A DNA stretch of 49,743 bases from Bacteroidota bacterium (GTDB taxonomy: Bacteria > Bacteroidota > Ignavibacteria > Kapaibacteriales > UBA961), in assembly GCA_020852855.1 (NCBI GenBank), contig JADZAA010000038.1, positions 1 to 49,743 on the forward strand, written 5' to 3'. Position 1 is the stretch's first letter, and every line of letters starts with the position of its first letter. The position numbers and the translations under genes are program-made. The notes beneath the pieces were generated by a model. The model saw nothing but the letters and a program-made list of their open reading frames with translations, did not search any database and was not told the DNA's origin. This document shows, one piece after another, positions 1 to 49,743 of the stretch.

Positions 1-2222
1 TAACAGGCGGTTCCAATAATTTTGTAAGTGCTATTTCAGCGGCTGTAATAGGCGGTACGTCCGACAGCTCCACTAACGATAATTCTGTAGTAGCCGGCGG
101 CCAGGGAAACAGAGCCTCCGGCCAGAAGAACTTCATCGGCGGCGGCTCGGATAATAAGACAAACGGCAATAATTCGGCAATTGTAGGCGGACAAGGCCTT
201 ACGCTCGGGGATAATTCACTCGGATTTAATGCTACGGGAACAGCAAATATGATGTCCCAAAATATTGTCTATTTCGGTAATGCTAATACATATATCGGAA
301 ACAGTACCAATAATGCCGGCGAACTGCGCTTTATGGAGCCTACGGCAACTCCGCAGTCTGCAAATTATACTGCTTTCAAAGCACAAGCGCAAAGCGTAGA
401 CGTTACTTATACTTTACCAAATACAGCAGGAACAAACGGACAAGTTTTAACTACCGACGGTAGCGGTGTATTATCTTGGACAACTCCGTCAGGCGGCGGC
501 GGAGGAAATGCCTGGCAGTTACTTGGTAATAGCGGCACTACGGTAAATAATTTTATAGGAACAACGGATAATATGCCGTTGCGTGTTCGCGCCAATAATG
601 CGCAACAAATGCAGTTTAATGTAAACGGCAGTATTCAGCGCGACGGCGGCGGTAGTTCTCGGGGACAAAACGCGGTTGATTTGCAAAATGTAAGAACTTT
701 AGCTACACAAGCCGCTATCGGAACCGCTTCGTTTATTGGTGCCGGGCAAAATAATACGGTAACCGGCGATTATTCTGCAATAGTAGGCGGAAATTCAAAC
801 CAAGCGCAGAATGTAAATAACTTTATCGGCGGCGGGCAAGGCAATACTGCAAATTCCGAAAACTCCGCCGTTGTCGGCGGTGTTGCAAATAGTGCGACAA
901 GTGCTAAGGCTGCAGTTGTCGGCGGACAAAGCAATACAGCAAATGCGGTAAACTCTGCAGTTGTCGGCGGAACAACGAACACGGCATCTAATCAAAATGC
1001 TTTTATCGGCGGCGGGCAAAATAATACCGCGAACGAAATAAACGCTACGATTGTCGGCGGAACAACGAACACGGCCGCAAATCAAAATGCTTTTGTCGGT
1101 GGCGGACAAAGCAATACGGCGAATTCCATAAATTCGGCAATAATCGGCGGCAGCGACAATATCAATAACGGGCAAGCGTCGCTTATCGGTGCGGGTATGA
1201 ATAATACCATAAATGGTAATTACTCTTCAATTCTCGGCGGACAAGGCCTAACCCTTGCAGCAAACTCAGTAGGCTTTAACGGTTCCGGTACTGCCAATAT
1301 GAATTCCCAGAGCAGTATAGCCTATTTCGGCAATGTTAATACCTATATCGGAAATAGTGACAATACAGCCCGCGAACTGCGCTTTATGGAGCCTACCGCT
1401 TTGCCCGGCTCGGCAAATTACACTGCTTTCAAAGCACAAGCGCAAAGCGTAGACGTTACTTATACTTTACCAAATACAGCAGGAACAAACGGGCAAGTTC
1501 TAACAACAGACGGCTCGGGCACATTGTCTTGGACTGCGCCTTTAGGCAGTTTAACTTCCGACTCGGTTTGGAAGATAAACGGAAATACAATTTACGGCGA
1601 TTCGACATCTAAATTCTTAGGCACAACCAATGCAATGCCTTTATCGTTCCGTACCAATAATACCGATCGTATGCGCATTCAATCCAATACCGGAAACGTC
1701 GGTATAAATACTACTGCTCCAAAAGAAAAATTAGAAGTTTCAAACGGTAATGTATTGCTTTCGACTACAAATGCGACTACCGCCTCGCTTCGCTTCCAAG
1801 AGGCTAATGCCGGGGCGGATTATGTGGCATTCAAAGCCCCGTCTACCATACCGGCCAATGTAACTTGGACTTTGCCTAATGCCGACGGAACTAACGGACA
1901 AGTTCTAACCACAAACGGATCGGGCACATTATCATGGACAAATGCCGTTACGGGAGTTACGATTTTGCGCCAGTCTTATCAAATTGATCTCAATGAAATT
2001 GAGCAAGAAGAACAAATTGCAATGAATGTTACGCTTACGGGAGCGCAAACTACCGGTACGGTTTATTGTTCACCTGGAACAGATTTGCCCGAAGGTATTG
2101 TAATTGTATATTGCAGAGTAGTAAGCGCGAATAATGTGAGGGTAGTGTTCAGGAATGAAAGATATCCTTTTGCGGATATAAATCCGGCCCTCATGTGGTT
2201 TCACATTACGGTAATTCAGTAA
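1..2222 (+). CDS. Large repeat-rich surface adhesin (YadA-head-like beta-roll), 5' partial
   Basis: The frame is open from base 3 to the stop at 2220-2222, so the gene begins before the window; the first internal ATG (about 249) is not a credible start. The protein carries two runs of a 15-residue repeat with a V/I-x-G-G core followed by N-T-A, for example AVVGGQSNTANAVNS, separated by a block containing Y-T-L-P-N-T-A-G-T-N-G-Q-V-L. That block recurs three times, the last copy degenerate. The repeats resemble the left-handed beta-roll of YadA-type heads, whose usual period is about 14. The last 90 or so residues form a different, non-repetitive domain, and I see neither a YadA membrane anchor nor a T9SS sorting tail. 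The probable role is an extracellular adhesin or fibre; function is inferred only from repeat architecture. It is followed after 19 bases by another secreted-protein gene. Confidence 0.85.
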   Translation, partial: TGGSNNFVSAISAAVIGGTSDSSTNDNSVVAGGQGNRASGQKNFIGGGSDNKTNGNNSAIVGGQGLTLGDNSLGFNATGTANMMSQNIVYFGNANTYIGNSTNNAGELRFMEPTATPQSANYTAFKAQAQSVDVTYTLPNTAGTNGQVLTTDGSGVLSWTTPSGGGGGNAWQLLGNSGTTVNNFIGTTDNMPLRVRANNAQQMQFNVNGSIQRDGGGSSRGQNAVDLQNVRTLATQAAIGTASFIGAGQNNTVTGDYSAIVGGNSNQAQNVNNFIGGGQGNTANSENSAVVGGVANSATSAKAAVVGGQSNTANAVNSAVVGGTTNTASNQNAFIGGGQNNTANEINATIVGGTTNTAANQNAFVGGGQSNTANSINSAIIGGSDNINNGQASLIGAGMNNTINGNYSSILGGQGLTLAANSVGFNGSGTANMNSQSSIAYFGNVNTYIGNSDNTARELRFMEPTALPGSANYTAFKAQAQSVDVTYTLPNTAGTNGQVLTTDGSGTLSWTAPLGSLTSDSVWKINGNTIYGDSTSKFLGTTNAMPLSFRTNNTDRMRIQSNTGNVGINTTAPKEKLEVSNGNVLLSTTNATTASLRFQEANAGADYVAFKAPSTIPANVTWTLPNADGTNGQVLTTNGSGTLSWTNAVTGVTILRQSYQIDLNEIEQEEQIAMNVTLTGAQTTGTVYCSPGTDLPEGIVIVYCRVVSANNVRVVFRNERYPFADINPALMWFHITVIQ

Positions 2223-2241
2223 TTACACTGCGAGCGTTACC

Positions 2242-2619
2242 ATGAAAATATTTGCCGTAGCTTTGCTTGTTTGTTGCGCTTTGGCATTACCGGCCAAGTC
2301 GCAGATATTCACCAACAGCGGTGCCGTAATTTCGGCCGGAGCGGGTGCCGTTATGCTTATCAACGGTAATGCGCAGCTCTTGGGCGGTGAAATTTCGCTT
2401 GGCGATCGTGCAGAGTTGCGTATAAACGGAACTTTGAATTTTGATGCGGGATTAACTATATTCAATGCCGCTTCCATGGGAATAGTGTCCGGCGATTGTT
2501 TTATCGGAACAAAAGGAGAATTGCGCAGGCTTGGAACGGGCACTTTGTATTTGAATCGTTTCACTCGAAACAGAGGATTGATAATAAACGACGGTGTAAT
2601 TGAGTACGGAATGCCGTAA
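2242..2619 (+). CDS. Small secreted protein of unknown function
   Basis: This 125-residue protein has a clear signal peptide (MKIFAVALLVCCALALPAKSQ, with cleavage likely after KSQ). The mature part is rich in Gly, Asn and short alternating hydrophobic stretches (L-I-N-G-N, L-R-I-N-G-T, L-I-I-N-D-G), as expected of a small beta-helix or beta-solenoid. I do not recognise a family. It lies 19 bases after the repeat adhesin and 47 bases before a larger secreted protein. That neighbour has similar N-x-G-x-I-x-N-x-G phrasing at its N-terminus, so the two may be related in structure and co-expressed. Its job is unknown; it could be an accessory or capping subunit of the adjacent surface proteins. 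Confidence 0.75.
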   Translation: MKIFAVALLVCCALALPAKSQIFTNSGAVISAGAGAVMLINGNAQLLGGEISLGDRAELRINGTLNFDAGLTIFNAASMGIVSGDCFIGTKGELRRLGTGTLYLNRFTRNRGLIINDGVIEYGMP

Positions 2620-2666
2620 AAGCGGATAATTCGGAAAAAGACCTCGAAAACAGAGGCATAGCACGC

Positions 2667-5036
2667 ATGAAATCAAGTATTTACATATTGTTTGCCGCAG
2701 CCTTCGCATCGGCTTTCGGTATTGCGTCGGGACAGAATTTGCTGAACGACACAACCGGCCGCATAGTCAATCGGGGCATATTGCGCTTGGTTGCCGATTC
2801 TGCCAAATTCGGCAATGCACAGCCAAATATCAAAGATATTGATAATCAAGGTGTTATCGAATTTACCGGGCGGCACGGAACATTTACCGAAGCCGATTTC
2901 GGTTATTCGTTTCTTGGCGATGCCGGCTCCACCGCACTTGGAACTACGGTTGCTTTCCGAGTTCCGGGAACAACGCGGTACAGCCATGCAACCGCCGACA
3001 CGCAATACGCACAAGCACGTTATTTTACCAATCTCGATTTGGACAAGCAATCACCCAAATTTATGCCGAACGACATTTATGTGGGTGGTTTATACAGCGT
3101 TTCATCGAAATCCGGCGGCCGGAGATACGAAGGAACTTTCCATTACGACGGCTCGGCACGTCAGATTATTTACCCTGAAAACAGCAATGTATTTCGCGTA
3201 AACCGATATTACAACCTTGATTTATTGGTTAGCGACGGTACAAGTAAAAGCGTCAAATTTCTCGATACCGCATTAGTTGCCCGATTAGACGGCGTATTAA
3301 CCTCAAGTGTGCAGGCACCGCTTACGCTTGCAGGCTCAATGTTGCTTGGAAGCGACGGCCGAGATACGTCCGTAACCAACGGAACGGTAGATGTGATTAG
3401 CGACGGTCAATTGGAAATGGGGCGGCGGCCGATTCGTTACAATGCCGATGTAACCGTAACACAAGGAAAAATTTACGCACCCGATACAGCCGGTTCCATG
3501 CATATAACTGCAAATGCAACTTTGTTGCTTGCAGGCGATAAAGGCCGAATTGATATGCGTGAAAATACTTTGATGACGGTAACGGGAGATTATAGCAATG
3601 CGGGTGCGGGAACAAATGTCTCGTTCAACAAAACTTCTACAGTTGTATTCGACGGTAAAGCGGGGCAGGGAATAGAGCGAACTTTGGCAACCAATCCTTA
3701 CGGCAATGTGCATACATTGCTTGCAAAAACGGCACGAGGCGATGTATTCGCAGCGAATAATCTTACGGTTGAGAACGGCGATATTCAGATGAATAAGGAT
3801 ACGCTGACAATGCTTGACGCCGGTTTGCAACCGCGCTATGTAAGCGGTTTGGAAGAAGTAATCGGGGCTATGCGCCGTGCGAATATCGGCAGTAATTCTT
3901 CGGTGTATGGTTTTAACAATGCCGCAACAAACGTAACGTTTTCTTCCGATGCCGCTACGTACCCGAGCGAGATGACATTGACGGTAACACCTTCGGCCGC
4001 ACCGTCGAATCCGCCGGTTCGATATTTCAATTTGACGGACGTAAATCGCAGAATTATAGTAGGTTACTCCGATACGTCAAAGCAATGGCAGGCTACTTTT
4101 CGCGTTGGTTATCGAGATACGGAGGCTGCAAATCTCGACCAATCCAAATTGGTTTTCTACGAAAATTGGGCTGACAGTGCCAAAGAAATCAAAACCGATG
4201 TTATTAACCCGTCATTTATATATTCCAGGCAACCGACCGCGCCTTCGGCTTTCGGCTATCTTGAATTACCCGGCATTCACGCCGCAAGTGTGGCCGGTGT
4301 AGCAGGTTCGGCTGTATTTCAATCGGGGCATGACCTTGTGTTGCGCACAAGCGGCCCCGCACCTTTGATTATATTTGCCAAAGCATTTTTGGAGGGTGCA
4401 TATCGCGGCAATGAAGCCATGGGCTTCGAGCTTCTTAATCGCGATTTGTTGCCGCTTTCGCCTCCGGCCATGTATCCGTATAATCTGGACCCTGCGCGTG
4501 TAAATCAAACCGTAGTAAAAATTCCCGATTCGGTTGTGGATTGGGTAACTCTTGAATTTCGCTCGCAACTGACGGGCGGCACACGCTACTATCGCAACTG
4601 TTTCATACGCGATAACGGAACTTTGGTGGATTTTGACGGAAAAAGCCCCATAATTCTGCCGATGAAACAGCCGGGAGATTATTATGTGATATTACGCCAC
4701 AGAAATCACTTGGCTGTTGTTACGGAGTCGCCTTTTGCCCTTGGCGCTGCCTCGACAATCAATACTCTCGACTTTTCCAATCCGAATATTGTATCCGGCG
4801 GATTCTCCGCACTTAAGCCCGTGGAACTTATTGGCACAAGATATGTGTATGGACTTGTGGCCGGCGATACAGACGGCAACGGCATAGTTAATGACCTTGA
4901 TTACACAAGAGTTTGGAATGAGCGGGATTATGAAAACTATCTGAATTCCGACTCACAACTGAACGGAATCGTAAATACGCTCGACTTCAACGTCAGTTGG
5001 AATAATCGTTTGCGCCAAACATTCGTTACGCCTTAA
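2667..5036 (+). CDS. Large secreted protein with C-terminal dockerin-like domain
   Basis: This 789-residue protein starts with a signal peptide (M-K-S-S-I-Y-I-L-F-A-A-A-F-A-S-A, cleavage near G-I-A-S-G-Q). The body is beta-rich and without a family I recognise. The last 55-60 residues contain two Ca-loop-like segments, G-D-T-D-G-N-G-I-V-N-D-L-D and about 30 residues later S-Q-L-N-G-I-V-N-T-L-D-F. This is the duplicated D-x-N-G-x-V-x-x-x-D pattern of type I dockerins, a module often found at the end of Bacteroidota secreted proteins. The second loop is degenerate, with Q-L-N where D-x-N would be expected. The gene lies between two other secreted-protein genes on the same strand, 24 bases before one that carries a T9SS-like tail. 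It could be tethered to that neighbour through the dockerin; this is inference. Confidence 0.82.
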   Translation: MKSSIYILFAAAFASAFGIASGQNLLNDTTGRIVNRGILRLVADSAKFGNAQPNIKDIDNQGVIEFTGRHGTFTEADFGYSFLGDAGSTALGTTVAFRVPGTTRYSHATADTQYAQARYFTNLDLDKQSPKFMPNDIYVGGLYSVSSKSGGRRYEGTFHYDGSARQIIYPENSNVFRVNRYYNLDLLVSDGTSKSVKFLDTALVARLDGVLTSSVQAPLTLAGSMLLGSDGRDTSVTNGTVDVISDGQLEMGRRPIRYNADVTVTQGKIYAPDTAGSMHITANATLLLAGDKGRIDMRENTLMTVTGDYSNAGAGTNVSFNKTSTVVFDGKAGQGIERTLATNPYGNVHTLLAKTARGDVFAANNLTVENGDIQMNKDTLTMLDAGLQPRYVSGLEEVIGAMRRANIGSNSSVYGFNNAATNVTFSSDAATYPSEMTLTVTPSAAPSNPPVRYFNLTDVNRRIIVGYSDTSKQWQATFRVGYRDTEAANLDQSKLVFYENWADSAKEIKTDVINPSFIYSRQPTAPSAFGYLELPGIHAASVAGVAGSAVFQSGHDLVLRTSGPAPLIIFAKAFLEGAYRGNEAMGFELLNRDLLPLSPPAMYPYNLDPARVNQTVVKIPDSVVDWVTLEFRSQLTGGTRYYRNCFIRDNGTLVDFDGKSPIILPMKQPGDYYVILRHRNHLAVVTESPFALGAASTINTLDFSNPNIVSGGFSALKPVELIGTRYVYGLVAGDTDGNGIVNDLDYTRVWNERDYENYLNSDSQLNGIVNTLDFNVSWNNRLRQTFVTP

Positions 5037-5060
5037 TATCGCCTTGAACGAAGAAGTAAA

Positions 5061-6338
5061 ATGAAAAATGCATTATACATAGCGGCGGCGTTTTTGGCTG
5101 CGTTTTGTCTCGGAGCGGCGTTTTCTTCGGAAGTGCGGGCGCAACAAGTTGACACATTATTGCAGGTAGGCGTAATAGATGCGCAGGTTTCGGAGGATAC
5201 GCTGGAATTTACATTGGGGCTTACGCGCCTGAATAATATATGGGAGCGTTGGGCTAACGGAACATTTGAATTGTTGGTAAACCCGGTGCCGTCGCAGGAC
5301 ATATTGCAAATTTCGCTTATTCCCGGGACCACTCAACTAAACGCCGGCTATGTGATAACGCCGCGCATCGTAACGCAAACGCTTGTGCCAAGCAGTAAAT
5401 TGACGCAACAGCGCATCAGCGTTACAATATTGGGACCGGAGCAGTTTGCGCAGGCTATGCCCGTGGATATTGACACTTCTAAACCGCTTTTGATTGGGCG
5501 TTTCCGCGTAATACGAACGGATAATCAACCGTTTCAAGAGCCGGTCGACATCGCTTGGTTAGGCGATTATACGTATTATCAGGCAACTGCATATAAAATT
5601 GACAAGGATAATACGCCTTGGCATATAAGCGATGATAACATAGAAATGGCGGCCAATACCAAATATATTGCCGGGCGCACGGAATTACCGCCGTCTATTC
5701 TGTTCGATTGTTCGTCTTTTCTGATAAAATATCTGGGTAGCCGCGTTGTTCGCCTGAATTGGGAAACGCAGTCGGAGCGCAACTTGAAAGGCTTCATAGT
5801 CGTTCGCGGGCTTTTGCCGTTTGGCGAAACCGATACGAACAGAGTGGAATTTACCGATACAATAGCCACGTATCATACAAATGCGGCTATGCGGGCAAAA
5901 GGAATACGCGGCAAGGGCGCACAGTATTCGCTGATAGACACGGCCGGTTTGCGCGGCGAGTTTTACTTCTATAAAGTTCTCGCCTACGACACAACCGACA
6001 AACGAACGGCCTCTTGTATAAAAGGCGTGAACGTACCGTTTGCCGTAATCAGCGCGGCCGCGCCGCAACCCAATCCGTTTACGCAAAAAACGACGGTTGA
6101 GTACACACTTGACGACGATGTATATTTGACGTGTAAGGTATATAATGCCGCCGGTCAGCAAATAGAAACATTGATAAATAATCAGTTTATGAAACTTGGC
6201 AAGTATACGGTAGATTTTATAGCGTCGCCGTTTGCCTTGCAAGGAATGTACGATATTATATTTATTGCTTCACCCGTCAGCGACAATTCCATCGAATTAT
6301 CGCGTGCCGTGGTCAAGGTGCAGTTACTTCGCCATTAA
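5061..6338 (+). CDS. Secreted protein with T9SS type A-like sorting domain
   Basis: This 425-residue protein has an N-terminal signal peptide ending near E-V-R-A-Q-Q. Residues about 30-200 are a beta-rich domain. Residues about 225-325 match the FN3-like region common in T9SS cargo: L-N-W-E-T-Q-S-E-R-N-L-K-G-F, then Y-S-L-I-D-T and F-Y-F-Y-K-V. The end has the type A sorting layout: P-Q-P-N-P-F, V-E-Y-T-L, C-K-V-Y-N-A-A-G-Q-Q, G-M-Y-D-I-I-F and a final V-V-K-V-Q-L-L. T9SS cargo of this kind is exported across the outer membrane and usually anchored to the surface. The N-terminal domain might be cohesin-like and so a partner for the dockerin-like tail of the gene just upstream (24-base gap); I cannot confirm the fold by eye. 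Confidence 0.82.
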   Translation: MKNALYIAAAFLAAFCLGAAFSSEVRAQQVDTLLQVGVIDAQVSEDTLEFTLGLTRLNNIWERWANGTFELLVNPVPSQDILQISLIPGTTQLNAGYVITPRIVTQTLVPSSKLTQQRISVTILGPEQFAQAMPVDIDTSKPLLIGRFRVIRTDNQPFQEPVDIAWLGDYTYYQATAYKIDKDNTPWHISDDNIEMAANTKYIAGRTELPPSILFDCSSFLIKYLGSRVVRLNWETQSERNLKGFIVVRGLLPFGETDTNRVEFTDTIATYHTNAAMRAKGIRGKGAQYSLIDTAGLRGEFYFYKVLAYDTTDKRTASCIKGVNVPFAVISAAAPQPNPFTQKTTVEYTLDDDVYLTCKVYNAAGQQIETLINNQFMKLGKYTVDFIASPFALQGMYDIIFIASPVSDNSIELSRAVVKVQLLRH

Positions 6339-6462
6339 TGTGGCATATAAACTGCGGTTAATTTTTTTTGATGTTTTCCAAGATTCCGGAACACATCTGA
6401 TTTTTGGGGTAAATTCGCGTTTGATTGCATAATAAACAATCAGGCTGTCGCTTCAAAAGAAT

Positions 6463-7971
6463 ATGAGTATGCACGTAATACACAGCATTGCAATACGGCG
6501 TTTTTATACGGTGAGCATTATCGCCGTAGCGGTGGCGTTTTGCCTTGCGGGATATGCTGTTTCATATTCTCAGTCTTTCACGGAAGAGTTCCGCGAAGTT
6601 GAAGCATTACAATCGAAAGACACAGTATTTCGTATCCGTCGGGACGGTTCGTTCCGTTTCGGCATACAGGCCGGCGGCAGCGGCAGTTACTATATCGGCG
6701 CACTCAAAATTCCCCGCATAGCCGCCGATTTGAAGCGCGGATTGATAGACGTTACTTCCGGCGACGGGGCGGGCTATTTTATAGGTGCGGTAGCGGAGTA
6801 CCTGTCGCCTTCTGCGGCATGGGGTGCAGCCCTTAAAATCAATGCAGTAGATACTCGATTCGGCAACGGTATATCCGAACCGCTTAATATAGATTCCTCG
6901 CTGAAATACGTTTCGCAGACCAAGGTTAATTATCTGACCGTATCGCCCGAGGTTCGCTATAATTTACCTGTTGACGGGCTTTATTTGCTTGGTGGAATAG
7001 ACTTTGAAATACTTACTTCTTCCGAAAGTAGAATAGGGCGGCAGTTCAATAATGTAGGCGATATAGCCCAACTTGCCCGCGATACCACGTTTACTCCAAA
7101 TTCGTTTCGTCTTGGCGGGCACATCGGCGTGGGTTATGATATGTTTTCTGCCAATCTTCCGCCAAGTTTGCGCTTCCGTATAACTCCATTTGTAACCGCA
7201 CAGACAGGCAGTCTGGTGGCCTCTTCGCTTGGTTCGTCGTGGAATTCGGTTATAGGTAATGCCGGCATAGCCTTGAAGTTAAGCTTCGATAACGTAACGG
7301 ACAGCATTATTCCTTACAATCCGAATTACGTAGAACCGCCCAGATATTTGGCCTCGGCGCAATACGAGCGCGGTATTTCGTTTGCCGAAGCGCCGGTTGT
7401 TTCCCGCAAAATAGAAGTTCTGGATCTTACGGTTTCGTCAATAGAAATTCCGGAAGAAGAAACGCCGCGTATACAGACTATTGCCAGCCGACAGCCGGAG
7501 CAGTCCGATACTCCGGTACGCAGCGGCGGCGAAACTATTGCCGCAACCGAAATTCCGAGCATTTCCAACAGCGAAACACTTCGGCAAGAAATAAACTCTT
7601 CCGAAACTACTCCCGCCGTAAAAATAACGGCTAACGGCGAAATTAAACATTTCTCGTTTTCCGCTTCAACGTCGCTGAATCTTGGTGCAGAGGCGCAGAA
7701 ATACCTTGATGCCGTGGCCGAATACCTAAAAGCCAACCCGCGTTCGGTTGTTCGCGTTGTCGGCCATTCCGACAATGCCGGCAGCAGTACCGAACAGCAG
7801 ACATTATCCGAGCGTCGGGCGCAACAGGCTATGGAATATCTGCGTCGTAAGGGGATAGCGCAAGGAAGGATATTTCCCTCTGCCAAAGGCGCACGCGAAC
7901 CGCTTGCCGATAATGCCACCGAGCAGGGGCGCCGCCGCAACCGAAGAGTTGATATTCGGGTAGAACAATAA
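6463..7971 (+). CDS. OmpA-family outer-membrane protein with N-terminal beta-barrel
   Basis: This 502-residue protein has a long signal peptide (residues about 1-38, ending A-V-S-Y-S-Q-S). Residues about 60-285 alternate polar and hydrophobic residues with many Gly and aromatics, as in an outer-membrane barrel. A Ser/Thr/Glu-rich linker follows (about 300-390). The last 110 residues are an OmpA C-terminal peptidoglycan-binding domain: V-R-V-V-G-H-S-D-N-A-G, L-S-E-R-R-A-Q-Q and E-Q-G-R-R-R-N-R-R-V-D-I. The Asp of G-H-S-D and the Arg of L-S-E-R-R are the diaminopimelate-contacting positions known for the family, and both are present. The protein probably links outer membrane and cell wall. A 124-base gap separates it from the T9SS-cargo gene upstream, so it may have its own promoter. 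Confidence 0.9.
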   Translation: MSMHVIHSIAIRRFYTVSIIAVAVAFCLAGYAVSYSQSFTEEFREVEALQSKDTVFRIRRDGSFRFGIQAGGSGSYYIGALKIPRIAADLKRGLIDVTSGDGAGYFIGAVAEYLSPSAAWGAALKINAVDTRFGNGISEPLNIDSSLKYVSQTKVNYLTVSPEVRYNLPVDGLYLLGGIDFEILTSSESRIGRQFNNVGDIAQLARDTTFTPNSFRLGGHIGVGYDMFSANLPPSLRFRITPFVTAQTGSLVASSLGSSWNSVIGNAGIALKLSFDNVTDSIIPYNPNYVEPPRYLASAQYERGISFAEAPVVSRKIEVLDLTVSSIEIPEEETPRIQTIASRQPEQSDTPVRSGGETIAATEIPSISNSETLRQEINSSETTPAVKITANGEIKHFSFSASTSLNLGAEAQKYLDAVAEYLKANPRSVVRVVGHSDNAGSSTEQQTLSERRAQQAMEYLRRKGIAQGRIFPSAKGAREPLADNATEQGRRRNRRVDIRVEQ

Positions 7972-8018
7972 ATTTTAGTTTGCCGTTTAAGTTTTAAGCC
8001 GAATTAGTTGCAAAACGT

Positions 8019-8026
8019 TATTTTTG
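8019..8026 (+). promoter_or_regulatory. Putative -7 promoter box TATTTTTG
   Basis: TATTTTTG fits the Bacteroidota -7 consensus TAnnTTTG and ends 43 bases before the ATG chosen for the receiver gene at 8070. The same octamer precedes four other plus-strand genes in this window. No convincing -33 TTTG is visible here. Confidence 0.4.
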
Positions 8027-8069
8027 CGGCAGTCCCAATGTGTATCAAAAAAACCTCGGAGCAATTTCT

Positions 8070-8462
8070 ATGACCGAACATACCTCCACGATTTGCATCA
8101 TAGAGGATAATGCGGCGATTCGAAAACTTTTCAGCGTTATATTAAAAAAAAACGGTTTTGCGATAGTCGAGTTTGAAGAAGGTACATCGGCTATGGCCTG
8201 GCTGCGGGAAAATATGCCGACGGCTGTTCTATGCGACGATATATTGCCCGATATTAACGGGCGCGATATTATCAAACTGATTCGTCAGTTTCCCGGCGGA
8301 AAACGATTCTGTGTTATAGCGACAACCGGCTTCGCTTTGGTTGCTGACCGCGACCGATACATTGCGCTCGGGTTCGACGGCTACATATCTAAGCCTATAA
8401 ATACAATGACTTTCACGGAAGAAATCCGGGAAGTTATAGCCTCCAAAGCGTCGGCAACGTAA
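8070..8462 (+). CDS. Single-domain response regulator (CheY-like receiver)
   Basis: This protein of about 130 residues consists only of a receiver domain. The acidic pair E12-D13 (I-I-E-D-N), phospho-acceptor D57 (C-D-D-I-L-P-D-I-N-G), T85/T86 (I-A-T-T-G) and K108 (I-S-K-P) are all present, so it should be phosphorylatable. The frame is open up to a GTG at 8040, but ATG 8070 is preferred: it is preceded by CGGAG at a normal distance and gives the usual short lead before the first strand. With no output domain it probably acts through protein contacts. The next gene is a kinase-like sensor, 70 bases downstream, the obvious candidate partner, although that protein lacks a normal ATP-binding domain (see its entry). 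Confidence 0.93.
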   Translation: MTEHTSTICIIEDNAAIRKLFSVILKKNGFAIVEFEEGTSAMAWLRENMPTAVLCDDILPDINGRDIIKLIRQFPGGKRFCVIATTGFALVADRDRYIALGFDGYISKPINTMTFTEEIREVIASKASAT

Positions 8463-8532
8463 CTTATCGTTTTCGGCCATGAGTATCCGTTAATTTTGAT
8501 AGATTGCGTATAAGTTTAATTTCCAATATATT

Positions 8533-10722
8533 ATGAATTCTTCCTACGATGCGGTTATACGCGAGTCGTCGCAACGGCAACGAATTTCAATCTTTAATTT
8601 TGCCAAGACTTATCCGGCTTTTATCGCGCTGATAATAGGCGTTATTCTCAGCGGTTTTGTATGGAATATGGTCGACGACAAAGTGCAGACCGACCGCGCC
8701 GCCGAATTCGATAAAGCAGTGAGTTCTGTTTCCGGCAGGTTAGAAGCCGGGTTTGAGCAAAATGTACAAGTACTCGCTTCGATTGACGGACTGTATAGAA
8801 ACAGCGTACAAGTAGTGCGCGATATGTTCGAGCTTTACGGTTCTATTCCTACGCGCACAAATGCCTCCATACAAAGTATCTATTACATTCCCTATATTCC
8901 CGACAGCAATAAAGCGCAATTCATATATTATGCACAGTCCGAACGATATTACGATTATTCGATAAAGCCGACTGGCATTCGTCCGTATTATCTGCCTGTC
9001 GAATACGTTGTTCCGTTGGCGCAGATAGGAAATCGTTCCGGTTTCGATATAGCGGTAGTGCCGGAGGCCGAAGCCGCAATTAAACGCGCCCGTGAAGCGA
9101 ACGGCAAAGTTGTTGCCTCGCCGTTCTACAATGTACGCCCAGATACACTCGGTTTCATCATGGCTTTCAAAGTTGAAAATAAGCCCGTAGAATCATCTAT
9201 TTTAGGCATATCGAGCGGCAGCCGCGAAGGCTATGTTGTTCTGGAAACCGATGCGGCTAAATTCTTTGAACGCGCTCTCGGAACAAGCGCGGCGAGCGAC
9301 ACTTCCATTATATTCGAGATTAGCGACAGCGGTACGGAAAAATCTATTTATGTTTCCAAAAATCACGATTTATTGGCTTCCGGCTTTACTCCGTTGCTCT
9401 CGGAATATCGCTCTATTCCCATGGCCGACCGCTCGGTCCGCGTGAGATTTACCACAGTTCCCGACTTCGGGGGCAAATTTCAGGCTTTATTGCCGTTATT
9501 GTCGTTGATTGCCGCACTTACGCTCAGTTTTGCCGCTTTCGGATTTACGCTTTCCATTGCTACAAGCCGCGCCCGCGCACTTGACCTCGCAGACAGACTG
9601 ACGCAGTCGCAACGCAGAATTATTGAAGCCTCGAAAGATATTATAGCGGTTCTCGACCTTGCCGGAAACTATAAAACACTTAGCCCGGCCGCCGAGCAAA
9701 TACTCGGATATTCCGCAGTAGAACTTTTCGGCAAAAATATAGCCGAGCGTTTTGTTCAGGCTAAAGACAGGGTTACATTCAAAAGCAGAATAGAAGATGC
9801 GCAAGATGAAACGGGCGTTTCTTTCGATGTGCAAATGTCGACTAATGACGGCAAAATGCGCTGGTTGAGCTGGAGCTTTGTGGTTTCGCGTACCGACGGC
9901 AATATCTATGCTACCGGACGCGACGTTACATTGCAGAAGCAGGCCGAAGAACAAATTCGCCTGAAAAACCGCCAAGTGCAATTGGCCGAACAACAAGCAT
10001 TGCAGGCAAGCGAGTCCAAATCTCGGTTTATGCGCGATTTAAGCCATAAATTACGCAATAATCTTACGGGAACACTCGGATTTTTGCAACTTCTAAGCGG
10101 AAAATTCTACCAAAACGAGGAAGAAGAGCAATACTATATCGAGCAAGCAGAGTCCAGCTCCGACCAACTCTTCTCGGTAGTAACCGATATTATTGACGTG
10201 GCGGACGAATCCGAAACCAAAACACTTGCCAGAATTGATACGACATCTATTGACGATGCCGTAAAAGACATTCAAAAAAGTTTTGGCAAAGGAGATAAAA
10301 ACAGAACGATAACCATAACGCCTAAATTGGAATTGCCCGATATATATGTAGTAGGCGAACCGACACTTGTTGCCGGTTGCTTTGCCGAGATTTGTGCTGC
10401 GCTTGCACCATCAGACGGCAAGTCCGATATTGAAATTAACGCACGTGTTAACTCTTTCGAAAAAGTTGCCGAAATAGAAATTCTTGCTCCTTACGATGAA
10501 ACTGTTGCGCAACTTATCGCCATATACAAACAGCATGGCTCTAATTTGGTCGATGCTCTTATTTATGATAATAACGACGCGCTCTTTAATATAGGTCTTG
10601 CCATATCGTCGGTGCGCAGGCTGAACGGCACTATTATGATAGATTCGCTGGGCGAAGGTACGGAAAACGTTTGCTTGCTTACGCTTCCTTTGGCAAGGTC
10701 GGCAAAGGCCGCTATGCCGTGA
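8533..10722 (+). CDS. CHASE-PAS sensor with HisKA-like helix and degenerate ATPase domain
   Basis: This 729-residue membrane sensor has TM1 at about 28-46, a periplasmic CHASE-like domain at about 60-300, TM2 at about 316-343, a PAS domain at about 357-470 (ending G-R-D-V-T) and a coiled stretch. A dimerisation helix with the H-box F-M-R-D-L-S-H-K-L-R-N-N follows, with H505 in the phospho-acceptor position. The rest is the size of an ATPase domain, but I cannot find the N-box, the D-x-G-x-G box or the G-x-G-x-G box. Only the framework strands remain, such as G-L-A-I-S-S-V and L-N-G-T-I-M-I-D-S. It may therefore be a phosphatase or scaffold, or be phosphorylated in trans by another kinase. It follows the receiver gene closely and is probably its partner. 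Confidence 0.88.
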   Translation: MNSSYDAVIRESSQRQRISIFNFAKTYPAFIALIIGVILSGFVWNMVDDKVQTDRAAEFDKAVSSVSGRLEAGFEQNVQVLASIDGLYRNSVQVVRDMFELYGSIPTRTNASIQSIYYIPYIPDSNKAQFIYYAQSERYYDYSIKPTGIRPYYLPVEYVVPLAQIGNRSGFDIAVVPEAEAAIKRAREANGKVVASPFYNVRPDTLGFIMAFKVENKPVESSILGISSGSREGYVVLETDAAKFFERALGTSAASDTSIIFEISDSGTEKSIYVSKNHDLLASGFTPLLSEYRSIPMADRSVRVRFTTVPDFGGKFQALLPLLSLIAALTLSFAAFGFTLSIATSRARALDLADRLTQSQRRIIEASKDIIAVLDLAGNYKTLSPAAEQILGYSAVELFGKNIAERFVQAKDRVTFKSRIEDAQDETGVSFDVQMSTNDGKMRWLSWSFVVSRTDGNIYATGRDVTLQKQAEEQIRLKNRQVQLAEQQALQASESKSRFMRDLSHKLRNNLTGTLGFLQLLSGKFYQNEEEEQYYIEQAESSSDQLFSVVTDIIDVADESETKTLARIDTTSIDDAVKDIQKSFGKGDKNRTITITPKLELPDIYVVGEPTLVAGCFAEICAALAPSDGKSDIEINARVNSFEKVAEIEILAPYDETVAQLIAIYKQHGSNLVDALIYDNNDALFNIGLAISSVRRLNGTIMIDSLGEGTENVCLLTLPLARSAKAAMP

Positions 10723-10792
10723 TTTTTTTTGACAGGCTTGCGCGGCGCACTATGCCGCATAATTTACAATTCATTTACGGAGAATTTTAATT

Positions 10793-11008
10793 ATGGATGA
10801 GCAAAAAGATTGGCTGACCACATTGCTTCTTGCGATTTTTTTGGGTGGTTTGGGAGTACACCGCTTTTATACCGGACATATCGGTATAGGAGTTGCGCAA
10901 CTTCTTACTTTGGGCGGTTGCGGTATATGGTCATTGATTGATATTATTCAAATTGCAACCGGCTCTTTCAAAGATGCAAACGGCGAGCCGTTAGTTCGCA
11001 AAAATTAA
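10793..11008 (+). CDS. TM2-domain membrane protein
   Basis: This 71-residue protein matches the TM2 domain family: W-L-T-T-L-L-L-A-I-F-L-G-G-L-G-V-H-R-F-Y-T-G (first membrane segment), then G-I-G-V-A-Q-L-L-T-L-G-G-C-G-I-W-S-L-I-D (second segment) and a short polar tail. ATG 10793 is preceded by GGAGA at a suitable distance. TM2 proteins are small inner-membrane proteins without a settled biochemical role. It is followed by a DUF2752 gene 73 bases later, a pairing that recurs in Bacteroidota as I recall it, so the two probably work together. Confidence 0.92.
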   Translation: MDEQKDWLTTLLLAIFLGGLGVHRFYTGHIGIGVAQLLTLGGCGIWSLIDIIQIATGSFKDANGEPLVRKN

Positions 11009-11081
11009 CGATGTTTGCCTCTGTTTATGAGATGTATTGTACGAAGTATTCGCGCAAAAGCACTCGTTGGGGAGAGAAAAT

Positions 11082-11522
11082 ATGGCGGCGCGACAAGAAA
11101 CAGAAAAATGTGCAGGCAAAACGCGCTCGCTTCGCTTGGCCGTAATAACGTCGGCGACGGCCATTATTGCCGTCGCTTTCGTTTTTTTCGCTAATCGCAA
11201 TCCGGAGCAAGGTTTATTCATACCTTGTTTTTTTCATAAGGCTACCGGATTGTACTGCCCGGGATGCGGCGTTACGCGCGGAACGTGGAAATTACTTCAC
11301 GGCGATGTATATGGTGCTCTCGGCGCGAATATTTTACTCCCTTTCATTCTGGGAATTATAGGCTACGAAATAATCAGAAAATTCGCCAAGACTTTATTTG
11401 CTAAAGAATTACCTGTTATGAGTTTTGGTAAAATGACGATAGGACTTGGTGTAATCATAATGATTATTTTTACAATTCTAAGGAATATCCCGAAAGAACC
11501 GTTCAGCAGGCTTGCTCCTTGA
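11082..11522 (+). CDS. DUF2752 membrane protein
   Basis: This protein of about 146 residues carries the DUF2752 signature: F-I-P-C-F-F-H-K-A-T-G-L-Y-C-P-G-C-G-V-T-R-G, then L-L-H-G-D-V-Y-G-A-L-G-A-N. The C-P-G-C-G pair could bind a metal or form a disulfide; no function is established. It has three hydrophobic segments: one before the signature, one after (P-F-I-L-G-I-I-G-Y-E) and one near the C-terminus (I-G-L-G-V-I-I-M-I-I-F). The frame extends up to 11037, but ATG 11082 follows a strong GGGGAGAG ribosome site and is the better start. It lies just after the TM2 gene and is likely co-transcribed. Confidence 0.88.
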   Translation: MAARQETEKCAGKTRSLRLAVITSATAIIAVAFVFFANRNPEQGLFIPCFFHKATGLYCPGCGVTRGTWKLLHGDVYGALGANILLPFILGIIGYEIIRKFAKTLFAKELPVMSFGKMTIGLGVIIMIIFTILRNIPKEPFSRLAP

Positions 11523-11888
11523 AGTATAAAACGGCATCGCTCGGTCGATAAAATATTTTACCGCAGAATAAATTATTTGCTATATGCGGCAGTATTTTGT
11601 AATTTAGCCTATCTTGAATTTCATTAGTGCGGATATTAAAATTACAGCCGTGTCTAATAGTATTGGCACCGCTGTTGATAAAAAGATATATCGGTGTATG
11701 GCAAGTGCGTATAATCGGTAGATTGTGTATTCTGTCCGTTATTGCAATTTGTTGAAATAATATTCTTTGAAAAATGCAAAGTATTGTGATAAATTGCTTT
11801 ACAACCGATACAGCAACAATCTTTTCTTTGGGAAAGTGCGTCTGATTAACGGTCGTAATTAATCGTATCTTAAAAAAACTGAATCTAT
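11523..11888. other. AT-rich intergenic stretch, no gene seen
   Basis: These 366 bases between the DUF2752 gene and the large hybrid kinase hold no recognisable gene, RNA or repeat. A 156-codon minus-strand frame crosses it but overlaps both neighbours and matches nothing I know. It presumably contains the promoter of the kinase; I found no exact TAnnTTTG box close to the start. Confidence 0.5.
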
Positions 11889-14800
11889 ATGCCGCGTACG
11901 CCTGCCATAAACGCGCAAATGCTTGCAACCCTGCGACGAACAGCCGCGGGATTTGCTTTTTTGGCATTGGCAATAGGTGCGGCCGGTATCGCGGGCTGGG
12001 TACTTGACATTTCTTATCTGCGGAATTTCGCGCCGGATCACATTCCTATACGTTTCAACTCTTCTATCGGTATTATCCTGCTTGCCGTATCGCTTTTATT
12101 GCGTCAGCGTCAGAATGATAATACCGCCGTGCGCATATCGGCAAATATAGCGGCAGGGCTGGCTATAGCTTTGGGGGCGGCAACGCTTGCAGAGCATATA
12201 TTTGACGTAAACCTCGTTATAGATGAAGCACTATGGAAATTGCCGAGTAATTCTCCGCAGCATTTAGGACGAATATCGGCGGCCGCAGCACTTTTATTTG
12301 TGATATTAGGTGCCGGTTTATTACGCTACGGTGTATGGTGGAGCCAGGTCTGCTCGCTTACGACTGCATTTATGGGGTTTGGCGTGGCAGCCGGATATTT
12401 ACTCGAGTCAAGTTGGACGCAAAGAGCGGAAGACCTGCCTATATCGTTAAACGCGGCATTGGCCGGCATTGCTTTGGGGATAAGCGCAATTATGGGTGCG
12501 TCGAAGGGATTGCCCGAATTATTGTCGAGTAATACGCAAAGCGGACGTACATTGCGAATTATGTTGCCGATAATGGTCGTATTATTGGTAGCCGTGGAAC
12601 TTACTGAAGAAGCGCCGCGCTTGCTCGGAGCAAACAATTCCGTACTTATGTCGGCAGCTCTTTCAATGACCATATTCGGAATATTGGCCTATTACAATAT
12701 TCGTACTATGCGCCGTGCCGAATATTTGCAAATAGGCAAAGAACGCGCTGTCAATGTAGTGAATATAGTAACGGATGGAATTATCAGCATAGACTCCGAT
12801 TTGAAAATCATATTGGCAAATCCGGCGGCGCAACGGATTTTCGGCTATACAGAATCAGAACTGTTAGGGAAAGATTCGGAAATACTGATACCCGAAAGAA
12901 GGCGCGACGAGCATCGTGCCAAGATTGAAAAGTATGCTGTAGCGGCTGCCGAATCTACGCAATGGACGTATGATATGAACGGAGCATACGGAATGCGTTC
13001 CGACGGAAGCGAATTTCCGATGGAAATTTCCGTATCGCAGACAATTGTAGAAAATCAAAAAGTCTTTACATTTATTTTTCGCGATATTTCAGAGCGTAAA
13101 CAAAGCGAAATAATGGAGAGGCGATTAGCCGCAGTAGTAAATTCTTCGGCCGACGGTATTATAGGAACAGATCCGGACGGTATAATACAAAGCTGGAACC
13201 GCGGTGCCGAACAAATTTACGGCTATACAGCCGAAGAGGCTGTCGGTAGACATATAAACTTTGTCGTACCGCAGGAAAAAGAAAAAGAAACGTCGGAAAT
13301 AATAGAGAAGGTTCTATCCGGCAGAAGCGTAACGAATTTATATGTAGAGCGCGTGAAGAGCGACGGAACGCGACTCATCTTGCTGTTGAGCGCGTCGCCT
13401 ATACATGACGAAAGCGGAACTATTGTGGGTATGTCGAGTATAATCCGCAATATGACTGAACTTTCGGAGAAAGACATAACGTTGCGCAAAAGCGAAGAAA
13501 GATACGACACTTTGTTCAAGAATCTTCTTGAAGGTTACGCACTTTTTCGCCTTGATAGAAATGAAGACGGAATACCGATTGATTTTACTTTTCTAGATAT
13601 AAATCCGGCCTTCGAGGCAATGACAGGCCTCGGCGACGTAATCGGCAAGCGCATCAGTGATGTCGAGCCGACAATCTACGAAATGTATCCTACAATGCCG
13701 GAGCGTTACGAGCAGATGGCGAAAGAAGGTAAAGCGCGGCACTTCGAGTCTTTTATGCCGACATTAAACAAATGGTTCTCCGTACTGGCGTTCAGCCCTT
13801 CGCCGGATCATTTTATCACAATGTTCAGCGATGTAACCGATATAAAACAAGCAGAGGAAGACCTGCGCCAAAGTGAACATCGCTACGATGCTTTATTTAA
13901 AAATCTGCTTGAAGGTTACGCATTGTTTCGTGTTGTAAGAAATGAAAACAATGAACCGTATGACTTAGAATATATTACTGTAAATCCAGCGTTTACGGCT
14001 ATATTAGGATTAAATGACGTTGTGGGCAAGCGCGTAAGTGAAGTTTTTCCGGGTGTTTTTGAATTATATTCGGGAATATTGGGCAAAAACTATGAGGAAA
14101 TGTTGGAAACAGCAAAATCACGACAAGCGGAGATATATCTTCCTGCGTTTTCTAAGTGGTTTTTAATTATGTCGTTCAGCCCTTCGCCGAAATATTTTAT
14201 TACTGTCTTTAGCGATATAACGGATAAGAAACAAGCCGAAGAAGATTTGCGGAATAGCGAAAAACGATACAGAGAACTATTTGAAAATATGTCGGAGGGC
14301 TATGTCTACGCTCAAATTCTATGCGATGAATCAGGTCGGCCGGAAGATATTTTGTGCATAGCGATAAATCCGTCCGGCGAGAAAATGACCAAATGGTCCG
14401 GTTTGGCGGGAAGAAAAATAGGCAGTGCATTGCCCGGATTTTGGGAGTCGAACCGCGATATATTGGAGGGTTGGAGCGATGTGGCTTTTGGCGGTGTGCC
14501 GCAGCGTTTGGAAAAGTACGTCAGCGAACTCAACAGTTGGTATTCGGTATCGCTGTCAAGTCCGGCTACGGGATATATAAATGCCATATTCGAAGACGTA
14601 ACCGAGCGCAAACAAGCCGAGGAAAAATTACGGCAAAGCGAAATGCTGTATAGAACAATGTTCGAGAATATATCGGAGGGCTATGTCTTGTCGCGAATAC
14701 TCTACGACGAAGACGGCCGGCCGGAAGATATGATGTGTTTGGCCATAAATCCGGCTGCGGAGCAATTGACAGGATGGCGCGGACTGGGCGGAAAGAAGAT

Positions 14801-16892
14801 AAACGACGAATTACCGGGCTTTTGGACAAGGAATCGCGAAATATTAGAACGTTGGAATAATGTTATCGTAAGCGGAAAGCCCCGCCGTTTCGAGAATTAT
14901 GTGTCCGAGTTGAATCAATGGGTATCAGTATCGCTTTCCAATCCTGCTCCCGAACATATTGTCGTGATATTCAGCGATATAACCGAGCGCAAACAAGCAG
15001 AGGAAAAATTGCGCCGCAGTCGCGAACAATTGTTGGCTTTTGTGCGCGAAACGCCGATGAATTTGGCTATGCTGGACAGGGAGTTGCGATACATCGTAGT
15101 AAGTCAGCATTGGTTGGATTATTTCGGTAAAACCGACGAAGAAATTATCGGTAAGCCGCATCATGAAATCCTTCCCGGAATGCCCGAAGTTTGGTATGAA
15201 CAACATTTGCGGGGTTTGGAGGGCGAATTATACAAAAGCGATGAAGATTTATGGGAAATGCCGGACGGTTCGCGTAAGTGGCTTCGCCGTTCCATAGCTC
15301 CTTGGCATGATACGGACGGGACGATAGGCGGCATTATCATAGCCGCCGAAAATATAACCAAATTCAAAGAAGCAGACGAGGCGCGCAGGCAAAGCGAAGA
15401 GCTTTTCAGAGCAATAGCCGAAAGTACAATTGATTATATAAGCGTTCTCGATATAAATGCAAAACGTCTTTATATCAGCCCGTCATATTCATCCGTACTG
15501 GGGAAACGAGATAATCCTACCGGAACTACCATATTCGGCGACCTGCATCCCGACGACCGCGAGCGGGCAAGAACAGCATTAGGAGATGTGTTTAAATCCG
15601 GCACCGTCAAGACGGGAGAATTCCGTATGCTGTCTTCCGACGGCTCTATTCGCGATACAGACGTATCGGGCAGTCCGGTATTCGATAAAAGCGGCAAGGT
15701 GATGCAGGTTGTGGTTATAGTGCGCGATATCACAGAAAAAAAACGCGCCGAAATGCAAATGCGCCGCGCACAACGCTTGGAAAGTATCGGAACGCTTGCG
15801 GGCGGAATAGCCCATGACTTGAATAATATACTAACGCCGATAATGCTTTCGTTCGAGATTCTGAGCGTTAGATTCCCCGACGAAAAAACAGCCGAAATAC
15901 TAAGTATGCTGAAGTCTTCGGTGAAACGCGGCTCCGATATGGTAAAGCAAGTGCTGAGTTTTGCACGCGGTACGGAAGGCGAGCAAACCATAGTTCAAGT
16001 ACGCCACATTATTGTCGAAATAGTAAAAATTATCAAAGAAATTTTTCCTAAAAATATTATACTGCGTAAAAATATAGCAGATGACCTGCCGACTATACTT
16101 GCAGACCCGACGCAATTGCACCAAGTATTGATGAATCTTTGCGTAAATGCCCGCGACGCAATGCCGAACGGCGGAATAATCGATATTAAGGCCGAATCAG
16201 TTACGATAGACGAGCAATATGCCCGTATGCAGTTGGATGCCAAGCCCGGATTCTATGTGGCCATAAGCGTTGCCGACCAAGGAACGGGAATTCCGCCTGC
16301 TGTACTGGAAAGACTTTTCGAGCCGTTTTTTACTACGAAAGAAGTTGGCAAGGGAACAGGTCTCGGGCTTCCGAGCGTATTATCTATCGTAAAAGGCCAT
16401 GAAGGTTTTATCAACGTGTACAGCGAAGTCGGCAAAGGAAGCACGTTCAAAGTTTATATTCCGGCAATGATTGACGAAGATAAATTACCTCAAAAACAGG
16501 AGCAAAGAGAAGAAGAGAAAGAAATTGCAGGCAATGGACAGATTATTTTGGTAATTGACGACGAGGCCGCTATACTTGAAATAACGCGGCAAACGCTTGA
16601 ATCGAACAATTATCGGGTAATTACCGCTACAGACGGTGCCGAGGGCGTGGCTGTCTATGCAAAACAACATTCGGAAATTTCATTGGTGATAACCGACATT
16701 GAAATGCCGTATATGAACGGGCGGGCTGCCATTCAAGCAATGCAAAGAATAAAGCCGGACGTTAAAGTTATTGCTGTCAGCGGATTTACGCAAAATGGCA
16801 ATAAACTCGAAAAAACTGCAAATATACGCTTTCTTGACAAGCCTTACACGTCAGAGAAACTATTACGCGCCATGCGTAATATGCTTGGCTGA
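11889..16892 (+). CDS. Giant hybrid sensor histidine kinase with eight PAS-like domains
   Basis: This 1667-residue protein has seven or eight membrane segments in residues 15-270, then eight PAS/PAC units starting near 283, 408, 536, 664, 792, 920, 1044 and 1168. Most end in D-I/V-T-E-R/K-K-x-A-E. HisKA follows with the H-box G-G-I-A-H-D-L-N-N (H1309). The HATPase domain is complete: N-box around N1420, D1463-Q-G-T-G-I, F-E-P-F-F-T-T-K at 1477, and G-K-G-T-G-L-G-L at 1487. The C-terminal receiver has D1603 and K1651. All catalytic residues are present, so it should autophosphorylate and pass phosphate to its own receiver. PAS3/4 and PAS5/6 are two pairs of near-duplicates. The start has no obvious ribosome site. 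It is alone in its transcription unit and ends at a bidirectional terminator. The stimulus is unknown. Confidence 0.96.
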   Translation: MPRTPAINAQMLATLRRTAAGFAFLALAIGAAGIAGWVLDISYLRNFAPDHIPIRFNSSIGIILLAVSLLLRQRQNDNTAVRISANIAAGLAIALGAATLAEHIFDVNLVIDEALWKLPSNSPQHLGRISAAAALLFVILGAGLLRYGVWWSQVCSLTTAFMGFGVAAGYLLESSWTQRAEDLPISLNAALAGIALGISAIMGASKGLPELLSSNTQSGRTLRIMLPIMVVLLVAVELTEEAPRLLGANNSVLMSAALSMTIFGILAYYNIRTMRRAEYLQIGKERAVNVVNIVTDGIISIDSDLKIILANPAAQRIFGYTESELLGKDSEILIPERRRDEHRAKIEKYAVAAAESTQWTYDMNGAYGMRSDGSEFPMEISVSQTIVENQKVFTFIFRDISERKQSEIMERRLAAVVNSSADGIIGTDPDGIIQSWNRGAEQIYGYTAEEAVGRHINFVVPQEKEKETSEIIEKVLSGRSVTNLYVERVKSDGTRLILLLSASPIHDESGTIVGMSSIIRNMTELSEKDITLRKSEERYDTLFKNLLEGYALFRLDRNEDGIPIDFTFLDINPAFEAMTGLGDVIGKRISDVEPTIYEMYPTMPERYEQMAKEGKARHFESFMPTLNKWFSVLAFSPSPDHFITMFSDVTDIKQAEEDLRQSEHRYDALFKNLLEGYALFRVVRNENNEPYDLEYITVNPAFTAILGLNDVVGKRVSEVFPGVFELYSGILGKNYEEMLETAKSRQAEIYLPAFSKWFLIMSFSPSPKYFITVFSDITDKKQAEEDLRNSEKRYRELFENMSEGYVYAQILCDESGRPEDILCIAINPSGEKMTKWSGLAGRKIGSALPGFWESNRDILEGWSDVAFGGVPQRLEKYVSELNSWYSVSLSSPATGYINAIFEDVTERKQAEEKLRQSEMLYRTMFENISEGYVLSRILYDEDGRPEDMMCLAINPAAEQLTGWRGLGGKKINDELPGFWTRNREILERWNNVIVSGKPRRFENYVSELNQWVSVSLSNPAPEHIVVIFSDITERKQAEEKLRRSREQLLAFVRETPMNLAMLDRELRYIVVSQHWLDYFGKTDEEIIGKPHHEILPGMPEVWYEQHLRGLEGELYKSDEDLWEMPDGSRKWLRRSIAPWHDTDGTIGGIIIAAENITKFKEADEARRQSEELFRAIAESTIDYISVLDINAKRLYISPSYSSVLGKRDNPTGTTIFGDLHPDDRERARTALGDVFKSGTVKTGEFRMLSSDGSIRDTDVSGSPVFDKSGKVMQVVVIVRDITEKKRAEMQMRRAQRLESIGTLAGGIAHDLNNILTPIMLSFEILSVRFPDEKTAEILSMLKSSVKRGSDMVKQVLSFARGTEGEQTIVQVRHIIVEIVKIIKEIFPKNIILRKNIADDLPTILADPTQLHQVLMNLCVNARDAMPNGGIIDIKAESVTIDEQYARMQLDAKPGFYVAISVADQGTGIPPAVLERLFEPFFTTKEVGKGTGLGLPSVLSIVKGHEGFINVYSEVGKGSTFKVYIPAMIDEDKLPQKQEQREEEKEIAGNGQIILVIDDEAAILEITRQTLESNNYRVITATDGAEGVAVYAKQHSEISLVITDIEMPYMNGRAAIQAMQRIKPDVKVIAVSGFTQNGNKLEKTANIRFLDKPYTSEKLLRAMRNMLG

Positions 16893-16916
16893 ATAAATGG
16901 AAAAGATAGAGAAAAA

Positions 16917-16960
16917 TAAAAAAGAAAGGGAACGATAATCACCGCCCCTTTTCTTTTTTT
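16917..16960. terminator. Bidirectional terminator between hybrid kinase and thioesterase
   Basis: An A-rich arm ending in GAAAGGG (to 16930) pairs with CCCCTTTTC followed by a T run (16944-16960). The run of A on one side and of T on the other would give a U-tract to transcripts from both strands. It sits exactly between the convergent genes ending at 16892 and 16966. Confidence 0.65.
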
Positions 16961-16965
16961 TGATG

Positions 16966-17466
16966 TTAAGGCAAAATTATGTTATCGCCTTCGTATTCGC
17001 GTATTAGTTTGCGATAACTTTCAGGAATATGTTCCGGGTTATGATGCGCTGCATTTAAATGCACCATAACGCTGCGTGCCTTCAGTAAAATACGTCCGTC
17101 CGTCAGTCGCGCTGCTTGTTCAAACACAAAAGAAGTGTTGCGCATTTGCGGAATTCGGGTAAGAACCTCGTATTCTTGGTCGAACAGCGCAGGATAAATA
17201 TAATCTATTTCGGTTCGCGCCACAACGAAGCGATGTTTTGTAACGAAAGTGTGAAGGTCTATCGGCAATCCTATTTCGCGAAAATATTCCACGCGCGCCG
17301 CTTCGAGCCAATACAGATAAACGGCATTGTGAACAATACTTTGGCGGTCAACGTCGTAGCTGCGGACGCGGCTTGAAACCTTGTGGCGAAACATACCGAA
17401 ATCTTCTTTTTGCGCCGTTTCCTGATGATGAGGTATGAAATTATGAGCATTAAGAACTTCGGACAT
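16966..17466 (-). CDS. Acyl-CoA thioesterase, 4HBT hotdog fold (YbgC/FadM-like)
   Basis: This 166-residue protein has the YbgC-type motif: R-V-R-S-Y-D-V-D-R-Q-S-I-V-H-N-A-V-Y-L, followed by W-L-E-A-A-R-V-E-Y-F-R-E-I-G. D40, the second Asp of Y-D-V-D, aligns with the catalytic Asp of YbgC. The family hydrolyses acyl-CoA or acyl-ACP thioesters in the cytoplasm. The chain is about 25 residues longer at the N-terminus than typical members. M25 would be an alternative start, but the ATG at 17466 is preceded by AAAGGTG on the minus strand. It lies convergent to the hybrid kinase and divergent from gyrB, so it is probably a single-gene unit. The exact substrate cannot be read from the sequence. Confidence 0.88.
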   Translation of the reverse strand: MSEVLNAHNFIPHHQETAQKEDFGMFRHKVSSRVRSYDVDRQSIVHNAVYLYWLEAARVEYFREIGLPIDLHTFVTKHRFVVARTEIDYIYPALFDQEYEVLTRIPQMRNTSFVFEQAARLTDGRILLKARSVMVHLNAAHHNPEHIPESYRKLIREYEGDNIILP

Positions 17467-19826
<2,360 letters not shown>

Positions 19827-19846
19827 TAATCGGCCGAAGTATTTTT

Positions 19847-20773
19847 TTACGCGCCGTGAGGCCCCGTTTTCGGGAGAGCCTCACGGCGTTTTACGTAACG
19901 GTCTACCCATTGGCGAATTTCCTCGTTGCTTTCGTTGCGTCTGCCGGCTAAAACATGGTCGGCGTTGTCGTACATAACAAGTTTATACGGATGATTGCAT
20001 TGTTGCAAAGCCATGCCGAGTTTGTAACCATGCATAGGATCCACGCGGCGATCGCCCGTTCCGTGCAGAACAAGCAGCGGAGTAGTTTTGCAAATATCGG
20101 CCGCAAAATCGGTTGCGGAACGCGCACGTGCAGCCTCACGCAAATCTTGCCCTTCGGGAATAAACTTTGCAAATGTTTTGTAAATATAAGAGTTGGCAGG
20201 CCCTTGATGTAATGCCGCCGGCGCACCGATTGTAACAGCCGCACGGAAGCGGTTTGTTCGTGCAAGCATTTGCAATGCCATCATGCCGCCTCGACTTCCG
20301 CCTATTATTCCGATACGGTTTTTATCTGCATAGTTAAGCAAGTCGAGCAGCGGAATTAGATTAAGTGCGTCGTCAACATCGCGCCCGCCCCATTCCTCAA
20401 TGCCTTCACTGCCGCCTTGACCGCGATATTGACTTGCAACGCAAATATAGCCCCAACTTGCATATAATCCGGCGTAATTCATTGCTGATTCGGCAGTTAA
20501 TGCACCGCGAACACCCGTGCCGCCGCGATTGAAAATTAATGATGGCAATAATGCCTCTTCCGCAACGGAAGGCAATGCCATGAAACCCTTGATAAATTTC
20601 TCGCCGCTTAGATACGTTATAGCGTAAAGTTGAACAGCCGAGTAACGAGCGTAATCTTCCGCCGACATTGAACGTCGTGCAAGATTTAACTGCGACTCGG
20701 GCAGGGGAAGCCTTTCGCTCGCCACAAGGGAGCCGTCGGGATACATTTTATTTATAGAATTATTCAGCGGCAT
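19847..20773 (-). CDS. Alpha/beta hydrolase, S9 peptidase-like
   Basis: This 308-residue protein has an alpha/beta-hydrolase core of the prolyl-oligopeptidase type: a conserved Arg-Gly pocket (F-N-R-G-G-T-G), the nucleophile elbow G-G-S-R-G-G-M-M-A, the acid in L-H-G-T-G-D-R-R-V and His in N-A-D-H-V. The catalytic triad is complete. There is no signal peptide and no beta-propeller, so it is probably a cytoplasmic peptidase or esterase of unknown substrate. The frame is open to 20869, but ATG 20773 follows a strong GGAGAGG site on the minus strand and is chosen. A TAAATTTG box lies upstream at 20858-20865. The last seven codons overlap the gyrB terminator. Confidence 0.9.
   Translation of the reverse strand: MPLNNSINKMYPDGSLVASERLPLPESQLNLARRSMSAEDYARYSAVQLYAITYLSGEKFIKGFMALPSVAEEALLPSLIFNRGGTGVRGALTAESAMNYAGLYASWGYICVASQYRGQGGSEGIEEWGGRDVDDALNLIPLLDLLNYADKNRIGIIGGSRGGMMALQMLARTNRFRAAVTIGAPAALHQGPANSYIYKTFAKFIPEGQDLREAARARSATDFAADICKTTPLLVLHGTGDRRVDPMHGYKLGMALQQCNHPYKLVMYDNADHVLAGRRNESNEEIRQWVDRYVKRREALPKTGPHGA
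19852..19892 (+). terminator. Strong Rho-independent terminator after gyrB
   Basis: Perfect 11-base arms CGCCGTGAGGC (19852-19862) and GCCTCACGGCG (19878-19888) enclose an inner CCCG-TTTT-CGGG stem and are followed by TTTT on the plus strand. It lies 25 bases past the gyrB stop and inside the 3' end of the convergent hydrolase gene. Confidence 0.88.
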
Positions 20774-20857
20774 ATTACCTCTCCAAAAAACAAAACTGTT
20801 TGCGACTTTGCGTAGTGGGGGCTTTTCAGTACAACACTTGATACGAAGCATACAGTT

Positions 20858-20865
20858 CAAATTTA
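20858..20865 (-). promoter_or_regulatory. Putative -7 promoter box TAAATTTG for the hydrolase gene
   Basis: Read on the minus strand the sequence is TAAATTTG, an exact TAnnTTTG match. It ends 84 bases before the hydrolase ATG at 20773 and just after the methyltransferase stop, so the hydrolase need not depend on the restriction operon. Confidence 0.38.
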
Positions 20866-20889
20866 GCATTAGCGTTTAATCGAAGCCGT

Positions 20890-22053
20890 TCACCCGCCAT
20901 TGCGGCAAACTAGCTGTTGGGTGCTGTGCTTTTCTTCCGTCAGTAGTTTGTAGTCTGATTTTGCAACAAACAAATCGTTTTCTACTCCGTCTAATTTTTG
21001 TGTGATTGCTTTTATAGCTTCGTCCGATTGGTCAATGCCTATCCATTGTCTGCCGTTTGTCTGTGCAGATTTTAGTGTTGTCCCAGAACCTGCAAAACAG
21101 TCCAAAACAATGCTGTTTTCGTTGGACGAAGTTTTTACAATAATGTCCAACAAGTCTGGATTTTTTTCTGTCGGGTAAACAGGATATTGCGGGTCTTTGA
21201 ACTCCCAAATATCTTGCATACGTTTTCCTTCTTGTTCGTCAAAAAATATTTTCTTGCGTGGATTTCCGTTGTCGCTCCATTCAATTAAACCGTCATTGTC
21301 CCATTGTTCCAAAATACTTACATCACTTCGCCAATGTCTGCCTTGCGGTGGCAAAATCCCTTTAAATGCTTGCGAAGTTTTTCCGTTTTGTGTTTCGCCC
21401 GGTGCGTGCAACGGAATTGTTGTGTAACGTCTGCCGTTTTTGTCGGTTTTAGGAAACAACTTTGTTTTATCGTCTTCGGTGTATGGCGTTTTCGGTTCGT
21501 TCCAAATTAAGTTGCCTGACTTTGAATAAAACAAAATCAAATCTTTGATGTTTCCGTAACCTTTACGAGCAAAATTTTTCGGGTTACACTTTACTCGTGT
21601 AATGTCGTTTCGGAAATTTTCAATTCCAAAAATTTCGTCCATTACAACTTTTACATAATGCCCTATTTTGTAATCAATGTGCAGATAAATAGAACCTTTA
21701 TCGGACAACAACATTTTGAGCAACACCAAACGCTCACGAATAAATTCAATGAAGTCAAAACCTTTTAGTGTGTCTGTGTAGGCAACATCGCCATTTTTTG
21801 AATTACTGATTGTGCTTGCGCGTCCGTTCGTGATTGTAAAAGTATTGTTTGTTGCAAAAGGTGGGTCAATGTAAATAAGGTCAATTTTGCCTGCTAAATT
21901 ATGCTTTGTAATGAGTTGTTTTAATGCAATTAAATTGTTTGCGTGAATAAGTAAATTCGGATTTACACTATCGTTTATTTGCAACAATTCAACATCGGGA
22001 ATATTGTCAAATATATCCTGTTCCGATTTTTTATTTGGATAGTGTAACTGCAT
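20890..22053 (-). CDS. DNA methyltransferase (adenine-N6/cytosine-N4, beta class) of a type II R-M system
   Basis: This 387-residue protein has catalytic motif IV D-P-P-F (63-66, in L-I-Y-I-D-P-P-F) before the SAM-binding motif I F-A-G-S-G-T-T (320-326, in V-L-D-C-F-A-G-S-G-T-T). That order defines the beta class of amino-methyltransferases. W-I-G-I-D-Q-S closes the SAM site. It transfers a methyl group from SAM to a base within the recognition site and so protects host DNA from the cognate nuclease. That nuclease is probably the gene just upstream on this strand, five bases away. Its AT-rich sequence and abundant Lys and Asn codons contrast with neighbouring genes and suggest horizontal transfer. 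The recognition site cannot be read from the sequence. Confidence 0.95.
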   Translation of the reverse strand: MQLHYPNKKSEQDIFDNIPDVELLQINDSVNPNLLIHANNLIALKQLITKHNLAGKIDLIYIDPPFATNNTFTITNGRASTISNSKNGDVAYTDTLKGFDFIEFIRERLVLLKMLLSDKGSIYLHIDYKIGHYVKVVMDEIFGIENFRNDITRVKCNPKNFARKGYGNIKDLILFYSKSGNLIWNEPKTPYTEDDKTKLFPKTDKNGRRYTTIPLHAPGETQNGKTSQAFKGILPPQGRHWRSDVSILEQWDNDGLIEWSDNGNPRKKIFFDEQEGKRMQDIWEFKDPQYPVYPTEKNPDLLDIIVKTSSNENSIVLDCFAGSGTTLKSAQTNGRQWIGIDQSDEAIKAITQKLDGVENDLFVAKSDYKLLTEEKHSTQQLVCRNGG

Positions 22054-22058
22054 AGAAT

Positions 22059-22841
22059 TTAGATTTGATATAGAAATTCACGCAGAACTAAACTGCTCAT
22101 TATATTAAGGTCTTTGTAAGTTGTGGTGATGTCTTTGTACATCTTGTTGTTTCCTTTGATGTATAAAACTCCATCAAGAATGGCAACTTTTACGGCTTTT
22201 ACATTTTTCGCTTGAATAGTGCTAATAGCATCGTTGAATTGTGCGTTTTGATGTCCGCCAAAATCGGTCAAAAATTTCGCTTCGCCAATTACATATTTTC
22301 CATTAAAGCGACCAATAAAATCAAGTCCTTTGGTGTGTTTGTAATTGAGTTCGTCAGCGGCAAAATCCATTAACTGTTTGTCGCTTCCGTTCAGAATTGC
22401 ATCTTTTTTGTTTTTGGTAAATTCGTCCAACGAAACAGGTTGAATACCCAACGCTTTTGAATTTAACCAACGTCTAAAAAACGGTCCAATTTGTCGGTTG
22501 GTTTCTTTGGGTTCGCTACAACGCTCAAAAATTTTGTCCAAACCCATTTCGTAAAGTCGTCCGCAAATTCTGTTTATGGTTTTTGGATTTCGTTCAATAG
22601 CCGAAGCATCACGTTTCAAATAAGCAATGTAGCTGTCTTTTATTGGAAACAAGTCCAATTTCAAAAGTTCTTTGAGTAAAAGTTCGTTGTTTTTCTTTTT
22701 GAACGCTTTTTCAATATTCGTCCAACGGTCTTTGTCAATGTCTCTGATACCTTCGGGAATAGTCGGATATACTTGAAACAAGTCGTCCAAGTAACTTCTT
22801 TGGTTTGCATATTCTATACTTAGTTCTGTCCAGTAGTTCAT
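22059..22841 (-). CDS. Type II restriction endonuclease, PD-(D/E)XK-like
   Basis: This 260-residue protein is encoded directly before the methyltransferase, five bases apart, so the nuclease is translated first. Residues 170-190 contain K-G-L-D-F-I-G-R-F-N-G-K-Y-V-I-G-E-A-K: D174, then E187-A-K189 after a beta-turn. This matches the D-Xn-E-x-K metal site of PD-(D/E)XK nucleases. From memory the N-terminus (W-T-E-L-S-I-E-Y-A-N-Q-R) resembles the Tsp45I-type family; I could not check this. A 60-base stretch at 22141-22200 has 20 G/C, against 33 in the hydrolase (20341-20400), consistent with acquisition. Function follows from context plus the catalytic motif. Confidence 0.82.
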   Translation of the reverse strand: MNYWTELSIEYANQRSYLDDLFQVYPTIPEGIRDIDKDRWTNIEKAFKKKNNELLLKELLKLDLFPIKDSYIAYLKRDASAIERNPKTINRICGRLYEMGLDKIFERCSEPKETNRQIGPFFRRWLNSKALGIQPVSLDEFTKNKKDAILNGSDKQLMDFAADELNYKHTKGLDFIGRFNGKYVIGEAKFLTDFGGHQNAQFNDAISTIQAKNVKAVKVAILDGVLYIKGNNKMYKDITTTYKDLNIMSSLVLREFLYQI

Positions 22842-22846
22842 AGGTA

Positions 22847-22854
22847 CAAATTTA
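22847..22854 (-). promoter_or_regulatory. Putative -7 promoter box TAAATTTG for the R-M operon
   Basis: On the minus strand TAAATTTG ends only five bases before the endonuclease ATG. If used, the mRNA would be nearly leaderless, which could weaken translation of the nuclease. No -33 element is apparent. Confidence 0.35.
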
Positions 22855-22919
22855 CGAAAAATAATTTACGGATTGTGTTTTCGGTCGGGATTTGTGCGGT
22901 TGGTTTTAGCATAGCACAA

Positions 22920-23050
22920 AACGGCTGCGTGTATGAAACGTTTGGCATTTTGTAGTGGAAATCCTATCAAGTTACAACTACTTTTGATACGAGCTATGCC
23001 GCTTAATAAACCACTGATTGCCAAATGTTTTATACACGTTGTTAGCGGTT
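22920..23050. repeat. 131-base imperfect inverted repeat (attC-like or MITE-like hairpin)
   Basis: The left arm (22920-22958) and right arm (23011-23050) pair over about 40 bases. The core CGTGTAT-AAAC-TTTGGCA is shared with single mismatches, unpaired extra bases lie near the ends, and the apical region is about 52 bases. Size and bulged shape resemble integron attC sites. However, the outer core GTTAGCG does not fit the canonical GTTRRRY, and no integrase gene is present. The right end merges with the stop codon of the small membrane-protein gene. It could also be a MITE-like or REP-like palindrome. Confidence 0.6.
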
Positions 23051-23731
23051 CGTTGCTTTTTTCTCTTCTCCAGATTTAATATGTGCAAAGTCTTCATATT
23101 TTGTAAAATATTCCAGTCCTAAAACTAATAGTATTGAACTTATAGAATATACTTTCTGCATTATAAAGGCTAATTCTAAATAACTAAAGCCATATAGGAA
23201 AAAGAAACAGTAGTAAGTCAATAAACATATTATACAGAAAAATTTAAGTAAATGTAGTTTTGACTTTAGGATAAAGAAAGTAATTATAAATAGTCCAAAC
23301 AATGTTAACACAATTGAAATTGTTCCTAGGTCGTGGTAGGGTGTTGCAATTAAGAAAATTAAAAAAATGTTGGCAAATCCTATATATTTTAAAACATTTA
23401 CCCAAACTCTTAATGAAATCTTTTTCGACATATTCATAAAAAAAATACCATAACCAACCGATTGGAATGCCATTCCAAGAATTGCCCAAATTCTCCCAGG
23501 GTTTTCTGAACCATTTATCGCTTTTGCATCAAATAAATTGCTAATAAAATTTTTTGACCAGCCAAAGCCCACAGAATTTTTGTCCAGCAACGATCCACCT
23601 GGATAGGCTAATGCTGCTATTACTATTAATATCACCGAAATAGTCATACATATAAAAACCAAATACTTCTTAATCATTTTAGTCAAATTTGTTATAATGT
23701 TGTAGCATTGTCGTTTGCAATGACCGCTAAC
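23041..23731 (-). mobile_element. Candidate small gene cassette with inverted GTTAGCGGT ends
   Basis: GTTAGCGGT at 23041-23049 and its exact complement ACCGCTAAC at 23723-23731 bound a 691-base unit holding one AT-rich gene. Both ends coincide with stop codons, that of the inner gene (TAA) and that of the EamA gene (TAG). Nine-base identity is short, so chance or shared repeat ancestry is possible, but the hairpin abutting one end strengthens the case for a mobile cassette. Confidence 0.45.
23042..23686 (-). CDS. Small multi-pass membrane protein, DUF998-like
   Basis: This 214-residue protein has six or so hydrophobic segments (about 8-28, 67-86, 95-114, 120-140, 145-168, 172-190). The N-terminal loop G-F-G-W-S-K-N-F-I-S-N-L-F-D and the segment I-L-G-M-A-F-Q-S-V-G-Y-G resemble DUF998 integral membrane proteins; the match is from memory and weak. 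The composition is very AT-rich: 23221-23280 has 12 G/C of 60, against 34 in the neighbouring EamA gene at 24301-24360. The gene sits inside the inverted-end cassette described separately, and its stop codon lies within the hairpin edge. M4 is an alternative start. It was probably acquired horizontally; function unknown. Confidence 0.68.
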   Translation of the reverse strand: MTKMIKKYLVFICMTISVILIVIAALAYPGGSLLDKNSVGFGWSKNFISNLFDAKAINGSENPGRIWAILGMAFQSVGYGIFFMNMSKKISLRVWVNVLKYIGFANIFLIFLIATPYHDLGTISIVLTLFGLFIITFFILKSKLHLLKFFCIICLLTYYCFFFLYGFSYLELAFIMQKVYSISSILLVLGLEYFTKYEDFAHIKSGEEKKATNR

Positions 23732-24603
23732 TATTTTCTTTGTGTTATCAATACGCCCGACAGCGTTATCACGCCTCCCAAAATGAATGCCAATGACGGA
23801 CGCAAACCAAAAATCAATACGGTTAAAATTGTTGTGATAACAGGCTGTAAATTGTTGAAAACAGATACTTGAACCGAAGAACGTTTAGTTAAAAGATATT
23901 GCCAAAGCCCGAAGCCTACGCCGGACGTTATCAGCCCCAAGTACAATAAATCCGTCCATTGACGTAATGTAAGCGACGGCGGCGCGGCAAACTCGAAATC
24001 GAGTGGAAAAATCGCCATAAATAAAGCAAAAATAGCGAAACCGGTCAGCATGGAAAGTCCTGTTGTTCGTATCGCGCCGTATCGCAATGATAGCGAACGC
24101 CCCAATACCGTATAAAACGACCAAGATAAACTGGCGCAAAGCTCTATGATGTTTCCCGCGAGATATTCCGGCGAAGTGTCCAGACCATTCTCAAACAGCA
24201 CGATAGCCGTTCCTGCAATGGCTATGGATATTCCCGTGACGACTTGTGCGGATAATTTTTCCCGATAAAAAATTGAGCCGATAAGCGCGACGAACGCAGG
24301 GGAAAGCGCGTATGCAAGCGCGGCGTTTGCAGGCGTAGTATAGCGTAATCCCCACACGAAAAACATTTGGCTCAAAGGTATATTCATCAAGCCGAGCAAC
24401 AGATAACGCCATTTGTCGCTGTTCGTTACCGGCTGCGCCTCGTGCCGCCTGAACAATAACGGCAAACTGTATAACAAGGCAGCAAAAGCACCGCGATAGA
24501 ACACCACGTTGACAGGATGCATTATCATAGCCGCATCTTTTGCGAAAATATGAGAGCTTGAAGCGATAAGTTGTTGAACAACAAATAAAATGTAAATGAA
24601 CAT
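23731..24603 (-). CDS. EamA-family (DMT) transporter
   Basis: This 290-residue protein has ten predicted membrane segments arranged as two EamA repeats. Signature pieces are V-V-F-Y-R-G-A-F-A-A in TM2, A-L-A-Y-A-L-S-P-A-F-V-A-L-I-G with F-Y-R-E-K-L-S in the first repeat, and F-N-N-L-Q-P-V-I-T-T-I-L-T-V-L-I-F-G in the second. The family exports metabolites or amino acids across the inner membrane; the substrate is unknown. Base composition is normal for the window, unlike the gene downstream of it. Its TAG stop is shared with the right end of the inverted-end cassette, so an insertion landed exactly at, or supplied, the stop. Length is normal for the family. Confidence 0.93.
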   Translation of the reverse strand: MFIYILFVVQQLIASSSHIFAKDAAMIMHPVNVVFYRGAFAALLYSLPLLFRRHEAQPVTNSDKWRYLLLGLMNIPLSQMFFVWGLRYTTPANAALAYALSPAFVALIGSIFYREKLSAQVVTGISIAIAGTAIVLFENGLDTSPEYLAGNIIELCASLSWSFYTVLGRSLSLRYGAIRTTGLSMLTGFAIFALFMAIFPLDFEFAAPPSLTLRQWTDLLYLGLITSGVGFGLWQYLLTKRSSVQVSVFNNLQPVITTILTVLIFGLRPSLAFILGGVITLSGVLITQRK

Positions 24604-24783
24604 AAAAGCGATGTTGCTATGTGCCGATAAGTATAGACTATAACAGATATTTTCCCTATATATTTCCTGTCCGGTTATTAATCTATATTATTCTGCAATT
24701 AATTGTTAGACTTTTGTTGATAAAATTATTGTTCGATAATTTTCGTGAAGTATTTCCATTGACATAAAATTGGAATTTTGCAT

Positions 24784-25260
24784 CTAATTTTTTCTACCGA
24801 ACATACTCGGGCGCAGCAAATAGCCGAATACAAGAATGCACGCAGTTGCCGTAAACCAACCCGTATGAAAAGAGCTTTCCAACTCATAACCGCTATTTAT
24901 AAAAATACGCTCTTTATCTATGGTCTCGTTTCTTTTGTTAATCGGCACGTAGTGAACATAAACAGCATTAGCTTTTAGCTTCTCAACAGATGGTAAAGGA
25001 TTATTTGTGAAATGTTCTTGGGTTGTTGAATATGATAATGTGTCAACCGAATTATCACGTCTGTATGCAATAACATAATTGATACTGATTACCGCCTTAC
25101 CCGACATAGGCTTTATATCAATCGAGAGAATATCGGCTTTTACAGCCGTGCTGTTTTTACGATAATTATATTCGCGCCAATTGGATCTTATTCCAAGTAC
25201 GCAGAAAATGAAACTCAAGATTAAAATTGTATTTCTTAAATAATTGCTCTTTTTTTTCAT
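24784..25260 (-). CDS. DUF3592-like membrane protein
   Basis: This protein of about 158 residues has a membrane segment near the N-terminus (I-L-I-L-S-F-I-F-C-V-L-G-I), an extracytoplasmic domain of about 85 residues and a second membrane segment near the C-terminus (A-T-A-C-I-L-V-F-G-Y-L). The central domain has V-K-A-D-I-L-S-I-D-I, then I-N-Y-V-I-A-Y, then V-Y-V-H-Y-V-P. This layout (short beta domain between two helices, with Y-x-Y and V-x-Y-x-P phrases) is that of DUF3592 proteins, which have no assigned function. The frame extends up to 25311, but M-K-K-K-S-N-Y at 25260 is the better start, with AGAA just upstream. It lies alone between the EamA and Bcp genes. Confidence 0.72.
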   Translation of the reverse strand: MKKKSNYLRNTILILSFIFCVLGIRSNWREYNYRKNSTAVKADILSIDIKPMSGKAVISINYVIAYRRDNSVDTLSYSTTQEHFTNNPLPSVEKLKANAVYVHYVPINKRNETIDKERIFINSGYELESSFHTGWFTATACILVFGYLLRPSMFGRKN

Positions 25261-25363
25261 TTCTGTAATTTTGAACGACTTGAATCCGCCCGTTCTGCAT
25301 TTGCGGATCATGAAAATTTTATTATGTGAATGTTAAATATTGCAACATTTGGAATTTATATTT

Positions 25364-25843
25364 TTATGAGTCCGTATTTTGTATAGATTGCAAGAACGAT
25401 AATACTTCGGCAATATGCCCTTGCACTTTAACCTTCCGCCAGATACGGCGTATAAGTCCTTGCTTATCAATAAGAAAAGTTGTTCGCTCAACTCCCATGT
25501 ATTTTCTGCCGTACATTGATTTTTCTGTCCAAACGCCGTACAATCGGCAAATTTCCTTATCTTCGTCGCTCAACAGCATAAAATTCAGGGCATATTTTTC
25601 GCGGAACTTATTATGAGATTTAGCGGAATCCGGACTTACTCCGATAACTGCCGCGCCGTATTCGGTTAATACGCTCATATTATCTCGGAAATCGCAAGCT
25701 TCGGCGGTACAGCCCGTTGTATTGTCTTTCGGATAAAAATACAGTATAATGTATTTTCCTCGAAAGTCGGCAAGCGAAGCCGAATTACCGTTATCATTTG
25801 CAGCGGTAAAATCGGGAGCGACGGAATTTTCGTTAAGGCTCAT
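25364..25843 (-). CDS. bcp: Thioredoxin-dependent peroxiredoxin, Bcp/PrxQ type
   Basis: This 159-residue cytoplasmic enzyme reduces peroxides. The motif Y-F-Y-P-K-D-N-T-T-G-C-T-A-E-A-C holds the peroxidatic C45 and the resolving C50 four residues later. C-x4-C within one helix is the hallmark of the Bcp/PrxQ subgroup. Other family marks are A-P-D-F-T near the N-terminus, V-I-G-V-S-P-D-S in the middle and E-R-T-T-F-L-I-D near the end. Length is normal (about 155). The enzyme is usually recycled by thioredoxin, which is not encoded in this window. It stands alone on the minus strand. Confidence 0.95.
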   Translation of the reverse strand: MSLNENSVAPDFTAANDNGNSASLADFRGKYIILYFYPKDNTTGCTAEACDFRDNMSVLTEYGAAVIGVSPDSAKSHNKFREKYALNFMLLSDEDKEICRLYGVWTEKSMYGRKYMGVERTTFLIDKQGLIRRIWRKVKVQGHIAEVLSFLQSIQNTDS

Positions 25844-25979
25844 TTTCTGTTTATTATTCAGTTAATTAAAAAAGTTAATTATAAAGGCTCTAATAATTAT
25901 TTGTACAATAGAGTTCTTGTTTTAATATTTTCTAAACACAATCAGATAATGAAAATTAGATGGAAAAATAAAGTGAAAT

Positions 25980-26894
25980 TCAAAACGGGGTCCAAGAAAA
26001 ACCGAAATAAGGAGCGATGGCAGGCGCGGTAAAAAACGCCATGCCGAAATCGGCACTAACCGCCGTATTACTTACGCGCAACCCAAGCATTGCGGCAGAT
26101 TTGCGCGGGCTTGTCAGGTCGGCGTTCCAAAATTCGCCTACAAAATGCAAGCCGTGCCGCTCCGAAAAACGAGTATCTATACCTAATGCAAGCCCGACAC
26201 TGCCGTTCGAGTATTGCACCGGAATTTCGCCATAGCGCGCAGCGGTGATTAAAAAGGCATCGCCCGCACCTCCGAATTTACCGAAAAAAGCGGCCGTTAC
26301 CCTCGTTCTCGTCAAAGTGAAAGTAGAAACCAAGTATGGATGTATGATTTGATTGGCCGAATTTGCCCACGCAAGATTTATTCCTGCTGCTACAGAAAAA
26401 CCGCCGGGCATTGTTTCGTTCGGAATTTGTGAAAAAGTAAATTTGGCGTTCAAAAGCGATAGTTGCTCGGAGCCGGTCAGGCCGGGTACAAGGCTTCGCC
26501 CCGCCGTTACGGAAACCGGCCCGTAACCTGCACCGGCATATAAGAACAGCAGTTCAAATAATCCGGCGAAATGATTTTTACCTATGGGGTCGGCCGACGG
26601 CATTAAAAATAAACGATGATTCTGGCGATAGGATTCTTCAAGCGGCACAATCTCCGCTATTTGCGAGGCGTATATCGTAGCATTGCCTATTACAGTGCGG
26701 AAACGGATCCCTTCGCCGTCCGTAGAGTCATCGGCAAATCCCATTATCGTTCCCGTAAGTATATCGCCGTTTGTAAGCCGCAGCTGATAACGGGTTGAGT
26801 TGTCGTCGAGCAAGTAGTCGGGCAAATCTATTGTGGCACTGCAAGTTACGGCAGACGTAACAATGAAAGTTGCAAGCAGTAATAATGATTTCAT
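25980..26894 (-). CDS. Signal-peptide outer-membrane beta-barrel protein of unknown function
   Basis: This 304-residue protein has a signal peptide (M-K-S-L-L-L-L-A-T-F-I-V-T-S-A-V-T-C-S-A). Residues about 35-90 form a small domain (Y-Q-L-R-L-T-N-G-D-I-L-T-G-T-I-M-G then I-Y-A-S-Q-I-A-E-I-V) of the kind seen in envelope proteins that bind ligands through a short beta unit. From about residue 105 alternating hydrophobic strands with Gly/aromatic turns run to the C-terminus, which ends F-S-W-T-P-F. A final Phe is the usual outer-membrane assembly signal. The probable role is an outer-membrane porin or receptor; no specific family is recognised. It is divergent from the transglutaminase gene across 261 bases. 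Confidence 0.78.
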   Translation of the reverse strand: MKSLLLLATFIVTSAVTCSATIDLPDYLLDDNSTRYQLRLTNGDILTGTIMGFADDSTDGEGIRFRTVIGNATIYASQIAEIVPLEESYRQNHRLFLMPSADPIGKNHFAGLFELLFLYAGAGYGPVSVTAGRSLVPGLTGSEQLSLLNAKFTFSQIPNETMPGGFSVAAGINLAWANSANQIIHPYLVSTFTLTRTRVTAAFFGKFGGAGDAFLITAARYGEIPVQYSNGSVGLALGIDTRFSERHGLHFVGEFWNADLTSPRKSAAMLGLRVSNTAVSADFGMAFFTAPAIAPYFGFSWTPF

Positions 26895-27155
26895 CGGCTG
26901 CGGAACGATAGATGTAATAAATCGGAAAGTTAATTCCAGCTCGCAAAATACCCGGAAAATAGAATCCGGCGATTATGCGACACATAAAAGACGGCTCTCT
27001 TTCGTGTATGTTTTGCGTAATCATATTCACCAAACTCGGCCTCGTTTCGTCATATCGGTAGTTTTACAGCCACCGTATTTTATTTGCCGGCAGATTACAA
27101 TCGTTTCCATTGCTTTTCATTGCAATGATTTTCGCAAACAAACGATAAACAACGA

Positions 27156-28649
27156 ATGAAGATAAATTCCATCCGCCGCTCGATTTCAGAGCAATTTATC
27201 GGACGATTAAATTATTTGGTTGTCCTGCAATATACCGCTGTGTGTGTTACACTTTTGATTTGCACTATTGCGGCTCGCGCTCAATTCAATCTTACGTTGC
27301 CCTCGATGCAAAGTGCGCAAGAGATATTTCCCAAGGCTTTTTCTTGTTACAGTCACAAGAAATACGATTCTGCCATTATCTATTTACAGCGGATTTTGGC
27401 AATCAAGCCGCCCGTTTCGCCTTTGTTGCGGTCTTTCGTTAAATATCATCTGGCTGTGAATTACTGCTTGAACGGCAAAAAAGAGGAGGCTCTTGCCGCG
27501 CTTGAAAGTGCTGTTGGCTCCGGCTTTGCGGAAAGCGAAGAACTTGAAAAGAATGCCGACCTTATTTCGTTGCGAAATATACCGCGCTTCGATAGAATAT
27601 TAGACAATGCACGCCATAATGCTGCCGTGCTAAAGCGTTACGATATAACGCGCTGGGAGAACTCCGGGCTTGGTTTTGCGCTACTTCATGGTTTTGATGC
27701 GTGGTCTAATGAAAAATTCGTGAAGCTGCGTGAAAAATACAAACTCGACACATTGCGCAAACCCGGATTTTCCGAATTAGATGAGCAAATCAGTATAATG
27801 AATTGGGTGCATAATCGTTGGAAGCATAATCCTCTGAATATAGCGCCGAAATTTGATGTAATAGACATATTGGACTCTGTCGAGCAAGGCGTAACATATC
27901 GTTGCGTAGAATATGCGATTGTTTTGAGCCAGACATTGCAAGCTATGGGCTATCCTGCGCGCGTAATAGAATTGCATAGCAAAGGCGTTTCTTATGGAGT
28001 TGCGAAAGGCCATGTAGCAGCCGAAGTATGGAATAATGACTTGCGTAAATGGATTTATCTCGATGCCCAAACAAACGCTGCGTGGAAGTACGGAAATATG
28101 TTTTTGAATGCAGCCGAGTTGCGCGATATGATACTGGATGATCGCTTGGACTCTGTTCAAATGTACGTTTTTCCGTCATCGTGGCTTATGCGCGAGCAGG
28201 TTTATCCCGGCGAATGGATTAAATATTTTTATTATCTCTATTATCGGCTTGAAAATCACTATGCGGAAGACCCGGAATCTATGACAGGGCTTGCGCCGCT
28301 ATGTTATTTGCGCCCGAACCAAACGCCCGAATTATTATATCAGGGCTTGCCTCGTTCATTGGAAACCACGGCTAATTTCTATAAAGTTTATCCTGTGCTT
28401 AATATAGTTCATGCCGATATTACGCAAGTTTCCATAAATTCGTCCGAAATTGATTTGAAATTTGAGCAGGCAATGCCGTCGTTCAGCCGATATGCAATAA
28501 ATTCTAACGGTATGGAGTCCTTTCAATCCGACGATGAGTTCAAATGGCATATTCAGCACGGCAAAAACACAATTACCGTTCGCGCTGTCAACCAAGCCGG
28601 TATAATGGGGCCGCCAATGATTATCGAGCTTAATTACGATGCTCTTTGA
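27156..28649 (+). CDS. Secreted/envelope protein with transglutaminase-like cysteine protease fold
   Basis: This 497-residue protein has an N-terminal hydrophobic segment (about 20-42, ending I-A-A-R-A-Q) that acts as signal peptide or anchor. A short TPR-like helical region follows (about 55-125), then a transglutaminase core at about 205-310. The triad is visible: C250 in V-T-Y-R-C-V-E-Y-A, H286 in A-K-G-H-V-A-A-E-V-W and D303 in W-I-Y-L-D-A-Q. Bacterial proteins of this class usually act as proteases or peptidoglycan/peptide hydrolases rather than cross-linkers. The C-terminal 90 residues look like a small beta-sandwich. It stands alone, divergent from an outer-membrane protein gene, with an M1 peptidase downstream (148 bases). 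The substrate is unknown. Confidence 0.85.
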   Translation: MKINSIRRSISEQFIGRLNYLVVLQYTAVCVTLLICTIAARAQFNLTLPSMQSAQEIFPKAFSCYSHKKYDSAIIYLQRILAIKPPVSPLLRSFVKYHLAVNYCLNGKKEEALAALESAVGSGFAESEELEKNADLISLRNIPRFDRILDNARHNAAVLKRYDITRWENSGLGFALLHGFDAWSNEKFVKLREKYKLDTLRKPGFSELDEQISIMNWVHNRWKHNPLNIAPKFDVIDILDSVEQGVTYRCVEYAIVLSQTLQAMGYPARVIELHSKGVSYGVAKGHVAAEVWNNDLRKWIYLDAQTNAAWKYGNMFLNAAELRDMILDDRLDSVQMYVFPSSWLMREQVYPGEWIKYFYYLYYRLENHYAEDPESMTGLAPLCYLRPNQTPELLYQGLPRSLETTANFYKVYPVLNIVHADITQVSINSSEIDLKFEQAMPSFSRYAINSNGMESFQSDDEFKWHIQHGKNTITVRAVNQAGIMGPPMIIELNYDAL

Positions 28650-28748
28650 CAGTTCCCAAAACAATCCAATATTTTAACACGGAACATTTCAACGCTTGAT
28701 TTGCTGAATTTAAGACTTGAATTCAACAGTCAAGTGCCAATAAACTCG

Positions 28749-28756
28749 TATTTTTG
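28749..28756 (+). promoter_or_regulatory. Putative -7 promoter box TATTTTTG for the M1 peptidase
   Basis: Exact TAnnTTTG match ending 41 bases before the ATG at 28798. A perfect ten-base palindrome TTGAATTCAA lies 22 bases upstream (28717-28726) and could be an operator or chance. Confidence 0.42.
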
Positions 28757-28797
28757 AAAAATAATTCGGCTATGTCAAATCTTGATTATTTTCTTGT

Positions 28798-31251
28798 ATG
28801 CGCTCATCATCTTTACTTCTGTTCCCAATATGTTTTTTGATTTGCGCCTCATCGTATTCTAATGCGCAAACGCCGTATTATCACACCGAAACGTATTATC
28901 GCAAGCCTAATTCCGAACCTCGCGAACATCCGCTGGATATTAAACGAATGACACTCGACGTTCGTTTCGACGCACCCGCAGGCAAAGTTTTCGGGCGTGT
29001 TACGCACGTATTTCAGCCGTTGCGTATTACGGATTCGGTAGTTTTTGACGCGATAAAACTGAACATAAAAGCCGTAGCCTGCAACGGCGCACCCGTCCGA
29101 TACATTTCTCGCGATTCGTCGCTTATCGTTTTTACGGAAGGCAAAACCGCACTTGGCCGGCGCGACAGTATAGAGATTGTTTATGAGACGACACCGCGCA
29201 AGGGCATATATTTTATCGGTTGGAATACCGCAATTAAACAGCCGAAAGTAAAAGGCTTCTTTAATATACGCAAGCAAATCTGGACGCAAGGCCAAGCTTA
29301 TGATAACAGAGAATGGATACCGATGTATGATGCGCAAAACGATAAATATATTACCGAAACAATAGTTACATTTGACGCAAAATATAATGTGTTGTCAAAC
29401 GGTATAAAAATATCGGAAAAAGTAAATAATGACGGCACTAAAACCTGGCATTACACAATGACCAAACCGCACGCCGGATATTTGTTGATGCTGGCTGTCG
29501 GCGAATTTGCCATAGATGCACGCAAAAGCGAAAGCGGTGTTCCAATAGATCTATGGTATTATCCCGATTATCCCGAGCGCGTAAAACCCACGTATCGTTA
29601 TTCTACGGAAATAGTGGATTTTTTAGAGCAAGAAATAGGCGTTCCGTGGCCTTGGGATAAATATTCGCAAGTATTTGTGCAGGATTATATTTTCGGTGCA
29701 ATGGAGAATACAACAGCAACGATTTTCGGCGATTTTTTTGCTGTTGACGAGCGCGGATATTTAGACAGAAACTACATAAACGTAAATTGTCACGAAACGA
29801 CGCATGATTGGTTCGGCGATATGATAACCCAGCGCGACGACAAAAATATATGGTTGCATGAAAGTTATGCTACATTTTACCCGAAATTGTTCAGTCGCAA
29901 GTACTTCGGTGAAGATACATATCAATGGATGCGCCGTGGCGAACAGAATCAGGCCTTAGTTGCAAGCGAAAAAGACCGTTTGCCTATTGTTCATCCGGAC
30001 GCGGGCGGAACGCGAATTTATCCGAAAGGCTCTGCCGTTATAGATATGATGAGATACGTTTACGGCGAAGATGAATTTCGCAGCGTAATAAAATATTATC
30101 TGAAAAAACACGCTTATTCAAACGTTGAAACAAATGATTTGTATCAAGCGTTTCAGGATACACTTGGCGTATCTCCCGGCTGGTTTTTTAACGAATGGCT
30201 GTATCGCGGAGGCGAGCCGCACTACACTGTTTCGTGGCGCGAGATTTCCGAAAACGGTAAAGAATACATACTTGTTTCTGTTCGGCAAACTCATTTGCGC
30301 GATGCTTTGACCGGATTATTCAAAATGCCGGTTGTGATTGAAGTTTACGGCGATAACGGCCTGCAAGCAAGCGAGCGCGTATGGATTGAGGACGAATTAA
30401 CCGAAATAAAACTACCAAAACAAGGTACTCCGTCTTTTGTGTTGTTTGACCCGGGCAGTTGGATAATAAAAAAAATGACTTTTAAAAAGCCGTTTGCCGA
30501 ACTTAAAGCCCAAGCTCTCGGCTCACCGCTTATGATAGACCGATACGATGCGGTTGCAATGCTGAAGGACGATTCCTCCAATACTTCGGAAAAAGAACGC
30601 TTATTCTTGCAATTATTCGACCGTGAAAAATTTTATGCGGTTAAAAATGAAATTATTCGTCAAATCGCGGGAAATACAACCGAAACTGCGCGAATAATAA
30701 TGCGCAAGGCTTTTGCGGATAAAGACGTAGAAATACGCAAAGCGGCTCTTGACGCAATTAAGGGCGTTCCTGCGGAATACAAACTTGAAGTTGAACGGCT
30801 GTTGCTCGATTCGTCGTATCAAATTGTAACAACTGCCTTGGATAAACTGTGCGAAGCGTTCCCGTCCGACGCACCGCGCTATCTTAGCCAAACCGCCGAT
30901 GAAACGGGGCTGTCCGCTCAGGTATTTATTAAATGGCATGAAATCGGTGCATTACGCGGCGATAAACAGTCCTTCGGTGTTCTGGCAGACCTTGCCGGAA
31001 ATGCTTATGAGTTTAGGACCCGGCAAAACGCTTTCAATTCGCTTAAAAAAGTTAATTATTGCGATGAAAATGTAGCAGAAAATTTGTTTGATGCTATGTT
31101 AAATCCAAATACGCGGCTCGCAGCAGCAGCAAAAAGCCTGCTGGATTATTTTTACGAACAAACACAGTTCAGGCAAATAATTAAGCGAAAATATGCCGGA
31201 ACCGATTGGACCAAAGCACAAAAAGATTTATTGGAATCATCAATTAAATAA
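28798..31251 (+). CDS. M1-family aminopeptidase with C-terminal HEAT-like repeats
   Basis: This 817-residue secreted zinc peptidase has a signal peptide (residues 1-24, ending S-Y-S-N-A-Q). The N-terminal beta domain carries H-P-L-D-I-K-R-M-T-L-D-V near residue 44. The exopeptidase motif G-A-M-E-N is at 300-304 and the zinc site H332-E-T-T-H336 is followed by E355 (W-L-H-E-S-Y-A). These are the catalytic elements of M1 aminopeptidases, which remove N-terminal residues from peptides. Residues about 580-810 are helical and HEAT-like (repeated A-x-x-A-L-D-A). Many Bacteroidota carry such periplasmic M1 enzymes for peptide uptake. The next gene starts 18 bases after the stop, so the two are likely co-transcribed. 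Confidence 0.95.
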   Translation: MRSSSLLLFPICFLICASSYSNAQTPYYHTETYYRKPNSEPREHPLDIKRMTLDVRFDAPAGKVFGRVTHVFQPLRITDSVVFDAIKLNIKAVACNGAPVRYISRDSSLIVFTEGKTALGRRDSIEIVYETTPRKGIYFIGWNTAIKQPKVKGFFNIRKQIWTQGQAYDNREWIPMYDAQNDKYITETIVTFDAKYNVLSNGIKISEKVNNDGTKTWHYTMTKPHAGYLLMLAVGEFAIDARKSESGVPIDLWYYPDYPERVKPTYRYSTEIVDFLEQEIGVPWPWDKYSQVFVQDYIFGAMENTTATIFGDFFAVDERGYLDRNYINVNCHETTHDWFGDMITQRDDKNIWLHESYATFYPKLFSRKYFGEDTYQWMRRGEQNQALVASEKDRLPIVHPDAGGTRIYPKGSAVIDMMRYVYGEDEFRSVIKYYLKKHAYSNVETNDLYQAFQDTLGVSPGWFFNEWLYRGGEPHYTVSWREISENGKEYILVSVRQTHLRDALTGLFKMPVVIEVYGDNGLQASERVWIEDELTEIKLPKQGTPSFVLFDPGSWIIKKMTFKKPFAELKAQALGSPLMIDRYDAVAMLKDDSSNTSEKERLFLQLFDREKFYAVKNEIIRQIAGNTTETARIIMRKAFADKDVEIRKAALDAIKGVPAEYKLEVERLLLDSSYQIVTTALDKLCEAFPSDAPRYLSQTADETGLSAQVFIKWHEIGALRGDKQSFGVLADLAGNAYEFRTRQNAFNSLKKVNYCDENVAENLFDAMLNPNTRLAAAAKSLLDYFYEQTQFRQIIKRKYAGTDWTKAQKDLLESSIK

Positions 31252-31269
31252 GGGACAATTGTTTCAAGT

Positions 31270-31794
31270 ATGCTCAAATCCAATTTATTCCTAAAAATAT
31301 TGCCATTGCTTTTTTTCATATTTTTCGCATATAAATCCGATGCGCAAGATATTGAAAATAATTTAACCGACGAAAAGGAAAGCGAAGAATATGCTCATGA
31401 ACATCACCGGAATGAAATAGGGCTGTCGTGCGCTCCCGTCTTTTTTGTTAATGAAGATGCATGGAGCTACGGATTGCATCTTCATTATATCTATGCGATT
31501 AAGGGAAGTAATTTCGGTGTGGGGGCGGGAGCAGAAAGAATATTCGATGAACACGGACATAATACTTTCGGACTTATTGCCCGCTATAGTCCGGTTGATA
31601 AAGTTAATTTAATGCTTTCGCCGGGTGTGGTATTTGAGTCTGCAAACCCTGACGAAGTGAAATTTGTTTTGCACACCGAAGCCTCGTATGAATTTGAGAT
31701 AGACGATTTTCATATTGGCCCTGCACTTGACTTTGCTTATGCCGCTCAAGATTTTCATATTAGTTTAGGGCTTCACTTAGGCTATGGATTTTAA
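31270..31794 (+). CDS. Small outer-membrane beta-barrel-like protein with His-rich N-terminus
   Basis: This 174-residue protein has a signal peptide (ending Y-K-S-D-A-Q). The mature protein begins with an acidic and His-rich stretch (D-E-K-E-S-E-E-Y-A-H-E-H-H-R-N-E). It continues as alternating amphipathic strands with many Gly and aromatics, ending G-L-H-L-G-Y-G-F with a terminal Phe. That suggests a small outer-membrane barrel or surface beta protein. The His/Glu cluster could bind divalent metal. No family is recognised. The gene begins 18 bases after the M1 peptidase and probably shares its transcript, so a link to zinc peptidase function is conceivable but unproven. Confidence 0.72.
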   Translation: MLKSNLFLKILPLLFFIFFAYKSDAQDIENNLTDEKESEEYAHEHHRNEIGLSCAPVFFVNEDAWSYGLHLHYIYAIKGSNFGVGAGAERIFDEHGHNTFGLIARYSPVDKVNLMLSPGVVFESANPDEVKFVLHTEASYEFEIDDFHIGPALDFAYAAQDFHISLGLHLGYGF

Positions 31795-31846
31795 TTGAAA
31801 CTATTGTTCCGTCAGACGATTAATAATTAGAAAATTAAATAAAATA

Positions 31847-32299
31847 ATGATACTGCAAGAGCGTGCATATTACGAAGAAATAATGAAACGTTGCATTGAG
31901 CTTGCTCATATTGCCAAAGAGTGCGGCGACGTTGCGGCCGGTGCGGTAATAATGCACGACGGTAATATAATTTCGGAAGGAATAGAAGGCGGAAAAACTC
32001 ATCACGACATAACATATCACGCCGAGATTGAAGCCGTTAGAAATGCGGTGAAAATATTGAAAAAAAATGATTTATCGGACTGCGTTTTGGTTACGACTCA
32101 CGAGCCTTGCATAATGTGTTCGTATGCGATAAGACATTATGGGATATCATTAATTGTGATTGGTGCAACTGTTGGAGAAATAGGCGGATACAGCTCTAAA
32201 TTACCCGTTTTACTGGATAGAACCGTAACAAGATGGAGCGACCCGCCGACAATCGTAACCGGAATTCTGGAACAAGAGTGCAGAGCGATAAATAACTGA
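31847..32299 (+). CDS. Nucleoside/cytidine deaminase-like zinc enzyme
   Basis: This 150-residue protein has the deaminase zinc motif H58-A-E60 and P87-C-I-M-C91. His and two Cys bind zinc and Glu is the general acid/base in the CMP/dCMP and TadA-type deaminase superfamily. The spacing fits single-domain free-nucleotide or base deaminases, such as guanine deaminase-like or riboflavin-pathway types. It is probably not TadA, because a housekeeping TadA normally has a longer C-terminal helix. Substrate cannot be assigned. It is 52 bases before an FNR-like reductase, followed by a PLP-dependent lyase on the same strand, suggesting a small catabolic or salvage unit. Confidence 0.86.
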   Translation: MILQERAYYEEIMKRCIELAHIAKECGDVAAGAVIMHDGNIISEGIEGGKTHHDITYHAEIEAVRNAVKILKKNDLSDCVLVTTHEPCIMCSYAIRHYGISLIVIGATVGEIGGYSSKLPVLLDRTVTRWSDPPTIVTGILEQECRAINN

Positions 32300-32351
32300 C
32301 GCTTAAAAATAAAGAATTAAACACCTGAAAAAGTAAAAAAAGGAAAAAATA

Positions 32352-33020
32352 ATGGAAAAAATCGTCAAAATAAAAGAACTTGAAAACGTTACACACGACG
32401 TTTTACGTATAGCAACGGAAAAACCGGCAGGGCTTACTTATTCTCCAGGCCAAGCCGTTGATATTGCAATAAATAATCCGGACTGGAAGAAAGAGATAAG
32501 AACATTTACTTTTACTTCTTTGCCCGACGACGATTATGTTGAATTTACGATTAAAACATATACTTCGCATAATGGAGTAACCAATCAATTGCGTTCGCTG
32601 AAAGTCGGCGACGAATTGGCATTATATGACGTTTATGGGAGCATTGCATATAAAGGAGAAGGTATTTTTCTTGCCGGCGGTGCCGGAATAACGCCCTTTT
32701 TGGCAATTTTACGCTCACTCGAAAAGCAAGGCAAAACGGGAGGGAATAAATTGATTTTTGCCAATAGAACGAAAGCAGATATTATTCGGGAAAATACATT
32801 CAAAAAAATGCTCGGAAATAATTTCATAAATGTTCTGTCCGATGAAAAAAGTCCGGGCTATGAATACGGATATATATCGGCCGAGCTGATTAAAAAACAT
32901 ATTGACGAGCATACGAAATATTTTTACGTATGCGGTCCCGACCCCATGATGGTTGCAATGGAAAAGCATCTGTCGAATTTAGGCATTAGTTTCGATTTTA
33001 TCGTCAAAGAAGCATTTTAA
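32352..33020 (+). CDS. FAD/NAD(P)-binding oxidoreductase, ferredoxin-NADP reductase-like
   Basis: This 222-residue protein has an FAD-binding barrel with R50-T-F-T-F-T-S, the NAD(P)-binding motif F-L-A-G-G-A-G-I-T-P-F (about 107-116) and the C-terminal cysteine motif Y-V-C-G-P-D-P-M-M (C194). It ends V-K-E-A-F, the usual tail of the family. There is no 2Fe-2S domain, so an external ferredoxin or protein acceptor is needed. The start follows an AAGGA site at a suitable distance. It lies 17 bases before the PLP-dependent lyase gene. Probable role: transfer of electrons between NAD(P)H and a partner protein; the partner is not in the window. Confidence 0.93.
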   Translation: MEKIVKIKELENVTHDVLRIATEKPAGLTYSPGQAVDIAINNPDWKKEIRTFTFTSLPDDDYVEFTIKTYTSHNGVTNQLRSLKVGDELALYDVYGSIAYKGEGIFLAGGAGITPFLAILRSLEKQGKTGGNKLIFANRTKADIIRENTFKKMLGNNFINVLSDEKSPGYEYGYISAELIKKHIDEHTKYFYVCGPDPMMVAMEKHLSNLGISFDFIVKEAF

Positions 33021-33037
33021 TCAAGATATAAGGAATA

Positions 33038-34306
33038 ATGCGGAAATCAATCATGACAAGAAAAATGAAGCCGGAAAGTTTGATGATGTCCTACGGATAT
33101 AAACCGGAATTATCCGAAGGTGCGGTAAAATGTCCGATTTTTCAAACTTCTACTTTTGTATTTAAAAGTGCCGAAGAAGGAAAAGCGTTTTTTGAGGTTG
33201 CTTACGGCCATAGAAGTGCCAACGAAGGTGAAGAGCTTGGGTTGATTTACAGCCGCATCAATAATCCCGACCTTGAAATATTGGAAAATCGGCTTACACT
33301 ATGGGACGAAGCCGAAGATTGCGCCGTTTTTGAAAGCGGAATGTCGGCTATTACCACAGTCCTATTGGAATTTCTGAAACCCGGGGACTTACTCTTGATC
33401 AGCAGCCCGCTTTATGGCGGAAGCGACCATTTTATAAAGGGAATATTGCCCAAATTCGGCATCTGCGCGGCTGAATTTAGAGCCGGTCAAAGCAAAGAAG
33501 AAATTATTAAAATAGTGGAGGCGACGGGATGCGCGGATAAACTTGCGCTGATTTATATTGAAACACCCGCAAATCCTACAAATGACATAATTGACATTCA
33601 GGGCAGTAAAGAGGTAGCCGAATATTTTTCGTCGGATAATAAAACTGTTTATTTGGCTGTTGATAATACGTATATGGGGCCATTGTGGCAACATCCGTTA
33701 AAGCACGGCGCAGATTTGGTTCTGTATTCCGCCACAAAATATATCGGCGGACACAGCGATGTAATTGCCGGTGCGTGCTTGGGAACAAAAGAATTGATAA
33801 AAAGAGTCAAAGGTTTGCGCACATTCTTGGGCAATATGGCAAGTCCTAATACGGGCTGGCTTTTGCTTCGCAGTCTCGAAACATTAAAAGCAAGAATGGA
33901 TATACAATCTTTCAACGCCGATAAAGTTGCCCAATTTCTGAATGAGCATAAATTGGTGGAAAAAGTGTATTTTCTCGGTAATATAACCGAAAAAGACGGC
34001 GACCGCTTCCATATAAAAAATAAGCAATGCCTAAGCAACGGCGGAATGATTTCGTTCGATGTAAAGGGCGGAGAAAAAGAAGCATTTAAATTCTTAAACT
34101 CCTTAAAACTCATTAAATTGGCAGTAAGTCTCGGCAGCACTGAAAGTTTGGCGGAACATCCGGCCACAATGACGCATGTTGATGTGGAGCCCGAATTACG
34201 CAAAGAACTTTCGATAACGGAAAAAATGATAAGACTTTCCGTAGGAGTTGAAAACTACGAAGATATTATCTACGATATTTCGCAAGCACTCGAAGCGATA
34301 CAATAG
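33038..34306 (+). CDS. PLP-dependent Cys/Met metabolism enzyme (methionine gamma-lyase / cystathionine gamma-lyase family)
   Basis: This 422-residue cytoplasmic fold-type I PLP enzyme has the Schiff-base lysine K234 in L-Y-S-A-T-K-Y-I-G-G-H-S-D, the cofactor Asp D209 in V-D-N-T and the cofactor-site Y-x-R motif (Y71-S-R73). Other marks are P-L-Y-G-G (Y126) and S-L-G-S-T-E-S-L-A-E-H-P near the C-terminus. The family breaks or forms C-S bonds in methionine, cystathionine or homoserine derivatives. The closest reading is a methionine gamma-lyase-type enzyme, but the subfamily is uncertain. AAGGA precedes ATG 33038; ATG 33053 is an alternative. It is the third gene of the deaminase-reductase-lyase run and ends convergent with lpxK. 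Confidence 0.9.
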   Translation: MRKSIMTRKMKPESLMMSYGYKPELSEGAVKCPIFQTSTFVFKSAEEGKAFFEVAYGHRSANEGEELGLIYSRINNPDLEILENRLTLWDEAEDCAVFESGMSAITTVLLEFLKPGDLLLISSPLYGGSDHFIKGILPKFGICAAEFRAGQSKEEIIKIVEATGCADKLALIYIETPANPTNDIIDIQGSKEVAEYFSSDNKTVYLAVDNTYMGPLWQHPLKHGADLVLYSATKYIGGHSDVIAGACLGTKELIKRVKGLRTFLGNMASPNTGWLLLRSLETLKARMDIQSFNADKVAQFLNEHKLVEKVYFLGNITEKDGDRFHIKNKQCLSNGGMISFDVKGGEKEAFKFLNSLKLIKLAVSLGSTESLAEHPATMTHVDVEPELRKELSITEKMIRLSVGVENYEDIIYDISQALEAIQ

Positions 34307-34342
34307 ATTGCGATAAAATTAACGAGAGTTTTACCTCAAACG

Positions 34343-34372
34343 AAATATAAATATTTAATCATATTTATATTT
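34343..34372. terminator. AT-only hairpin between PLP lyase and lpxK, possible bidirectional terminator
   Basis: Perfect 12-base arms AAATATAAATAT and ATATTTATATTT flank a six-base loop. The hairpin overlaps the lpxK stop and lies between convergent genes. With no G/C pairs it is a weak candidate. Confidence 0.3.
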
Positions 34373-35362
34373 TGCTTTTGCAACCGATAAAACAATATCG
34401 TGAAATTCGTCTTTTCCGTCGGTTACAATAGTTTGTACAGGTAGAACTACAACGGGAATATCTGCTTCGTCGAAAACCGATTTGAATTGCAGTAATTTAA
34501 CCGCATCTTTTTCGGTTGTAATTATTGATTTTCCGCCGGATTTATTTAACTTATCAAGTATTTTCTTTACAATCCGGCCGTTAAAATGCACATGGTCGGA
34601 CATAGCAATTTTTCCGACAATTGCGAAATTATTTTCTATTGCTGAAAAAAAACGATACGGTCGCGCTATACCGCATAAAGCCAGCATTTTTTCGGTTAAA
34701 TTCGGCGCAAGTCTGTCAGTTTGGCCGAGTGCATACGCCGCGCCGATTTTTGTTGTATAGCGAATGAGCAAAGAATTAGGATTGAGCGGAAGCTTTTTGG
34801 CGCGTTCCGGCGAAATGCCGTCGTGCAAAGCGACAATATGTGCGCGACGAATATTTGCGAGAGGCTCGCGTAATACTCCGAACGGTATCGCCCGTCCGTT
34901 GAGAGTTTCTGTATCAAGCAGTACAATATCGAGGTCGCGACGAAGTTGTCTGTGTTGAAACCCGTCGTCGAGAACGCATAGCGTTGCGCCAAGTTTTTGT
35001 GCTGTTCTACATCCGTCAATGCGTTTTTCGGCAGCAACGGCAATGCCGTCGGCGGCATGCAAAAGTAATTCGTCGCCTGCTTCGTCGGCTGAGGCTATGA
35101 TGCCGTGCAAACCGTTGCCTGCAATAACTACGCCGTGAGTTTTGCGCCCGTAGCCCCGCGAAATAACAGCCGGAATAATATTGTTTTCTCGACATAAAGC
35201 GGTTATCATGCGAACAAAAGGAGTTTTGCCCGTACCGCCGGCCGAAACATTGCCGACGCTAATTACCGGGATTTCAGCCGAATAAATGCTGTTTTTGCCG
35301 GTATTGAAGCGGCGGTTGCGCCATTGGACGGCTATTTTATATGGGTTTAGCGTAAAATTCAC
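34355..35362 (-). CDS. lpxK: Tetraacyldisaccharide 4'-kinase
   Basis: This protein of 335 residues, membrane-associated in its family, phosphorylates the 4' position of the lipid A disaccharide. Motifs are the P-loop S-A-G-G-T-G-K-T-P-F, S-R-G-Y-G-R, D-E-A-G-D-E, and L-D-D-G-F-Q-H-R. These are the family's nucleotide and catalytic elements. The minus-strand frame is open to a TTG at 35368, but GTG at 35362 overlaps the TGA stop of the preceding gene as GTGA, the classic coupled junction, so that start is preferred. It is the last gene of the lpxB-acyltransferase-lpxK operon. Confidence 0.93.
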   Translation of the reverse strand: MNFTLNPYKIAVQWRNRRFNTGKNSIYSAEIPVISVGNVSAGGTGKTPFVRMITALCRENNIIPAVISRGYGRKTHGVVIAGNGLHGIIASADEAGDELLLHAADGIAVAAEKRIDGCRTAQKLGATLCVLDDGFQHRQLRRDLDIVLLDTETLNGRAIPFGVLREPLANIRRAHIVALHDGISPERAKKLPLNPNSLLIRYTTKIGAAYALGQTDRLAPNLTEKMLALCGIARPYRFFSAIENNFAIVGKIAMSDHVHFNGRIVKKILDKLNKSGGKSIITTEKDAVKLLQFKSVFDEADIPVVVLPVQTIVTDGKDEFHDIVLSVAKAKYKYD

Positions 35363-35949
35363 GGCCAATCGCCCAACAAAGACTGCATACTCAAAATGGC
35401 GGTATCTGTATTGCTATCGAGTACTTTTGCGTCAATTTCGGTAAAAATAGTTATTCGTGCAAACGGGTAAGGTACTGCGAAAGAATCCCAAGAGTTCAGC
35501 AATATTTTTCTTGAAATCACAACGCGACAACAAACCAATTTCGTAGCTGAACGTTGTGCGGCAAGCACGGCGCCGGCTTTTGCCGTACACTTCGGACCGC
35601 GCGGACCGTCCGGTGTAATCAGAACTTTGCCGGTAGCGGCTGCTTCGGTCATTGCTGCAAGCGTTTCGCGCCCGCCCGAAGATGATGAGCCGCGAATCAG
35701 TCTGTAGTTCCAAGCGGCTAATAATGCGGATAGAATGTCGCCGTCTCGACTGCGACTTACAACTGCGGCGGCACCTGATTTCGAGAAGAATTTCCATACC
35801 GGCAACATTGCGCCGTGCCAAAATGCGATTACGCAAGTACCGGAAGGAGTTGTGCCGCATAAACGTATTCGCCATGTTGCGGCAACGGCACGCAATAAAG
35901 CAACAAATAGTATTACGGTAAATTTACGCCCCATTATTTTTAGCGGCAT
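35359..35949 (-). CDS. DUF374 family acyltransferase-like protein
   Basis: This protein of about 196 residues has the DUF374/lysophospholipid acyltransferase-like signature: A-F-W-H-G-A-M-L-P, V-S-R-S-R-D-G-D-I-L-S-A-L-L, L-I-R-G-S-S-S-S-G-G-R-E-T and L-I-T-P-D-G-P-R-G-P. His in F-W-H-G is the likely catalytic residue, by analogy with related acyltransferases. The start is placed at ATG 35949, which overlaps the lpxB 3' end by 26 bases; ATG 35934 (M-G-R-K-F) is an alternative. The stop overlaps the lpxK start. From operon position it probably acts on lipid A, for example as a late acyltransferase; no direct evidence is visible. Confidence 0.9.
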   Translation of the reverse strand: MPLKIMGRKFTVILFVALLRAVAATWRIRLCGTTPSGTCVIAFWHGAMLPVWKFFSKSGAAAVVSRSRDGDILSALLAAWNYRLIRGSSSSGGRETLAAMTEAAATGKVLITPDGPRGPKCTAKAGAVLAAQRSATKLVCCRVVISRKILLNSWDSFAVPYPFARITIFTEIDAKVLDSNTDTAILSMQSLLGDWP

Positions 35950-37063
35950 TTTGTAAATAAAAAAGTATTTTTCCTGCGGCTCTGCGCGACGCGCCGCTAC
36001 CCCCCAATTGGCGACGAATATCGGCAAAATCATCTTGTTGAATATGTCGCGTTTTTTCGTCGAAAGTCAAGCGCGTCAGCTCGTCCGCTAAATTAGCTGC
36101 GGTTGCATCTTCCTGAATAAATTCACGCACAATTATCTTACTTGCAAGTATGTTGGGCATTGCTAAAAATTTGGTGTTAACTGCTATTTTACCGAAATAA
36201 TATGAAAATAAACTTGCGCGATACATCATGGCGAACGGCATATTGCAAAGGCAGGCCTCAAGAGTAGATGTACCCGTTTTCACAAGCCCGGCATAAGCGG
36301 CTTCCAGCAACAGACGCGAGTCGTCGGAAAACTCAATATTCAAGCCTTTTTTTAAGGTAAATTTTCGGATTATGTCTTCGTATATTTTACGCGGAATATT
36401 CGGTGCCTTTGCAATAGAAAAAATAAAATTCGGATGACGTTCCGAAAAAACGGTTGCGGATTCGAGCATAATCGGCAAATTGCGAATTACTTCCTGCGGT
36501 CGGCTGCCGGGCAATAATGCAATCAGGCGTTTATTCCAGCCGTTACCCTCTGTGCTGCGAAACGCCTCGCCGTCGAGCAGAGGATGCCCGGTAAATTCCG
36601 AATGAATCCCGAGTTTTGAGAAAAAATCGGTTTCAAACGGAAATACGGTAAGCAGAAGGTCAACATTCCGAGATAGTTCGGCGGCACGATTTTTCCCCCA
36701 AGCCCAAAGTTGAGGCGCAATATAATACAATACCGGAATCCCGGCTTTTTTTGCTTCGGCGGCAAGCCGCAGGTTAAACCCGGGATAATCTACGGCTATA
36801 AATGCATCAGGACGCTCTTCTGCAATAGAATCGGCTACTGTTTGCAGCAAGCGTTTGAAAAAAAAATAGCGTTTGGCGACTTCCCAAAAGCCGACAACGC
36901 CTACATCGCGAGTATGCGCAAGCGGCAGAAGTCCGGCTTCTATCATATCATCGCCGCCAATGCCGTAGAACGAACTGTCGGGAGCAAGAACAAGTATCTC
37001 GCGCATTAAGCGGGCTGCATGAATACTGCCCGACGGGTCGCCGGCAACAATGAGAAATTTCAA
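35924..37063 (-). CDS. lpxB: Lipid-A-disaccharide synthase
   Basis: This protein of about 379 residues, peripheral to the inner membrane in its family, joins UDP-2,3-diacylglucosamine and lipid X. The start is TTG at 37063, giving M-K-F-L-I-V-A-G-D, the usual LpxB N-terminus. The upstream frame (to 37150) has no such homology and contains a promoter box at 37098. Recognisable parts are F-I-A-V-D-Y-P-G-F-N-L-R-L-A, Y-Y-I-A-P-Q-L-W-A-W-G and K-T-G-T-S-T-L-E. The usual N-terminal A-G-E-x-S-G-D-x-H-G-A reads A-G-D-P-S-G-S-I-H-A-A-R here, a departure at two normally conserved positions. The 3' end overlaps the acyltransferase gene. Confidence 0.93.
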   Translation of the reverse strand: MKFLIVAGDPSGSIHAARLMREILVLAPDSSFYGIGGDDMIEAGLLPLAHTRDVGVVGFWEVAKRYFFFKRLLQTVADSIAEERPDAFIAVDYPGFNLRLAAEAKKAGIPVLYYIAPQLWAWGKNRAAELSRNVDLLLTVFPFETDFFSKLGIHSEFTGHPLLDGEAFRSTEGNGWNKRLIALLPGSRPQEVIRNLPIMLESATVFSERHPNFIFSIAKAPNIPRKIYEDIIRKFTLKKGLNIEFSDDSRLLLEAAYAGLVKTGTSTLEACLCNMPFAMMYRASLFSYYFGKIAVNTKFLAMPNILASKIIVREFIQEDATAANLADELTRLTFDEKTRHIQQDDFADIRRQLGGSGASRRAAGKILFYLQNAAKNNGA

Positions 37064-37097
37064 GATGTACTTTCTATGGATTGATGTAATGTTCTCG

Positions 37098-37105
37098 CAA
37101 AAATA
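37098..37105 (-). promoter_or_regulatory. Putative -7 promoter box TATTTTTG for lpxB
   Basis: Read on the minus strand this is TATTTTTG followed by C, ending 34 bases before the TTG start of lpxB. It is inside the over-long open frame, supporting the shorter start. Confidence 0.42.
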
Positions 37106-37169
37106 AGTCTCAAAGCAAGATTTTGCCGTGTTTTTGCAATGCTTTTGCATAAGTTCTGCCGCGGCCGCC

Positions 37170-37177
37170 TATTTTTG
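37170..37177 (+). promoter_or_regulatory. Putative -7 promoter box TATTTTTG for the PrsW-like gene, with upstream TTTG
   Basis: TATTTTTG ends 45 bases before ATG 37223. A TTTG at 37144-37147 lies 22 bases upstream, close to the spacing expected for a -33 element. This is the best complete promoter candidate in the window. It lies inside the over-long frame that starts at 37139, supporting the shorter gene. Confidence 0.48.
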
Positions 37178-37222
37178 CGGCTGAATTTGATTCGGCCTAC
37201 AAAGTATTGCGGGAGTCGGGCA

Positions 37223-37948
37223 ATGAGTTTATATCTGATTGCATTATTGGCGATTGCGATTGCACCCGGAATTGCAATAGCAATTTATATTTGGTGGAGA
37301 GATAAATACGAGCGCGAGCCGCCAATTACCGTAGCAATAAGTTCTATTCTCGGAATGTTTGCCATAGTGCCGGCAATAATGCTCGAATTAACGGGAGAAA
37401 AAATATTCGGGAAAATGAATGGTGCAAATTTATTCTCGGCAGGTTTTCACGCATTTTTTATAGTTGGGTTTTCCGAAGAGGTGTGTAAATTAGCTGCTCT
37501 AATGATATATGCCTACAGAAGCAGAGAGTTCAATGAACGAATAGACGGAATTGTATATGCCGTAATGGTATCAATGGGATTTGCCACCCTGGAAAACGTA
37601 TTTTATGCGATTGACGGCGGCATAAGTACCGCCTTAATGCGAATGTTCCTTTCTGTGCCGGCTCATGCCACGTTCGGTGTAATAATGGGCTTTTTTGTAG
37701 GATATGGAAAAGAAAATATTGTTAATGCACAAAGCAGCAAGGAAAAACAAGCCGGAGTTTTAACAATATTCGTCGGTCTGTTTTTCGCGTCATTATTCCA
37801 CGGGGCTTACGATTTCTTTTTATTCATCGAAAGTATTCCTTTGCTTGCTTTCGGAGCGGTGGCTTCATTGATTGTAGGAATTAAATTATCGCTTATGGCC
37901 ATAAATCATTTAAGCGAATCTTCGAGCGACGGCCGCCAATGGCAATAA
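37223..37948 (+). CDS. PrsW-family intramembrane metalloprotease
   Basis: This protein of 241 residues has seven or eight membrane segments. The PrsW motifs are complete: F-S-E-E-V-C-K-L (E85-E86), F-A-T-L-E-N-V-F-Y (E124-N125), S-V-P-A-H-A-T-F-G (H148) and F-H-G-A-Y-D-F (H193, D197). The family clips membrane-anchored regulators or other inner-membrane substrates; Bacillus PrsW cuts an anti-sigma factor. Many homologues are of unknown target. The frame opens at 37139, but ATG 37223 gives the expected N-terminus. No anti-sigma factor or sigma factor is encoded nearby. Downstream are TPR lipoproteins in the same direction. Confidence 0.9.
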   Translation: MSLYLIALLAIAIAPGIAIAIYIWWRDKYEREPPITVAISSILGMFAIVPAIMLELTGEKIFGKMNGANLFSAGFHAFFIVGFSEEVCKLAALMIYAYRSREFNERIDGIVYAVMVSMGFATLENVFYAIDGGISTALMRMFLSVPAHATFGVIMGFFVGYGKENIVNAQSSKEKQAGVLTIFVGLFFASLFHGAYDFFLFIESIPLLAFGAVASLIVGIKLSLMAINHLSESSSDGRQWQ

Positions 37949-37982
37949 ATTCATTCATTTGCAAACAAGAAATTTTGAAATT

Positions 37983-39098
37983 ATGCACAAAACAACCACA
38001 GCGTTTTTTGCAGTATTTATTTGCGCTGTTGCACTTAGCGGATGTTCAGATGACGAAAAAACGGCGCAGGATCTGTATATTCGATCAACGCAGGACGTTA
38101 AAAACGGGTATACGGATTCGGCCGAAATTAAATTAGAGAAAGCCGTTTCGCTGAATCCCGAATTTACCACGGCTAAATTGGCTCTCGGCGAAATAAAATA
38201 TAGTGCCGGAAAATACAATGAAGCCATCAGTGCATTGCAAGAAGTTGCGGAGTCGGATACTGCCAATTATTCCGCAATATATTTGCTTGCGAACAGCTAT
38301 GCCAAAAAAGGCGAGTATGCGAAAGCAACGGAGCATTATTCCCGTGCAATTAAACTGCGTCCTGATTCTGTTTTGGCTTATAACAATTTTGCCGCCGCAC
38401 TGACCGCACTTAATCGTTTCGACGAGGCTTTTGCCGCCTATCAAACGGTAATTTCTATGCTGATGAAATCGTCCGACCCTTCGGCAAAGACTATGCTTGT
38501 AACGGCGTATTTCGATGTTGCTACGGCTTTGGGGCGCAAAGGCGATTACAAAAAAGCCCTCGAAGCCTATCAAACAGCCATTATGCTGAAACCAGATTTT
38601 GCAGAGGCGTATTATTATCTCGGCATTACTTATTACAATTTGGGCGACCTGAAAAGCGCGGCGGCGGCTTTGAGCGGCGCAACGCGGGCAAAGCCCGACT
38701 TTGCCCGTGCCTATAATGATTTAGGTATTATTTGCGGCAAACTCGGGGACTCGGCCGCCTGCTTCAATTACTTGGGTATGACAGAAGTTTTGCAGGGAAA
38801 ATTTGCCGACGGCATTGACTTGTATCAAAAAGCATTAGCACGCAAGCCTAATTTCGTCGAAGCGCAGTTTAACCTTGGGCTCGCGTATGGTTATGCCGAC
38901 AAATTACGTGAAGCCGAAAAAGCATTTTTGGCCGTAACAGCAGCAAAGCCCGATTACATAGATGCTTATTTGCAACTGCAAACCATATACTCGCGGCTTG
39001 GCGAAAAGGAAAAAGCCGATTTTGCACAGCGGAAATCATTGGAATTAGGATATAAATTATCCAAAAAACTACGGCCGAACACTTTTAAAATGCAATGA
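37983..39098 (+). CDS. TPR-repeat lipoprotein
   Basis: This protein of about 371 residues has a lipoprotein signal peptide ending A-L-S-G-C-S, so it is probably anchored through the lipid at Cys. At least eight tetratricopeptide repeats follow, recognisable as repeated A-x-x-x-Y-x-x-A-I/L with N-P/K-P-D/E-F-x-x-A between them. TPRs mediate protein-protein contacts. ATG 37983 is chosen because it places the lipobox correctly; the open frame begins at 37959. It follows the PrsW-like gene by 34 bases and is the first of three TPR genes. Partner unknown. Confidence 0.9.
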   Translation: MHKTTTAFFAVFICAVALSGCSDDEKTAQDLYIRSTQDVKNGYTDSAEIKLEKAVSLNPEFTTAKLALGEIKYSAGKYNEAISALQEVAESDTANYSAIYLLANSYAKKGEYAKATEHYSRAIKLRPDSVLAYNNFAAALTALNRFDEAFAAYQTVISMLMKSSDPSAKTMLVTAYFDVATALGRKGDYKKALEAYQTAIMLKPDFAEAYYYLGITYYNLGDLKSAAAALSGATRAKPDFARAYNDLGIICGKLGDSAACFNYLGMTEVLQGKFADGIDLYQKALARKPNFVEAQFNLGLAYGYADKLREAEKAFLAVTAAKPDYIDAYLQLQTIYSRLGEKEKADFAQRKSLELGYKLSKKLRPNTFKMQ

Positions 39099-39165
39099 TA
39101 AAAAATCGCGTTTCTTCCCGTAAGAATTATTGCGCGGTATTACTGAAAGTAAGCGCACTTATGGT

Positions 39166-39173
39166 TATTTTTG
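39166..39173 (+). promoter_or_regulatory. Putative -7 promoter box TATTTTTG before second TPR gene
   Basis: Exact box, followed by C, ending 74 bases before ATG 39248. It suggests that the second TPR gene has its own promoter rather than relying on read-through. Confidence 0.4.
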
Positions 39174-39247
39174 CCGAATAAATGCTGACGATTCCGAAAA
39201 ATACGTTGAAACATTTAATTCAATTTTCAAAAACAAAAGGGATTTCT

Positions 39248-40165
39248 ATGAAGCTGGCGAGATTTTTTGCAATTATTACCGCTATTCTTCCATTAGCTTT
39301 GGCAGCGTGTACAAACGCGCAAAAAGAGGCTGATTTGGAATGTTTTAAAGGTGAAATGTATTCGCATTGGCAGGAATACGACAAAGCGATAGGTGCATAT
39401 AAAAATGCAATTGCCGCCAAGCCGGACTACGCGCTTGCGTATTATTCGATAGGGCAGGCGTATATGGGCAAGAATATGATGGACAGCGTTATACCGTCGC
39501 TGGAAAAGGCCGTCGAGATAGATCCAAAATACCTTGACGCATTGCTCGCGCTTGGCTTTGCATATTCGCGCAAGGGCGACTACGATAAGGGCATTGAAAC
39601 ATATCAAAAGGCGATTGACGTAAAGCCTGATTCAGCACTCGGATATAATAATTTGGGAGTTGCATATCACGCGGGCGGAAAATATGATAAAGCGATTGAG
39701 TCCTACAATAAAGCACTGAAACTCAACCCGAATTTTGTAGAGGCATGGTATAATATCGGAAATTCCTACGCTAAAAAAGAGTCGTGGAACGATGCGATTC
39801 AGGCTTTTACCAAGGCTACTCAATTAAAATCCGATTATTCGGCCGCTTATTTCGATATGGCTTATTGCTATAATAAAATGGGCGCGGGCGTTGACGCGGC
39901 AAATAATCTCGGGCTGTATTATTTCTTTAACAACAGCTATAATCAAGCGATAGAGCAATTTACGGCGGCCGTCAAGGCTAAACCCGATTATGCGGTCGGG
40001 TACAATAACTTGGGCTTCGTTTATGATAAACTCGGCAAAACAGCCGAGGCACTCGATAATTTCAAGATAGCGGCACGCTTGGGCTACGAGCCGGCGCAGC
40101 GCGTCCTGCTGAACAATAAAATCAGCTGGACAGATTCCGGAAATACCGAAAAATCCAAAAAATAA
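39248..40165 (+). CDS. TPR-repeat lipoprotein
   Basis: This 305-residue protein begins with a lipoprotein signal peptide, M-K-L-A-R-F-F-A-I-I-T-A-I-L-P-L-A-L-A, with the lipobox L-A-A-C. About seven TPR units follow (for example Y-D-K-G-I-E-T-Y-Q-K-A-I-D-V-K-P-D). ATG 39248 is preceded by AAGGGA at a good distance; the frame extends to 39182 but that start would bury the signal peptide. The sequence resembles the preceding TPR gene and the next in repeat phrasing, so the three are probably ancient duplicates. It ends at a clear terminator, separating it from the third copy. Confidence 0.9.
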   Translation: MKLARFFAIITAILPLALAACTNAQKEADLECFKGEMYSHWQEYDKAIGAYKNAIAAKPDYALAYYSIGQAYMGKNMMDSVIPSLEKAVEIDPKYLDALLALGFAYSRKGDYDKGIETYQKAIDVKPDSALGYNNLGVAYHAGGKYDKAIESYNKALKLNPNFVEAWYNIGNSYAKKESWNDAIQAFTKATQLKSDYSAAYFDMAYCYNKMGAGVDAANNLGLYYFFNNSYNQAIEQFTAAVKAKPDYAVGYNNLGFVYDKLGKTAEALDNFKIAARLGYEPAQRVLLNNKISWTDSGNTEKSKK

Positions 40166-40191
40166 GTATTCCGAATAAATTGACTTACACA

Positions 40192-40228
40192 CGCGGCGAC
40201 AGCATAAAAATACTGCCGCCGCGTTTTC
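40192..40228 (+). terminator. Rho-independent terminator after second TPR gene
   Basis: Arms CGCGGCGACAG (40192-40202) and CTGCCGCCGCG (40213-40223) pair with one mismatch around a ten-base loop and are followed directly by TTTT. Confidence 0.8.
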
Positions 40229-40285
40229 GTCTTGCAACGCTAAATTGATTGTCAGTGATTTTATCTCGCAAACAGGGCTTACGTA

Positions 40286-41578
40286 ATGAAATTTGATGGT
40301 TTGTTCACATTGTCCGCATTTTTTTTTATTTCTGGTGCGGCTTACTTGCAGGTTGCGGCGCAAACTGCCGATGAATTTTACGCAATGGCGGCGCAAGAAA
40401 ATCAGAACAAAAACTATGTGCGCGCAATAGAACTCTGCGAAAAAGCGATAGCTGCAAAGAAAGATTATGCCGAGGCGTACAACGAGCTTGGCGTTGCGCT
40501 TGGGAACAACGGGGAATATGCCAAGGAAGTAGAGGCCTACAAAACGGCTATTCAGTATCGTGAGGATTATCCGGCCGCCTGGTCGAATCTTGCGGCGGCT
40601 TATACTGTGCGCGGAGATTTTGACAATGCGGTTGCGGCGCATAATCGTGCGATTGAAGCCGAACCGCAACGTGCGGAAAGCTATTTTAATCTGGGAGTAA
40701 CACTTACTGCCAAAAAAGACTATTATAAGGCATTAGACGCATACAGAACGGCCGTTGCGCTGAACGCCGAATGGGAGGCTCCGTGGATAAACATAGGAGT
40801 TGTCTATGCCGCTCTCGGTAATTTTGACGACGCTATCAGCAATTACAGGCGTGCCGTAGAGCTCGCGCCTGCTTCGGCAGATGCTAAACGCAATCTCGGC
40901 AACGGCTACATGAATATAGGAAAAATAGAGCAAGCCGTAGAGCAATATCAAACTGCCCTGGAGATAAAACCGGATTTTGCCGAAGCGTGGAATAATCTGG
41001 GGCTGGCATATTATATGCAACAAAAAGACACGGCCGCATTGATAGCTTTGAAAAAAGCCGTTCAATACAACCCGAAATATTCTCAGGCGTATTTTAACAT
41101 GGGGCTTGCATATACCGCAACCGGCGATTCTGCGGCGGCATTGACAGCCTATTCGAAAGCGGTGGAACTACAGCCGAACCTTGCCAAGGCTTATTTGAAC
41201 AAAGGACTGATTTATCTCGGGTTGCGCGATTACGAAAAATCACTTACCGATTTGACTTATGCACTGTCGGCCGCGCCGAAAGACCCGACCGTTATGTATA
41301 ATCTCGGAATGGTGTATTTCAATCGGAATAATAAAGAACGCCGCGACCTCGAAGTGTCGGCTACATATTTCATAAAAGCCATTGAAATTGACAGAACTTA
41401 CGCGGACGCTTATCTTGCTCTCGGAACTGTCTACGGATTATTGGACAGAACCCGCGACAAAATCCTATATTTTCAGTACGCAGCGCATTACGGCAGTAAG
41501 TTCGCGCGTCAATGGCTTACGGATATAGGTCAGGAATGGGAAGCACAGCCCGAAGCGAAAGAAGAAAATGCAAAGTGA
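40286..41578 (+). CDS. Exported TPR-repeat protein
   Basis: This 430-residue protein has a signal peptide (ending Y-L-Q-V-A-A-Q) but no lipobox Cys, so it is probably periplasmic or outer-membrane associated. About ten TPR repeats fill most of the protein, for example Y-A-E-A-Y-N-E-L-G-V-A-L and F-A-E-A-W-N-N-L-G-L-A-Y. The tail is short and Glu-rich. It differs from the two preceding TPR genes in lacking lipidation. Its 3' end overlaps the next gene, an M20D amidohydrolase, by 11 bases (ATGCAAAGTGA), so those two are translationally linked. Confidence 0.9.
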   Translation: MKFDGLFTLSAFFFISGAAYLQVAAQTADEFYAMAAQENQNKNYVRAIELCEKAIAAKKDYAEAYNELGVALGNNGEYAKEVEAYKTAIQYREDYPAAWSNLAAAYTVRGDFDNAVAAHNRAIEAEPQRAESYFNLGVTLTAKKDYYKALDAYRTAVALNAEWEAPWINIGVVYAALGNFDDAISNYRRAVELAPASADAKRNLGNGYMNIGKIEQAVEQYQTALEIKPDFAEAWNNLGLAYYMQQKDTAALIALKKAVQYNPKYSQAYFNMGLAYTATGDSAAALTAYSKAVELQPNLAKAYLNKGLIYLGLRDYEKSLTDLTYALSAAPKDPTVMYNLGMVYFNRNNKERRDLEVSATYFIKAIEIDRTYADAYLALGTVYGLLDRTRDKILYFQYAAHYGSKFARQWLTDIGQEWEAQPEAKEENAK

Positions 41579-42740
41579 TTTGCTTGCCGCCGCTCTGCTC
41601 TCGAAGTCGGAATTGATAGAAAACAGAAGGTATTTGCATCGCAATCCCGAAATTTCTTTTCAAGAGTATCGTACTGCCGAGTTTATCGAATCTAAACTTG
41701 CAGCGATGAATATTAGATTCAGTCGTATAGCAGAAACCGGTGTAATAGCGCGTATCGGCACCGGCGAGCGTTGCGTTGCTTTACGTGCAGATATTGACGC
41801 TTTGCCGATAGAAGAAAAAACGGAACTGCCTTATGCCTCGCAAAATTCAGGTGTTATGCATGCCTGTGGGCATGATTGCCATACTGCAATGCTTCTTACT
41901 GCTGCGAAAATACTGAAAGAACGCGAAAATGAACTTGGCGGTACGGTAAAATTACTTTTCCAGCCGGGCGAGGAAAAAGTTCCGGGCGGTGCTTCGTTGA
42001 TGATTGCGGCGGGTGCGCTGACAAATCCTATGCCCGAAGCAATTTTCGGACAACATGTATTCCCCGATTCAGATGTCGGAACGATTTTAACGACGGAAGG
42101 TATGATGATGGCCTCGGCCGATGAATTATATTGGACGTTGACCGGCAAAGGCGCACACGCAGCGCAGCCGCATCAAGGCACAGACCCAATTATTGCGGCA
42201 GCCGAACTTATACTTCATTTGCAATCTATCATCACAAAAAGTCGCAATCCTCTCGTGCCCGGCTTATTGGGCATTACGGCAGTCAACGGCGGTTCCGCTA
42301 CCAATATCATTCCTGAAGTTGTTGAGATGAAAGGTACTTTGCGCTCTTTCGATATGGAATGGCGCAAGCAAACACTTAACGAAATCGCCGTAAGAACAGA
42401 AAAACTCTGCGACTTGTTCGGCGTTAAGGGCGTTTGCAATATAGTGCGCGGCTACCCGCCCGTATGGAATGACCCTATATGCTCGAATTTTGTAATCGAC
42501 ATTGCAAAGCAACTTGCCGGAGCAGATTGCGCACTTGATTTTGAACCGAAAATGTGGGGCGAAGATTTTGGCTACTACGGCCGTCATATACCTGCCGCAT
42601 TTTGGATGCTGGGCGTAAGAAGTGCAGGAGAGAATAATGTACCGGGATTGCATAACCCGCGATTTTCTCCCGATGAAAGCGCATTGCCGTTAGGCGCGGC
42701 CATGCTTGCAAGTGCTGCGGTTGAATGGCTGTCAAAATAA
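41568..42740 (+). CDS. M20D-family amidohydrolase (N-acyl-amino-acid/hippurate hydrolase type)
   Basis: This 390-residue cytoplasmic enzyme is a metal-dependent peptidase-like amidohydrolase. Motifs: A-L-R-A-D-I-D-A-L-P; H-A-C-G-H-D with C100 and H102 as metal ligands; F-Q-P-G-E-E with E135/E136; H163 in F-G-Q-H-V; and a terminal G-L-H-N-P-R-F. The family removes acyl groups from amino acids or cleaves small amide substrates such as hippurate or indole-acetyl amino acids. The substrate cannot be chosen. The start overlaps the TPR gene end by 11 bases, implying coupling. Confidence 0.95.
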   Translation: MQSDLLAAALLSKSELIENRRYLHRNPEISFQEYRTAEFIESKLAAMNIRFSRIAETGVIARIGTGERCVALRADIDALPIEEKTELPYASQNSGVMHACGHDCHTAMLLTAAKILKERENELGGTVKLLFQPGEEKVPGGASLMIAAGALTNPMPEAIFGQHVFPDSDVGTILTTEGMMMASADELYWTLTGKGAHAAQPHQGTDPIIAAAELILHLQSIITKSRNPLVPGLLGITAVNGGSATNIIPEVVEMKGTLRSFDMEWRKQTLNEIAVRTEKLCDLFGVKGVCNIVRGYPPVWNDPICSNFVIDIAKQLAGADCALDFEPKMWGEDFGYYGRHIPAAFWMLGVRSAGENNVPGLHNPRFSPDESALPLGAAMLASAAVEWLSK

Positions 42741-42753
42741 GTTGATATTTATA

Positions 42754-43509
42754 TCAAAAGAAATACGATTCGATAGGAACGTATTCCGCGTATTTGCGAA
42801 GTGCTTGCAATGTAGCCGACATATCTTTCGGTAAAGGAGCCGACACGCTGAACTTTGAGGATTCGTCCGGGTATTGCAAAGTAAGCGACGCGGCATGCAA
42901 TGTGGCGCGCGCTATAAGCGGACGCTCGGTTTCGCCTTTCGACACTTTATACCGCCGTTTCAGGGTTGAAAGCATAAATTCGGAAATGCGCCCGTAATCC
43001 GAATCTACCAAAAGCGGATGCCCTACGGCTGCAAGGTGAACGCGTATTTGATGTCGTCGGCCGGTTTTCGGGCGACATTCAAGGTATGTGGCGGCTCTGA
43101 AACGTTCTACTACTTTTACAGATGTAAGTGATTCTTTGCCGCGTGCTGAAGGCCGAGTCAGTCCGGGGCGGCGCTCGTCGTCGGCAAGCGGTATGTCAAT
43201 ATCAAATTCGTCTTGCTCAACAATTCCGGAAACTATTGCTCCGTAAATTTTTTCGGGTATATGATGCTCGAACTGCATACTTAAATTTCGGTGCGCCTCG
43301 GCATTGCGTGCAAACGCCAATACTCCGCTGGTGTCCTTGTCTAATCTATGCACAACGAAAATTGCACCGTAACGCTTCTCGAGCATAGCGCGCACATTCG
43401 GGGTGTCGCGCCGATAGCGGTCGGGCAACGTAAGAAGTCCGGCAGGCTTGTTAACGACAGCGATTGAGTCGTCCTCGTAAATAATAAATTCTCGTGCGTT
43501 TTTTTTCAT
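42754..43509 (-). CDS. RluA-family RNA pseudouridine synthase
   Basis: This 251-residue enzyme converts uridine to pseudouridine in rRNA or tRNA. The catalytic motif H-R-L-D-K-D-T-S-G places the active Asp at D57; N-K-P-A-G-L-L and R-P-K-T-G-R-R-H-Q-I-R-V-H-L are the other family blocks. There is no S4 domain in the N-terminus, as in RluA- and TruC-type members. Length is normal for that group. It is convergent with the amidohydrolase gene and divergent from priA. The RNA position is not evident. Confidence 0.94.
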   Translation of the reverse strand: MKKNAREFIIYEDDSIAVVNKPAGLLTLPDRYRRDTPNVRAMLEKRYGAIFVVHRLDKDTSGVLAFARNAEAHRNLSMQFEHHIPEKIYGAIVSGIVEQDEFDIDIPLADDERRPGLTRPSARGKESLTSVKVVERFRAATYLECRPKTGRRHQIRVHLAAVGHPLLVDSDYGRISEFMLSTLKRRYKVSKGETERPLIARATLHAASLTLQYPDESSKFSVSAPLPKDMSATLQALRKYAEYVPIESYFF

Positions 43510-43646
43510 AGAAATACAAGTCGTTTTTATTATGCGTTCAATACCGTTCTGAATATGTATTAACCGATACTTTCACGCAGATTTTTATTGGACACGGTTT
43601 ATGTTTTGTTGCCGCCTTGTGCAATGACGATTAACTTCCGATTTTT

Positions 43647-46187
43647 ATGCCCGAACTCACCGAAAATATTTCGTTTGTTGTTGTAGCGTTGCCCATTCCG
43701 TTGCATCGTCAATTTACTTATTCGGTAAAAGGAGAATTGCCGTCCGATATTATAGGCCGGCGTGTTCTTGCACCGTTTGGCAAGCGGATACTTACCGGAA
43801 TTATAGTTGCGGTGCCGGAAACCGCTCCTTCCGACCATGAGATTCGCCCGATAATGGAAATTTTGGATGATGCTCCGATTTTTAACGAAAAATTATTGGA
43901 ATTTACCAAATGGGTAGCGGAGTATTATTTTGCATCATGGGGCGAAACTCTTAAGGCCGCATTACCGCTGGGGATGTCGCCGCACGATGTAATGCGCGTA
44001 AAGACAGCGGAGCCTGTAAGCGAGCAAATTATATCCGAAATTGCCAAAAAAGCCCCAAAACGTGCCGCACTTTTGCGGGAATTATCTTGTCATTCCGGCG
44101 AAGTTACGGTTGGATATTTGGAGAAAAAATTGCAAAGCTCCACTATTGCCGACCAATTAGATGCTCTTGAACGTGCAGGATTGATTATTTGCGAGCGCGT
44201 TGTAGAGGGCGAAGCACGTGCCAAGATTCGCAAAGCTGCCGTATTGAACGGCGAAGCAATCGGCTCGCAAGAGCAATTCCGCGAAGTGCTCAATACTCTT
44301 GATGCTAAGGCACCGAAACAAGCACTTGCGTTAAGTTATATTTATATTCAGCATCGCCGATTGAACGGCGAACCTATTCTTGCGGCCGATATTGTACGCG
44401 AAACCAAAGTAAACGAGCAGGCTGTCGAAGGGCTTGCGGCCAAAGGGTATATAAGGCTGATAATGACTGAAGTCGTAAGGCGCGAGCATATTGGCGACTC
44501 GTCTCTTGCAGAACGCGACGAAACTGCATTGCCTCTGACTGCCGAGCAAGACCATGCCGTCCGGCGAATTAACGACGCGATAACGGCGCAAAAGCATAAA
44601 ACATTTTTACTGCACGGCGTTACGGGCAGCGGCAAAACCTTGGTGTACTTTCATGCCATTAAGCAGACGGCGGCTATTGGAAAAACTTCTCTGTTTCTTG
44701 TACCGGAAATATCTCTTACACCTCAGTTAATAGACCGCTTCCGCGCTGCATTCGGCGAACGGCATATAGCAGTGGTGCATAGCCGCATGGCTATCGGCGA
44801 ACGCTACGACCAATGGCGGCAAATATCGGCCGGAAAAGTTCGCGTAGTCATCGGTACGCGTTCGGCCATATTTGCACCGATTGAAAATTTAGGGCTTATC
44901 ATCATAGATGAGGAACATGAGCCGTCGTATAAGCAGGATGCACCCGCGCCGCGCTACAATGCTCGCGATTGTGCGGTTGCACGCGGCAAAATGGAAAATA
45001 CCGCCGTAATACTCGGCTCTGCAACCCCTTCTATGGAGAGTATGTACAATGCTTCTATCGGGAAATATCATTTATTGGAGATTTCTGCCCGTGCCGACAA
45101 CGCGAAACTGCCTGCTGTTCGCACAGTTAATATGCTGAACGAACGCAAGCATAAACGTATTCTGAAATCGTTCTCGAAAGAATTATTAGATGCCATAGCA
45201 GACCGTACAGAAAAGAGAGAAGGAATTATTTTGTTTCATAATCGGCGCGGATTTGCTACTCATATCGAATGTAACGATTGCGGTGCCATACCCAAATGCA
45301 GGAATTGTTCGGTAACTCTCACATATCATAAAACAGCGCATCAGTTGCGTTGCCATTATTGCAGTTATACACGAATTGTGCCAAATGCTTGCGAAACTTG
45401 CGGCGGATTGACGCTGCGCGATATTGGTGCCGGTACGCAACGTATCGAGGAAGAACTTTCGGAACTGCTTGAAATGCGGGGAATTAAAGTGCAAATTGCC
45501 CGAATGGATACCGATACTACGTCCAAGCGCGGCGCGCACCGCGCCATACTGCGTGATTTTGCCGAGGGAAAAACAGATATTTTAGTCGGTACACAAATGG
45601 TTGCCAAGGGGTTGGATTTCAAAAGGGTAACGCTTGTTGGCGTAATCAATGCCGACATGCGGTTATTTATGCCGGATTTCCGTGCTTCAGAAAGAACATT
45701 TCAGCTTTTAATGCAGGTTGTGGGACGTGCCGGACGCAGTGCCGACAGCCGGGGCGAGGCATTGATACAGACTTCGCATCCGGAACATCAAACCATACTT
45801 GCAGCGGTTGAGGGGCGTTACGACCATTTTTACGGCGACGAGTTGCAATTACGCAAAGATGCTTATTATCCGCCTTTTACCCGATTTGTAACGGTTGAAT
45901 TCAGCGGTGCGGACGAACAAAAAACACATGAGCATGCACGGTGGTTTGCTCACTTTTTCCCCAAGAATACACCGTCTTTAATTATGCTTGGACCGGCCGC
46001 ACCTACGATTTGGCGGTTGCGCTCGCTTTATCGCCGCTTATTGATAATAAAAGATATAAAACATATTGACCCGTCGGGTGAGCAGTTACGTAATGCACTT
46101 CGCACCGCCTATGCACTTTACCAACAGCATACGGCATCATCGTCGGTTAAGGTTATTATTGACATTGATTCGTTTGGCGGATTGTAA
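43647..46187 (+). CDS. priA: Primosomal protein N' (replication restart helicase)
   Basis: This 846-residue protein restarts replication at stalled forks. The Walker A motif G-V-T-G-S-G-K-T is at 324-331 and D-E-E-H at 421-424. The zinc region has eight cysteines (C-N-D-C-G-A-I-P-K-C-R-N-C, then C-H-Y-C and C-E-T-C-G-G). R-G-A-H-R-A-I-L and V-V-G-R-A-G-R-S-A complete the helicase. The N-terminal domain (V-A-L-P-I-P-L-H-R-Q-F-T-Y) binds DNA 3' ends. Length is above E. coli PriA (732), with an insert between residues 115 and 300. It is divergent from the pseudouridine synthase gene. Confidence 0.97.
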   Translation: MPELTENISFVVVALPIPLHRQFTYSVKGELPSDIIGRRVLAPFGKRILTGIIVAVPETAPSDHEIRPIMEILDDAPIFNEKLLEFTKWVAEYYFASWGETLKAALPLGMSPHDVMRVKTAEPVSEQIISEIAKKAPKRAALLRELSCHSGEVTVGYLEKKLQSSTIADQLDALERAGLIICERVVEGEARAKIRKAAVLNGEAIGSQEQFREVLNTLDAKAPKQALALSYIYIQHRRLNGEPILAADIVRETKVNEQAVEGLAAKGYIRLIMTEVVRREHIGDSSLAERDETALPLTAEQDHAVRRINDAITAQKHKTFLLHGVTGSGKTLVYFHAIKQTAAIGKTSLFLVPEISLTPQLIDRFRAAFGERHIAVVHSRMAIGERYDQWRQISAGKVRVVIGTRSAIFAPIENLGLIIIDEEHEPSYKQDAPAPRYNARDCAVARGKMENTAVILGSATPSMESMYNASIGKYHLLEISARADNAKLPAVRTVNMLNERKHKRILKSFSKELLDAIADRTEKREGIILFHNRRGFATHIECNDCGAIPKCRNCSVTLTYHKTAHQLRCHYCSYTRIVPNACETCGGLTLRDIGAGTQRIEEELSELLEMRGIKVQIARMDTDTTSKRGAHRAILRDFAEGKTDILVGTQMVAKGLDFKRVTLVGVINADMRLFMPDFRASERTFQLLMQVVGRAGRSADSRGEALIQTSHPEHQTILAAVEGRYDHFYGDELQLRKDAYYPPFTRFVTVEFSGADEQKTHEHARWFAHFFPKNTPSLIMLGPAAPTIWRLRSLYRRLLIIKDIKHIDPSGEQLRNALRTAYALYQQHTASSSVKVIIDIDSFGGL

Positions 46188-46225
46188 AAATGCCGTGTAA
46201 TTTCGCAGTAGCGCATATTGCAATG

Positions 46226-47890
46226 CTATTTTCTGATAACCGAAAATTTTCCTTGCGCTATCAATTCGCCGTTATAGTCGAGAGTGTAAATATAAACACC
46301 GGTAGAAATAGAGGACAATTCGGGTAGCCAACGAATGATTTTATGCTCACCGTCGGGAGCTACTGTAAGCGCACCGGAATAAATATTCTGCCATGACGGG
46401 GAATAAATCGAAAGAACTGCTTTTTCGTCGAACGGCGTAGAGACGGGAACGGGAAATAGTAATGAACCGTCGCCATCTTCTGGACAAAAAGGAGACGGAT
46501 AGGCATAATCGAGAGAAACAGAGTTGATGCCTGCGGAAAAAAATGTGGCAACATATAGTTCGGGCGGTGTAATTTTCCAAGAATAAGGTGTGCCGGATAA
46601 CGGATTGGGCAAATTATCGCGTGAAATAACGAATTCCAAATTACGCCAAAGGTCATTTTGCATAAATGCAACCTCTTTGTTCGGATTGGTGATAAGAAAA
46701 TCAGCCGTATCCGATGAGACAGACGGATTTTGCTTGCGGAAAATTGCTCGCGTAAGTTGCATCTCGAATGCGCGAATAACACCCGAACGCATTAGCGACG
46801 GCTCGGAAAAATACTCTTGCGAAGAGATTTTCAGCATAGGATATAATTTGCCGTCCGGAAAATATTCGCCCGATTGTGCGCGAGTTCCCGTGTAATAAAC
46901 CCATGGCATAAATTCGCACCATGCCTTGTTAAGGTCAGATTTACGTTCTATAAGTGCATTGTCGAGTGCGCGAAACACATTGGTGCCCTCACCTATATAC
47001 TCCCACATACGCTTGATTATACTGTTGCCGTACACTTTGCTTAAATACATATAAAACAATACGTTACCATATCCGGCACTTTGCTCTCCCATGCCGTAGC
47101 GTTTATCGGGTTCATTATTGAAAAAGCCGTTAAGATAATAAATGTAATCGTGTACTTGCGGGAATAATAGCGTTTCAACCCAAACTCCTGCTGTTTCGTA
47201 AGGCGCGGTATTATTTATGGTGTAGCCGTAATTTCCGATTTGTATCGCATGATGGTATTCGTGAGCGGCTGTAACCTTCAGTGCGTCAATTCCGAACGTA
47301 TTGAAAACTTGCCTTTTGTTTAATGTATCGCTCGGGCTGAAATTATTATCAAGGATAATATATGTTTTGTAGCGCGACATCTGGCCGCCGCCCGAAAGTG
47401 CCGGGCCGCATGGTATTGTTACGCCGTAAACTCCAACCGTGTTCGACGGCGGAGGAATGGCAACTCGTGCTACGTCCCACAGATAAACGTTGTAGGGCAC
47501 CGGATTACCGTTTGTAATATCGGTTGGCGCGGGCTGATAGCCGAGTTGCTCGGTTGCGGCAATGTACGAATAATCAAAATAATAGGCGGCCGAATCCACG
47601 TAATCGGGTATATTATTTCCGTCGTTGTCTACGGGCGATACCGCATGAACGCCGGATACATCATAATGAACGGCGAATTTTCCGAGTTTGGAAATTATTG
47701 TTCGTTGCATAGCAGGTTGCTGGCAGTCTGCGAGTATCCGAGCGACTTCTTTGCTTTGCAATGCCCGAAAAATACGGGAAGTGCCGCATTTCGAGTCTTC
47801 GTCGGCTTTTACCGAACAAACGGTAAGTATTAAAGCTGCGGCAAAAGAAATATGTCGGAAAATGAGAGGAATCGAATTAAAAAAAAACAT
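46226..47890 (-). CDS. Secreted zinc metalloprotease-like protein with T9SS type A-like tail
   Basis: This 554-residue protein has a signal peptide (ending V-C-S-V-K-A-D). The motif A-A-H-E-Y-H-H-A-I-Q gives a HExxH zinc site (H210-E211-H214), with a candidate third ligand in G-V-W-V-E-T (E239). I would compare it with the MXAN_6640-type putative metalloproteases, from memory. D-N-D-G-N-N-I-P-D-Y near residue 88 is a Ca-binding-like loop. The C-terminal 90 residues carry a T9SS type A layout: Y-P-S-P-F, L-S-I-Y-S-P-S-W-Q-N, W-L-P-E-L-S, T-G-V-Y-I-Y and a final G-K-F-S-V-I-R-K. It probably acts outside the cell. It is convergent with priA. Confidence 0.85.
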   Translation of the reverse strand: MFFFNSIPLIFRHISFAAALILTVCSVKADEDSKCGTSRIFRALQSKEVARILADCQQPAMQRTIISKLGKFAVHYDVSGVHAVSPVDNDGNNIPDYVDSAAYYFDYSYIAATEQLGYQPAPTDITNGNPVPYNVYLWDVARVAIPPPSNTVGVYGVTIPCGPALSGGGQMSRYKTYIILDNNFSPSDTLNKRQVFNTFGIDALKVTAAHEYHHAIQIGNYGYTINNTAPYETAGVWVETLLFPQVHDYIYYLNGFFNNEPDKRYGMGEQSAGYGNVLFYMYLSKVYGNSIIKRMWEYIGEGTNVFRALDNALIERKSDLNKAWCEFMPWVYYTGTRAQSGEYFPDGKLYPMLKISSQEYFSEPSLMRSGVIRAFEMQLTRAIFRKQNPSVSSDTADFLITNPNKEVAFMQNDLWRNLEFVISRDNLPNPLSGTPYSWKITPPELYVATFFSAGINSVSLDYAYPSPFCPEDGDGSLLFPVPVSTPFDEKAVLSIYSPSWQNIYSGALTVAPDGEHKIIRWLPELSSISTGVYIYTLDYNGELIAQGKFSVIRK

Positions 47891-47937
47891 GGCTGTAAAC
47901 GATAAATCGCTATGAAGTTATTGGAAAGCGAATATTA

Positions 47938-49398
47938 TTATTTGGGTGCGCGGCGATTTGTGCGGATAGCCGGGTTCGATTCGGCTTCCGTGAGCCATAA
48001 ATTCATGCTATCGAGCAGGAATTGCTTGGCGGCCGCATAATCGTTCGGAATAATGCCGTCGAGAATAGCCTCTTCGATTGCCGTTTTAATAAAACCGACG
48101 GTTCGCGACGCAGGAATATTGCAAAGTGCCATAATTTCTTCGCCTCGTACCGGAGATTGAAATTCACGCAAATTATCGCGCTCACGCACATCAAGCACTT
48201 TCTGAAAAACAACGTCATAGTTTCGCAGATATTTTCGCGCACGGTCGGGATTCTTTGTGGTAATATCTGCACGACACAATGCAAATAAATCTTCCAGAGA
48301 ATCGCCGGCCTGCACGGCCAATCGTCTGACCGCCGAATCCGTTATGCCGTCTTCTACAAGTTTCATCGGGCGTTGATGCATACGAATCAGCGTTTCAACG
48401 TAGGGAAGATGCTCTAGCGGGAAGCGCATACGCCTGAAAATTTCGCGTTGCCAGCGTGCGCCCAATTCTTCGTGCCCGTAGAACGTCCAGCCTGTTCCCT
48501 CGACAAAACGCTTTGTTTTTGGTTTGGCTATATCGTGTGTAAGCGCGGCATAGCGCAACCATAAATTATCGCTTGCGGCGGCTAAATTATCCAATACTTG
48601 AAGAGTATGCATAAATACGTCTTTATGCGAATATTCCTGCCGGCCGATTTGCCGCAATTCCACGCCGGACAGCCTGTCTATTTCCGGAAAAACAATGCTT
48701 AACAAGCCGGATTCGCGCAATATCTTTAAGCCTGCCGAAGGTTTGGGTGCAGCAAGAGTTTTCAAAAATTCATCGCTGATTCGCTCTTGTGAAATTATCG
48801 AAATACGTTCGGACATGGATTTCATCGCTTCGGCGAGCGAGTCTTCCAAAGTAAAATTCAATTTAGCTGCAAAACGTGCGGCACGCATCATTCGCAATGG
48901 GTCGTCGCTGAAAGTAATCGCCGCCTCAAGCGGTGTTCGCAAAATACCGGACGACAAATCTTTAACGCCGTTGAATCTATCATGAAATTGGCCGAATGTA
49001 TCGCTGTTAATACTTATTGCCATCGCATTTACAGTAAAATCGCGCCTGCGTAAGTCATCGTCTAACGTGCCCTCGCTGACCGTAGGCTTGCGCGAATTTT
49101 TGTTGTATTCCTCTTTCCGCGTTCCCACAAATTCCAGCTTGTAACGGCCTGACGGCACAAGAGCAGTTCTGAATCGTTCGTAAATTACTTCCTTTGTATG
49201 ATATTTTTGAGCAATCAGTTTAGCAAATTCAATAGCGTCGCCTATAACGGTAAAATCAATGTCCGAGCCGTACTTGCCAAGAAAATAATCGCGAACGTAG
49301 CCGCCGACAACATAAATTTTCAGGTTAAGTGAATCGGCTGTTTCTCCTATTTCTTTGATGATAGGGTCGTTTATTTCAATTATTTCGGGCAATGGCAT
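47938..49398 (-). CDS. cca: CCA tRNA nucleotidyltransferase / poly(A) polymerase family with HD domain
   Basis: This 486-residue protein adds CCA to tRNA 3' ends. The head domain has V-G-G-Y-V-R-D and D-I-D-F (metal-binding Asp pair), then R-R-R-D-F-T-V-N-A-M-A and D-D-P-L-R-M-M-R-A-A-R-F, the family signature. The second half contains an HD domain with H-D-I-A-K and G-H-E-E-L-G-A. HD-carrying class II members are common in Bacteroidota. The start ATG 49398 gives M-P-L-P-E. It is followed (minus strand) by the metalloprotease gene after 47 bases, possibly in one transcript. Confidence 0.94.
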   Translation of the reverse strand: MPLPEIIEINDPIIKEIGETADSLNLKIYVVGGYVRDYFLGKYGSDIDFTVIGDAIEFAKLIAQKYHTKEVIYERFRTALVPSGRYKLEFVGTRKEEYNKNSRKPTVSEGTLDDDLRRRDFTVNAMAISINSDTFGQFHDRFNGVKDLSSGILRTPLEAAITFSDDPLRMMRAARFAAKLNFTLEDSLAEAMKSMSERISIISQERISDEFLKTLAAPKPSAGLKILRESGLLSIVFPEIDRLSGVELRQIGRQEYSHKDVFMHTLQVLDNLAAASDNLWLRYAALTHDIAKPKTKRFVEGTGWTFYGHEELGARWQREIFRRMRFPLEHLPYVETLIRMHQRPMKLVEDGITDSAVRRLAVQAGDSLEDLFALCRADITTKNPDRARKYLRNYDVVFQKVLDVRERDNLREFQSPVRGEEIMALCNIPASRTVGFIKTAIEEAILDGIIPNDYAAAKQFLLDSMNLWLTEAESNPAIRTNRRAPK

Positions 49399-49743
49399 GA
49401 AGGTTATGGAAAATGTGCAATTTTAGGGTGAAATCGTTTGTGTACTCAGGCGAAAAATATCTTTATCGTTGCTGTTTGCCGTAATCAATACGTAAAAATA
49501 CAGAAAACATGGCATTACTAAAATTTTAATGGAGCAAAGTTAAGTTTTCCGAAATAAAACAGGGCGTTAATTCTAAATCTGTCGAAATTTAAAAATCCTC
49601 TTGCTTTAGATATTACTGACTGACCTTACGCAGTAGGTAAGAATTTGACAACATTTAGATGACGTAATTGTTTGAAAGCTGTTTGGGTAGCAGAGATATA
49701 GAGTTTCATTTTTAAGGCGGTATGATTGAGTTTGCTCGAAACA
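49399..49743. other. Window-end intergenic region, no gene seen
   Basis: These 345 bases upstream of cca hold no recognisable gene, RNA or repeat. A minus-strand TAACTTTG at 49535-49542 fits TAnnTTTG and could serve cca, but lies 136 bases before its start, so it is weak. A gene may begin beyond the window edge. Confidence 0.45.

Follow-up and report, generated by a model that had tools for sequence, protein, structure and literature searches.

The question raised by this locus is whether a short, A+T-rich gene lying between a nine-base box and the exact complement of that box, and next to a large hairpin, is a gene cassette of an integron or a member of a MITE-like repeat family, the two readings that an earlier note, made without database searches, had left side by side. 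The window, i.e., the whole stretch of DNA that was analysed, comprises 49,743 nucleotides of a Bacteroidota contig. We consider it very likely, with a probability of about 0.88, that two cassettes of a Bacteroidota-type integron form an array here that lacks its own integrase; the case rests on sequence alone, without recombination data.

The features of the locus are all encoded on the minus strand, to which the coordinates given here refer unless otherwise indicated. The upstream flank is an intact gene for an EamA transporter (23731..24603; Pfam PF00892, E 3e-40), whose product aligns with its relatives to residue 289-290, the closest ones being just 35-50% identical, approximately. Its stop codon TAG occupies positions 23733-23731, and the G of this codon is the last target base before cassette 1 and the first base of the first box, an R'-type core with the sequence GTTAGCGGT (23723..23731); the crossover between G 23731 and T 23730 is inferred. 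Cassette 1 (22922..23730, 809 bp) consists of a leader, the gene ORF214 and the site attC1, and its limits were set from the R''/R' rule described below and from the DNA similarity with another genome, G439. ORF214 (23042..23686) encodes a hydrophobic protein of 214 residues with several TM-like segments, and its stop codon TAA overlaps the second box, the R'' box ACCGCTAAC (23041..23049), which is the exact complement of the cassette start over 9 nt. The window contains just two exact copies of the sequence GTTAGCGGT, at 23041-23049 on the plus strand and at 23723-23731 on the minus strand, that is, at both ends of this cassette; near-matches with one mismatch are no commoner in the window than expected by chance, so the count proves nothing by itself and it is the position of the boxes that does. 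The site attC1 (22920..23043) has 124 nt from AAC to GTT, an outer stem of about 17 bp and two fixed A.C mismatches, which read as T.G on the other strand. Folding of the strand opposite to the gene gave -23.8 kcal/mol (z -3.4, with 2 of 200 shuffled sequences as good) versus -17.2 kcal/mol for the gene strand (z -1.15, 26 of 200). With the covariance models R1 and R2 introduced below attC1 scored 144.7 and 128.8 bits, respectively; at gathering scores no Rfam family matched within the window, and a blastn search of plasmids with the hairpin as query gave no match.

Cassette 2 (20796..22921, approx. 2.1 kb) carries a restriction-modification pair formed by a Tsp45I-type endonuclease (22059..22841; PF06300, E 1e-125) and an N4/N6 DNA methyltransferase (20890..22053; PF01555, E 5e-41), and the stop codon of the latter lies inside a second site, attC2 (20794..20918), of 125 nt from AAC to GTT. 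This site was matched by R2 at 20785-20927 with 32.4 bits (E 9e-5), and its R'' box GCACAGCACCCAAC (20916..20929) pairs with the start of cassette 2, GTTTTGTGCTATGC, except for three mismatches. Since a second attC (20918-20794) ends the restriction-modification genes, the insert between the EamA gene and the downstream flank is made up of two cassettes, an unknown membrane protein in one and the restriction-modification pair in the other, each ending in an attC-like site of about 124 nt. The downstream flank is a gene for an S9-type alpha/beta hydrolase (19847..20773; PF00326, E 8e-28), and from the position of attC2 its start is likely the ATG at 20773 and not the one at 20869. From sequence alone, it can be inferred that the two cassettes were inserted head to tail at a GTT between the intact EamA gene and the hydrolase gene, and that rejoining both flanks gives AAAATAG/TTTTGTTTTTTGGAGAGG, i.e., an ordinary G/TT target (the slash marks the crossover). 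As the window contains two sites but lacks a recombinase, the CALIN criterion (at least two attC, no integrase nearby) is met; the integrases are on other contigs. It is possible that cassette 2 is now immobile, given the weak score of attC2 and the three bases, apart from the usual A.C position, at which its R'' box departs from the cassette start.

Most of what the earlier note had claimed for this region held. The two boxes, the hairpin and the overlaps of both boxes with stop codons were confirmed at 23041-23049, 23723-23731 and 22920-23043, and so was the very low G+C content of the inner gene (about 29-31%, versus 46-50% in neighbouring genes). The size of the hairpin, given as 131 bases, was corrected to 124 nt (from AAC at 23043 to GTT at 22920), and the single cassette that it had described was only part of the insert, since a further member of the hairpin family, at 20918-20794, had been overlooked.

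The hairpin is not restricted to this contig. A blastn search with it detected short, dispersed, hairpin-forming, non-coding relatives in 32 of 391 genomes sampled from the class, and the full-length ones share a common plan: AAC, stem, middle, stem and GTT; in some of them (e.g., L014) the middle is kept while the stem has been exchanged. Using covariance models (R1, and R2 retrained from it), with at most eight candidates scored per genome, the family was found in 151 of the 391 genomes, often as arrays, so the hairpin, whose arms the earlier note had proposed to search for in relatives as a check, is not confined to the window. Another check that it had proposed, for other genes flanked by the same boxes, was likewise positive (L018, L063 and L071), and the longest arrays contain 9-12 sites (L063, L117 and L105). 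Sites were present in all 12 named or own Bacteroidota genomes searched (5-66 sites in each; nine in total in the genome of the window) versus none of 12 genomes from outside the phylum. Since the training sites of R1 and R2 were themselves retrieved with the window hairpin, the counts lean towards its subfamily and the E-values are rough; the tests of neighbouring boxes, recombinase linkage and attI described below are independent of the modelled stem pairs.

The folded stem of these sites is conserved in structure and not in sequence, as revealed by two-sided changes in 14 of the 17 outer-stem pairs among 20 aligned sites, and the arms differ completely among copies. While the surrounding pairs change, the A.C positions are kept, in 54 of 57 sites for the inner and in 40 of 57 for the outer; on the opposite strand they read T.G, and the helix of that strand is therefore more continuous. 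According to the computed energies the bottom strand folds better in 40/57 sites (Wilcoxon p ~2e-5), which is the only, and indirect, support for recombination through the bottom strand, a step that remains inferred. The length of the site is almost constant (121-126 nt). Its core begins with GTTR in 107 of 112 sites, and only 3 of the 112 match GTTRRRY, in agreement with the misfit noticed beforehand in the window; this poor fit could possibly account for the few reports of integrons in Bacteroidetes. Some sites show additional peculiarities. One genome (G190; L060:8998-12407 and L097:4379-5832) has five sites in total after which an identical start, GTTCAGCAAGATTCGCTTCGCTCATCTTG, recurs; this start is a hairpin in itself, the R'' boxes of the five sites do not match it, and the pattern remains unexplained. 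In the region L016:1501-1575 (G233:C2), a truncated site continues into a sequence like the attI of L052 (CATTTATCGAGAGT..CGTAAATAAATGAGTT).

Within an integron cassette, the first bases and the R'' box of the attC that it carries are complementary, given that both derive from one circle. In arrays, this was evaluated by comparing the R' box of the upstream site with the complement of the R'' box of the next site over 9 positions. Adjacent pairs agreed at 5.6 of 9 positions in a first set of loci (n=30) and at 6.4 of 9 in a second set (n=53), versus 2.9 of 9 for non-adjacent pairs in either set, and 0 of 10,000 permutations were as good in each case. In many adjacent pairs the agreement extends over 9-10 nt including the GTT, and is followed by A versus G, that is, again the A.C/T.G position; low-scoring pairs often span large gaps, possibly with a missed site. 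The complementarity is thus a property of neighbours and not of single copies: the opening box of a cassette is complementary to the one that precedes the following hairpin, which is the integron cassette rule.

Regarding the recombinase, a search of 19 genomes with the model TIGR02249 revealed canonical IntI proteins above the cut-off in four of them, all Bacteroidia, and further IntI-like recombinases whose match skips model positions 180-237, approximately. The genes that adjoin the sites encode these IntI-like recombinases without the insertion and not canonical IntI; by the boundary test no cassettes were found beside the canonical genes (L091, L092, L093 and L094), which in this respect are like the array-less elements of the literature. 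The linkage was evaluated in 80 loci of named genomes selected by recombinase similarity alone. These loci contained 78 sites, distributed in 24 of them (including loci of Flavobacterium, Algibacter, Arundinibacter, Algoriphagus, Zunongwangia and Lutibacter); 77 sites were on the strand of the recombinase gene, and 76 of those were downstream of it. The exceptions are a site in the opposite orientation in L115 and the 56 loci without a site, some of which are on short contigs. Of 20 co-directional loci, 15 carried the complement (9-10 nt) of the first R'' box after the recombinase gene. It forms an attI-like junction, known as yet only as sequence, and lies 35-267 bp past the stop codon in the aligned loci; it is preceded by an A+T-rich stretch that often ends in ATATAAACGAG/TT. 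L099, L101 and L052 showed a second architecture, resembling that of classical integrons: the recombinase gene is divergent, and this complement is located 26-84 bp upstream of it. In addition, the plasmid of Chryseobacterium sp. SNU WT5 (L217:11764-21894) bears a complete-looking integron of the Bacteroidota type, with an integrase and at least five sites, broken up by an IS110 element and a group II intron.

The genome of the window has no IntI above the TIGR02249 cut-off; it encodes two full-length recombinases on contigs C50 and C11, with the conserved residues R-K-HxxR-H-Y and with sites just downstream of both genes, and on C50 the attI-like complement is located 68 bp past the gene. The statement of the earlier note that no integrase is visible thus held for the window and failed for the genome. 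In 27 of 27 array-linked recombinases the spacing between the KDR strand and HxLRH is 58-63 residues, versus 99-100 in IntI; these proteins lack the insertion of about 40 residues that defines IntI, and score below the cut-off of TIGR02249. Their best NCBIfam model is NF040815 (site-specific tyrosine recombinase/integron integrase) and their best solved relative is IntI4 (2a3v). In the phylogenetic tree, canonical IntI (100/100) and Xer (100/100) are each apart from the array-linked proteins, while the order of the latter with respect to some non-array relatives was not resolved.

The cassette genes show signs of mobility. The ORF214 protein has no match in Pfam or NCBIfam; relatives were found in 9 other genomes out of 148 in the phylum, the one from G439, which belongs to the same phylum and not to the class of the window genome, being 91% identical. 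The DNA similarity with G439 (88.6%) is confined to 23735-23040, from 4 bp before the cassette GTT to the AAC, and both the flank and the hairpin differ. A further relative, in G497, is located between two sites of an array. Concerning the restriction-modification pair, none of 14 loci with Tsp45I relatives had an R2 site within 1.5 kb, and it is therefore not tied to cassettes. One such pair, 79% identical to that of the window, is followed by GCGGCTAAC and, some 60 bp further on, by GTTAGCGG (L232:3360-3600); these boxes surround a short GAAGGG/CCCTTC hairpin (AAC...GTT), and the similarity to the window stops at the R'' box. This hairpin could perhaps be a shortened attC.

Many of these features are shared with canonical integrons (class 1, Vibrio), CALIN and single-attC elements: cassette arrays in which a folded AAC...GTT site ends each cassette, an R'' box complementary to the start of its own cassette, a tyrosine recombinase gene adjoined by an attI, strand-coherent arrays, a more stable bottom strand, and scattered sites without a neighbouring integrase. 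In contrast, the core of the Bacteroidota type is approximately GTT-R-K-S-N-G-Y instead of GTTRRRY, its integrase is devoid of the insertion of about 40 residues, the attI is mostly 3' of the integrase gene with a co-directional array, and the attC has a near-fixed length in which the apparent strand mark is the fixed A.C positions and not bulged bases. XerC/XerD and the archaeal XerA have the same catalytic residues and length as the array-linked recombinases; nevertheless, the Xer proteins of the same genomes are separate from them at 100/100 support. Previously, Bacteroidetes were known only for integrases without arrays, to which one integron of Salinibacter was later added (IntegronFinder 2.0, PMC9024848). 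The same work regards the extra domain as the distinguishing mark of IntI (PMC9024848), and in the integron literature recombination of folded attC is held to depend on it. Taxon-specific attC models exist for 11 taxa, and Bacteroidota is not among them (PMC8352920). No description of an insertion-less Bacteroidota integron system was found in the open-licence literature searched, a scope that leaves out preprints and most subscription journals. Integrons, and the wording "integron integrase" of the NCBIfam model, were already known; what is new is an integron variant and not a new kind of system.

Recombinase-associated interbacterial defence (rAID) arrays are found in Bacteroidales, and we take these clusters to be a known relative of the array-linked system. 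In a plasmid of Parabacteroides distasonis (L219:9716-16400), consistent with this, a recombinase relative is followed by co-directional immunity-type genes (Tdi1, SMI1/KNR4). The short hairpins between these genes obey the neighbour-complement rule (31 of 42 box positions); they differ from the sites described here in having just about 46 nt, a core (A/G)TTA and no R2 match.

Members of the family are also found in a clinically important antibiotic-resistance cassette. R2 matched the attC of blaVEB cassettes on plasmids of Klebsiella, Vibrio, Wohlfahrtiimonas, E. coli and Aeromonas with 72.6-74.8 bits (E 1.6e-15 to 5.1e-15; L223-L227 at 2104-2246, in L224 at 2404-2546), and on those plasmids it matched none of the classical cassettes neighbouring blaVEB. 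In the plasmid from K. michiganensis, a truncated array-type recombinase is followed by an attI-like junction ...TTAGGGAG/TTAGCGGTAATTT and directly by blaVEB-3; in other plasmids the same cassette start is preceded by other integron sequence. The loci behind these blaVEB observations are L223-L227 and L220:8109-9730. The simplest reading, inferred only from these sequences, is that blaVEB was once a first-position cassette of a Bacteroidota integron. The attC of blaVEB-1 is reported to be 50 times less efficient with IntI1 than that of aadB (PMC10127599), which fits a foreign site.

From these results the following mechanism can be proposed, in which catalysis by the recombinase, the circular intermediates and the off-target entry in the window genome are all inferred. 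A tyrosine recombinase encoded elsewhere, for which the proteins of C50 and C11 are the candidates, would join a single-stranded folded attC to a double-stranded G/TT target. The free cassette would be a circle that brings its leading box (TTAGCGGT, following the G) together with the complementary R'' box, and the bottom strand of this circle, once folded, would yield an attC whose R'' and R' boxes pair perfectly. As a rule the circle would enter at the attI beside the integrase gene; in the window it would have entered, in the sense direction, at a secondary G/TT at the EamA stop codon. Such an insertion would thus leave EamA undamaged, and read-through from it into the cassette genes is possible. 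Cassette 1 would bring the unknown membrane protein and cassette 2 the restriction-modification pair, a type of gene that could stabilise the array.

A different possibility is that these cassettes move by means of a canonical IntI, whether one residing in some Bacteroidia or one acting in trans, and that the insertion-less recombinases are mere bystanders. Four of the 19 genomes searched, all Bacteroidia, do encode IntI above the TIGR02249 cut-off, and the presence of the blaVEB cassette with its family attC in class 1 integrons indicates that IntI1 can use such a site. However, the canonical loci hold no cassettes by the boundary test, it is the insertion-less recombinases that adjoin attI-like junctions and arrays, and no IntI above the cut-off is present in the genome of the window, so that this explanation seems very unlikely.

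The other two rivals deny that the hairpin is a recombination site, and they can be practically discarded. A MITE-like or REP-like family framing genes by chance would account for copies that are short, dispersed, hairpin-forming and non-coding, but not for stems that covary and differ completely among copies, for a box complementarity that belongs to neighbours, or for arrays that are strand-coherent with one recombinase. A MITE was considered in its own right and rejected, as the boundaries obey the cassette rule and not that of terminal inverted repeats with a target duplication; neither a target-site duplication at the window junctions nor conserved terminal repeats with a matching transposase were seen. 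Likewise, a transcription terminator or a 3' stabiliser common to expression units would agree with a hairpin located 3' of genes and overlapping their stop codons; nevertheless, it is the opposite strand, and not that of the transcript, which folds more stably, no Rfam match exists in the window, and this reading offers no reason for the R''/R' complementarity to the cassette before, so that hardly any room remains for it. Accordingly, of the two readings in the earlier note, the integron-like one is supported and the MITE-like one failed.

The reading that we prefer, a two-cassette array of a Bacteroidota-type integron, can be extended to a bolder one, towards which we lean with reservations: that Bacteroidota harbour a pervasive branch of integrons, whose recombinases have always lacked the insertion or can dispense with it, whose strand mark is the A.C/T.G position, which standard searches have overlooked because both the core and the integrase fail them, and which was the source of blaVEB for class 1 integrons. 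The existence of insertion-less recombinases beside attI-like junctions and long arrays makes the need for the IntI domain directly testable; moreover, a large unread pool of cassette genes is opened up, and the clinically important blaVEB extended-spectrum beta-lactamase cassette would acquire a traceable source.
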